Shown here: piece by piece, positions 1 to 42,588 of the stretch
Layout of the letters: the number at the start of each line of letters is the position of its first letter
Position numbering within the stretch: the first letter of the stretch is position 1
NCBI GenBank assembly: GCA_030595925.1
Contig: JAUVLC010000005.1
Span: 1 to 42,588, forward strand
Length of the DNA stretch: 42,588 nucleotides
Direction: 5' to 3'
Source of the DNA: Clostridia bacterium
Lineage (GTDB): Bacteria > CBDUZB01 > JAGLHV01
The notes under the pieces: generated by a model
The model's database searches: none
What the model saw: only the letters and a program-made list of their open reading frames with translations
Told to the model about the DNA's origin: nothing
Translations under genes and position numbers: made by a program

Positions 1-1659
1 TTCTTTTACCGGAATGGATTATCAGATAGAGGCATGGGTACATAATAATGAGGGAGGATCAGATGGGCGTTTAATTGTTATTATGACCCTTCTAACGAAA
101 ATATTTATTTTGGTGATGGGGGTACTATCGGGAGTGAAACATTTGGAGATTTTGCTCACGCGTGTGATGTGATTTATCATGAGTATACCCATGCGGTAGT
201 GCACCATATTTATGAATTGACTTATTATGGACAATCAGGGGCAATGGATGAGGCTTTGGCGGATTATTTTTCGGCTACTTATACCGAAGATGCTGTTATT
301 GGAGATTGGGTTATACCCGTTGAGTATCAAAGGGATTTAAGTGACCTGGATAAGAAAAAGTATCCGGATGATTGGGTAGGAGAAGTACACTATGACAGTG
401 TAATTTACTCCGGAGCATTATGGGATTTTCGAGAGGCAGTAACAGTAAGTTCCACTACGGCTAATGGAATAATTTTTGATTCTTTATTTTTTGAGCCGGA
501 TAGTTTTCAAACGGGATTGCTGGCTATTTTGCTTACGGATGATGGGGATAATGATCTTTTTACTGAATCGCTTAATCAGGAGGCAATAGAGCTGGCTTTT
601 GCCAATCATGGAATTACCTTAGAGGATATGAATGAACCGAGTGCAAGTGCCAATGATACTTACGAGCCCAATAATGCTTTTTCGGAAAGTTACGATATAA
701 AAACAGGTCAGGCGCTTAGTTCTTATGTTTCCTACCGTAGTGATTGTGATTATTATCGCCTTTGTGCCAGTCCCGGAAATATTCGGATTAAGTTAGAGTT
801 GCCTTTTTATAATCGTGATGTTGCCTATGGGAATTTATATTATGCTTATGACATATCCCTTTTTGATTCTTCTCATAATTGGATTGCTTATAAGTCACCG
901 GAGGAAATTTTTTCAGGGGGTTATGGATATAATTATACCACTTCTTCTTCCGTGGAGATTAATACCACTATTGATCAATTGGATTTTTATTATATTATGG
1001 TTTCAGGGATTTATTATACTTCTACCCGATGGAAACCGTATTCTTTGCAGGCAGAGTTTACTCCCGGAGGCCTTCAGATTTCCCGGGGGGGAGGGCAGAC
1101 GGTTATTGTTTCCGGACTGATGGAAATAGGGTCTAAAAGCATGGAAAATGTCTGGGTAAAGGACCGGTTGGGAAATATTTTAACCAGGGGGATTAGTTCT
1201 TCCGGATGGGTTCTCGACGGAGATAACGGTAGGATAGAAGGAGTAGTTAGTTTAGGAGATATAAAGGCAAATTATCCGGCGGTAGGAACTATATATGTAG
1301 AGATTGGTCTTAAAAATAAATGGGGAAATGATTATTTAATCGGCCCTTCCAATTATTTAAAAACCGAAGCAACGGGGAATAAACTTGTTTTATGGAATAA
1401 TCTATTTAATCCCGGGAAGGATAGGCCGGTTACTATCAGATATGATTTAGTGCAGGCAGGGAAGGTGAGTATTAAGATTTATAATATAGCCGGGGAATTG
1501 GTTTATGTGTTGGTGGATGGGGAGGAAGCAGAAGGAGCGGGTTCCATAAATTGGGATGGTCGTAATAAGGACGGTAAATTCGTCGCCAGTGGTTTATATC
1601 TGGTGCATATAATAGCTCCGGGATTTAAAGATACGAAGAAGATTGTGGTGGTGAAATAG
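1..1659 (+). CDS. Secreted zinc metalloprotease (gluzincin) with PPC and FlgD-like C-terminal domains, 5' partial, frameshifted
   Basis: The 5' end lies outside the window. The zinc site HEYTH is encoded at about 178-192 and is followed by GAMDEALADYF, which supplies the third (Glu) ligand, as in thermolysin/fungalysin-type gluzincins. ALWDFREAV further on also fits those families. Next comes a PPC-like domain opening with DTYEPNN (about 655-1065), then an Ig-like linker. The C-terminal module runs from NNLFNPGKDRPVTIRY to the stop and has WDGRNKDGKFVASGLYLVHI, a FlgD-like/sorting-type ending. Bases 2-66 read in frame 2 (FTGMDYQIEAWVHNNEGGSDG) and the gene continues in frame 1 (AFNCYYDPSNENIYFGDGG). 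One extra G in the GGG run at 65-67 would join them, so this is either a real -1 frameshift or a base-calling error. The family is exported; the substrate is unknown. Confidence 0.8.
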
Positions 1660-1664
1660 TTATT

Positions 1665-1925
1665 TAGTCCATAGTCGACAGTCCATAGTCCATAGATAAA
1701 AAAAAGAAACGAAAGTCCATAGTCGACAGTCAATAGTCCATAGATAACAAATAACAGAAAGTTATGAGTTATGAGTTATGAGTTATGAGTTAACAGATAA
1801 AAGACAAATACTAAACAAAGATAAAGACAGAGACAAAAAAAGACAGGTACAAAGGCATCAAGGCACAGAAACTACAGTTATAAGTTAACTACAAAAAAAC
1901 AAAGACAAAGACTGGCACAAAGTTA
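1665..1925. repeat. Heptamer array A (7-bp periodic intergenic repeat)
   Basis: Units such as TCCATAG, TCGACAG, ATAACAG and TTATGAG follow one another in a 7-bp register. They include four TTATGAG units near 1760-1790. An 8-bp periodic AGGCACAA/AGGCATCA patch follows near 1849. Open frames on the minus strand here come from the period and are not genes. Confidence 0.8.
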
Positions 1926-1943
1926 AAAGAAAAAAACCATTTT

Positions 1944-1978
1944 TTCCTCCTTTGAAAAAGGGGGTTAGGGGGATTTAT
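1944..1978. repeat. CCCCCTTT/AAAGGGGG hairpin element, copy 1
   Basis: A short inverted repeat, here degenerate (TCCTCCTTTGAAAAAGGGGG), is followed by TTAGGGGGATTT. Nearly identical copies lie at 3454-3489 and 26319-26355. Each copy sits next to a heptamer array. Confidence 0.75.
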
Positions 1979-2012
1979 AACTATTGGTGACAATTGTATA
2001 GAGGGGAAATAA

Positions 2013-3059
2013 ATGAGGCGGTTATTTGTTGGATGTTTAATTTTTATTGTCGGGTGTTTATCAACAGATGTTGTTTTTGCCCAACGGTCTTCTACTTCGG
2101 GAGCGATATTTTTAAAGCAGGCAATGGGAACGCGGGCGGCAGGGATGGGAGAGGCTTTTTGTGCTGTGGCCGACGATTTAAGTGCAGTTTATTATAATCC
2201 GGCTGGATTGGTACAGTTAAATGTAAGAGAACCGATGATGGAATCTGTTAGTAGCGATTTAAGTCAACGATTGTTAAAATTAAAAAACAGACAGCTTACG
2301 GCCATGTATTTAAAGGGTTTGGTAGATACCGGGTATAGCTTTTTTGGTTATGAACAATCATTGAATATTGGTGGATTTTTCGGGAAGAGAATAGTAGGAA
2401 TAGCAGGAAGTTTGGTGACTTTTCAGGGGGGGGATATCCAGATAAATACTACTAATTCGGATGGCTCTTTTCAGGATTCCCGGACCGTTTGTGCAGAACA
2501 GGATTATTTATTTACTTTTACTTATAGTGAATATGTTTCTATGATTAAACTTTTTTTGACCGAAAAAAGTCTGGGGAGAAACTTTATAGGGGTGAATTTA
2601 AAAGTTATGCATTCAGAATTAGCCCGGGAATATCAAGCAATTGCTTTTGCCCTGGATTTTGGGTGGTTGTACAAATCAATGTTCGAAAACGTTTCCCTGG
2701 GAATAAATTTACAAAATTTGGGAAAAGGAATAAAGTATGAAGACGAAGAGGATCCTTTACCTCTTAATGTCAGGACGGGTATAGCCTGGAACTTTGGACC
2801 AATGGAGAATGGTGTAGCGGCTTGTGATTTAATAGTTCCCTTAGATGATTTTGGGGATAAAATGAAAATAAACCTTGGGACAGAATATTGGTTTAAAGAG
2901 GTAATTGCAGCGAGAATAGGTTATAAAATTGGATATGATTTGGATTCCTTTACTTGTGGGGCTGGATTTAAAATAAAAGGGTGGCAATTGGATTATGCTT
3001 TTTGCTTGAAAGATGAAATCAATCCTCTTTATCAACTTTCTTTAACTCTTAATTTTTAG
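2013..3059 (+). CDS. PorV/PorQ-like outer-membrane beta-barrel protein
   Basis: The 348-residue product has an N-terminal signal peptide (MRRLFVGCLIFIVGCLSTDVVFA). It then has the family-type start KQAMGTRAAGMGEAFCAV and DDLSAVYYNPAGLVQL. Alternating aromatic/polar strands continue to a terminal phenylalanine (LSLTLNF), as expected of an outer-membrane barrel. GAGGGGA about 7 bases upstream supports the ATG at 2013. It follows a protease with a FlgD-like/sorting-type C-terminus. In Bacteroidota, PorV carries such cargo in type IX secretion, so a secretion role is possible. No other secretion component is visible here, and a FadL-like transport role cannot be excluded. Confidence 0.75.
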   Translation: MRRLFVGCLIFIVGCLSTDVVFAQRSSTSGAIFLKQAMGTRAAGMGEAFCAVADDLSAVYYNPAGLVQLNVREPMMESVSSDLSQRLLKLKNRQLTAMYLKGLVDTGYSFFGYEQSLNIGGFFGKRIVGIAGSLVTFQGGDIQINTTNSDGSFQDSRTVCAEQDYLFTFTYSEYVSMIKLFLTEKSLGRNFIGVNLKVMHSELAREYQAIAFALDFGWLYKSMFENVSLGINLQNLGKGIKYEDEEDPLPLNVRTGIAWNFGPMENGVAACDLIVPLDDFGDKMKINLGTEYWFKEVIAARIGYKIGYDLDSFTCGAGFKIKGWQLDYAFCLKDEINPLYQLSLTLNF

Positions 3060-3117
3060 TATAAAGATATACATAAAACTACTGAAAAGCATTGATTTTA
3101 CGTTGGATAATATCTCC

Positions 3118-3146
3118 TTGACAATAAAATACCTTTTTATTACAAT
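3118..3146 (+). promoter_or_regulatory. Candidate sigma70-type promoter reading into heptamer array B
   Basis: TTGACA (3118-3123) and TACAAT (3141-3146) are separated by 17 bases. The next gene in this direction starts at 3750, so a transcript from here would carry the repeat region as a leader of about 600 bases. Confidence 0.55.
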
Positions 3147-3169
3147 GAAAAAGATAAGGACAAAGACAA

Positions 3170-3390
3170 AGGACAGTCCATAGTCCACAGTCGATAGTCC
3201 ATAGATAACAGATAAAAGACAAAAGACAAAAGACAAAAGACAAACAAAAGTCCATAGTCCATAGATAAAGACGAGAGACGAAAGACGAAAGATGACGGAC
3301 GACAGATAAAAACAAAGGACAGTCCATAGTCCACAGTCGATAGTCCATAGATAACAGATAAAAACAAAGACAAAAATACGGACAAAGACT
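3170..3390. repeat. Heptamer array B
   Basis: From about 3176 the sequence parses as TCCATAG, TCCACAG, TCGATAG, TCCATAG, ATAACAG, ATAAAAG, then several ACAAAAG. TCCATAG units return, then ACGAAAG units, then a second TCCATAG block near 3322. Most units keep one 7-base register, with a few short slips. No gene is supported here. Confidence 0.85.
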
Positions 3391-3453
3391 ATTCTCCCTC
3401 ACCTTAGGCCTCTCCCGTCAAGGGCGAGGAAAGTAAAGGAGGAAAAACAATTT

Positions 3454-3489
3454 TTTTCCCCCTTTGAAAAAGGGGGTTAGGGGGATTTA
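3454..3489. repeat. CCCCCTTT/AAAGGGGG hairpin element, copy 2
   Basis: CCCCCTTTGAAAAAGGGGG can form a hairpin and is followed by TTAGGGGGATTTAG. It is nearly identical to the copies at 1944 and 26319. Confidence 0.8.
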
Positions 3490-3520
3490 GACAAAGACAA
3501 AAAAATAAATATTGAAGAAA

Positions 3521-3618
3521 GCCTCATAAATAAGGCAACTACGAACAAAAAAAATAACTACTGGATTTCTGCTTCCCAGACTGAGTAATAATTAATGTAG
3601 TTGCCCAATTCATTGGGC
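3521..3618. repeat. Pair of GTAG-footed hairpins, tail to tail (REP-like)
   Basis: One hairpin with GCCT/AGGC arms ends in GCAACTAC (3521-3542). A second begins GTAGTTGC and contains GCCCAAT/ATTGGGC (3597-3618). Related half elements occur at 7820-7885. The rest of 3060-3749 holds only the promoter and repeats listed above. Confidence 0.6.
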
Positions 3619-3749
3619 GGAATGGATAATAATGATGCCTTATACATTCGACAAGCTCAGTACAAGTTCATTGGACAAATACAAAGAAAAACAGAGATGA
3701 TGAGAGGGTTTTGATCTCCAAGCAGAAGGAATAAAGGTGATTTATAAAA

Positions 3750-4757
3750 ATGCTTAATCAGGTAAAGTTACTTTATTTTAATATTGGTGACCTTAAGTTT
3801 GGCTTGAGGATAGAGGGAGTACAGGAAATCCTGGAAATGGTGGAAGTTACTTCTTTGCCTGATAGCCCGGATTTCGTGGCAGGGGTTATTAATCTGAGGG
3901 GTAAGATTATTCCGGTAATTAATTTGGGAAAAGTATGTAACATTAAAAGCAAAGAAGAAGATGTTACTCAATTGTGTATAATCGTAGTAAGGATAGAGAA
4001 GTTAGTAACAGGGTTGATTGTAGATAGAGTAAATGAAGTATTAAAAATAGATTCCATGCTGATAGAGACCCCTTCGGAAGGGATATCACTTACTCAATTT
4101 CTTTTCGGCGTAGCTAAATTGGAAGAAGAAATAGTATTTGTTTTGGATTTAAATAAAATTTTTGATTTTCAAAAAAAAGCTCTTCTTATCAAAGTAAATC
4201 GTGAGAAAATAAAAGAACAGAAAAAAGAAAAAATTGAATCTACGGCAGTAGTTAAATCTGTTTTACACCAGCGTGCAATTAACCTGTCTGAAACGAAAAA
4301 AATTAGTAAAAGTAAAAAGAGGTTAAAACAAATATTGAGTTTTTCTTTAGGGGAAGAATGGTATGGGTTAAGGATAAAATTTGTAAAAGAAATCTTGTAT
4401 TTTTCTAATATAACCAGGGTTCCCTTTGCTCCCAGATGTGTAATGGGAGTAATTAATTTACGAGGGGAAATTGTGGCGCTTATTGATATAAGGAAAATTT
4501 TGGATTTACCTAAAGAAGAAGAGCTTTCAACTAAATCGCATATTGTCGTAGTGGATGCCTATAAAAAGATGGTTGGTTTTTGGGTGAATAAAATAGGAGA
4601 TATTGTTGATTTTTTACCGTCGGGGATAATTCCTCCTTTGTCTACTCTGGAAAAAAGTAAAGTTGGTTTTATAGAAGGGGAAATAGAATTTGCAAAAGAA
4701 AATAAATTGATAACTCTTTTGAATTTAGAAAATATAATAAATTATAAAATGGGATAG
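3750..4757 (+). CDS. cheW: Tandem CheW-domain chemotaxis coupling protein
   Basis: The 335-residue cytoplasmic protein is built from two CheW modules. The first (about 5-140) has EGVQEILEMVEVTSLPDSPDFVAGVINLRGKIIPVI-type sequence. The second (about 190-330) repeats it as FVKEILYFSNITRVPFAPRC, then GVINLRGEIVALIDIRKIL. A Lys-rich linker separates them. Single CheW proteins are about 150-170 residues, so this is a fused double coupling protein that could bridge more than one receptor or kinase. There is no receiver domain, so it is not CheV. AAGGTGATTT upstream supports the ATG. The TonB receptor gene follows after 50 bp; the partner CheA and MCP genes are 6-8 kb downstream. Confidence 0.9.
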   Translation: MLNQVKLLYFNIGDLKFGLRIEGVQEILEMVEVTSLPDSPDFVAGVINLRGKIIPVINLGKVCNIKSKEEDVTQLCIIVVRIEKLVTGLIVDRVNEVLKIDSMLIETPSEGISLTQFLFGVAKLEEEIVFVLDLNKIFDFQKKALLIKVNREKIKEQKKEKIESTAVVKSVLHQRAINLSETKKISKSKKRLKQILSFSLGEEWYGLRIKFVKEILYFSNITRVPFAPRCVMGVINLRGEIVALIDIRKILDLPKEEELSTKSHIVVVDAYKKMVGFWVNKIGDIVDFLPSGIIPPLSTLEKSKVGFIEGEIEFAKENKLITLLNLENIINYKMG

Positions 4758-4807
4758 CTGAGAGGTAAATAGTAGGATTCTTAAGAAAGTAGAATAAGGG
4801 GGAGAGA

Positions 4808-6910
4808 ATGATTAAAAAAACTGCAGTAGTATTATTTTTGATTATGGGGTTAAACTGGATACTGGGGGGTGGGAAGGTTTTGGCTGAAGGGGAAGGATTG
4901 CTTTTTTACGATTGGGACGAAGAAATTGTTACTGCTTCACAGGAAAGTGAGCCATTGTTGGAATCGCCTGTAGTGGTAAGTGTTGTTACTAAAGAGATGA
5001 TTGAAAAGATGGGGGCTAAAAATTTAAAGGATGTACTTGTTACTATTCCCGGGTTTAGTTTTGTTCAGGATCAAAACGAAGTTAATGTTGCTTTTAGAGG
5101 AATTTATGGTTCTTCCCAGCAGAAATTTTTAATTTTAAGAGATGGCCATAGATTAAATTGCCGAAGTTATTCAGAGGCAAATCCTGATTATTCGATTACT
5201 TTAGCCGGTGTAAAACGGATAGAAATTATAAGGGGACCGGGTTCAAGTTTATATGGAGATGTAGCTTTAACTGCAGTTGTAAATATAATTACTGAAAATG
5301 GAATAGATGTAGATGGAACGGAAATAAGTTTTGGTGCCGGTAATTATGGTCAGGTAAAAATGGATATGGTTTATGGTACTTCTTCAGATGAAAATAAAGA
5401 TTTATTTATTTTCACTTCTTTCTATAGAGCCGACGGGCAAAAAATTAGCCGGAAAGCAACGGATGATTTTTCTGATATTCCTGTGGCAGGAAATGTAATT
5501 GTAGACAAATTTGGGGATAGGCCTTCTTATGATGTCGGTGTTAAATATAGAGTGGATGAGTGGGCTTTTGCTGCTTCCAGAAGATATTGTGCATATACTT
5601 CACCCCGGTCTTGTGGTGGTGTGACAGGGGAGATTTATGATTATGAGAAAGTCAGGAAGTTTACAGGATTAGGTCCTGGTCTTTCCAACGAATTTACGCA
5701 TAGTGAATGGACTTATTCTCCGCAGGTAAATGGTGTTCCCTTCCGTTTTAAGTTTTATTATGACGATTTTTATAGCCCAATTAATTTATTAATCGATGCA
5801 GATACAAATACCCATGGTTTCCTTTATTGGCGTGATTATAACATAGGATTGCAAGGGCAGGCTACAGTTCCTTATTCTCTCGATGGAAAATGGGGAAAGG
5901 GAACATTTCTTACCGGTATTCAGACGGAATTTATGGAAGTGTATGATAGTGATTTCTGGGTAGGCAGTGGGAGCGATTATTCATTGTTACTTCCCGGGGG
6001 AGAAAGGATCCTTAAAACCGGTAAAGAAATGACATATTCTGCATACGGTCAGGTTAAACACCGATTGGAAGATGATTTCATTTTCAATATGGGTTTAAGG
6101 TATGATTATAAAGACAGAAGAAAGTCTGGTGATTCCGAAGATTCACTTAGTCCTCGGGCGAGTGTGATTTATTTGCTTAACAAAGAATTAGATTTCAAAT
6201 TAAGTTATACTAAATCTTTTGTGGATGCACCGTATTGGTACCGGTATAATTCTTTGCCTTCATACATGGGGGCCGAATCCCTGAAGCCGGAAATTATGAA
6301 TAGCTATCAGTTTTCTGTAAGAATAAATAAACCGGAAAAATTAATCAATCGTTTAAGTTTCTTTTATAATAATTTAAGCGATTTAGTTTATCGGGATGTT
6401 TCCGTAGATCCGGACGTTTATTGTAATGCCGGTAAAGTAGAATTGGAAGGGATGGAATATGAGTTGGAATTTAAAGATGAAGTATATTCTTTAAGAATGA
6501 ATTATACTTTCCAATATCTTCTTGAAGCAAAAGGATATGGCTCAAAAGACGATATGATAAAAAATATTCCTCAACATATGGGAAATATTATTGTGGATTT
6601 TGCTCCTTTGTATAGGGAGAATGAAAACTTTTGGACTAATCTAACCTTTCGGTATATTGGTGAGCAGGAGTCTTTTATCGGAAATGAATCAACCGGTGTT
6701 TACGAACGCTATGATCCTGATTATAAGGTTGACGATGTACTGCTGGTTAATCTTGGCTTTACTTTGAAAAATATTGCGGCGAAGGATGTGGACTTAGGAT
6801 TACATATTTATAATCTTACGGATAGAGAATATTATCAGGGGGGGAGCGTAATGCTTCCTTATGAACAGGCGGGACGCTGGTTTTTTGTTAAATTGTCATA
6901 TAAGATATAA
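4808..6910 (+). CDS. TonB-dependent outer-membrane receptor
   Basis: The 700-residue protein has a signal peptide (about 1-26). A TonB-box-like EEIVTAS follows near residues 38-44. The plug domain has VVTKEMIEKMGAKNLKDVL, then RGIYGSSQQKFLILRDGHR and RIEIIRGPGSSLYGDVALTAVVNIIT, which are classic plug motifs. A long beta-barrel follows, ending LHIYNLTDREYYQGG...RWFFVKLSYKI. GGGGAGAGA lies directly before the ATG. It imports an unknown ligand across the outer membrane using TonB energy; vitamin B12, siderophores and organic nutrients are all possible. Its position between chemotaxis coupling and sensor genes hints that it feeds ligand to the same sensory block. Confidence 0.93.
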   Translation: MIKKTAVVLFLIMGLNWILGGGKVLAEGEGLLFYDWDEEIVTASQESEPLLESPVVVSVVTKEMIEKMGAKNLKDVLVTIPGFSFVQDQNEVNVAFRGIYGSSQQKFLILRDGHRLNCRSYSEANPDYSITLAGVKRIEIIRGPGSSLYGDVALTAVVNIITENGIDVDGTEISFGAGNYGQVKMDMVYGTSSDENKDLFIFTSFYRADGQKISRKATDDFSDIPVAGNVIVDKFGDRPSYDVGVKYRVDEWAFAASRRYCAYTSPRSCGGVTGEIYDYEKVRKFTGLGPGLSNEFTHSEWTYSPQVNGVPFRFKFYYDDFYSPINLLIDADTNTHGFLYWRDYNIGLQGQATVPYSLDGKWGKGTFLTGIQTEFMEVYDSDFWVGSGSDYSLLLPGGERILKTGKEMTYSAYGQVKHRLEDDFIFNMGLRYDYKDRRKSGDSEDSLSPRASVIYLLNKELDFKLSYTKSFVDAPYWYRYNSLPSYMGAESLKPEIMNSYQFSVRINKPEKLINRLSFFYNNLSDLVYRDVSVDPDVYCNAGKVELEGMEYELEFKDEVYSLRMNYTFQYLLEAKGYGSKDDMIKNIPQHMGNIIVDFAPLYRENENFWTNLTFRYIGEQESFIGNESTGVYERYDPDYKVDDVLLVNLGFTLKNIAAKDVDLGLHIYNLTDREYYQGGSVMLPYEQAGRWFFVKLSYKI

Positions 6911-6974
6911 TCGATGTTGTCGATTTCAATAGAAAAAACAGGTTAAGATTTATAAAAAGGGGGGTAGGATTTAA

Positions 6975-7733
6975 GTGATTGGAATTATAGGTGCTCTGAA
7001 AGAAGAGATAAATTTGTTAAAGAACAAAATTAACTTAGAGAAAAAAGAAAAAATAGCAGGAAGAAATTTTTATGTAGGAAAATTAAAAGAGCAAGAAGTG
7101 GTTTTAGTTAAATCAGGGGTGGGCAAAGTAAATGCTGCGGTAACTGCTCAACTTTTAATAACAGTTTTTAATGTAAAAAAAATAATTTTTACCGGAATTG
7201 CCGGAGGAATAGCTCCCCATTTGGAAATTGGGGATTTAGTGATTGCTTCCCGGGTAGCACAGCATGATTATGGAAATATCAACAGTAAGGGGATGACTCC
7301 TTTTAAGCCCGGTAGTTATCCTTTTGGAGAAGCGGAAATAGACGATGTTTATTATGAGGTAGATAATGTTTTGTTTAATATAGCGAAGAAAGTATCTCAA
7401 GAGATAATTATTGATGATTTACCGGAAGGAACTCTTTTTTCCCAAAAAGTAAGAAAGCCGATGATACATAAAGGGACGGTGGTTACCGGTGACCAGTTTA
7501 TAATCTCAAAAAGCAAACAGCAATGGTTATACAACACTTTTAATGCTTTAGCCACGGAAATGGAGGGTGGAGCAGTAACTCAGGTTTGTTGTCTAAATAA
7601 AATTCCTTGTTTGTTAATCAGGTCGATAAGTGATAAGGCTGATGAAAAAGCGGAAATAAATTTTCAAAAATTTGTGAATTACGCTGCCTCAAATTCGCTT
7701 TTGTTGGTAGAAAAAATTTTGGGGTATATTTAG
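6975..7733 (+). CDS. mtnN: 5'-methylthioadenosine/S-adenosylhomocysteine nucleosidase
   Basis: The 252-residue protein starts at GTG (IGIIGALKEEI). Family motifs are SGVGKVNAAVTAQLLI, FTGIAGGIAP, ATEMEGGAV and RSISDKAD. By alignment with the E. coli enzyme, Glu11, Glu197 and Asp220 are the likely catalytic and ribose-contact residues. It is about 20 residues longer than E. coli MtnN because of an insertion around residues 110-160. It cleaves the adenine-ribose bond of MTA and SAH. SAH is the by-product of methyltransferases such as CheR, so a place near chemotaxis genes makes sense, but no cheR is seen here. Futalosine hydrolase is a related alternative. Confidence 0.88.
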   Translation: MIGIIGALKEEINLLKNKINLEKKEKIAGRNFYVGKLKEQEVVLVKSGVGKVNAAVTAQLLITVFNVKKIIFTGIAGGIAPHLEIGDLVIASRVAQHDYGNINSKGMTPFKPGSYPFGEAEIDDVYYEVDNVLFNIAKKVSQEIIIDDLPEGTLFSQKVRKPMIHKGTVVTGDQFIISKSKQQWLYNTFNALATEMEGGAVTQVCCLNKIPCLLIRSISDKADEKAEINFQKFVNYAASNSLLLVEKILGYI

Positions 7734-7783
7734 AATAATTTTTTCATAGTGTGGGTAGGAATGATGGTAATGGAGGGAATCTG

Positions 7784-7936
7784 GTAGCCGCAGGCTAAAG
7801 AGCCTGTGCCAAAATCAATGTAGTTGCCCAATTTATTGGGCTGCTGAATGATTTTGTCGATGAGCTTCATAAATGAGGCAACTACAATTGTTGCAAAAAA
7901 GGGGGTTTTGGCACAGGCTCTAAATCCTGCGACTAC
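7784..7936. repeat. Nested palindromic element (GTAG-footed hairpin inside another)
   Basis: The outer arms 7784-7814 and 7906-7936 pair imperfectly (GTAGCCGCAGGCTAAAGAGC with GCTCTAAATCCTGCGACTAC). Inside lies a second GTAGTTGC...GCAACTAC element at 7820-7885 with its own hairpins GCCCAAT/ATTGGGC and GCTTCAT/ATGAGGC. It fills most of the 256-bp gap before the transporter gene. Confidence 0.75.
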
Positions 7937-7989
7937 AAAAAAATGAAACATTTTGACATTACTTTATTTTAGATTGAGAAAGGGTAAAG

Positions 7990-9471
7990 ATGGAAAAAGT
8001 AAGAGATAGATGGAGTAGTAGAAAAGTTTTTTTGTTAGCTTCTATTGGTTCGGCGGTAGGGTTGGGGAATGTATGGAGATTTTCTTATGTTTGCTATCAA
8101 AATGGCGGTGGAGCGTTTTTAATCCCTTATTTTGTTGCGTTATTTACTGCGGGTATTCCCTTGATGATTTTAGAATATGCTATAGGTCAAATGATGAACG
8201 GGGCTGCGCCGGAGTCTTTTGCTAAAATTAGAAAAAAATATGAGTGGATTGGATGGTGGGCTCTTTTAATCGGGTTTGTAGTGATGACTTATTATACGGT
8301 AATTATGAGTTGGTGTTTTTCTTATTTAATATATTCATTAAAGCTTAGCTGGGGAAGTTCGGCACAGGATTTCTTTTTTAATAATTTTCTGGGTCTTTCT
8401 TCCGGGCATGGAGATTTAGGTGGAATTAGATGGCCTATTTTCTTAGGTTTGATATTTGTTTGGGTTTCCATATTTTTCTGCGTTATTAAGGGAACCAAGA
8501 GTGTGGGGAAAGTAGTATTAATTACCGTTCCGTTGCCGATAATTTGTTTGGTTCTTTTAGTCATTAGAGGAGTAACCCTGCCCGGAGCGATGGAAGGCTT
8601 AAAGTTTTATCTTAACCCGGATTTTAAAGTGTTGCTTAAACCGGATGTTTGGTTGGCGGCTTATTCTCAGATTTTTTTCTCTTTGAGTTTAGGGTTTGGA
8701 GTTTTGATTGCCTATGCCAGCTATTTGCCCAAAAAATCGGATGTAGTGAATAATGCTTTTATTACCGGTCTGGCAGATGCGGGAATAAGTTTCTTTGCCG
8801 GATTTGCGGTTTTTAGCACGTTAGGATATTTAGCCTGTACTACAGGAGTGGGAGTGGATAAAGTTGTAGCGGCAGGACCGGGATTGGCTTTTGTAACTTA
8901 TCCTACTATTATCAGTCTTTTACCTTTTGGTGCTGCATTTTTCGGAGTGCTTTTTTTTATAATGCTTTTAACGTTAGGAATTGATTCTGCTTTTTCTCTG
9001 GTAGAAGCAGTAGTGGCGGGGGGAATGGAAAAGTGGGGTATTTCCCGTTGGAAAGTTAATTTTATTGTTTGTGCGACAGCTTTTTTTCTGGGTATTATTT
9101 TTACTACAAGGGCCGGATTATATTGGTTGGATGTAGTAGATCATTTTATAACGACTTTTGGTTTGGTGGCGGTGGGATTGGCTGAATGTTTAATAATAGG
9201 GTATGTTCTGGGAGCTGAAAGAATCAGAAGGTATGTAAATGAACACTCTGATTTTAGTATAGGAAAATGGTGGAATATAATAATTAAGTTTATTACCCCT
9301 TCGATTTTGGCAGTTTTGATTTTAAAGAATTTGTGGAACGAGATAAAAATTCCTTATGAAAAGTATCCCGGGTGGGTTTTATTTGCCGGTGGATGGGGAA
9401 TCGTGGTGCTGGTGGTAATAGGTGCATATCTTTTAATGAAAGTAAAAACGAAAAAGATAAACTTTGGATAA
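7990..9471 (+). CDS. Sodium:neurotransmitter symporter (NSS) family amino-acid transporter
   Basis: The 493-residue inner-membrane protein begins WSSRKVFLLASIGSAVGLGN followed by VWRFSYVCYQNGGGAFLIPY. This matches TM1-TM2 of LeuT-fold NSS transporters, including the unwound GSAVGLGNVWRFP-type ligand and Na+ site. About 11-12 hydrophobic segments follow. The family co-transports amino acids with Na+. GAGAAAGGG upstream supports the ATG. A 32-residue MetS-like ORF follows at 9648, the arrangement known for MetP/MetS methionine/alanine importers. This suggests a small neutral amino acid as substrate, but that is inference. Confidence 0.92.
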   Translation: MEKVRDRWSSRKVFLLASIGSAVGLGNVWRFSYVCYQNGGGAFLIPYFVALFTAGIPLMILEYAIGQMMNGAAPESFAKIRKKYEWIGWWALLIGFVVMTYYTVIMSWCFSYLIYSLKLSWGSSAQDFFFNNFLGLSSGHGDLGGIRWPIFLGLIFVWVSIFFCVIKGTKSVGKVVLITVPLPIICLVLLVIRGVTLPGAMEGLKFYLNPDFKVLLKPDVWLAAYSQIFFSLSLGFGVLIAYASYLPKKSDVVNNAFITGLADAGISFFAGFAVFSTLGYLACTTGVGVDKVVAAGPGLAFVTYPTIISLLPFGAAFFGVLFFIMLLTLGIDSAFSLVEAVVAGGMEKWGISRWKVNFIVCATAFFLGIIFTTRAGLYWLDVVDHFITTFGLVAVGLAECLIIGYVLGAERIRRYVNEHSDFSIGKWWNIIIKFITPSILAVLILKNLWNEIKIPYEKYPGWVLFAGGWGIVVLVVIGAYLLMKVKTKKINFG

Positions 9472-9576
9472 TAAGAAAGACTTGAAAAATATAATATTTT
9501 GTGTGTTTTCTAATTGCTTAAAACAAAACGGATAGGTGAGATGTTTGTTTTGTAAGACTTTTAAGTAACAAAAAAA

Positions 9577-9626
9577 GTAGTGTCAAAAGTGCAATAAAAA
9601 AAGGTCAAACATTTTGACAGTACTAC
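9577..9626. repeat. GTAG...CTAC palindromic element
   Basis: GTAGTGTCAAAA at the left and TTTTGACAGTACTAC at the right form an imperfect inverted repeat, with a smaller GTCAAACATTTTGAC palindrome in the right part. It lies in the gap between the NSS transporter and its small partner gene. Confidence 0.55.
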
Positions 9627-9647
9627 AAAAATATGGGAGGAGAAATA

Positions 9648-9746
9648 ATGGCAATCGTAATGTTAATCTTTGGTTGTGTTGTTCTTTATGGGGGGTTATT
9701 TTATTGTGTTAATATTGCTCTAAGAAAGAAAAAAAGGGAAAACTAA
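9648..9746 (+). CDS. MetS-like small subunit of NSS transporter (32 aa)
   Basis: The ORF runs ATG to TAA and encodes MAIVMLIFGCVVLYGGLFYC followed by VNIALRKKKREN. It is one hydrophobic helix with a GG pair in its middle and a positively charged tail, so the tail should be cytoplasmic. A strong ribosome site (GGGAGGAGA) sits 5 bases before the ATG. Length, single helix, GGL motif, basic end and position after an NSS transporter match the MetS-type small subunits needed by MetP in Corynebacterium. The next gene starts 2 bases after the stop, suggesting translational coupling. It is too short for ordinary ORF cut-offs. No biochemical role beyond the family comparison can be claimed. Confidence 0.75.
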   Translation: MAIVMLIFGCVVLYGGLFYCVNIALRKKKREN

Positions 9747-9748
9747 AA

Positions 9749-10720
9749 TTGAATATAGTAGAAACGATGAAGGTGATGATAAAAAACAAAATGAAAGTTA
9801 TTTTGTTTTTGGTTTTTTCACTTTTTTGGGCAATGCCTTTGTCTGCTTTAACTATCGTAGTGGTTAGAGATCAGGAATTTAATGCTTATGGTCAGGCTTA
9901 TGCAGGGTTTAAGCAGGAAATTAAAAAAAGTAAAAAACAACTACGGTTTGTTTTCTATAATTTGAAAAAACAACATTCTGAAGGAGTGATAGGAGATATA
10001 ATATTAAAAGAGCCGGAGTTAATTTTTACTTTAGGGGCGAAAGCGACCAGGTTAATAAAAAAAAGAATTACTAAAATTCCGGTAATATTTTGTCTGGTAC
10101 TGGATCCTATAGGAGACGGGTTTGTTAAAAGCAGAATAAGTTCCGGGAACAATTTAACGGGTATATGTTTGTATATTCCGGCAAGTACTCAGTTTTTAGC
10201 TTTGAAACAGATAATTCCTTTTGCTAAACGGATAGGAGTTATTTATAATCCGCTTAAAACAGGCTCAACAATTAAAGAAGGGAAAAAAGTAGCAAAAAAC
10301 TTAGGATTGCAATTGGTAACACGAATAGTTAATTTTCAAAAAGAAGTCCCTAAAGCGTTGAAGTCTTTCAAGAACAATATAGATGTTTTATGGATAATAG
10401 TTGATACTACTGTTTATACTTCTCGATCTATTTCTTTTGTTTTGGAAACTGCTTTAAAAAATAAAATACCTGTATTAGGGTTTTCAGTAAATATGGTGAA
10501 AGCAGGAGCACTGTTATCTTTATATGCCGATTATAAGGATATGGGGAGGCAGGCAGGGGAAATTGCTGTAAGAATACTTGATGGGGAGAAATCCAAAGAG
10601 ATTCCTATCTCTTTTCCAAGAAAAATAAATATGTCCATTAATCTTAAAGTGGCAGAGTTGATGGAAATAGATATACAGGAAGAAACAATAGAAAATAAAG
10701 AAATTAAATTTTTCAAATGA
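9749..10720 (+). CDS. ABC-type substrate-binding protein (ABC_sub_bind family)
   Basis: The 323-residue exported protein has a signal peptide (KNKMKVILFLVFSLFWAMPL, ending near SALT). The body is of the periplasmic-binding type: LTIVVVRDQEFNAYGQAYAG, FTLGAKATRLIKKRITKIPV, GVIYNPLKTGS, and IPVLGFSVNMVKAGALLSLY with DYKDMGRQAGEIAVRILDG. This fits the ABC_sub_bind (TrpX-like) family. No permease or ATPase gene is adjacent. The MCP gene follows after 43 bp, so it may deliver ligand to that receptor rather than to a transporter. The start is uncertain: TTG at 9749 has an AGGGA site about 10 bases upstream, but ATG at 9767, 9776 or 9791 would also leave a signal peptide. Confidence 0.82.
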   Translation: MNIVETMKVMIKNKMKVILFLVFSLFWAMPLSALTIVVVRDQEFNAYGQAYAGFKQEIKKSKKQLRFVFYNLKKQHSEGVIGDIILKEPELIFTLGAKATRLIKKRITKIPVIFCLVLDPIGDGFVKSRISSGNNLTGICLYIPASTQFLALKQIIPFAKRIGVIYNPLKTGSTIKEGKKVAKNLGLQLVTRIVNFQKEVPKALKSFKNNIDVLWIIVDTTVYTSRSISFVLETALKNKIPVLGFSVNMVKAGALLSLYADYKDMGRQAGEIAVRILDGEKSKEIPISFPRKINMSINLKVAELMEIDIQEETIENKEIKFFK

Positions 10721-10763
10721 AACATATAATTTTAAAAATAACAGAAGAATAAGGGGAGGAAAA

Positions 10764-12419
10764 ATGGTGGGTTTAACTTACGCAAAAGAATGGAAAGTAA
10801 ATATGGGTTTACAAAAGAAAGTAGTTATTTATATTAGTTGTTTAGTGCTTTTTGTATCAATGGTGCTTAGCGGGTTTTTTATTGTACAATATAAGAAGCA
10901 AATCTATCATAGTTTGGAAGAGAAGGGACTTGTTTTGGCAAAAAACTTGGCTTATAACAGTGAGTATGGGATTTCTATCGGAAACGAAGAAATACTAAAT
11001 AAACTTATTGAAAGTGTTCTTCAAGTTCAGAAAAGCGAAGTGATTTATGTCGCTATCCAGGATAAAGATGGGGAAATAATAGCTAGTAATAACATTGACG
11101 ATATGCCTGCTTTATTTGAAGGAGAGAAAAACCGGGAGGCTTTTGGGGTTAGTGTTCCCAAAATAATGTCTCGTCGAATAAAAAATATCCCTTTATTGGA
11201 GGTTATTGTTCCTGTGTATAGTGGGGAAGAAGAATTATTAACTTCGGAAATATCTTTGTTTTCCGGGAGAAAATCAAGTTATACATCAGCGAAAAAGATT
11301 GGTGTCGTTCGTGTGGGTGTTTCGCAGGAGAATGCTATTTTGAAAATTAGAAAAATTAAAATAGTTACTTTGATGTTAATTGTTTTAACAATAATAATTT
11401 CTTTTTTCTTTTCTTTTTTATTTGTGAAGGGCATTGTTATCCCCATGAGGGAATTATTAGAAGGGACTGAGCAGGTTTCCAGAGGGAATTTGACCTGTTT
11501 AATGCAGGTAAAAGAGGAGAATGAAATAGGTTTATTGACCAAAGGGTTTAATTCTATGACTAAAAATTTGAGTTCTCTGGTAATTCAACTTCGTAATGCT
11601 GCTTTGCAAATAACTTCAAGTTCAGGGGAAATATTATCTGCTTCTGAACAGCAGTCCAGTGGTTCCAGTGAACAGGCTGCATCAGTAGCTCAAACGACGG
11701 CTACAGTGGAGGAATTAGCAGCTACTTCTAAAAATATTGCTTATACAGCTGATTCTTTGGTCAAAAAAGCAGAGTCTACTTTAGATGTGACCCGGGATGG
11801 AGAAAAAGCAATAAAAGAAACAATGCAGGGAATGAGTGAAATTAAACTAAAAACGCAGGAATCAGCTAAGAATATTTTAGCACTAGGAGAAAAATCACAA
11901 AGGATAGGAAGAGTAATTGAAATTATAGATGATATCGCCGACCAGACTAATTTATTAGCTTTGAATGCTGCTATCGAAGCAGCTCGGGCGGGAGATGCAG
12001 GTAAAGGTTTTGCGGTGGTCGCAGTGGAAGTAAAAAAATTAGCGGAAAATGTAGTAATGTCTACCAAACAGGTAAAAGAAGTAATTAGTGAAATTCAATC
12101 TTCTACTAATAAATCGATAATGGTTACGGAAGAGGGGATAAAAGGTGTGGAAAGAGGGGTTATTTTATCACATAAAGCGGGAGGGGTGTTGGAGGAAATA
12201 TTGGAAATGATTAAAGCATCCACTGTTTCAGCTAAGCAAATTGGTTTGGCTACGCAACAGCAAAGAAGTGCTACTGATCAGGTAGCCGTGGCGATGAAGC
12301 AAATCGCTGAAGTGTCTAATCAATCGGTTATTTCTTCTAAACAGGTAACTTCTGCTACGCGCCAATTGGGATTATTAGCTGAGAAATTGAAGGATATGGT
12401 TGGAAAATTTAAAATATAA
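10764..12419 (+). CDS. Methyl-accepting chemotaxis protein
   Basis: The 551-residue receptor has TM1 at about 19-42, a periplasmic sensor of about 150 residues (Cache-like by size, not proven), and TM2 at about 198-222. HAMP follows (about 222-275, VIPMRELLEGTEQVSRGNL), then the cytoplasmic signalling coiled coil. The hairpin tip DQTNLLALNAAIEAARAG (about 393-410) is canonical for CheA/CheW binding. Just after it the usual AVVADEV reads AVVAVEV, an Asp-to-Val change. GGGGAGGAAAA directly before the ATG at 10764 supports this start over ATG 10803. Its neighbours are a binding protein upstream and CheA downstream. It probably senses the ligand of that binding protein and controls CheA. Confidence 0.93.
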   Translation: MVGLTYAKEWKVNMGLQKKVVIYISCLVLFVSMVLSGFFIVQYKKQIYHSLEEKGLVLAKNLAYNSEYGISIGNEEILNKLIESVLQVQKSEVIYVAIQDKDGEIIASNNIDDMPALFEGEKNREAFGVSVPKIMSRRIKNIPLLEVIVPVYSGEEELLTSEISLFSGRKSSYTSAKKIGVVRVGVSQENAILKIRKIKIVTLMLIVLTIIISFFFSFLFVKGIVIPMRELLEGTEQVSRGNLTCLMQVKEENEIGLLTKGFNSMTKNLSSLVIQLRNAALQITSSSGEILSASEQQSSGSSEQAASVAQTTATVEELAATSKNIAYTADSLVKKAESTLDVTRDGEKAIKETMQGMSEIKLKTQESAKNILALGEKSQRIGRVIEIIDDIADQTNLLALNAAIEAARAGDAGKGFAVVAVEVKKLAENVVMSTKQVKEVISEIQSSTNKSIMVTEEGIKGVERGVILSHKAGGVLEEILEMIKASTVSAKQIGLATQQQRSATDQVAVAMKQIAEVSNQSVISSKQVTSATRQLGLLAEKLKDMVGKFKI

Positions 12420-12427
12420 TAAGTGTT

Positions 12428-12475
12428 GAAGATAAAAGAGAATTCAGGGGGGAGATTGTAAAGACCTTTATCTTC
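12428..12475 (+). other. Inverted repeat between MCP and cheA
   Basis: GAAGATAAA (12428-12436) pairs perfectly with TTTATCTTC (12467-12475) around a 30-base loop. The right arm ends directly before GGAGA, the ribosome site of cheA. It could act as an mRNA structure affecting the MCP:CheA ratio, but has no T-tract and is not a plain terminator. Confidence 0.4.
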
Positions 12476-12488
12476 GGAGAAATAAAAA

Positions 12489-14759
12489 ATGGAAAAAGAT
12501 TTTGATCGTAGTATGTTTTTAAGTAAATTCCAGGAAGAAACAATGGAACATCTCCGGGTATTGAATCAGGATTTGTTAATTCTGGAAAATGATCCCGACA
12601 ATCCTAAAATACTTGAAGAGTTGGAAAGGGAAGTACATACGTTGAAAGGTTCGGCTAAGATGATGGGATATAAAGAAATAGCGGAAATAACTCATCGAAT
12701 GGAAGATGTTTTTGGATTATTAAGGCAGAAAAACATTGAGTTTAAAAAAGAAATGACAGATGTTTTATTCGAATCCCTGGATGGAGTGGATATGTTACTA
12801 AAAGCTATTTTGAAAGGGGAAAAGCATAATGTAAAGGTAAAAGATATTTGTGAAAAATTGGAAAAGATTAATAAGGGTGAAGAAATTCCATCTTCTGATT
12901 TTAAGAAAACAGAGAGAAGGATAAATAAAAAAACAAAAAAGAAAACAACGGAAGAAAAAGAAATCAAAAAAGACGAAGAAAAAGAAAACAAAAAAGAAAA
13001 AGTGAAAAAGCAGGTTTTTTCTGCGAGAAAGATAGAGGAAACTATCCGTGTAGATACTGAAAAAATGGATAGGTTAGTTAATCTTATAGGGGAAGTAGTA
13101 GTAATGCAAATAAAATCAGAACGCTGTCTTTCCAGAATGAAAGAATTAAATAAATCGGTTGAGAGCCAGGTTTTTTTATGGAAAAAAATATATAATACCA
13201 GGTTTAGGGAAGGGAATTTTGATTCCAAAGAAGCAGAACTTATTTTTAACGAAGTGAATAATAAAAATGTACAAATAAAAGAAGAAAGCACTATTGTTTT
13301 TAATGAATATAGTGAGAACTCCAGACAAATGGGGTTGATTATTGAATCTTTACAGCAGAGAGTAATGGCGGTGAGAATGCTTCCCCTTTCTACCGTATTT
13401 GATTTTTTTCCCCGGGCAGTGAGGGATTTGGCTAGAGAATATGGTAAAGAAATAGAATTAGAGATAAAGGGCGAAGATATTGAATTGGACAAAAAAATAC
13501 TGGAAGAAATTAAAGATCCTTTAATTCATCTTATACGTAATGCGGTTGATCATGGAATAGAAGAGAAGGAAGAACGTCGGCAATTAAATAAGCCGGTTGT
13601 GGGTAAGTTGAAACTTTTTGCCCGGCAGGAAGGCGGAAGAGTATATATTTTCATGGAGGATGATGGAAGAGGTATAGATATAAAAAAGTTAAAAGAAATG
13701 GCTCTCAGGAAAGAATTTATAGAAAAAAATACTTTTGAAAAAATTAGTGATCGGGAAGCAATGTATCTTATTTTTGAGCAGGGACTAAGCACCAGTCCGA
13801 TTATTACGGATATTTCCGGACGGGGTATCGGGATGGATGTCGTAAAGAGTAAAATAGAGGGCTTGAAGGGGGTGGTTTTAGTTGAGTCAGAGGAGGGAAA
13901 AGGAACAAAATTTTCGCTTTCTTTACCTTTAACTTTAGTTACTACCCGGGTACTTCTTGTAGAATTAGAAGGACAAAATATTTTTGCTATTCCGATTGCT
14001 TCTATAGAAACAGTAAATAAGGTTTATAAGAAAGATGTTGTTTATGTGGAAGGGAAAGAGGCTTTTAGGTTGGGACGAAGAGTAATTCCATTGATAAATC
14101 TGGCTGATTTATTGGACTTACCTGTTCAATATAGGAGAATGGATGGGTTTTTTGTTGTAGTAATTAGTCATGCGAGGCAAAGGATAGGAATTGTGGTAGA
14201 CAAATTAATGGGGGGAGAAGAGATAGTTTTAAAAAATTTAGGTAATTTTTTAAAAAAAGTTAAGAATATAATAGGGACAACCTTGTTGGAAAGCGGAAAA
14301 GTAGTATTAGTTTTAAATGTTTCGGAAATTATGTATCTGGCAGGTATGATAAATAAGGTAAAAGTTTTTTGTAACCAGGAAGAAAAAAAGAAAATACCTT
14401 TAATTTTAATAGTAGAAGATTCGTTAACAACACGGGAATTAGAGCGAAACATTATAGAATCGGCAGGATATAAAGTAGAAGTGGCAATGGATGGAGTGGA
14501 AGCTACGGAAAAATTAAAAGACAAAAAATTTGATTTATTAATTGTTGATGTTCAAATGCCCCGGATGAATGGATTTCAATTAACAGAATGGATAAAGAAG
14601 AGTGATAAACACAAAGATATGCCTGTAATTATTGTGACTTCCTTAGAAAAAGAGGAAGAGAAGAAGAAAGGAATTAGCGTAGGGGCTCAAGCGTATATAG
14701 TTAAATCATCCTTTGACCAAAGTACTTTATTGGATACAATAGAAAGATTGATTAAGTAA
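12489..14759 (+). CDS. cheA: Chemotaxis histidine kinase CheA with C-terminal receiver (CheA-REC)
   Basis: The 756-residue kinase has domains in the order Hpt (1-110; phospho-acceptor His50 in REVHTLKGSA), charged Lys/Glu linker (about 140-175), dimerisation, HATPase, CheW-like P5 and receiver. HATPase motifs are the N box LIHLIRNAVDHGIE near 345, EDDGRGID near 390 and GRGIGMD near 445. P5 has TTRVLLVELEGQNIFAIPIA, and the receiver spans about 637-756. The receiver has ILIVEDS and phospho-acceptor Asp687 in LLIVDVQMPRMNG. A fused receiver is typical of WspE/FrzE-type kinases rather than of flagellar CheA. No clear P2 (CheY/CheB-binding) domain is visible. GGAGA before ATG 12489 supports the start. 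Targets are likely CheB at 15161 and the receivers at 16203 and 16870. Confidence 0.95.
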   Translation: MEKDFDRSMFLSKFQEETMEHLRVLNQDLLILENDPDNPKILEELEREVHTLKGSAKMMGYKEIAEITHRMEDVFGLLRQKNIEFKKEMTDVLFESLDGVDMLLKAILKGEKHNVKVKDICEKLEKINKGEEIPSSDFKKTERRINKKTKKKTTEEKEIKKDEEKENKKEKVKKQVFSARKIEETIRVDTEKMDRLVNLIGEVVVMQIKSERCLSRMKELNKSVESQVFLWKKIYNTRFREGNFDSKEAELIFNEVNNKNVQIKEESTIVFNEYSENSRQMGLIIESLQQRVMAVRMLPLSTVFDFFPRAVRDLAREYGKEIELEIKGEDIELDKKILEEIKDPLIHLIRNAVDHGIEEKEERRQLNKPVVGKLKLFARQEGGRVYIFMEDDGRGIDIKKLKEMALRKEFIEKNTFEKISDREAMYLIFEQGLSTSPIITDISGRGIGMDVVKSKIEGLKGVVLVESEEGKGTKFSLSLPLTLVTTRVLLVELEGQNIFAIPIASIETVNKVYKKDVVYVEGKEAFRLGRRVIPLINLADLLDLPVQYRRMDGFFVVVISHARQRIGIVVDKLMGGEEIVLKNLGNFLKKVKNIIGTTLLESGKVVLVLNVSEIMYLAGMINKVKVFCNQEEKKKIPLILIVEDSLTTRELERNIIESAGYKVEVAMDGVEATEKLKDKKFDLLIVDVQMPRMNGFQLTEWIKKSDKHKDMPVIIVTSLEKEEEKKKGISVGAQAYIVKSSFDQSTLLDTIERLIK

Positions 14760-14778
14760 AGACAGTTAAAAGAAAGAG

Positions 14779-15140
14779 ACAGTCCATAGTCCACAGTCGA
14801 CAGTCCATAGATAAAGACAAAAGATAAACAAAAGTCCATAGTTCATAGTCGATAGTCCATAGATTACAGACAAAGGACGAGAGACGAAAGATGAAGGACG
14901 AAAGACGAAAGACGAAAGACGAAAGACGAAAGACGAAAGACGAAAGACGAAGGACAGGCACAAAGGCATCAAGGCACAGAGGTATCCGCCTGAGGCGGAG
15001 CGAGACTGTCGCTGAGTTTATCCTGAGCGAAGTCGAATGGGCTTTAGCAGTCGATAGTCCATAGATAACAGATAACAGAAAGTTATGAGTTAGTAGTTAT
15101 AAGTTATGAGTTAACAAATAAAAAACAAAGACAAAGACAA
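14779..15140. repeat. Heptamer array C, with other palindromic repeats
   Basis: TCCATAG-type units are followed by ACAAAAG units and then a run of eight consecutive ACGAAAG/ACGAAGG units (about 14898-14953), mostly in one 7-base register. An 8-bp periodic AAGGCAYM patch, a CCGCCTGAGGCGG palindrome (about 14987) and a GAGTTTATCCTGAGC repeat follow. TTATGAG-type units close the array. It fills the 401-bp gap between cheA and cheB; no gene is supported. Confidence 0.85.
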
Positions 15141-15160
15141 AAAAAGATAGGAGAATTAAT

Positions 15161-16210
15161 GTGAAACGTAAAATCAGAGTAGTTATTGCTGATGATTCGT
15201 TGATAGCCAGAGAACTAATTAAAAAAATACTGGAAACAGATGTTTACATTGCGGTAATAGGTGTGGCTAAAAACGGGAAAGAAGCAGTGGAAATGGTTTC
15301 TGCTTTAAGGCCTGATATAGTAACTTTGGATTTAAGAATGCCGGTGATGGATGGGTTTGAAGCTATTGAACAAATAATGGCGTTTAATCCCACACCTATT
15401 CTGGTAATTACAGCAACTGCTTTTGAGAAGAAGAAAGAAATAGTTTTTGAAGCATTGGCGTTGGGAGCTTTAGATATAGTTGCTAAGCCGTCTCCTGAAA
15501 TGTGGGGTGATTTTTCCCGTGTAGGAGGAGAATTAATAATGAAAATAAAAACGCTTTCCAGTGTGCCGGTAATTACTCATCTAAAAGGTAAAGAGAAAAA
15601 ATTAAAGAAAATTGTTGTTCCCAAAAATATTGATAAATTTAGAATAATAGCTATTGGTGCCTCGACAGGGGGGCCGCAGGCAATATTGAATATTCTTGGT
15701 CGTTTTTCCGAAAATTTTCCTGCGGGGATAGTTATTGTTCAGCATATTGCTGCCGGTTTTGCGGAGAAGTTGGTTGAATGGTTAGATAAAAAATGTAAAA
15801 TTTCTGTCCAATTGGCAAAACAAGGCCAGAAAATTATTCCCGGACAGGCTTTAATCGCTCCCGATGGGGCTCATTCAATAATAGGAGAAAATGGACTGAT
15901 AAAATTAATCAAAACTTCTTCGGTGAATGGGCATTGTCCTTCAATAGATGTTTTGTTTTCTTCTGTAGCGTCAGTTTATAGAGCAGATAGTATTGGGATT
16001 ATTCTTACCGGTATGGGAAGAGATGGGGTTGAAGGGATGAAAGAGATAAAGAGTGTAGGAGGGAAGACTATTGCTCAAGATGAAGACAGTTGTATCGTTT
16101 TTGGAATGCCTAAGGTTACTATTGATAATGTGGAAGTGGATAAAGTGATATCTTTGGATTTGATACCAAATGAAATAATTAGCATTTTATCGAAAGGAAA
16201 TAATGAATAA
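15161..16210 (+). CDS. cheB: Chemotaxis protein-glutamate methylesterase/glutaminase CheB
   Basis: The 349-residue protein has an N-terminal receiver (1-120; DD at 11-12, phospho-acceptor Asp57 in IVTLDLRMPVMDG). A C-terminal methylesterase follows (about 155-349). The catalytic triad is visible: Ser168 in IGASTGGPQA, His195 in IVQHIAAGF and Asp288 in LTGMGRDGVEGMK. It removes methyl groups from MCP glutamates and is activated by CheA. The start is GTG with AGGAGAA upstream; the overlapping ATG at 15159 runs straight into a stop. The next receiver gene overlaps its end by 8 bases. The matching methyltransferase CheR is not in the window. Confidence 0.95.
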   Translation: MKRKIRVVIADDSLIARELIKKILETDVYIAVIGVAKNGKEAVEMVSALRPDIVTLDLRMPVMDGFEAIEQIMAFNPTPILVITATAFEKKKEIVFEALALGALDIVAKPSPEMWGDFSRVGGELIMKIKTLSSVPVITHLKGKEKKLKKIVVPKNIDKFRIIAIGASTGGPQAILNILGRFSENFPAGIVIVQHIAAGFAEKLVEWLDKKCKISVQLAKQGQKIIPGQALIAPDGAHSIIGENGLIKLIKTSSVNGHCPSIDVLFSSVASVYRADSIGIILTGMGRDGVEGMKEIKSVGGKTIAQDEDSCIVFGMPKVTIDNVEVDKVISLDLIPNEIISILSKGNNE

Positions 16211-16577
16211 AGGGAAAATATTAATCATTGATGACAGTCCGACTGTAATTGCGATATCTCAGCATGTCTTGGAAGAAGCTCAATACATAGTAGTTACAGC
16301 AATTAATGGAAGTCAGGGACTGGCTAAAGCCCGAAATCAAAAACCGAATTTAATTATTCTTGATATTATACTTCCTGATTTGGATGGATATAAAATTTTG
16401 GAATTGCTTAAGGGAGATCCCCAGACCAGTGCTATTCCGGTAGTAGTGTATACTTCATTAGGATCAGGAACATTCTCTGAAATAGCTTTAGAACGCGGAG
16501 CCGCAGGGTTTCTTTCCAAACCTTTTAAGGAAGAAGATCTGATTAAAACAGTGGAGAGGTATATTAAAATAAAATAA
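16203..16577 (+). CDS. Stand-alone response-regulator receiver (CheY/PilH-like)
   Basis: The 124-residue protein is a single receiver domain: ILIIDDSPTVIAIS, phospho-acceptor Asp54 in LIILDIILPDLDGYKIL, VVYTSLGS with the conserved Thr/Ser, and FLSKPF with the switch Lys. No output domain is attached. It overlaps cheB by 8 bases (ATG at 16203, cheB stop at 16208), so translation is probably coupled. The sequence is closer to PilG/PilH or phosphate-sink receivers than to flagellar-motor CheY. It is a likely phosphorylation partner of the CheA-REC kinase. Confidence 0.9.
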   Translation: MNKGKILIIDDSPTVIAISQHVLEEAQYIVVTAINGSQGLAKARNQKPNLIILDIILPDLDGYKILELLKGDPQTSAIPVVVYTSLGSGTFSEIALERGAAGFLSKPFKEEDLIKTVERYIKIK

Positions 16578-16674
16578 AATATTGTTGGTATTACTCTATT
16601 AATTTGATAATGTCAAAGAATGAATGAAAAAAGATGAAAAAGTAAGATTACATTAAAGTATATTAAAACACTGT

Positions 16675-16826
16675 TGTTGTCATTCCTGCGGACAGAGTGT
16701 GTGATAATTCAGATTTTTATGTGGTAGCCGCAGACTTTAGTCTGCGTTATCAACGGAAAACTTCCGCAGGCTAAAGCCTGCGACTACCAAAAACGGGATT
16801 ATGGCAAAGTTTGTTCGCAGGAATGT
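16675..16826. repeat. Nested palindromes: GTAG-footed double hairpin inside a TCATTCCTGCG inverted repeat
   Basis: The inner element 16723-16788 runs GGTAGCCGCAGACTTTAGTC to GCCTGCGACTACC. Each half is itself a perfect hairpin (CGCAGACTTTAGTCTGCG and CGCAGGCTAAAGCCTGCG). Outer arms TGTCATTCCTGCGGACA and TGTTCGCAGGAATGTCA flank it. It fills the 292-bp gap before the diguanylate cyclase gene; nothing else is visible there. Confidence 0.75.
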
Positions 16827-16869
16827 CAAACATTTTTGACATTATTTTAAAAAAATGTGAGGAATAAAA

Positions 16870-18354
16870 ATGGATAACAACAAAATAAAAATATTAATTG
16901 CGGATGATAGTCCTACTGTTGTTGAAATGATTAGATTTATTTTAGAAGAAAAAGGATATTCTACAGTAGTTGCGTCTGATGGGGTGGAAGCGATAAATAG
17001 TGTTTATAAAGAAAAACCGGATTTAATTTTATTAGATATATTAATGCCTAAAATGAATGGTTATCAGGTTTGCCGCCTTTTAAAAGGGAATAAAGACACT
17101 GCTTATATTCCTGTTATAATGCTGGCTGCTTCTGAACAAAAAAGTGATGAATTTTGGGGAATAGCAACAGGTGCGGATGAATTTTTTACTAAAGATTTAG
17201 CAATGACTCAACTTGCCGGGACAATTGAAAAAATTCTTAAACTTAAACCTTATTTGGACAAGCAGGCACCTGCTCATCCTTTTCAAAAAAAGGAAATTTC
17301 CAGTGAAGAAATTCTTTCCCGTGTTAATATTTTATTGGACAAAAAACTTTTTGAATCTACAGTGATTAATGAAATCAGTAAAATAGCCAGTGCTACTTAT
17401 AACTATGAGGAAACGGCAAAATCAATTTTAGTTTTATTAAGTAGAATTGTTCATTTTGAGATAGGAGCTTTATTAATAGAGGAAGTAGGGGAAAAGAAAA
17501 TATCAATTTTATTAAATGCTGAAGTTAATGAAAGTGTAATTAAGAAAATCAGAAAAAAAATGATTGAGAAAATAAATAACGATAAACCTCAAGAGCATCG
17601 AGAACTTACATCATTTAAAATTAAAATTTTTAATAAAGAATATCAAATCGCAAAAGCAACTAAAAATTTAAAAGCTTTTTTTAATATTGCTTTGAGAGCA
17701 AGAGGAGGAGTAATTGGAATATTGTCTTTAGCCAGCAGTAAAGAAAGTTCTTTTTCCAAGGAAAATTTAGAAACGTTAAATGTAATGGCTGATCAAATTT
17801 CTATGGTAATTAACAACGTTTGTTTATATCAAAAAATAAATCATTTGTCTATAACTGATGAGTTAACTGATTTATATAATTATCGATATTTCCAGGATAT
17901 GTTAAAAAGAGAATTTGAAAGGGCTCAGAGATATGACTTGAATCTTTCTTTAATAATGATAGATATTGACCATTTTAAAACAGTAAATGATACTTATGGA
18001 CATCAACAGGGGGATATAATACTAAGAGAATTGGGAGTTAAATTTAAAAAGGAAGTTCGGGAAAGCCTGGATACTCCGGTTCGGTATGGGGGGGAGGAAT
18101 TTGCTTTTATTCTTCCCAGTACGGATAAAAAGGGAGCCTTTTTTGTGGCGGAACGGATTAGACAAAAAATTGCTGAATATAAATTTCCGGGGAGAGGAAA
18201 ATCTTTAAAAATTACTATAAGTTTAGGAGTAGCAAGTTATCCGGAAAAAGGGATAGGACAGTTTTCTGATTTGGTTAAAAAAGCAGATGAAGCTTTATAT
18301 CGTTCAAAAGAAGAGGGGAGAAATAAGGTTTCTGTTTATGAAAACAAAAAATAA
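16870..18354 (+). CDS. Response regulator diguanylate cyclase (REC-GAF-GGDEF)
   Basis: The 494-residue cytoplasmic protein has a receiver (1-125; IADDSP, phospho-acceptor Asp56 in LILLDILMPKMNGYQV, Lys in FFTKDL). A GAF-like region covers about 160-315. The GGDEF domain covers about 335-494, with signature RYGGEEFAFILP near 406-410 and LSLIMIDIDHFKTVNDTYGH. It should make c-di-GMP when phosphorylated. The product-inhibition site expected as RxxD reads ExxD, with an Arg one position further out, so feedback may be altered. GAGGA lies 7 bases before the ATG. With the MCP, CheW, CheA-REC and CheB genes it resembles WspR at the end of a Wsp-type pathway. The mechanosensitive-channel gene starts 18 bases after its stop. 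Confidence 0.93.
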   Translation: MDNNKIKILIADDSPTVVEMIRFILEEKGYSTVVASDGVEAINSVYKEKPDLILLDILMPKMNGYQVCRLLKGNKDTAYIPVIMLAASEQKSDEFWGIATGADEFFTKDLAMTQLAGTIEKILKLKPYLDKQAPAHPFQKKEISSEEILSRVNILLDKKLFESTVINEISKIASATYNYEETAKSILVLLSRIVHFEIGALLIEEVGEKKISILLNAEVNESVIKKIRKKMIEKINNDKPQEHRELTSFKIKIFNKEYQIAKATKNLKAFFNIALRARGGVIGILSLASSKESSFSKENLETLNVMADQISMVINNVCLYQKINHLSITDELTDLYNYRYFQDMLKREFERAQRYDLNLSLIMIDIDHFKTVNDTYGHQQGDIILRELGVKFKKEVRESLDTPVRYGGEEFAFILPSTDKKGAFFVAERIRQKIAEYKFPGRGKSLKITISLGVASYPEKGIGQFSDLVKKADEALYRSKEEGRNKVSVYENKK

Positions 18355-18372
18355 AAAGAGGAGGACATTTTT

Positions 18373-19893
18373 ATGTCGGAAGGATACATAACAGCATTGA
18401 TTAAGGCGGGGATAATTTTTGGGATAGGAATAGTGATTTATTTATTAGTTTATTTTTTGGTGTTCAAAAAAAAGGGAGTGTGGCCGTCTAATGTAATTTT
18501 TTTTTGGGCGTTGCTATTAGGATTAATAAGTGTAAGATATTTTCTCTTTTTCGGTCCGCAGGGGATAATATTTAAGCCTTTAGATTTTATTGTTTTTTTA
18601 GTTGCGGGTTGTATAATAATTAGAATATTTGATTTTTATTTGGTAGAGACAAAGATAGAAACAGGAGAAATTACTTTTCCTTTGAGCTGGCATAAATTAA
18701 TTCTAAAGTTGGTTTATTGTTTACTTGCTTTTCTCAGTGCTCTAATAATGTGGGAGGCTGATTTTCTTCCATGGTTTGTTCTTATGGGGATAATAACTAT
18801 TATTATAACTATTGCCTTTCAGGATTGGTTAAAATCTGCCGTTAATGGATTACAATGGGGCAAGATTTTTAAAGTAGGTAATTGGGTCGCTGTTGGGGAT
18901 AAGGAAGGAAAAATTGTTGAAGTAAGCTGGCAGGGTTTAAAATTACAAACGGAAGATTTTAATTATCTGTTTATTCCTTCGGTAGTTCTTTCCAAAGAAA
19001 AGGCAATGGATTATGGTTTATCTACACAAAGACATAATTGTGCAATAGAAATAGATGTAAATTATTTGGTATCACCCGACAAAGTAAAGGAAATATTAAT
19101 ATCCGGGATTTCTAATATTCAGGGAGTTATTAAACTTCCAGCTCCACAAATTTTTGTAATTTCGTTTGATAATATCTGGATAAAGTATAAAATAGTTTTT
19201 TGGATAGATAATTTCTCTGAGAGAAGAAAGATTATCTCTAAAATCTATAATTTAATTTGGTTTTATTTTAAAAGGGAAGAAATACAAGTTCCTTCACCTG
19301 TTTATACTGTATATTCCCATGTAGTTTCACCGGAAGAAGAATCCAGCAAAAAAACAGAAGAAATTTTGCATAAAAAAGAAGCACTCGAAAAAATAAATTT
19401 TTTGTCTCTTTTTCCTGAAGAGGATTTAGCCGAAATCATAGAAAAATCAAAGAAACGGCTTTTTTTGGAAAAAGAAAAGTTAATTCAGCAAGGTCAAAAA
19501 GGAAATGTTTTATTTGCTGTTTTGTCAGGGGAAATTAGTTTAAGCAGTAAAAAGAAAAGTTTAAATAAGGAATCTTCTGTTACATCTATAGGCCCGGGGC
19601 AATTTTTTGGAGAAATGTCTGTTTTTTTGGATGAGGAAAGTTTATTTACGGCGACTGTAGAAAAAAGAAGTGAGTGTTTGCTTATAGAAAAGGAAAGTAT
19701 TCGAAAAATTTTGGGGAAGAATCCCTCTGTTCTTTTATCCTTGAGTGAGATTTTAGCGAAAATACAAACACATCAAAAAGAAAGGATAGAAGAAGAATTG
19801 GATAAAGCAGAGGATATGATGGTTGTTACTATTCAGCAAAGGATTAAAAATATTGCTTCAAAAATAGAAGAAGTTTTTGGGGTAACAGGATAA
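18373..19893 (+). CDS. MscS-family channel with C-terminal cyclic-nucleotide-binding-like domain
   Basis: The 506-residue protein has hydrophobic helices at about 3-30, 36-60, 67-90, 107-125 and 127-150. An MscS pore/beta domain follows (FQDWLKSAVNGLQWGKIFKV, GKIVEVSWQGLKLQTEDFNYLFIPSV). A Crp/cNMP-type domain occupies about 350-480 (SLFPEEDLAEII, GPGQFFGEMSVFLDEESL). This matches the bacterial CNG-like subgroup of MscS channels. In the phosphate-binding cassette the usual Arg before ATV is Phe (LFTATV), so binding of cAMP or cGMP is doubtful. GAGGAGG precedes the ATG. Located 18 bases after a diguanylate cyclase, it may be an output of the same pathway; that is inference. Confidence 0.88.
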   Translation: MSEGYITALIKAGIIFGIGIVIYLLVYFLVFKKKGVWPSNVIFFWALLLGLISVRYFLFFGPQGIIFKPLDFIVFLVAGCIIIRIFDFYLVETKIETGEITFPLSWHKLILKLVYCLLAFLSALIMWEADFLPWFVLMGIITIIITIAFQDWLKSAVNGLQWGKIFKVGNWVAVGDKEGKIVEVSWQGLKLQTEDFNYLFIPSVVLSKEKAMDYGLSTQRHNCAIEIDVNYLVSPDKVKEILISGISNIQGVIKLPAPQIFVISFDNIWIKYKIVFWIDNFSERRKIISKIYNLIWFYFKREEIQVPSPVYTVYSHVVSPEEESSKKTEEILHKKEALEKINFLSLFPEEDLAEIIEKSKKRLFLEKEKLIQQGQKGNVLFAVLSGEISLSSKKKSLNKESSVTSIGPGQFFGEMSVFLDEESLFTATVEKRSECLLIEKESIRKILGKNPSVLLSLSEILAKIQTHQKERIEEELDKAEDMMVVTIQQRIKNIASKIEEVFGVTG

Positions 19894-19928
19894 AAAATGT
19901 TTTATTGAAGAAGGGAATAATAAAAATT

Positions 19929-20699
19929 GTGCTTTTAGTAATAGATATTGGTAATACTAATATAGTATTTGGAGTTTATCGGAAAAAACGTTTATTGCAT
20001 AGCTGGCGGAAAGTTACTGATAAAAAAGTGATTTTAGACACGTATGTTAAAGATTTTTCAAGAGAATTTGATTTTAAAAAAATCAGGAAAGAAGAAATTT
20101 GTGGAATAGAAATTTCCTGTGTAGTCCCTTCTCTTTTGCCTGCTTTTAAAAGATTTTGTTCATATTTTTTTTCAATAAATCCTTCTGTTGTAATACCGGG
20201 CAAAAATACGGATATTCGAATTTTATGTGATAATCCTTTAGAGGTAGGAGCAGACCGCATTGTAAATGCGGTGGCTGGTTATAGCAAATACGGGGGGCCT
20301 TTAATCATTACAGACTTTGGTACCGCTACTACTTTTGATGTTATAAGTATTAAAGGGGAATATCTGGGGGGTGTTATTGTTCCGGGAATGGGGATTTCAG
20401 CAGAAGCCTTATTTGAACGGGCAGAAAAGCTTCCTTTGGTAAAATCATTGAGGCCGGATAAGGTGGTAGGGAAAAACACTGTAGAAAGTATTCGGTCAGG
20501 GTTGTTTTTTGGAGCGATAGGACAGATAAAAGAGATTATTAGCAGGATTAAAAAAGAAATTAAAATTTCTCCAAAAATAATTTTTACCGGAGGATATGCT
20601 GAATTAATGAAAAAGGAGATGAAAGGGACAGTCGTTGATTCTCTTTTAACATTGGAAGGGTTAAGGCTAATATATGAAAAAAATAGGCTATTAGGGTAA
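19929..20699 (+). CDS. coaX: Type III pantothenate kinase
   Basis: This ASKHA-fold kinase makes 4'-phosphopantothenate in the first step of CoA synthesis. Visible motifs are LLVIDIGNTNIVFGVY (phosphate 1), GADRIVNAVAGY and ITDFGTATTFDVI (phosphate 2/catalytic), and GGVIVPGMGISAEALF. I chose GTG 19929 because it gives the family's usual start, M-LLVIDIGNTN, with AAGGGA about 13 bases upstream. TTG at 19905 would add eight untypical residues. The length is then 256 residues, normal for CoaX. It closes the long plus-strand block and probably just happens to share an operon with the channel gene. Confidence 0.93.
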   Translation: MLLVIDIGNTNIVFGVYRKKRLLHSWRKVTDKKVILDTYVKDFSREFDFKKIRKEEICGIEISCVVPSLLPAFKRFCSYFFSINPSVVIPGKNTDIRILCDNPLEVGADRIVNAVAGYSKYGGPLIITDFGTATTFDVISIKGEYLGGVIVPGMGISAEALFERAEKLPLVKSLRPDKVVGKNTVESIRSGLFFGAIGQIKEIISRIKKEIKISPKIIFTGGYAELMKKEMKGTVVDSLLTLEGLRLIYEKNRLLG

Positions 20700-20701
20700 C
20701 C

Positions 20702-20750
20702 TGTGGATAATGTGGATAACTTTGTGGATAAAATAAACAGTTTATCCCCA
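20702..20750. promoter_or_regulatory. Cluster of three perfect DnaA boxes plus one near match
   Basis: TGTGGATAA (reverse of the DnaA box TTATCCACA) occurs at 20702-20710, 20711-20719 and 20723-20731. TTATCCCCA at 20742-20750 is one base off on the other strand. An AT-rich stretch with a GTATTCACA near match (about 20796) follows. It could be a replication origin or a DnaA-titrating/regulatory site. Gene orientation does not flip here, which speaks against a bidirectional origin. Confidence 0.55.
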
Positions 20751-20977
20751 AATGTTAATTATATGTAAAAAAAATATAAGTAAAACAGGATTGAAAAGTA
20801 TTCACATAATTTGTTTAAATATAAGGGTTTTGTCTGAATATAGTTGAAGAATTGCTTATATTTCATCTCTGCTTGTAGGGTTTATCGTTCTTAGGTAGGC
20901 TTTAAAATCCGTACTTTTTGCAAATCAAACAGACCTGGTTGTAACCAATTTGCACTGCTTTTGAAGAACAGACTTTG

Positions 20978-21060
20978 GAATCAGTAATTTGATAGTAGTA
21001 AGTAGACCGTCAGCTTCGCTGACTAGTTGGAGCCAAAACCTTTGCAAACTCAGGTTTTGG
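20978..21060. repeat. Structured intergenic repeat, copy 1
   Basis: The repeat begins GAATCAGTAATTTGATAGTA. It holds a GTCAG/CTGAC hairpin and ends in a CCAAAACCT (21033-21041)/AGGTTTTGG (21052-21060) hairpin. Copy 2 is at 21267-21350 in the same orientation. On the minus strand both copies read PKxExAKxLAPTSQRS-stop, preceded here by an open frame beginning MVNIDKILKNQL, perhaps a gene remnant. I see nothing identifiable between 20760 and 20977 or between 21061 and 21240. Confidence 0.7.
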
Positions 21061-21245
21061 AAGTTGATTTTTTAAAATTTTATCTATATTTACCATTTTA
21101 AAAAAATCATAAACTTCAGCTGACAAAGTTAATGATTTTTGATAAACATCTAATTTTTCGAATAAAAACATATATTATTATCTTTTTTCTACTAGCAATC
21201 AAAGATTGCGATCAATTTTCTACTAGTGAAACGACCTAATTACTT

Positions 21246-21354
21246 CTCCGCCAAAAACTGAGGTTTGAATCAGTAATTTAATAGTAGTAAGTAGACCGTC
21301 AGCTTCGCTGACTAGTTGGGGCCAAAAACTTCGCAAGCTCAGTTTTTGGCGGAG
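21246..21354. repeat. Structured intergenic repeat, copy 2, with 17-bp flanking inverted repeat touching tRNA-Ser
   Basis: The repeat proper (21267-21350) matches copy 1. It ends in a CCAAAAACT/AGTTTTTGG hairpin that keeps pairing despite a base change on each side. A perfect 17-bp inverted repeat CTCCGCCAAAAACTGAG (21246-21262 and 21338-21354) encloses it. The right arm overlaps the 3' end of the tRNA-Ser gene. Confidence 0.7.
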
Positions 21355-21440
21355 AGGGAGAGATTTGAACTCTCGCTAGCCCTTAACAAGCTACTACAGG
21401 TTTAGCAAACCCGCCCCTTCAGCCACTTGGGTACCTCTCC
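21347..21440 (-). tRNA. tRNA-Ser(GCT)
   Basis: The reverse strand starts GGAGAGGTACCCAAGTGGCT and has the class II long variable arm expected of serine tRNA. The anticodon loop TTTGCTAAA gives anticodon GCT (codons AGC/AGU). Acceptor arms GGAGAGG and CCTCTCC pair fully, with discriminator G and an encoded CCA at 21347-21349. Length is about 94 bases. Confidence 0.95.
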
Positions 21441-21458
21441 TCATTATTTTCTTCGGTA

Positions 21459-21487
21459 ATGTTAGCAAAATAAAAAATATTTGTCAA
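21459..21487 (-). promoter_or_regulatory. Candidate promoter of tRNA-Ser
   Basis: On the minus strand TTGACA (21487-21482) and TAACAT (21464-21459) have a 17-base spacer. The tRNA 5' end is about 18 bases beyond the -10 element. Confidence 0.6.
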
Positions 21488-21584
21488 TACTGATTTAGAG
21501 TTAAAAAAATTAGAAAGGTTAAACAGAAGTTGATTATTTTCCTTTTGCCGAAGAAAAGAGTTATTATTGTTTCCAAATTTAAGA

Positions 21585-21613
21585 TTGACTTTTTCTCTTT
21601 CCTGTGTTAATTT
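21585..21613 (+). promoter_or_regulatory. Candidate promoter of the PAC2-family gene
   Basis: TTGACT (21585-21590) and TAATTT (21608-21613) are separated by 17 bases. The gene starts at 21665. Confidence 0.4.
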
Positions 21614-21664
21614 TCTAATAAGAAGTAAATTTGGAATTGTTAAGAAAATGAAAGGTTAATTAGA

Positions 21665-22585
21665 ATGCAAGATATAAAAATTTATAAGGAAATAAAAGTT
21701 AAAAACCCAATTATGTTTGCTGGGTGGCCGGGAATGGGGAATGTAGGCCTGGGTGCGATTGATTATTTAAGAAAAAAAATGAAAGGAATATTGTTTGCAG
21801 AAATTGACGTTAGTCGTTTTGTTATACCTGATTCTATTATAGTTGAATCAGGTATAGCAAAACTCCCGTGTTTGCCTAAAAATTTATTTTATTATTTGCC
21901 GGAACCGGAATTAATTGTTTTTGAAGGGGAATCTCAATTTATAGGGAAGCCCGGTATGGAATTGGTAAATTTAATTTTAAACGTTGCAGAGCAATATAAC
22001 GTACAGAAAATATATACCGGAGCGGCTTTTCCCTGTCCGATGAATCGTAATGAACAGTCTTCCCTCTATGCGGCAACAAATAGTAATGGGTTGAAAAAAG
22101 TTTTAAAAGGAATGGGAATAGAAATTATGAGAGAAGGGCAGATTTCAGGTTTGAATGGTTTGTTAATCGGGTTTGCTAAGCTTAGACGAATCGAGGCTGC
22201 CTGCCTATTGGCAACAATTCCTTTTTATGCTATAAATTTTCCTAATCCGAAAGCTTCTAAGCTATTATTGGATGTTTTTATGAAAATATTAAACATTAAA
22301 TCTTTGGACATGAGGGATTTAGAGATGAATATTAAAAGGATGAATAGTAAAATGGAAGAGATTGAAGAAAGGATAAAAGATTTTTTCCCTTTGAAAGAAA
22401 AAAGAAAAATACAAAGACGAAGAGAAAAAGTTCCGCATTATGTATTAGAAAAAGTAGAAAGGCTTTTTGGAGAAGCTAAGATAGATAGGGAGAAAGCTTA
22501 TTTATTAAAAGAAGAATTAGACAGATGGAATATATATAAATTATATGAGGATAGATTTTTAGATTTATTCAGAAAACATCATTAA
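21665..22585 (+). CDS. PAC2 family protein
   Basis: The 306-residue soluble protein opens with IMFAGWPGMGNVGLGAIDYL, the typical PAC2-fold start. It continues with PELIVFEGESQFIGKPGMEL, KIYTGAAFPCPMN, and GLNGLLIGFAKLRRIEAACL with LLATIPFYAI. The C-terminal part (about 220-306) is a charged helical tail. PAC2-like proteins are related to eukaryotic proteasome assembly chaperone 2; their bacterial role is unsettled. No proteasome genes are nearby. AAAGGT about 10 bases upstream supports the ATG. It is preceded by the divergent tRNA-Ser gene and followed by a convergent DUF1015 gene. Confidence 0.85.
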   Translation: MQDIKIYKEIKVKNPIMFAGWPGMGNVGLGAIDYLRKKMKGILFAEIDVSRFVIPDSIIVESGIAKLPCLPKNLFYYLPEPELIVFEGESQFIGKPGMELVNLILNVAEQYNVQKIYTGAAFPCPMNRNEQSSLYAATNSNGLKKVLKGMGIEIMREGQISGLNGLLIGFAKLRRIEAACLLATIPFYAINFPNPKASKLLLDVFMKILNIKSLDMRDLEMNIKRMNSKMEEIEERIKDFFPLKEKRKIQRRREKVPHYVLEKVERLFGEAKIDREKAYLLKEELDRWNIYKLYEDRFLDLFRKHH

Positions 22586-22713
22586 TCTGCATCAAGGCAC
22601 TTCTTTATTATTTCCTTAAAATCGAATTTTCAAAAAAATAAGAAACTTACTCATATTTGTGAAAATTTTTTTTGTTTTGACCAAAAAATGGCAGTGAATA
22701 TTGTTCTATTTCT

Positions 22714-22781
22714 GTAGTCGCAACTTTTAAGTTGCGTGGGTTTTACGTTGGTATTTACGTCCGCCTTAGGCGGACGGCTAC
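22714..22781. repeat. GTAG...CTAC double hairpin (REP-like pair)
   Basis: The left half GTAGTCGCAACTTTTAAGTT is a hairpin (CGCAACTT/AAGTTGCG). The right half has CGTCCGCCTTAGGCGGACG and closes with GCTAC. It lies between the convergent PAC2 and DUF1015 genes, where it could also end transcription. Nothing else is seen in 22586-22848. Confidence 0.65.
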
Positions 22782-22848
22782 CGATATTTTGTGGTACTTA
22801 TTATGTACTCTTTGCCACAAATATGAGTAGGTTTCAAAAATAATTGTT

Positions 22849-24132
22849 TTAAGAAAAACGAATTTGATTAATAACTAATCCGGTGAGTAATTTGGGATAA
22901 AAGTAGGTTGTTTTTTGTGGGAGAGTGGTTTCTGTAATAGCGACATTTTTAATTTCTTCAATGAAAGGAGTGGGGAGAAAGAAAGCAATTCGGACATCTT
23001 TTTTATTGACCAGTTTTATGGCTAAATCCGCCTCTCTTGTGTAAGAAAGTTTTTTTTCGCATTCTTTTTTAGTGCTGAGTTTTAATATTTTCTTTAAAAT
23101 AAGTTTATGAAGAATATGAGTAAAGGACTGAGTTTTGGAACATTTGTTTTTTTTCAAGGTTAGTAAATAGTATATATTTTTATCACCTTTATACATTCCA
23201 AAAGCACAAATATTGTTTTTCTTCGTTTCTTCTAATTTGGAAAACAATATCTCTTTTTGTTTAAATGATTGTATTTGAAAATCATCGGCTAAGTTTTTCT
23301 CCAGATTAGCGAATATTTTTTTAGGTAAAGAGGATACTAATCTGTGTGTAGGTAAAATTGTCAGATCCGTATTTTCCATATTAGAAAAAAACATCATTAC
23401 ATAATCAAAAGTTCCTTTTTTTTCATAAGAGGGCAGTTTTGTTTTCATTTTGTTTCTAAAATTGAGAGCCGTTTCATAACGGTGATGTCCATCTGCAATA
23501 AATATTGATTTATTTTTCATTTTTGCGCATATTTTGTTTATAGTCGTAGAGTTGGTTATTTTCCAGAGGTCATGTTTTATTTTTGTTTCGTCTGTCAGAC
23601 TAATAGCCGGAGAGGATTGGGTAGTGTTTCTCAGTATGTTGTTTATTTGCCCTGTAGAATCTGAATAAAGGGAAAAAATGCTGGAGGAGTTTATTTCACA
23701 TGTTTGAAGAAGTTTTAACCTGTCTTGCTTAGGACGGGTCAAGGTTTTTTCATGAGGGATGACAATTTTTTTCTTAAAATCCTCTAATTTAAGTAAGGCG
23801 ATGAATCCAATTTGCTTCTTCTTTTTTCCCTTAAAAAGATATTCCTGCCGGTAAACATAAATAGAAGGTTTTCTGTCTCTTAGAAAAATACCTTTTTCTA
23901 ACCATTCGTTGAAATATTCTTTTGCCCGTGTATATTTGTTTTGGGTTGTGGCATTATCATTGAGAAGTGTTTGTCCTAATATTATCCTAATAATACTGTT
24001 TTTATGTTTGCGGTAATATTTTTTTTGTTCTTGGGAAGAAATAACGTCATAAGGTGGTGTAACTACTTGCGAAATATTCTCAATTTTTTTCGGATTATAC
24101 AGGATTCCTCTAAAAGGAATTATCTTTGCCAT
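22849..24132 (-). CDS. DUF1015 family protein
   Basis: The 427-residue protein starts MAKIIPFRGILYNPKKIENI, the standard DUF1015 opening (IxPFRGxxYNPxKV). It continues VVTPPYDVISSQEQKKYYRK, then YRQEYLFKGKKKKQIGFIAL and IFIADGHHRYETALNFRN, the conserved family core. Its function is unknown; the conserved GHHRYET patch suggests a nucleotide- or metal-linked activity, but this is not established. I chose the ATG at 24132 because AGGAG lies 9 bases upstream and a promoter lies at 24179-24207. The longer open frame from 24207 would begin inside that promoter and adds an untypical extension. Confidence 0.88.
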   Translation of the reverse strand: MAKIIPFRGILYNPKKIENISQVVTPPYDVISSQEQKKYYRKHKNSIIRIILGQTLLNDNATTQNKYTRAKEYFNEWLEKGIFLRDRKPSIYVYRQEYLFKGKKKKQIGFIALLKLEDFKKKIVIPHEKTLTRPKQDRLKLLQTCEINSSSIFSLYSDSTGQINNILRNTTQSSPAISLTDETKIKHDLWKITNSTTINKICAKMKNKSIFIADGHHRYETALNFRNKMKTKLPSYEKKGTFDYVMMFFSNMENTDLTILPTHRLVSSLPKKIFANLEKNLADDFQIQSFKQKEILFSKLEETKKNNICAFGMYKGDKNIYYLLTLKKNKCSKTQSFTHILHKLILKKILKLSTKKECEKKLSYTREADLAIKLVNKKDVRIAFFLPTPFIEEIKNVAITETTLPQKTTYFYPKLLTGLVINQIRFS

Positions 24133-24178
24133 TTGTTTACTCCTCTTTTGAAATAGAATTTTTAGTAAAATTGAGTAG

Positions 24179-24207
24179 AATATATCATAAAGGTTTTTAA
24201 AAATCAA
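24179..24207 (-). promoter_or_regulatory. Candidate promoter of the DUF1015 gene
   Basis: On the minus strand TTGATT (24207-24202) and TATATT (24184-24179) have a 17-base spacer, giving a leader of about 40 bases before ATG 24132. Confidence 0.55.
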
Positions 24208-24333
24208 GGAAAAACTAAATCATTTTCATCAAAATTTAATTTTTTCATTTGGGATATCATTTTTCTGTAAGGGTTAAGTTTGCCTTGGTAATTATAAAAT
24301 GGTAGACGCTTTCTCGTATAGAGACGCTCGACT

Positions 24334-24403
24334 AGTGGCGAAGCCACTGATTTTCTTCTTCTTTTCAATATTTCCTGCCTGTGCGTATCTGCACGCAGAC
24401 AGG
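24334..24403. repeat. Two hairpin repeats
   Basis: AGTGGC/GCCACT with a GAA loop (24334-24348) shares the GACTAGTGGCGAAG-like core with the repeats near 21020 and 21310. The second, 24374-24403, starts CCTGCCTGTGCGT and ends ACGCAGACAGG, an imperfect hairpin. Apart from the promoter at 24534, nothing else is visible in 24208-24668. Confidence 0.5.
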
Positions 24404-24533
24404 TCTTTTCTAAAAGTAAGAAGAATTTTTTACAACTATTCTAGAACATATTAAGATGAAAAGGATAAAATTAAATATAATTTCCTTTTATTTGTTGACG
24501 ATTTTTATTAAAAAAGGTGATAATATTTTTTCT

Positions 24534-24563
24534 TTGACAAATTTGTGAGGTTTTTAGTATAAT
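24534..24563 (+). promoter_or_regulatory. Consensus sigma70-type promoter of the macro-domain/hisG operon
   Basis: A perfect TTGACA (24534-24539) and TATAAT (24558-24563) are separated by 18 bases. Transcription would begin near 24570, about 100 bases before the macro-domain gene. Confidence 0.8.
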
Positions 24564-24668
24564 CCTGAATGAGGCGGTTAAAATATTAAGATTTTATCCT
24601 GATTGGTTTTAGAGGGAATTAATTTTATCCTTTATTTTTTTTATGAAATAGTTGGGGAGAATTGATTT

Positions 24669-25223
24669 ATGGATGATGTTAGTTTTAAAATAAAAAACAC
24701 CGAAGTTAAAATTTGTTATGGTGATATTTTAACACAAAAAGTTGAAGCTATTGTTTCGCCTGAATCAACTAAGTTGGAAATGGATTTAGGTGTTGCGGCT
24801 ATTATAAGAGAAAAAGCGGGAGAAGCAGTTCAAAAAGGAATAGCCAAGATTGCCCCTATACCTGTAGGGGAAGTGGTAGTGACTTCAGCCGGAGCACTTG
24901 ATGTGAAATATATTTTTCATGTTGCTACTTGGGAGAATATGAAATTGCCGGTGAGAGAACATATGCAGGTAGGATTAAGGAATTGCCTGGTACAGGTAGA
25001 AGAGTTGAAAATAAAGTCTATTGCTTTTCCTTCTTTAGCTTTTGTTAAAGTAAAACTTGCTTATGATATGTGTGCCAGGGTTATGATGGAAGAAGTTTTT
25101 CGTTATTTGTCAAACGCCCCGACTTTGTTGGAAATGGTTGTTTTTAGTTTATTTAATGAAAGCAGTTTTGATTCTTTTAAAAAAATGGCAAAGATTTTAA
25201 AGGAAGAATTTCTTATTATTTAA
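24669..25223 (+). CDS. Divergent macro-domain protein
   Basis: The 184-residue protein follows the macro-domain plan: [59 protein letters not shown] and [20 protein letters not shown]. Macro domains bind or hydrolyse ADP-ribose and related metabolites. Two binding features are altered here. The usual NAAN after AIV reads SPES, and the Gly-rich TGxxGYP loop reads FVKVKLA. It may bind another ligand or have lost activity. GGGGAGA about 10 bases upstream supports the ATG. hisG starts 19 bases after its stop, so the two are probably cotranscribed from the promoter at 24534. Confidence 0.8.
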
Positions 25224-25242
25224 CGGGAGAAAAGTTTTAAAT

Positions 25243-26136
25243 ATGAAAAAATTAAAATTGGGTTTACCTAAAGGAAGTTTGCAGGAATCAACATTGGAAT
25301 TATTTCAAAAAGCTGGTTTTCGAATTTGGTTAAGCGGGCGTTCTTATTTTCCTGTTTGTGACGATGATAGTTTGCATGTAATGATGGTACGTAGTCAGGA
25401 AATGGCTGATTATGTGGGGAGTGGGGTTTTGGATGCCGGTTTGACCGGGTATGATTGGATATTGGAAACCCAAATAAAAGATAAAAAAAGAGGTTCCCAG
25501 TTAAAAGAAGTTTGTGAATTAGTTTATGCTAAAACCGGTTATTCTTCCGTATCCTGGGTTTTGGCGGTACCGGAAAAATCCACAATAAGAAAAGTAAATG
25601 ATCTTAAAGGAAAAAAAGTAGCCACGGAGTTAGTAAATGTGGTAAAGGATTATTTTAAAAAAAAGAAAGTAAATGCTACAATAGAATTTTCCTGGGGGGC
25701 AACGGAAGTAAAAACACCTTATCTGGTAGATGCCATAGTAGAATTAACCGAAACAGGTTCTTCTTTACGAGCTAACAATTTAAGAATCGTAGAAAAAATA
25801 TTAACCTCAACTACCCGATTAATTACTAATAAGAGTGCTTTTAAAGATTCCTGGAAGAAAGAAAAGATTAAAAACATCGCGATTCTTTTGCAAGGGGCTT
25901 TACTTGCTGAAGAAATGGTAGGTTTAAAAATGAATCTTCCGGAAAAAAATATTACCAAAGTAATGGACATTTTACCTGCTTTAAGAAAACCAACTATTTC
26001 TCGTTTAACCCTCCCTGGATGGGTAGCTCTGGAAGTAGTTTTACGCGAAAAAACTGTAAAACAAATTATTCCTCAATTAAAGAGAGCTGGAGTAGAAGGA
26101 ATAATAGAATACCCTCTAAATAAAATTATCTATTAA
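25243..26136 (+). CDS. hisG: ATP phosphoribosyltransferase, long form
   Basis: This enzyme catalyses the first step of histidine synthesis (ATP + PRPP to phosphoribosyl-ATP). The 297-residue product has [47 protein letters not shown] and [20 protein letters not shown], the last being the PRPP-binding region. The length and a C-terminal segment (about 220-297, ending [15 protein letters not shown]) show the long, HisZ-independent form with a regulatory domain. That form is usually inhibited by histidine. No other his gene is in the window, so the pathway is scattered. It sits directly behind the macro-domain gene. Confidence 0.95.
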
Positions 26137-26154
26137 ATTAGACAAAGGCGAAGA

Positions 26155-26300
26155 ATAAAGACAGTCCATAGATAGAAACTACAGTTATTAGTTATAAGTT
26201 ATGAGTTATAAGTTAACTACAACTACAGTTACAAAAACACAAAAGATGGTCCATAGACAACAGATAAAAGATAAAAGACTGCAAATGGCAAATGGCTTAT
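26155..26300. repeat. Heptamer array D (short, decayed)
   Basis: TTATAAG/TTATGAG units (about 26187-26215), ATAAAAG-type units and scattered CCATAG remnants are present. The 7-base register is partly lost compared with arrays B and C. Confidence 0.6.
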
Positions 26301-26318
26301 AGCAAAAGAAGAAAGACA

Positions 26319-26355
26319 GTTTTCCCCCTTTGAAAAAGGGGGTTAGGGGGATTTA
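26319..26355. repeat. CCCCCTTT/AAAGGGGG hairpin element, copy 3
   Basis: CCCCCTTTGAAAAAGGGGG followed by TTAGGGGGATTTAG, the same as at 3454-3489. Confidence 0.8.
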
Positions 26356-26462
26356 GTATTTATTTTTTAGTTTGTAGTTGCCTGATGAACTTGTGCTGAG
26401 TGTAATCGAAGTATCAGGCTTTCTTTTGAAGTTTGAGTTTTGAATTTTAAATAAGGTTGTTT

Positions 26463-26692
26463 AATAAAGGCAAAACATATTTTTCTCTAGACGCATAATT
26501 TTACCCTTTGGGCATGCAAAAAAAAATAGTCCATAGTCCACAGTCGATAGTCCATAGACAACGGAATAAAGACAACAGATATATGAGTTTGAAGTTTAAA
26601 TTGATTAAATTGAGGTTTAAAAAAAAGCGGTTTGCAAACGCTAATTTTCGCTAAAATTTGCTAAGTCGTTCAAAACACATTTCGTCTTTATT
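26463..26692. repeat. MITE-like element with terminal inverted repeats, copy A
   Basis: The left end AATAAAGGCAAAACATATTT and the right end, read in reverse, AATAAAGACGAAATGTGTTT are imperfect inverted repeats. Internal landmarks AGACGCATAATTTTACCC and GCTAAAATTTGCTAAGTCG recur in copy B at 37864-38027. A TCCATAG heptamer block (26527-26558) sits inside this copy and is absent from copy B. No ORF is present, so it would need an outside transposase. Confidence 0.65.
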
Positions 26693-26813
26693 ATTTTAGT
26701 TTGTAGTTGCTTGAGTTTGTTCTGCTGTTCTTTTGTTTCTCCTCCCCTTGTGGGAGGAGATTAAGAGGAGGGGGAATAAGGCGGTAAATTTATAAAGGGA
26801 AAGGAAATGCAAA

Positions 26814-28331
26814 TTGAATACAATTAGAGTGCGTTTTGCACCAAGTCCAACAGGGTTTCTTCATATCGGTGGTGCCCGGACAGCCCTTTTTAGTTGGCTT
26901 TTTGCCTGTCACCATAAAGGGGTTTTTGTTTTACGCATTGAGGATACTGACGAAAAACGTTCTACCTTACCGGCAGTAAAAGCTATTCTGGAAGGGATGT
27001 CCTGGTTGGGTTTGGATTGGGATGAAGGGCCTAAAATAGTAGAGGGAGATTCGGAATATAAAACGGAGAGTCAAGGAGATTATGGGCCGTATTTTCAGAC
27101 GCAAAGATTGGATATTTATCGAAAATATGCAGAGCAATTAATTAATCAGAAAAAAGCTTATCGTTGTTATTGTCTACCGGAAGAACTGGAACAAAAGAGG
27201 AAAGAAGCATCAAAAAAGGGATTACCCCCTAAATATGACCGGCAATGTAAGCATCTCACTTCCCGGGAAGAAGAAAAAAAGAAACAGGAAGGAAGGAAGG
27301 CTGTAATTCGTTTTTGTATGCCTGATGAGGGGCAAACCGAAATTAATGATTTGGTTAAAGGTAAAGTCGTTTTTGAAAATTCCCTATTGGATGATTTTGT
27401 TATTTTAAAATCTTCCGGGGTTGCTACTTATAATTTTGCGGTAGTTGTCGATGATGCGATGATGAAGATTTCCCATATAATTCGTGGAGATGACCATATT
27501 TCCAATACTCCCAGACAAATACTTTTGTATCAGGCACTGGAGTGGGAGTTGCCTCAATTTGCTCATGTTCCAATGATTTTGGGGGCTGATAAAACACGGT
27601 TAAGTAAACGTCACGGAGCTACTGCTTTGGGTGAATATAAGGAAAAAGGTTTTTTGCCTGAGGCAATGATAAATTATTTAGCTCTTTTAGGTTGGTCTAC
27701 GGAAGATAGTCGGCAGATATTTAGTCGTGAGGAATTAATCAATAAATTTTCTTTGGCGGGTTGTGGTCGGTCTTCGGCAATTTTTGATCAGGATAAATTG
27801 CTCTGGATGAATGGAGAATATATTCGCAAAATGGGAGTAGATAAATTAACGGAAAAATCTTTTAAGTGGTTAAAAGAAGCCGATTTGGTAAATGGTGCTT
27901 CTACCTGGGATAAAGTATCGGAAGAGAGGAAAGAAAGAATCAAAAAAGCGGTTGGTTTGGAACATGAAAAAATAAAACTTCTTTCCGAAGTTCCTTCTTT
28001 GGTGGACTATATGCTTGAGGAGGGAATTGAATATGATTCCAGGGCAGTAGAAAAAGCTTTAAAAAAAGAGAATGTGATAGAAATTCTTGAGGGTATAAAA
28101 GATTTCCTAAAGGAATTAGAAGATTTTTCTGTAGGTGGTCTAGAAGAAGGAGTGAGAGCTTTTTGTTTAAAAAAAGAATTAAAAACAAGTAAAGTGTTTC
28201 ATCCTTTGAGGGTAGCAACATCCGGCCGGATGCAAGGCCCGGGATTGTTTGTTTTGCTTGAGTTTTTAGGGAAAGAAAAAGTAATAAAAAGAATAGAAAA
28301 ATCTATATTATTATTAGGAGGAAGTATATGA
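26814..28331 (+). CDS. gltX: Glutamyl-tRNA synthetase
   Basis: This class I synthetase charges tRNA-Glu, and in many bacteria also tRNA-Gln for later amidation. The 505-residue product has RFAPSPTGFLHIGGARTALF (HIGH-type motif HIGG). The KMSKS-equivalent is DKTRLSKRHGA (Ser264), and DDHISNTPRQILLYQAL lies between them. The C-terminal anticodon-binding region is all-helical. The start is TTG at 26814 with AAAGGGAAAGGA upstream, giving MNTIRVRFAPSPTG. The nearby ATG at 26807 is out of frame and stops after six codons. The DUF1844 gene overlaps its stop by 4 bases and tRNA-Gln follows 17 bases later. Whether the enzyme is discriminating cannot be read by eye. Confidence 0.95.
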   Translation: MNTIRVRFAPSPTGFLHIGGARTALFSWLFACHHKGVFVLRIEDTDEKRSTLPAVKAILEGMSWLGLDWDEGPKIVEGDSEYKTESQGDYGPYFQTQRLDIYRKYAEQLINQKKAYRCYCLPEELEQKRKEASKKGLPPKYDRQCKHLTSREEEKKKQEGRKAVIRFCMPDEGQTEINDLVKGKVVFENSLLDDFVILKSSGVATYNFAVVVDDAMMKISHIIRGDDHISNTPRQILLYQALEWELPQFAHVPMILGADKTRLSKRHGATALGEYKEKGFLPEAMINYLALLGWSTEDSRQIFSREELINKFSLAGCGRSSAIFDQDKLLWMNGEYIRKMGVDKLTEKSFKWLKEADLVNGASTWDKVSEERKERIKKAVGLEHEKIKLLSEVPSLVDYMLEEGIEYDSRAVEKALKKENVIEILEGIKDFLKELEDFSVGGLEEGVRAFCLKKELKTSKVFHPLRVATSGRMQGPGLFVLLEFLGKEKVIKRIEKSILLLGGSI

Positions 28332-28702
28332 ATAGCAATATCCAGCCTAGTGTTTATTTTGTAAATTTAGTAATTTCTCTTTCTCAAACAGGAATGATGC
28401 AATTGGGTAAAATTGTTAATCCTATGACAGGGAAAGAGGACAAAAATATTGAGCAGGCGAAAGTAACTATTGGGGTGTTAGAAATGTTGAAGGAAAAAAC
28501 AACAGGAAATTTGACTAAAGAAGAAGAAAAAATGATAGCGGAGGTTGTTTCTAATCTTCAGTTGAATTATGTAGATGAAATAAATAAAGCTACCACTAAA
28601 ATTGAGGAAGAAGAAGAGCAAAAAGATAAAGCCCAGGAACAGAAAAAAGAACAAACGGAAGGGTCTTCTCCTAAGAAAGAAGAGAACCCTGTAGTAGAAT
28701 AA
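28328..28702 (+). CDS. DUF1844 family protein
   Basis: The 124-residue protein has the DUF1844 core SVYFVNLVISLSQTGMMQLG, then KNIEQAKVTIGVLEMLKEKT and GNLTKEEEKMIAEVVSNLQL. A Lys/Glu/Gln-rich disordered tail covers about 90-124. Its function is unknown in all bacteria that carry it. The ATG overlaps the gltX stop (ATGA) and GGAGGA is just upstream, so it is translated with gltX. Confidence 0.88.
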   Translation: MNSNIQPSVYFVNLVISLSQTGMMQLGKIVNPMTGKEDKNIEQAKVTIGVLEMLKEKTTGNLTKEEEKMIAEVVSNLQLNYVDEINKATTKIEEEEEQKDKAQEQKKEQTEGSSPKKEENPVVE

Positions 28703-28719
28703 TAAAAATAAATAGATAA

Positions 28720-28792
28720 TGCCCGGTGATGTAATTGGCAACACACGTGATTCTGGTTCACGCTAGTCCAGGTCCGAGTCCTGGCCGGGCAG
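28720..28792 (+). tRNA. tRNA-Gln(CTG)
   Basis: Acceptor arms TGCCCGG and CCGGGCA pair fully. The anticodon stem CGTGA/TCACG encloses loop TTCTGGT, giving anticodon CTG (codon CAG). The T arm is CCAGG-loop-CCTGG. CCA is not encoded. It begins 17 bases after the DUF1844 stop with no promoter between, so it is probably cotranscribed with gltX. Confidence 0.93.
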
Positions 28793-28832
28793 TTTCTTTT
28801 TAGGGGGGACGAAGTCCCCCCTAAAAAGAAAC
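28792..28832. repeat. Perfect 19-bp hairpin abutting tRNA-Gln
   Basis: Arms 28792-28810 and 28814-28832 (GTTTCTTTTTAGGGGGGAC and its exact complement) enclose a GAA loop. The left arm starts on the tRNA discriminator base. No T-run follows the hairpin, so it is not a standard terminator, but it may define the precursor 3' end. Confidence 0.8.
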
Positions 28833-28858
28833 AGTTTGTCTTCAGGCGAGAGACACGT

Positions 28859-28930
28859 GAGTTTATCCTGAGGAGCCCATTCGGCTTCGCTCTCAGGATA
28901 AACTCAGCGACGAAGGAAGTCCTGGCCGGG
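28859..28930. repeat. 14-bp inverted repeat and duplicated tRNA-Gln 3' end
   Basis: GAGTTTATCCTGAG (28859-28872) pairs with CTCAGGATAAACTC (28892-28905). Next, AGTCCTGGCCGGG (28918-28930) repeats exactly the tRNA-Gln 3' bases 28777-28789. This is the pattern left by an insertion into a tRNA 3' end. Nothing else is seen between 28931 and the promoter at 29022. Confidence 0.65.
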
Positions 28931-29021
28931 AAATATTTTTATCCCCTTCGTCACTAATACACTTTAAATTTTTAAAGTTAACAAGTAAAAATCCCCTTTA
29001 TTATGATTATAAGTTTTTACC

Positions 29022-29050
29022 TTGACACTAAAATAAAATAAAAATATAAT
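29022..29050 (+). promoter_or_regulatory. Consensus sigma70-type promoter upstream of radC and the RM operon
   Basis: Perfect TTGACA (29022-29027) and TATAAT (29045-29050) are separated by 17 bases. The leader to the radC ATG would be about 215 bases; it holds an 8-codon ORF starting near 29060 and no obvious structure. Confidence 0.8.
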
Positions 29051-29272
29051 TAAAAACAATGAGCGACTCTTTGCGTAAAGAATAATAGTAAAAAAAAGAA
29101 AAGAGAAATAAACGGAACTTTATTTAAAAATTCAAAAAAAAAGGCTTTAAAAACACATTTTTCAACGAATTAAAACTTTAAACAATATCCTTTATATTTT
29201 TTTGTTTCTCATGATATATATAAAACAATTTGTAAAAAAATTTGAAATATTAATTTTCTAATAAAATAAACT

Positions 29273-29950
29273 ATGTCAAAAATAAAAGACTTACCAAAAC
29301 ATAAACGGCCCAGAGAAAAACTATCTAAAAAGGGAGCGGAAAACTTAAATAATGCTGAACTTTTGGCAATCCTTATTCGTACCGGTCGGGCAGGCAAGAG
29401 TGCTTTAGACATTGCCAGGGAAACTTTGAAAAAGTATCCTCTATCAAAACTTTTAGCCGTTACTAAAGATGAACTGACCAGTATTAAAGGATTAGAAGAT
29501 ACCAAAGTTATTACTATAAAGGCTGCTTTGGAGCTTGGCAGCCGTGCAGTTGGTTCATTTAATGATTCTCTTCCCACCCTTGATTCCGTGAGAGACACTC
29601 TTGTCCAACTTGTTGATTTGAGAGGTAAGCAAAAAGAATATTTTATGGTGCTATATCTCAATGCTCGGAAACAACTCGTTCATAAAGAAATTATTTCTAT
29701 CGGCACATTAACGGAAACATTAGTGCATCCACGCGAAGTATTTGAACCGGCCATACGCTATTTTACATCCTCAGTCATATTGGCTCACAATCATCCATCA
29801 AAAAATACGGAAGTGTCTGATGAGGATATCAGGCTTACTGAAAAATTGATCCAATCGGGCACTATTCTTGATATTGAAGTGCTTGATCATATAATCATCA
29901 CTGATGATAGTTATATCAGTTTTAAGGAGAAAAGATTACTTTTTAAGTAA
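29273..29950 (+). CDS. radC: RadC family protein (JAB/MPN domain)
   Basis: The 225-residue protein has an N-terminal helix-hairpin-helix part (RPREKLSKKGAENLNNAELL, LTSIKGLEDTKVITIKAALE). The C-terminal MPN/JAB metal site is SVILAHNHPSKNTEVSDEDI. The usual HNHPSG reads HNHPSK, but the two His and later Asp are kept. RadC's original repair role has been withdrawn; its true function is unclear and it is often found on mobile DNA. No strong ribosome site precedes the ATG. hsdM begins 9 bases after its stop, so it heads the restriction operon. Confidence 0.88.
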   Translation: MSKIKDLPKHKRPREKLSKKGAENLNNAELLAILIRTGRAGKSALDIARETLKKYPLSKLLAVTKDELTSIKGLEDTKVITIKAALELGSRAVGSFNDSLPTLDSVRDTLVQLVDLRGKQKEYFMVLYLNARKQLVHKEIISIGTLTETLVHPREVFEPAIRYFTSSVILAHNHPSKNTEVSDEDIRLTEKLIQSGTILDIEVLDHIIITDDSYISFKEKRLLFK

Positions 29951-29959
29951 AATAAAATT

Positions 29960-31429
29960 ATGTCACAATTAAAAAACATTGAAGCAATTGAAAAAAGACT
30001 TTGGATTGCGGCGGATATGCTTCGAGCAAATTCTCATTATGCCAGTAATCAATATTTTATGCCGGTGATGGGTTTGGTTTTCTTGCGACATGCTTATAGT
30101 CGTTATTTGTCGGTAAAAGATGAAATCATTGCCAGTTTACCGATACGCGGGGGCAAAACCCCGGAATTGAAGAAAAAGGATTTCAGTAAAAAATCCGCGA
30201 TTTTTTTACAATCCAAAGCTCAATTTGATTATTTTGTGGGGTTGAAAGACAGTGATGACCGCGCAAAGGCCATTATTGATGCGATGGAATCAATTGAAGG
30301 CGATTATGAAACCCTGCGTGGTGTGTTGCCAAAAAAAGAATACCGCGAGTTGGATAATGAAATATTGGGCCAACTGCTACGGGCGTTAAACCCTGAAGAA
30401 TTAAAGAGGATTACCGGTGATGTATTTGGCCGAATTTATGAATATTTTCTCACTCAGTTTGCTGATCAAAAAGCTCATGACGGCGGAGAGTTTTTTACGC
30501 CGGTTTCGCTGGTATCGCTCATCGCTAATGTTCTTGAGCCAAAAAAAGGCACCGTGCTTGACCCTGCCTGCGGTAGTGGTGGAATGTTTGTCCAAAGTGC
30601 TCGTTTTGTAGAGAATCTTCATCAAAATCCTACCGATAAATTAAATTTTTATGGACTAGAAAAAAATGAAATTACCATTGATCTGGCTAAGATGAACCTG
30701 GCGGTGCATGGCTTGGTGGGTGATATCAAAAAAGCAATAAGCTACTACGAAGACCCGCATAACTTGTATAAAAAAGCCGACTTTGTAATGGCTAATCCAC
30801 CGTTTAATGTGGATGAAATTGATGCGGACAAAATAAAAAACGACCCCCGTTTGCCCTTTGGCTTACCCGGAGTGAATAAGAAAGGCAAAGTCAGTAACGG
30901 CAACTATGTCTGGATTAGTTATTTTTACAGTTACTTAACCGAACAGGGCAGAGCCGGTTTTGTTATGTCGTCACAAGCATCAAGTGCGGGAAATAATGAA
31001 GCAAAAGTACGTAAGAAACTGATTGATACCGGTCATGTGGACATCATGATTGCCATTCGTTCCAACTTTTTTTATACTCGAACTGTACCATGTGAATTGT
31101 GGTTTTTTAATAAAGCAAAATCAAAAGAACATAAAGACAAAGTATTAATGATTGACGTTCGCAACATTTTCCGTAAGGTAACGAGAAAGATTTATGATTT
31201 CAGTCCGGAACAATTGCAAAACATCCTTTCTATCATCTGGCTTTATCGGGGTGAAACCAAGCGTTTTCATGACTTGGTAATGAATTATATTTCTGCCATG
31301 CTCAATGAAACTGTGCAATGTATCACTCCCGTGCACGACTATGAAACCGTTTTTGTTAAATTAAATCAAGAGCTTCAGCCGTTTTTTTGGCTGCAATTCC
31401 TAAAGACGGAAAACAAGCAGAAACATTAA
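29960..31429 (+). CDS. hsdM: Type I restriction-modification methylase subunit HsdM, N-terminal and catalytic part
   Basis: The subunit methylates adenine N6 using SAM. Motif I is VLDPACGSGGMFVQSA near residue 200 and motif IV is ADFVMANPPFNVDE near 278. The N-terminal helical bundle (IEKRLWIAADMLRANSHYAS) is typical. In frame, the protein ends with LQPFFWLQFLKTENKQKH, a non-family tail. The true C-terminus continues in the -1 frame at 31387-32055. The frames meet at a run of seven T (31382-31388); one more T would give QPFFLAAIPKDGK and a protein of about 697 residues. This is either a sequencing error, a disabling mutation or frameshifting on the T-run. Confidence 0.9.
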   Translation: MSQLKNIEAIEKRLWIAADMLRANSHYASNQYFMPVMGLVFLRHAYSRYLSVKDEIIASLPIRGGKTPELKKKDFSKKSAIFLQSKAQFDYFVGLKDSDDRAKAIIDAMESIEGDYETLRGVLPKKEYRELDNEILGQLLRALNPEELKRITGDVFGRIYEYFLTQFADQKAHDGGEFFTPVSLVSLIANVLEPKKGTVLDPACGSGGMFVQSARFVENLHQNPTDKLNFYGLEKNEITIDLAKMNLAVHGLVGDIKKAISYYEDPHNLYKKADFVMANPPFNVDEIDADKIKNDPRLPFGLPGVNKKGKVSNGNYVWISYFYSYLTEQGRAGFVMSSQASSAGNNEAKVRKKLIDTGHVDIMIAIRSNFFYTRTVPCELWFFNKAKSKEHKDKVLMIDVRNIFRKVTRKIYDFSPEQLQNILSIIWLYRGETKRFHDLVMNYISAMLNETVQCITPVHDYETVFVKLNQELQPFFWLQFLKTENKQKH

Positions 31430-32055
31430 AAGAGTTAACTGACTGTTTAAAAGCTTACACGAGCGGAAGCCAGGCATTTGCCAAACTGGCGCAAGAAAAA
31501 AGCACATGGTGGAAAAAGCAAAACAAAGACAATATTGAGACGCAAAATTTTGCGTCTCTACAAAAAGAATTGGAACCGCTTGCCGAGGAAAACAATAAAC
31601 TAATCAAAGAAGCCGAATTGATGTATCGTTTGATTAACCGCTTGATTGATGTGTGCCTCAATACATATAACGCCAAAGAAAGCGATAAGTGGAATACGCG
31701 AGAGATTTCTAACATCAAAAAACAAGTCGAAGAGGCGCGCGACATGGCGGTGAAGCAATTGAAATTCGCTCGCTATTTTCATCATCAAGCCGAATGGCTC
31801 ATGGAACGATTCCCGGGAGAAAAATTGCGCGATGTGGAGGGGTTGGTAAGGCTGGTGGATAAAGCCGAGCTTAAAGAGAACGACTGGAGTCTGACACCGG
31901 GCAGATATGTAGGAGTGGTACCGGAGGAAGAAGACCTGGACTTTGATTTTAAAGAGACCATGAGGACAATTCATGACGAATTGGAAGGTTTGAACGAACA
32001 AGCTGGGAATTTAGCAAAAAAGATTAGTGAGAATTTTAGGAAGTTGGGAATATGA
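31387..32055 (+). CDS. hsdM: HsdM C-terminal part, -1 frame
   Basis: This 222-codon open frame is the missing end of HsdM. It is a helical region followed by NDWSLTPGRYVGVVPEEEDL and an end close to the usual HsdM finish (ELEGLNEQAGNLAKKISENF). It has no ribosome site and its only nearby start is a TTG inside the T-run, so it is unlikely to be a separate gene. hsdS begins on its stop codon (ATGA), as expected if HsdM ends here. That the frame has stayed open for over 220 codons suggests the break is recent, artefactual or bypassed. Confidence 0.85.
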   Translation: MAAIPKDGKQAETLKELTDCLKAYTSGSQAFAKLAQEKSTWWKKQNKDNIETQNFASLQKELEPLAEENNKLIKEAELMYRLINRLIDVCLNTYNAKESDKWNTREISNIKKQVEEARDMAVKQLKFARYFHHQAEWLMERFPGEKLRDVEGLVRLVDKAELKENDWSLTPGRYVGVVPEEEDLDFDFKETMRTIHDELEGLNEQAGNLAKKISENFRKLGI

Positions 32056-33290
32056 AATTAATTAATCGAAAATTAGGTGACGGAATTCATATTAAGCATG
32101 GATTTGCATTTCTTGGGGAGCATTTTTCTGATCAAGGAAAGTACATTCTTTTAACACCTGGAAATTTTTATGAAAAGGGTGGATTTAAATCAAGGCCTGA
32201 AAAAGACCGATACTATATCGGGACGTTTCCTAACGATTATTTATTAAAAAAAGACGATCTCATCATTGCCATGACAGAGCAGGGGCCGGGTTTATTAGGA
32301 AGTTCAGCATTTATCCCGGAGGATAATAAATATCTTCATAATCAAAGACTGGGGCTTGTAGAAGAGATTAAAAAAGATATCTTTGATAAGAAATATCTTT
32401 ATCATCTTTTTAATTCTCGAGGTGTTAGAAGTCATATCTATGGTAGTGCTACTGGAACTAAGGTTCGGCACACCGCCCCTGTCAGAATATATAAAGTTAA
32501 TGTTTTAGTTCCTGATGTAGTAAAACAAAAAGAAATATCATCTATTATAGAGAATTACAGTCAACTCATTGGCACCAATCGTCGGCGAATACAGCTTTTG
32601 GAAGAATCGGCGCGGCTTTTATTTCGCGAGTGGTTTGTGTGTTTCCATTTTCCCGGACATGAAAAAGTTAAGATAGTTGATCGTGGTGGAAGGAAAATGC
32701 CTTCTGAGTGGGAATACATACCATTTACAAAAATAAAATTATTTAAAAAAGCGCCTCTTGGCGTTCAGGTGTTTACTGATATCCGTCAATATTATCAAAC
32801 TTCAGAAATAGATGGCACGAGTATTACCGGGAATGGAGAAGAAGTTGATTATGAAAACAGACCGAGCCGAGCCGACATAGCACCAAGAATTAATACAGTA
32901 TACTTCGCAAAAATGAAGGACACAAATAAGGTTTTGTATTTTAATAAAGGAAATACTTATTTGCTAGAAAAAGTATTGTTATCAACTGGAATGGTTGGAT
33001 TTACCACAGATGAAAAATATTTAGGCTTCTTGTTTGGCCTTTTGACATCTTATGAATTTGTTCAATATAAAAATAATTTTGCAACAGGAGCCACACAAGT
33101 ATCTCTTAATGATGCCAGTTTGAAAAAAATCAAAGTGTTATTGCCTGCGCTGAATTTAGTCGAGTTATATTCTGAGATTGTGAATCCTTTACTTGAAGAA
33201 AGTTCTTTATTAAGAAGCCAAAACCAAAAACTTGCCCAGTCGCGGGATTTACTTTTGCCGCGGCTGATGAGCGGTGCGATTGAGGTATAA
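32052..33290 (+). CDS. hsdS: Type I restriction-modification specificity subunit HsdS
   Basis: The 412-residue protein has two target-recognition halves. The first spans about 1-150 (IHIKHGFAFLGEHFSDQGKY, GSATGTKVRHTAPVRIYKVN). A central conserved helix follows (QKEISSIIENYSQLIGTNRR), ending RLLFREWFVCFHFPGH. The second half (about 220-370) ends in NFATGATQVSLNDASLKKIK and a closing helix with AQSRDLLLPRLMSGAIEV. The two halves set a bipartite DNA target for both methylation and cutting. The ATG overlaps the hsdM stop. The exact target cannot be predicted by eye. Confidence 0.93.
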   Translation: MKLINRKLGDGIHIKHGFAFLGEHFSDQGKYILLTPGNFYEKGGFKSRPEKDRYYIGTFPNDYLLKKDDLIIAMTEQGPGLLGSSAFIPEDNKYLHNQRLGLVEEIKKDIFDKKYLYHLFNSRGVRSHIYGSATGTKVRHTAPVRIYKVNVLVPDVVKQKEISSIIENYSQLIGTNRRRIQLLEESARLLFREWFVCFHFPGHEKVKIVDRGGRKMPSEWEYIPFTKIKLFKKAPLGVQVFTDIRQYYQTSEIDGTSITGNGEEVDYENRPSRADIAPRINTVYFAKMKDTNKVLYFNKGNTYLLEKVLLSTGMVGFTTDEKYLGFLFGLLTSYEFVQYKNNFATGATQVSLNDASLKKIKVLLPALNLVELYSEIVNPLLEESSLLRSQNQKLAQSRDLLLPRLMSGAIEV

Positions 33291-33294
33291 AATT

Positions 33295-34332
33295 ATGAAA
33301 AAGAATAAAGAGATTGCAAAACAAAACACATTTACGGAGTTTCTACTCTACACTACACCAAACGGCAATGTGAAAGTGGAGATATTTCTGCGAGATGAGA
33401 ATTTGTGGCTCACACAAAAGAGAATGGCTGACCTTTTCGGTGTTGGCATACCTGCAGTAAACAAGCACCTCAAAAACATCTTTGAAAGCGGTGAGTTACG
33501 GGAAGATTCAGTTATTTCCATTTTGGAAATAACTGCTGAAGACGGAAAAAAATATTTCACCAAATTTTACAATTTAGATACCATTATTTCCGTTGGCTAC
33601 CGGGTAAATTCAAGGAAGGCGACGCGTTTTCGCATCTGGGCGACTCAAGTTCTCAAAGAATATATCATCAAAGGTTTTGTTATGGATGACAAGCGGCTGA
33701 AAAATCCCGTCAAGATTTTCGGCAAAGATTATTTTGAAGAGCAACTGGCGCGTATCAGGGATATCCGTTCCAGCGAACGCAGATTCTATCAAAAAATTAC
33801 CGATATTTACGCTCAATGCAGCGCTGATTATGAGCCGAATGAGGAAATTACCAAACAATTTTTTGCTGCCGTGCAAAACAAACTTCATTGGGCGATAACA
33901 GGTCAAACCGCAGCTGAAATAATTTACAACAGAGTAAATAGCGGAAAAACAAATATGGGGCTCACGAACTGGAAGAATTCGCCCAAAGGAGCTATTAGAA
34001 AAACCGATGTCAGTATCGCTAAAAATTATCTCGATGAAAAAGAACTTGATGGATTAAACAGAATTATCACCATGTATCTTGATTATGCTGAAATGCAGTC
34101 GCAAAAAGGTGTTGTGATGTATATGAAGAACTGGGTAGAAAAATTAGATGCTTTTTTGCAATTCAACGAAAAAGAAATTTTACAGGATAGCGGTAAGATT
34201 AGTCATGAAATCGCGGAAGAACTTGCTTTAGAAGAGTATGGAAAATATCGGGTAATACAGGATAAAAACTATGTTTCTGATTTTGACCGCGAAGTGAAAA
34301 AATTGCTTAATTCAAAGAAGAAAAAAAGATGA
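33295..34332 (+). CDS. rhuM: RhuM family protein
   Basis: The 345-residue protein has the RhuM (virulence_RhuM) core: LWLTQKRMADLFGVGIPAVN, KHLKNIFESGELREDSVISI, FYNLDTIISVGYRVNSRKAT and WATQVLKEYIIKGFVMDDKR. The N-terminal part resembles phage Bro/KilA-like DNA-binding modules. Its function is unknown, but it is repeatedly found inside type I restriction operons between hsdS and hsdR, as here. I start at ATG 33295, 4 bases after the hsdS stop; GTG at 33274 would overlap hsdS for no gain. Its stop overlaps the hsdR start (ATGA). Confidence 0.9.
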   Translation: MKKNKEIAKQNTFTEFLLYTTPNGNVKVEIFLRDENLWLTQKRMADLFGVGIPAVNKHLKNIFESGELREDSVISILEITAEDGKKYFTKFYNLDTIISVGYRVNSRKATRFRIWATQVLKEYIIKGFVMDDKRLKNPVKIFGKDYFEEQLARIRDIRSSERRFYQKITDIYAQCSADYEPNEEITKQFFAAVQNKLHWAITGQTAAEIIYNRVNSGKTNMGLTNWKNSPKGAIRKTDVSIAKNYLDEKELDGLNRIITMYLDYAEMQSQKGVVMYMKNWVEKLDAFLQFNEKEILQDSGKISHEIAEELALEEYGKYRVIQDKNYVSDFDREVKKLLNSKKKKR

Positions 34333-37300
34333 CTTATTTAAACGAAGATACATTAGTACAACAAACAACTATCGATTATCTGAAAAGTAAACTTGGCTGG
34401 GATTCGGTGTATGCCTATAACCAGGAAACTTTCGGGCCGGATGGTCTATTGGGCAGAAATTCTGATTGCGAAGTAGTGCTGACGCGTCATCTTAAACAAG
34501 CCCTAAAAAAGTTCAATCCCCATCTTCCTGAAATCGCTTACGATGAAGCTGTGCATCAAGTGGTAGATTACTCCCAGAGCCAGTCAATGCTTTCGTCAAA
34601 CTGTGATAAATACAAATTGTTTAAAGACGGTGTGCTGGTTTCTTTTCAGGGAGAACATGGAGAGATCAAAAAAGAGCGGCTTAAGATATTTAATTTTAAT
34701 GAAGCGACCAATAATCACTTTTTGGCAGTGCGCGAATTGTGGGTACAGGGAGATCTCTACCGCCGGCGTATTGATATAGCTGGGTTTGTAAACGGAATTC
34801 CTCTTTTGTTTGTAGAATGCAAAAATATTCATAAGGATCTCAGGAACGCCTATGAAAGAAACTTGGCTGATTACAAAGATACTATTCCTCATTTTTTTCA
34901 TCACAACGCAATCGTCATGCTCGCCAATGGAGCAAAAGCCAAAATAGGCATTATCACCAGTTGCTACGAACATTTTCATGAGTGGAAACGCTTGTCTGAA
35001 AAAGATCCGGGTATGGTGGATATGGAAACTCTTTTGAAGGGTGTTTGCGACAAGAGAAATTTCATGGATATTTTTGAAAACTTCATTACCTATGATGATT
35101 CCAGCGGCAAACAAATAAAAGTGCTGGCAAAAAATCACCAGTATCTGGGTGTCAATCAGGTCATCAAAGCTTTGAATGATCCCAACAGAGTCAAAGGAAA
35201 ACTCGGTGTTTTCTGGCATACGCAAGGAGCGGGCAAAAGTTATTCCATGGTATTTTTTACCACCAAGGTGCATCGTAAAATCGGGGGTAATTATACATTT
35301 TTAATATGCACTGATCGGGATGATCTGGATACGCAAATATACAAAACCTTTGCCGGATGCGGTGTGGCCGATAACGACAGAACACCATGCCGACCGAGTA
35401 GTGGCAAACATTTGGCAGAACTCATGAGTCATCACAAGGCTTATGTCTTTACCACGATTCAAAAATTCAATCAGGAAATAGATCCGGATGAAGGTTATAC
35501 TAAACGCAATGATATTATTGTGATTACCGACGAAGCGCATCGTACTCAATACGGCACTCTTGCTTTGAATATGCGTAATGCTTTACCAAATGCCAACTTT
35601 ATCGGGTTTACGGGGACCCCATTATTTAAAAACGATCAAATCACAATGCAGGTCTTTGGCAATTATGTTTCTACTTATGATTTTCAGCGGGCGGTAGAAG
35701 ATAAAGCGACTGTACCGCTTTATTACGATTCGCGGGGTGATACCTTGGGTGTAGCCACTAATGATATCAATGAGCGTATTGCTGAAAAACTGGAACAAAT
35801 TGAAATTGATGATATTGATGTAAGTCAGAGACTGGAAAGAGAGCTGAAGAGGGACTATCACATTATCACCGCGGAAAAGCGGTTGAACCAAATTGCCAAG
35901 GATTTTGTCGAGCACTACACCACTTCCTGGGAAATCGGCAAGGCGATGTTTGTGTGCATAGATAAATTAACCTGTGTGCGGATGTATGAATTGATCAAAC
36001 AATATTGGGATCAAAAAGCAGAAGAAATAGAAGAATCCTGGAAAATGGCTGTGGGAGAAGAAAAGGATCATTTTTTCAATCAGCTTATCTGGATGAAAGA
36101 GAATAGGATGGCTGTGATTGTGAGTGAAGAGCAAGGAGAGGTCGAGAAATTTAGAAAATGGGGTTTCGATATCACTCCGCACCGGCGACTTATTAAGAAT
36201 GGCTTTGAACTCTCCGATGGAACGCGAATTGATGTGGCTGCTGCTTTTAAAAAAGAGGAACACCCATTTAGAATTGCGATAGTCTGCGCGATGTGGTTAA
36301 CAGGGTTTGATGTGCCGAGTTTGGCAAATCTCTATTTAGACAAACCGCTCAAAGCCCATACGCTGATGCAGGCGATTGCCCGCGCCAACAGAGTAAACGG
36401 CGATAAAAATAACGGTCTTATTATTGATTATTGCGGTATTCTTAAAAATCTACGCAAAGCACTTGCTACTTTTACCGGCACAGACGATACAGGCAGAACA
36501 GGTGGATTGGGACCGGACGAACTGGATCCAACCAGAACCAAAGAAGAATTACTCGAAGACTTAAAACAAGTGATTGGTTTGGCAAGTGATTTTCTTTATA
36601 AGCGAAAAGTGTCGCTTGATGCAATTATCAACACAAGTGGATTTGAGAGAAACAAGATGATTGTATTGGCCAAAGAAGCAGTGAACGAAAATGATGAAAC
36701 CAGAAAGAAGTTTGAGGTAATGTGCCGCGAAGTATTTATTAAATTCAAAGCGTGTTTAACAATTCCCGGAGTAAATGCTTGCCGCAACCAGTATAACGCT
36801 ATAAATATCATTTACAAAAGTCTACAAAAAGACCGCGATCAAGCAGATATTAGCGATATCATTAAACAATTACATGAAGTTATTGATAAGGCGATTATTG
36901 TTATGCCGGACAGAGCCAAAGTGCCTAATAAGCCGTATGATATTAGCAAAATCAACTTTAAACGATTGCGGGAAGAATTTGAAAATGCTAAAACTAAAAA
37001 TACCACTGTGCAAAGCCTTAAAAGCGTAATCGAGAAAAAAATGGAACGGCTCATCCAAAGAAATCCGCTTCGGACAAACTTCCAAGAACATTATGAAAAG
37101 ATAATTGATGAATATAATAAAGAAAAAGATCGCCAAAACATAGAAGCTATCTTTGAGGCGTTATTGAAGTTTATGCAAGAGTTAGACGAGGAAGAAAGCC
37201 GAGCAATGCGCGAGGGGTTGGATGAGGAAACGCTGGCTATTTATGACCTTTTGGTAAAACCAGATTTGAAACCCCAGGAAATCCAAAAGATAAAGAAGAT

Positions 37301-37547
37301 AGCCAAAGAACTGCTAAAAACACTGAAAGGAAAATTGAAGAATCTGTATAAGTGGCAAGAGAAAGAGCCAACAAGAGATGCCGTAAAAGTATTAATACGA
37401 AATTTCTTGTGGGACGAAAAAACAGGATTACCTGTAGATAGTTATATTAAAAGCGATGTAGATAAAAAAACCGAAGCTGTTTTTTATCATGTATATCGGG
37501 CATATCCGACAGTACCGTCGCCATATTATACAAGCGTGGGTAATTGA
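34329..37547 (+). CDS. hsdR: Type I restriction endonuclease/translocase subunit HsdR
   Basis: The 1072-residue motor-nuclease has an N-terminal PD-(D/E)xK-type nuclease (RIDIAGFVNGIPLLFVECKN near residues 145-163). The SF2 helicase follows, with Walker A WHTQGAGKS near 298 and DEAH in VITDEAHRTQYG near 400. FIGFTGTPLF comes next, and motif VI is found in MQAIARANRVNGDKNNGLII. The C-terminal part is helical and contacts HsdM. It translocates and cuts unmodified DNA in complex with HsdM and HsdS. It is intact, so a truly broken HsdM would leave the nuclease without a working partner. Length is normal for the family. Confidence 0.95.
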   Translation: MTYLNEDTLVQQTTIDYLKSKLGWDSVYAYNQETFGPDGLLGRNSDCEVVLTRHLKQALKKFNPHLPEIAYDEAVHQVVDYSQSQSMLSSNCDKYKLFKDGVLVSFQGEHGEIKKERLKIFNFNEATNNHFLAVRELWVQGDLYRRRIDIAGFVNGIPLLFVECKNIHKDLRNAYERNLADYKDTIPHFFHHNAIVMLANGAKAKIGIITSCYEHFHEWKRLSEKDPGMVDMETLLKGVCDKRNFMDIFENFITYDDSSGKQIKVLAKNHQYLGVNQVIKALNDPNRVKGKLGVFWHTQGAGKSYSMVFFTTKVHRKIGGNYTFLICTDRDDLDTQIYKTFAGCGVADNDRTPCRPSSGKHLAELMSHHKAYVFTTIQKFNQEIDPDEGYTKRNDIIVITDEAHRTQYGTLALNMRNALPNANFIGFTGTPLFKNDQITMQVFGNYVSTYDFQRAVEDKATVPLYYDSRGDTLGVATNDINERIAEKLEQIEIDDIDVSQRLERELKRDYHIITAEKRLNQIAKDFVEHYTTSWEIGKAMFVCIDKLTCVRMYELIKQYWDQKAEEIEESWKMAVGEEKDHFFNQLIWMKENRMAVIVSEEQGEVEKFRKWGFDITPHRRLIKNGFELSDGTRIDVAAAFKKEEHPFRIAIVCAMWLTGFDVPSLANLYLDKPLKAHTLMQAIARANRVNGDKNNGLIIDYCGILKNLRKALATFTGTDDTGRTGGLGPDELDPTRTKEELLEDLKQVIGLASDFLYKRKVSLDAIINTSGFERNKMIVLAKEAVNENDETRKKFEVMCREVFIKFKACLTIPGVNACRNQYNAINIIYKSLQKDRDQADISDIIKQLHEVIDKAIIVMPDRAKVPNKPYDISKINFKRLREEFENAKTKNTTVQSLKSVIEKKMERLIQRNPLRTNFQEHYEKIIDEYNKEKDRQNIEAIFEALLKFMQELDEEESRAMREGLDEETLAIYDLLVKPDLKPQEIQKIKKIAKELLKTLKGKLKNLYKWQEKEPTRDAVKVLIRNFLWDEKTGLPVDSYIKSDVDKKTEAVFYHVYRAYPTVPSPYYTSVGN

Positions 37548-37628
37548 TTTGTAAGAAACTTCTCCCTCAGGAGTTGAATAAGTGAGTTTGTTCTGAGGAG
37601 CAGAGCAACGAAGTAAGTACTGTCTTAA

Positions 37629-37688
37629 AACATATCTGTTTTTGCTAAAATTTGCTATATCGTTCAAAATACATTTTTCCTTTATTAT
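37629..37688. repeat. MITE-like element, partial copy C (right end)
   Basis: GCTAAAATTTGCTATATCGT followed by TCAAAATACATTTTTCCTTTATT matches the right end of copies A (26463-26692) and B (37864-38027). The left end is missing. Confidence 0.55.
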
Positions 37689-37739
37689 TTGGTTATATTT
37701 TTATTTTTTTGTTTTGTCTTTATTTTTTATTTTTTATTT

Positions 37740-37825
37740 TTTTGTCTGTTATCTGTAATCTATGGACTGTGGACTATGGACTTTAGTTTCTTTTTAATCT
37801 GTGGACTATCGACTGCTGAAGCGGA
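37740..37825. repeat. Heptamer array E, part 1 (reverse orientation)
   Basis: CTATGGACTGTGGACTATGG and further units are the complement of the TCCATAG/TCCACAG/TCGATAG heptamers seen elsewhere. The orientation relative to the flanking plus-strand genes is opposite to arrays A-D. Confidence 0.75.
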
Positions 37826-37863
37826 GCGGAAGTTTCGCCAGTCAGTAAGGCTGGAACGGGGAA

Positions 37864-38027
37864 AATAAAGGCAGAATATGTTTCTCTCTAGACGCATAAT
37901 TTTACCCTTCGGGCACGCAAAAACAAGCTAAAAATGAAAAACTCGCTTTGCTCAAACAGTTCCATTTTTTTAACGCTTGTTTCTGCTAAAATTTGCTATA
38001 TCGTTCGAAACACATTTTACCTTTATT
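37864..38027. repeat. MITE-like element, copy B (164 bp)
   Basis: The left end AATAAAGGCAGAATATGTTT and the right end, read in reverse, AATAAAGGTAAAATGTGTTT are near-perfect inverted repeats. It contains AGACGCATAATTTTACCC and GCTAAAATTTGCTATATCG, as in copy A, but no heptamer insert. Confidence 0.7.
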
Positions 38028-38094
38028 TTTTTGTTTTGAATTTTGGATTTTGAATTTAGAATTTGCCTGTCTCGCTAATCTTTAAAGCGGATTT

Positions 38095-38315
38095 AGGATT
38101 TAGTATTTGTCTTTTATCTGTAATCTATGGATTGTCTTTTAACTGTCTTTTATCTTTTTACTTTGTGCCTGTCTTTGTCTTTGTTTTTTTGTAGTTAACT
38201 AATAACTAATAACTAATAACTTATAACTGTAGTTTCCGTGCCTTGATGCCTTTGTGCCTATCTTTGTCTTTTGTCCGTAATCTATGGACTATCGACTGTG
38301 GACTATGGACTTTTG
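38095..38315. repeat. Heptamer array E, part 2 (reverse orientation)
   Basis: ACTAATA units repeat in a 7-base register near 38198-38220. A reversed GGCATCAAGGCAC patch follows, then CTATGGACTATCGACTGTGG units to about 38311. No gene is supported between hsdR and hipB. Confidence 0.75.
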
Positions 38316-38381
38316 TCTTTATCTTTTTGTGGCTGCACTTTGTATATGTAGTGCAACATTATGAAGAATCGTATAAATTGT

Positions 38382-38523
38382 TATACCCAAAAAGGTATAC
38401 TGTTTTTATTTTTATTTTAAATTATACCCTTTAAGGTGTGAAATTTTACTAAAAGATTTAAAATATAACCGAAAGGGTATATCTTTTTTATTTTTGACTT
38501 GACATTATACCCTTTAAAGTATA
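38382..38523. promoter_or_regulatory. Four phased HipB-type operators
   Basis: Four 18-bp imperfect palindromes of form TATACC-N6-GGTATA occur at 38382-38399, 38423-38440, 38464-38481 and 38506-38523. Half-sites are TATACC/GGTATA, TATACC/GGTGTG, TATAAC/GGTATA and TATACC/AGTATA. Start-to-start spacing is 41, 41 and 42 bases, close to four helical turns. The last lies in the promoter spacer. E. coli hipBA likewise has several spaced operators. Confidence 0.8.
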
Positions 38524-38527
38524 TAAT
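38499..38527 (+). promoter_or_regulatory. Consensus promoter of hipBST
   Basis: Perfect TTGACA (38499-38504) and TATAAT (38522-38527) have a 17-base spacer that is almost exactly the fourth operator. HipB bound there would block RNA polymerase. Transcription would start near 38534. Confidence 0.85.
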
Positions 38528-38592
38528 TATGTACTGAATGCGTAGGGGCGACATTGGTTGTTCGAAAAACTAATAAGCAAAAAGGAAACAAA

Positions 38593-38793
38593 ATGGAAAT
38601 AGGAAAAAAAATAAGCGAATTAAGAAAAATGGCAAAATTGACACAAGTTGAATTTGCTGAAAGGGTGGGGGTTGGATTGCGTTTCATTAGAGATTTAGAA
38701 CAAGGCAAATCTACCGTGAGACTGGATAAAGTAAATCAAGTCCTTGAATTTCTTGGCTATCACCTTGAGGTTATTAGAAATGAAAAAGAATAA
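38593..38793 (+). CDS. hipB: HipB-like antitoxin/repressor (XRE-type HTH)
   Basis: The 66-residue DNA-binding protein is a single XRE helix-turn-helix: IGKKISELRKMAKLTQVEFA followed by ERVGVGLRFIRDLEQGKSTV. The end, VLEFLGYHLEVIRNEKE, is typical of HipB/y4mF-type regulators. I start at ATG 38593, which has AAAGGA 7 bases upstream and matches family length; the longer frame from 38554 has an untypical Lys-rich extension. It probably binds the four TATACC-N6-GGTATA sites upstream and represses the operon with its partners. The next gene overlaps its 3' end by 14 bases. Confidence 0.9.
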   Translation: MEIGKKISELRKMAKLTQVEFAERVGVGLRFIRDLEQGKSTVRLDKVNQVLEFLGYHLEVIRNEKE

Positions 38794-39106
38794 ATTCAGA
38801 AAAGCCATTGTTTTATTCAAAAATGAAAAAGCAGGCATATTAGAAGAAATAGAAAATGGGTATAAATTTACTTATGATAAGGAATTTATCAAAAACAAAA
38901 TATCAATCTCTATTTCCTTGCCGATAAAAAAATGTTCCTATGAAAGCAATAGCTTATTTCCTTTTTTTACCGGTCTTCTGCCGGAAGGATGGTATCTTGA
39001 TATTGTTTGCGCAACCTTAAAAATAGATAAAAAAGATACTTTTGGCCTTCTGCTTGGTACATGTAAAGATACAATGGGTGCTGTTATGATAAAGGAGCTC
39101 GAATAA
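38780..39106 (+). CDS. hipS: HipS-like antitoxin (HipA N-terminal subdomain protein)
   Basis: The 108-residue protein corresponds to the N-terminal subdomain 1 of HipA: GILEEIENGYKFTYDKEFIK, ISISLPIKKC, and LFPFFTGLLPEGWYLDIVCA with KKDTFGLLLGTCKDTMGAVM. In ordinary HipA this is fused to the kinase; here it is a separate ORF. In the E. coli HipBST system the separate HipS is the antitoxin, so the same role is likely here. ATG 38780 overlaps hipB by 14 bases and the kinase gene begins 2 bases after its stop, so the three are tightly coupled. Confidence 0.85.
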   Translation: MKKNKFRKAIVLFKNEKAGILEEIENGYKFTYDKEFIKNKISISISLPIKKCSYESNSLFPFFTGLLPEGWYLDIVCATLKIDKKDTFGLLLGTCKDTMGAVMIKELE

Positions 39107-39108
39107 AA

Positions 39109-40014
39109 GTGAACCGATGTTTTTTTTGTGGTAAAAAAGTTGAAGAAAAAGAAATGCTTCATTATCCATGTTTAAAAAAACTCTTTGGAGTAAACTATTT
39201 ACCAAAAATAGATTTTTCTCTTAGAGAAGTTTCATTAAAAGCTCAAAAAATGGCAGGAAAAATATCAATGTCCGGCGTTCAACCAAAACTTTCAATGAGA
39301 TTGAATCGGAAAAACAGAGAAATGGAAATGGTGGCTGAAGGAGGGGAATATATTCTAAAACCTCAGACTGAAACATTTCCAAACCTCCCTCAAAATGAGA
39401 ATTTATGTATGACTATTGCCTCAAGCGTGGGAATAGCGGTTCTTCCTCATACTCTTATCAGATTAAAAGATGGTAGTTGGTCATATATTGTAAAAAGATT
39501 TGATAGAATTAAAGGTAAAAAGATACATCAAGAGGATCTTTTGCAGGTTCTTGGAAAAGAAGATAAATATAAGGGTTCTTTAGAGGAAATTGGAAAGAAA
39601 TTAAAACAAATTTCGGAATTTCCAGGTCTGGATATACAACTTTTTTTTGAAAGGGCAGTCTTTTTCTTTATTATAGGAAACGGCGATGCACACTTAAAAA
39701 ATTTCTCAATAATTTATGATGAAGCCGGACACGTTCGGCTTTCTTTAGCCTATGATATTGCCTCTTCTAAATTAGTTATGCCTGATGAAGAAGATTTAGC
39801 TCTATCGATGAATGGAAAAAAGAATAAGATTATCGGTAAAGATTTTGATATATTGGCAGATTACTTGAAAATTCCAGCTAAAATAAGTAATAAAAAATTT
39901 TTAGATAAGGAAAACCTTATTAGAAATATTATAAAAGATTCGATATTAGAAGATATCGAAAAGAAGAGATTAATAGATATAGTAAGCGAGAGATTTTCCA
40001 GGTTAAGAAAATAA
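39109..40014 (+). CDS. hipT: HipT-like Ser/Thr kinase toxin
   Basis: The 301-residue kinase of the HipA fold lacks HipA's N-terminal subdomain, which is encoded by the preceding gene. Start is GTG (NRCFFCGKKV). The N-terminal patch CFFC...HYPC could hold zinc. Next comes KISMSGVQPKLSMRL, the Ser-rich loop where HipA/HipT autophosphorylate. GGEYILKPQTETFPNLPQNE is the ATP-site Lys region. IIGNGDAHLKNFSI carries the catalytic Asp and Asn, and LAYDIASS the metal-binding Asp. HipT of E. coli phosphorylates TrpS and HipA phosphorylates GltX; the target here is unknown. It lies between the restriction operon and mnmG. Confidence 0.88.
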   Translation: MNRCFFCGKKVEEKEMLHYPCLKKLFGVNYLPKIDFSLREVSLKAQKMAGKISMSGVQPKLSMRLNRKNREMEMVAEGGEYILKPQTETFPNLPQNENLCMTIASSVGIAVLPHTLIRLKDGSWSYIVKRFDRIKGKKIHQEDLLQVLGKEDKYKGSLEEIGKKLKQISEFPGLDIQLFFERAVFFFIIGNGDAHLKNFSIIYDEAGHVRLSLAYDIASSKLVMPDEEDLALSMNGKKNKIIGKDFDILADYLKIPAKISNKKFLDKENLIRNIIKDSILEDIEKKRLIDIVSERFSRLRK

Positions 40015-40047
40015 TATATCTACATAAAACTTTTAAGGAGAAAAATT

Positions 40048-41934
40048 GTGGCAACACATTATCAGGAATATGATGTAATTGTAATAGGAGCCGGTCATGC
40101 CGGTTGTGAGGCAGCTTTGGCCAGCAGCAGGATAGGTTGTTCTACCCTTATTTTAACTATGAATCTGGATACTATTGGGGCAATGTCTTGTAATCCGGCT
40201 ATTGGTGGTTTAGCCAAAGGGCAATTAGTAAAAGAAATAGATGTGCTGGGTGGAGAAATGGGTAAGGCCATTGATTGGGCGGGAATCCAATTTCGTCGAC
40301 TGAATACCAGCAAGGGTCCTGCCGTACGCTCTTCCCGGGCACAAGCAGACAAACAAAAATATATGTTATATATGAAGAAGGTTTTGGAAAATCAGTCCAA
40401 CCTGGATTTAAAACAGGGAATGGCAGAAAAAATTTTAGTAAAAAATAATACTGTTTGGGGAGTAGAAACAAAAATAGGAGAAAAAATAAAAGGGAAAATG
40501 ATAGTGGTTAGTCCCGGAACATTTCTTAGAGGATTGATTCATATTGGATTTAATCATTTTCCCGGAGGAAGAATGGGAGAAGCCGCTGCCGGCGGGCTTA
40601 CTAACAGTCTTAAAAATATGGGGTTTAAAATAGGAAGATTTAAAACAGGTACCTGTCCTCGTTTAGATAAAAGAAGTATTAATTTTTCTAAATTAAAGAT
40701 TCAATATGGAGATGATCCCCCTTTCCCTTTTTCTTTTTCTACCAAAAGAATAACACAAAAACAGATTCCCTGTTATATGACCTATACTAATCCGCAGGTG
40801 CATCAAATTATTAGAAATTCTTTGGACAGGTCTCCTCTTTATTCGGGAATAATAAAAGCTACAGGAGTAAGATATTGCCCTTCCATTGAAGATAAAATAG
40901 TTAAATTTTATGATAAAGAAAGGCACCAGATTTTTTTGGAACCGGAAGGAATAAATACAATAGAGGTTTATCCTAATGGTTTAGCTACCAGTTTGCCAAT
41001 AGATGTTCAGGTAGAAATTGTGCATGCGATTGAAGGTTTGGAAAAAGCAAAAATACTGCGGCCGGGGTATGGAATTGAGCATGATTATGTTTATCCTACA
41101 CAACTAAAACCGAGTTTGGAAACAAAGGGGGTAGAAAATCTTTTTTTAGCCGGACAAATTAACGGGACTACCGGATATGAAGAAGCAGCAGCACAGGGAC
41201 TTATTGCCGGGATAAATGCTACCCGGAAAATTAAAGGCCGGGAGCCTATTATTATTGACCGTTCACAGGGATATATTGGAGTGCTTATTGATGATTTGGT
41301 TACAAAGGGAACAAATGAACCTTACCGGATGTTTACTTCCCGGGCGGAATATAGACTTGTATTGCGGGAGGATAATGCGGATTTACGCTTAACGGAAATA
41401 GGGCATAAAATTGGATTGGTTAATGGAAGAAAAAATAAAAAAATTTTAAAAAAGAAAGAAGTAATTAATAAGGAATTAGGCCGAATTAGAAAAACCAGGG
41501 TAAGTCCTACGGAAGAAATAAATAAAAAAATAAAGAGCTGGGGAAGTAGTATTATAGAACGGACAGTAAGTGTGGAGGAATTGTTAAAAAGGCCTGAAGT
41601 TTCCTATTACAAATTAATGGAATTGACAAAATATTTTGACAATAAAATTACATCGGAAGTGGCTTTTCAGGTAGAAATAGAGACGAAATATCAGGGTTAT
41701 ATTAAAAGACAACTTAAGGAAATAGAAAAATTTCGTAAAATAGAAGAAATAAAAATTCCTCCCAATTTGGAATTTTCCTCTGTTCCCGGACTTTCCCGGG
41801 AAGTAAAAGAGAAATTATCTGCTTTTAATCCTGTTTCGTTAGGTCAGGCTTCGCGTATTTCAGGAATTACCCCGGCGGCTATATCTATTTTGAGAGTTTA
41901 TTTGAAGAGCAGGAAAATGAAAAGAAAACCTTGA
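40048..41934 (+). CDS. mnmG: tRNA uridine-5-carboxymethylaminomethyl synthesis protein MnmG (GidA)
   Basis: With MnmE this FAD enzyme modifies U34 of tRNAs reading two-codon families, including Gln, Glu, Lys and Arg. The 628-residue product has the FAD site VIVIGAGHAGCEAALASSRI, SCNPAIGGLAKGQLVKEIDV, and LNTSKGPAVRSSRAQADKQK. GTNEPYRMFTSRAEYRLVLR with EDNADLRLTEIG, and the C-terminal helical domain ending near SRISGITPAAISILRVYLKS, complete the family plan. Start GTG 40048 has AAGGAG 7 bases upstream. MnmE is not in the window. mnmG often lies near oriC, but no dnaA or parAB is here. The next gene is convergent, 44 bases away, with no clear terminator. Confidence 0.96.
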   Translation: MATHYQEYDVIVIGAGHAGCEAALASSRIGCSTLILTMNLDTIGAMSCNPAIGGLAKGQLVKEIDVLGGEMGKAIDWAGIQFRRLNTSKGPAVRSSRAQADKQKYMLYMKKVLENQSNLDLKQGMAEKILVKNNTVWGVETKIGEKIKGKMIVVSPGTFLRGLIHIGFNHFPGGRMGEAAAGGLTNSLKNMGFKIGRFKTGTCPRLDKRSINFSKLKIQYGDDPPFPFSFSTKRITQKQIPCYMTYTNPQVHQIIRNSLDRSPLYSGIIKATGVRYCPSIEDKIVKFYDKERHQIFLEPEGINTIEVYPNGLATSLPIDVQVEIVHAIEGLEKAKILRPGYGIEHDYVYPTQLKPSLETKGVENLFLAGQINGTTGYEEAAAQGLIAGINATRKIKGREPIIIDRSQGYIGVLIDDLVTKGTNEPYRMFTSRAEYRLVLREDNADLRLTEIGHKIGLVNGRKNKKILKKKEVINKELGRIRKTRVSPTEEINKKIKSWGSSIIERTVSVEELLKRPEVSYYKLMELTKYFDNKITSEVAFQVEIETKYQGYIKRQLKEIEKFRKIEEIKIPPNLEFSSVPGLSREVKEKLSAFNPVSLGQASRISGITPAAISILRVYLKSRKMKRKP

Positions 41935-41978
41935 CAGGTAATAATAAAAAACAAAATAAATAAAAAAATGGAAAATAG

Positions 41979-42368
41979 TTATATTAGTATTTGAGAGAGT
42001 TCTTTTAAAATGAATTGAATATCAAAAGGCTTGGAATAGAAATTTATTACACCATTGGATTTGAGCTGGTCGATAGCGTTAGGGGTCATTGCTTTTCCCG
42101 AAACAACAATAATAGGGAAGGGTTTATCTTTTTCAATAGAATTAAATCTTTGAATAAAATCTTCTCCTTTTTCCCATGGTAGGATAAGGTCCATTATTAA
42201 TAAATCCGGAGGGGAAGAAAGAACATAGCTTAGAAGTCCCTCACAATTCGGAAAAGTTTCTACCGTGTATCCTTCCATAGTTAATATATCTTGAAATATT
42301 TCCCTAATTTTCGCTTCGTCGTCAACAACGAAAATCTTTTTTTTCGAATTTTCTTGCATAGCATTCAT
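41979..42368 (-). CDS. Response-regulator receiver protein
   Basis: The 129-residue single receiver domain has KIFVVDDEAKIREIFQDILT, phospho-acceptor Asp60 in DLLIMDLILPWEKGEDF, IIVVSGKAM and FYSKPFD. No output domain is attached. I start at ATG 42368, where AGGAGAA lies 7-8 bases upstream; the open frame from 42422 adds 18 untypical residues. A promoter lies at 42443-42472. The partner kinase is not obvious; it is distant from the chemosensory block. The 116 bases after the promoter to the window end hold nothing I can identify. Confidence 0.88.
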   Translation of the reverse strand: MNAMQENSKKKIFVVDDEAKIREIFQDILTMEGYTVETFPNCEGLLSYVLSSPPDLLIMDLILPWEKGEDFIQRFNSIEKDKPFPIIVVSGKAMTPNAIDQLKSNGVINFYSKPFDIQFILKELSQILI

Positions 42369-42442
42369 TGTTTTTTCTCCTGAGGACATACAAACAGCAC
42401 ATTTTATTAAGAGTTTATTCAATGTTTCCCAAAACCACTTAT

Positions 42443-42472
42443 ATTATACCAAAATTATCCTTTTGTTGTCAA
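42443..42472 (-). promoter_or_regulatory. Consensus promoter of the minus-strand receiver gene
   Basis: On the minus strand TTGACA (42472-42467) and TATAAT (42448-42443) are separated by 18 bases. The leader to ATG 42368 is about 68 bases. Confidence 0.8.
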
Positions 42473-42588
42473 CATTCCCTTTTGTCCCAAATTCCGATAT
42501 AGGTTTTAGGCTTCGGCCAAATCAGCCAATTATGCTGAAAAAATTTATTAATTACTTCAATTGTATAGTTTTATCGGGAAGATAACAA

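Follow-up and report, generated by a model that had tools for sequence, protein, structure and literature searches.

Results

A tRNA-Gln gene with a second copy of its 3' end

We analyzed a stretch of DNA of 42,588 bases (the window), which is one contig of a 2.6-Mb draft genome in 193 contigs, and compared it with two genomes of the same phylum, G001 and G002, both of the same genus. A gene for tRNA-Gln (CTG) lies at 28720..28792 on the plus strand. It was intact by ARAGORN and scored 46.2 bits against the Rfam tRNA model in a permissive search; a fast whole-window Rfam scan had missed the gene. This score is 16 bits lower than that of the G001 ortholog (62.4 bits), and the T-loop of the window gene reads TCC instead of TTC.

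An earlier reading made from the sequence alone had reported that a 13-mer from the 3' end of this tRNA, AGTCCTGGCCGGG, is repeated exactly downstream, and our analysis confirmed it. The proximal copy (28777..28789, plus strand) lies inside the gene and covers the 3' strand of the T-arm and the acceptor; the distal copy of the tRNA-Gln 3' end occupies 28918..28930 on the same strand. With up to two mismatches allowed, the 13-mer was found in the window at these two positions only, compared with a mean of 0.18 matches in shuffled windows and at least two matches in 3 of 100 shuffles. The further copy beyond 37.5 kb that the sequence-only reading had suggested looking for did not turn up in the window at the same tolerance; the rest of the genome was compared by BLAST with the 261-bp region, not with the 13-mer itself. 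When 36 tRNAs of the same genome were surveyed, over up to 400 nt of downstream flank as far as contig sequence reached, tRNA-Gln was the only one with a downstream self-copy of at least 12 nt, and tRNA-Asn was found to have a 13-nt copy of its own 5' end upstream.

A separate repeat is seen at the tRNA-Ser(GCT) gene of the window, where a 97-nt sequence that starts at the tRNA 3' end recurs 289 nt on (21253-21349 and 20964-21060, 89% alike). Between its copies lies a 42-aa frame that looked similar to a four-helix-bundle rRNA-intervening-sequence protein, but a Pfam search with this frame gave no match.

A perfect hairpin on the discriminator base

The tRNA-Gln gene runs into a perfect 19-bp hairpin with a 3-nt loop (28792..28832; arms 28792-28810 and 28814-28832), which starts on the discriminator base exactly as claimed from the sequence alone. 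Its stem is the longest perfect one in the window for loops of 3-8 nt, and 20 dinucleotide shuffles gave a maximum of 13 bp. We considered a Rho-independent terminator and rejected it: the 5' arm is rich in T and the 3' arm in A, which is the wrong polarity, so that neither strand has a run of T behind the stem. In G001 each arm is two bases longer, T7/A7 compared with T5/A5 in the window, and both arms have therefore changed together.

Palindromes with 3-nt loops were also found after tRNA-Asn, tRNA-Ser(GGA) and tRNA-Ser(TGA), each made from the gene's own 3' end or trailer. Downstream of each of the two tRNA-Ser genes (loci L119 and L132, contigs C29 and C118 of the same genome) come perfect palindromes built from the gene's own 3' end, together with tandem units that have an inverted tRNA end at their start; of these palindromes, the first is gene-specific.

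A recurring repeat unit between the 13-mers

Immediately downstream of the hairpin begins copy A of a repeat unit (AGTTTGTCTTCAGGCGAGAGACACGTGAGTTTATCCTGAGGAGC..GCGACGAAGGA, 28833..28917, plus strand), and the distal 13-mer forms the end of this copy. Inside copy A lies a REP-like sequence of another family (CCATTCGRCTTCGCTCAGGATAAACTCAGCGAC, 28872..28911, plus strand), with further copies on contigs C91 and C115 and at C94:15008. This piece supplies one arm of a second inverted repeat (28858-28872 and 28892-28906), previously given as 14 bp; it is present, and its length is 15 bp. Further downstream, a promoter-like stretch recognized by eye (TTGACA..TATAAT, 29014..29055, plus strand) is 93% identical over 42 nt to contig C175, downstream of the tRNA-Asn unit there.

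A second copy in the window (copy B, TTCTCCCTCAGGAGTTGAATAAGTGAG.., 37560..37628, plus strand) is 88% identical to the G001 copy that directly follows the hairpin. Besides copies A and B, we found two units in tandem in G001 and, in the same genome as the window, one each at C59:755 and C59:11081, the 3' part of one at C140:2634 and a partial one on C175; read by eye from these copies, the unit consensus is TATTTGTTTCAGGCGAGAGACAAGTGAGYTTGTCCTGAGGAGCGAAGCGACGAAGGAAGTCCT. The partial copy on C175 follows tRNA-Asn, and the related copy at C59:755 follows a repeat that resembles a tRNA tail. Elsewhere the units end in AGTCCTACCCGG, AGTTCTACCTGG, AGTGCTGTTTGGG and AGTCCTGTTTTAAG, two of which, AGTCCTACCCGG and AGTTCTACCTGG, are similar to the 13-mer and have no intact tRNA next to them; the end ACCCGG at C59:755 resembles the tail just upstream of it (CCCGGGGAG).

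Two unit copies are followed by a GIY-YIG gene, which starts within about 20 nt (C59:11106) or about 60 nt (C140:2634) of the unit core motif, and in both cases the unit upstream of the gene already ends in a tRNA-like stretch. On C175 (locus L101), the intact tRNA-Asn is preceded by a GIY-YIG gene that is enclosed by two truncated tRNA-Asn 5' ends, each of which is broken in the D-arm by a palindrome.

A search of 386 genomes detected the unit core (CCTGAGGAG..CGACGAAGG) in 8, including two genomes of the same genus. At the 15 core-motif loci outside the genus, tblastn with three usable queries gave no GIY-YIG neighbor (0/15), and the lone tRNA among these loci lies some 600 bases off. We therefore set the core motif outside the genus aside as a REP-like repeat rather than a GIY-YIG-linked unit. 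An exact-pattern search of public genome contigs for a wider spread of the full unit returned one match, apparently the G001 contig itself, and across the genome set and this search the full unit was found in this genus only.

A restriction island between two 7-bp repeats

A segment of about 8.7 kb (28833-37552), which holds copy A, a RadC gene and type I restriction genes, separates the hairpin from copy B and is flanked on each side by the 7-bp direct repeat AAGAAAC (left, 28826..28832; right, 37553..37559; both on the plus strand). Its genes, all on the plus strand, encode a RadC-like JAB protein (29273..29950), the type I methyltransferase HsdM (29960..32055), the type I specificity subunit HsdS (32052..33290), a RhuM-family protein (33274..34332) and the type I restriction subunit HsdR (34329..37547). 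The hsdM gene is in two overlapping frames, 29960-31429 and 31387-32055, which match consecutive parts of one methylase model. No integrase or recombinase was found among the six plus-strand open reading frames searched in the island. The scar lies at the edge of an accessory region, and the sequence-only reading is borne out on this point.

The G001 contig aligned collinearly with the window by BLAST at 28664-28876, 37553-37628, 38355-38853 and 40025-42380. In G001 the tRNA-Gln gene, the hairpin and a unit copy are contiguous, and the hairpin runs directly into the counterpart of copy B. In the G001 contig we found no counterpart of the RadC, methylase, specificity, RhuM or restriction protein; RadC, the one that was also looked for elsewhere in G001 and G002, has a distant homologue there (31-33% identity). 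When the window flanks were joined at AAGAAAC, they formed one continuous alignment with G001, identical at 213 of 249 positions. The G001 site is thus without copy A and the island, yet carries copy B at the same spot, and its distal tRNA copy agrees with the window 13-mer at 7 of 13 nt, only AGTCCTG being common. Beyond these junctions, an intergenic repeat block at 37700-38320 gave, with a 921-bp query, 133 matches in the same genome, 71 in G002 and 58 in G001, several of them at contig ends, and most of the sequence of the HipA-like genes (two frames, 38744-40014) is missing from the G001 contig, whose alignment with the window breaks off at 38853 and resumes at 40025.

This layering, from the hairpin through copy A and the island to copy B, is read directly from the alignments. 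Since the hairpin is common to the window and G001, its presence beside tRNA-Gln does not depend on the island. The site is a composite: because tRNA-Gln, hairpin and unit copy are contiguous in G001, what had been read as one 141-bp element is two or three layered events. This two-genome comparison is compatible both with an insertion in the lineage of the window and with a deletion in G001.

These results revise the sequence-only reading, which had placed a small element, hairpin included, between the 13-mers. The sequence after the hairpin is indeed a copy of a recurring unit, but the hairpin does not belong to the newcomer, since G001 has it contiguous with tRNA-Gln and a unit copy on a contig that lacks the RadC and restriction genes. 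That reading had also named, as an observation that would speak against it, the same arrangement in distant relatives without the accessory genes; apart from the shorter distal match, G001 largely has this arrangement, as a member of the same genus and not as a distant relative.

Short GIY-YIG genes and tRNA genes in other genomes

Because unit copies and the tRNA-Asn locus are tied to GIY-YIG genes, we surveyed the positions of short GIY-YIG genes elsewhere. A search of 116 genomes provided 29 automatically returned loci and 40 chosen by the length of the open frame; 68 of these 69 have an open reading frame of at most 160 aa and form the short set. A tRNA gene lies within 300 nt of 23 of the 68 short genes, and the nearest tRNA is on the same strand in all 23 (on the 5' side in 13, on the 3' side in 6, overlapping the frame in 4). 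The remaining 45 have no tRNA within 300 nt. A genome of 2.5 Mb typically holds about 45 tRNAs, at which density about 2% of genes would be expected near one. None of 20 UvrC control loci had a tRNA within 300 nt; flanks of 300 nt or more were present on each side at 18 of these loci. In a further sample, from the phylum of G055, 5 of 9 short frames lie directly 3' of a tRNA, compared with 0 of 10 long-frame loci; these controls cover the 5' flank only, the side on which all five tRNAs of this sample lie.

At 11 of the 24 loci with a tRNA within 400 nt, an exact copy of 17-62 nt of part of that tRNA lies across the open reading frame; 7 of these copies are 5' pieces that precede the intact gene, and 4 are 3' pieces that follow it. 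The other 13 loci have no copy of at least 12 nt. Entry into a tRNA with rebuilding of the gene, as had been proposed for the window, is therefore a realistic mode. Outside the 11 loci counted, copies were seen by eye at L170 and at L239, where the sequence is like the end of a tmRNA gene, and L177 has, by eye, an rRNA-like gene. At 25 of 68 loci, the two sides of the frame share a direct repeat of 14 nt or more, REP sequences included, as against 0.7% of mismatched pairs and 0 of 20 UvrC loci. Inverted repeats of at least 14 nt around the genes (10/68 compared with 1/20 UvrC loci) gave a weaker association than that with tRNAs. Away from tRNAs, several short GIY-YIG genes (L174, L178, L184, L186, L069 and others) are flanked by REP-like repeats such as GTCATTCCCGCGAAAG.. 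or GTCATTGCGAG.., which are arranged either as direct or as inverted pairs.

At eight GIY-YIG loci, 305-344 nt separate the tRNA from the start of the distal copy; at L263, the match is located past the end of the tRNA. At L162 (CGAATCC) and L287 (GAATCTC), the leftover piece begins at nearly the same point of the tRNA as in the window, no more than two bases away. We had counted L237 as starting at AGTCC like the window and withdrew it, as the exact match only resumes there after one mismatch and the copy reaches further upstream. At L280, L287 and L276 the trailer hairpin appears by eye to be repeated too. Palindromes with arms of at least 6 nt stand just before the distal copy at 5 of the 8 loci, compared with 13% of random 45-mers, and the window has an arm of 5; as a feature of the elements, these palindromes are suggestive only.

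Discussion

Taking the locus and the survey together, we infer that copy A is an ORF-less remnant of a single-gene element of GIY-YIG type at tRNA-Gln, a reading to which we give slightly less than an even chance. The cut made by such an element would fall within a conserved part of the tRNA gene, which in the window is the position immediately past the T-loop; afterwards the element would be flanked by the intact tRNA and, at its opposite end, by a leftover 3' or 5' fragment. In the window the nuclease gene would have been lost or never carried, leaving the palindromic unit and the 13-mer. The architecture is that of the GIY-YIG loci: an intact tRNA, a trailer, a palindromic stretch and a 3' piece of the same tRNA from the T-loop end, here of 13 nt compared with the 17-62 nt of the 11 loci. 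Using tblastn, we found no GIY-YIG gene between the tRNA copies and no remnant of one in the window (best E 0.12). The distance from the tRNA to the distal copy is only 125 nt, compared with 305-344 nt at the eight loci above, so that a GIY-YIG gene cannot fit. Also weighing against the relic reading are the unit ends that look like the 13-mer away from any intact tRNA, the units at C59:11106 and C140, which come before the gene and have the tRNA-like stretch already, the lack of GIY-YIG neighbors at the 15 core-motif loci outside the genus, and the many short GIY-YIG loci with no tRNA nearby or no tRNA copy.

The 13-mer itself can be accounted for in another way. It might be the unit's own 3' end and not a target duplication, an old captured piece of T-arm and acceptor (AGTCCTxxCCGG) carried to any site, with the match to tRNA-Gln partly inherited and partly due to chance. 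The range of unit ends found elsewhere is consistent with this, as is the G001 site, which at the same tRNA shares only AGTCCTG; the exact 13-nt match to the adjacent tRNA-Gln and the end at C59:755, which follows the tail just upstream instead of a fixed sequence, argue against it, and we consider it a serious candidate that is on balance unlikely. An origin through replication template switching, in which the tRNA trailer would have been copied by fold-back to give the hairpin and slippage would have produced the 13-mer, would dispense with a mobile element here altogether. It would suit the perfect palindromes with 3-nt loops that tRNA-Gln, tRNA-Asn and two tRNA-Ser genes have formed from their own trailers, and also the joint lengthening of both hairpin arms in G001, but it leaves the repeat unit between the 13-mers and its recurrence elsewhere unaccounted for, which makes it improbable to us.

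The repetition of a tRNA 3' end near an accessory island is also what islands integrated by a tyrosine recombinase leave behind as att repeats, and the window adds a direct repeat and adjoining defence-type cargo to this likeness. The differences weigh far more: the six island frames include no recombinase, the right end has no 13-mer, and the left boundary falls after the hairpin, outside the tRNA, so that the junctions contradict a classical island. We rejected this candidate because of the missing recombinase and the missing copy at the far end, and rate its chances as very slight.

Two other known systems resemble parts of the GIY-YIG reading. Like REP and MITE sequences, the unit is short and dispersed in several copies, has a palindromic core and contains no open reading frame; unlike them, the full unit was found in this genus only and lies beside tRNA genes and directly upstream of GIY-YIG genes. 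Candidate mobilizing partners are the GIY-YIG genes that follow two unit copies and a RAYT-like frame on contig C42, recognized by eye only. The other system is that of free-standing (intronless) homing endonuclease genes such as the GIY-YIG Seg genes of phage T4, which are small single nuclease genes proposed to spread themselves by cutting a conserved target (PMC1564403). The 23 of 68 sampled short genes within 300 nt of a tRNA gene are in keeping with such behavior. Here, by contrast, the target tRNA stays or becomes intact with a leftover piece across the gene, and the window copy has no gene; this arrangement is not mentioned in the passages of PMC1564403 consulted.

More generally, and tentatively enough that we would sooner doubt than assert it, putative mobile elements, about 330 bp long and with a GIY-YIG gene as their sole gene, may, in many bacterial lineages, enter tRNA genes (in the D-arm, anticodon loop or T-arm) and, judged by eye, tmRNA-like and rRNA-like genes, leaving an intact RNA gene and a piece of it. 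Palindromic derivatives without a gene, such as copy A, would be their MITEs and would seed landing sites for defence islands. A general class of tRNA-associated GIY-YIG elements looks new: among the matches listed in a search of the open-licence PMC literature, a collection to which subscription journals and preprints are largely external, we found no paper on tRNA-rebuilding GIY-YIG elements in bacteria.

For the locus itself, these findings correct the account of the island edge, as the scar is not the usual attachment site and the hairpin lies outside the newcomer. If the wider proposal is true, highly conserved genes would be landing sites for near-minimal selfish elements of one gene of about 75-115 codons, which would avoid harm by leaving the tRNA intact. 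It would also suggest an origin for some palindromic repeats and offer a simple test system for the spread of GIY-YIG nucleases free of introns.
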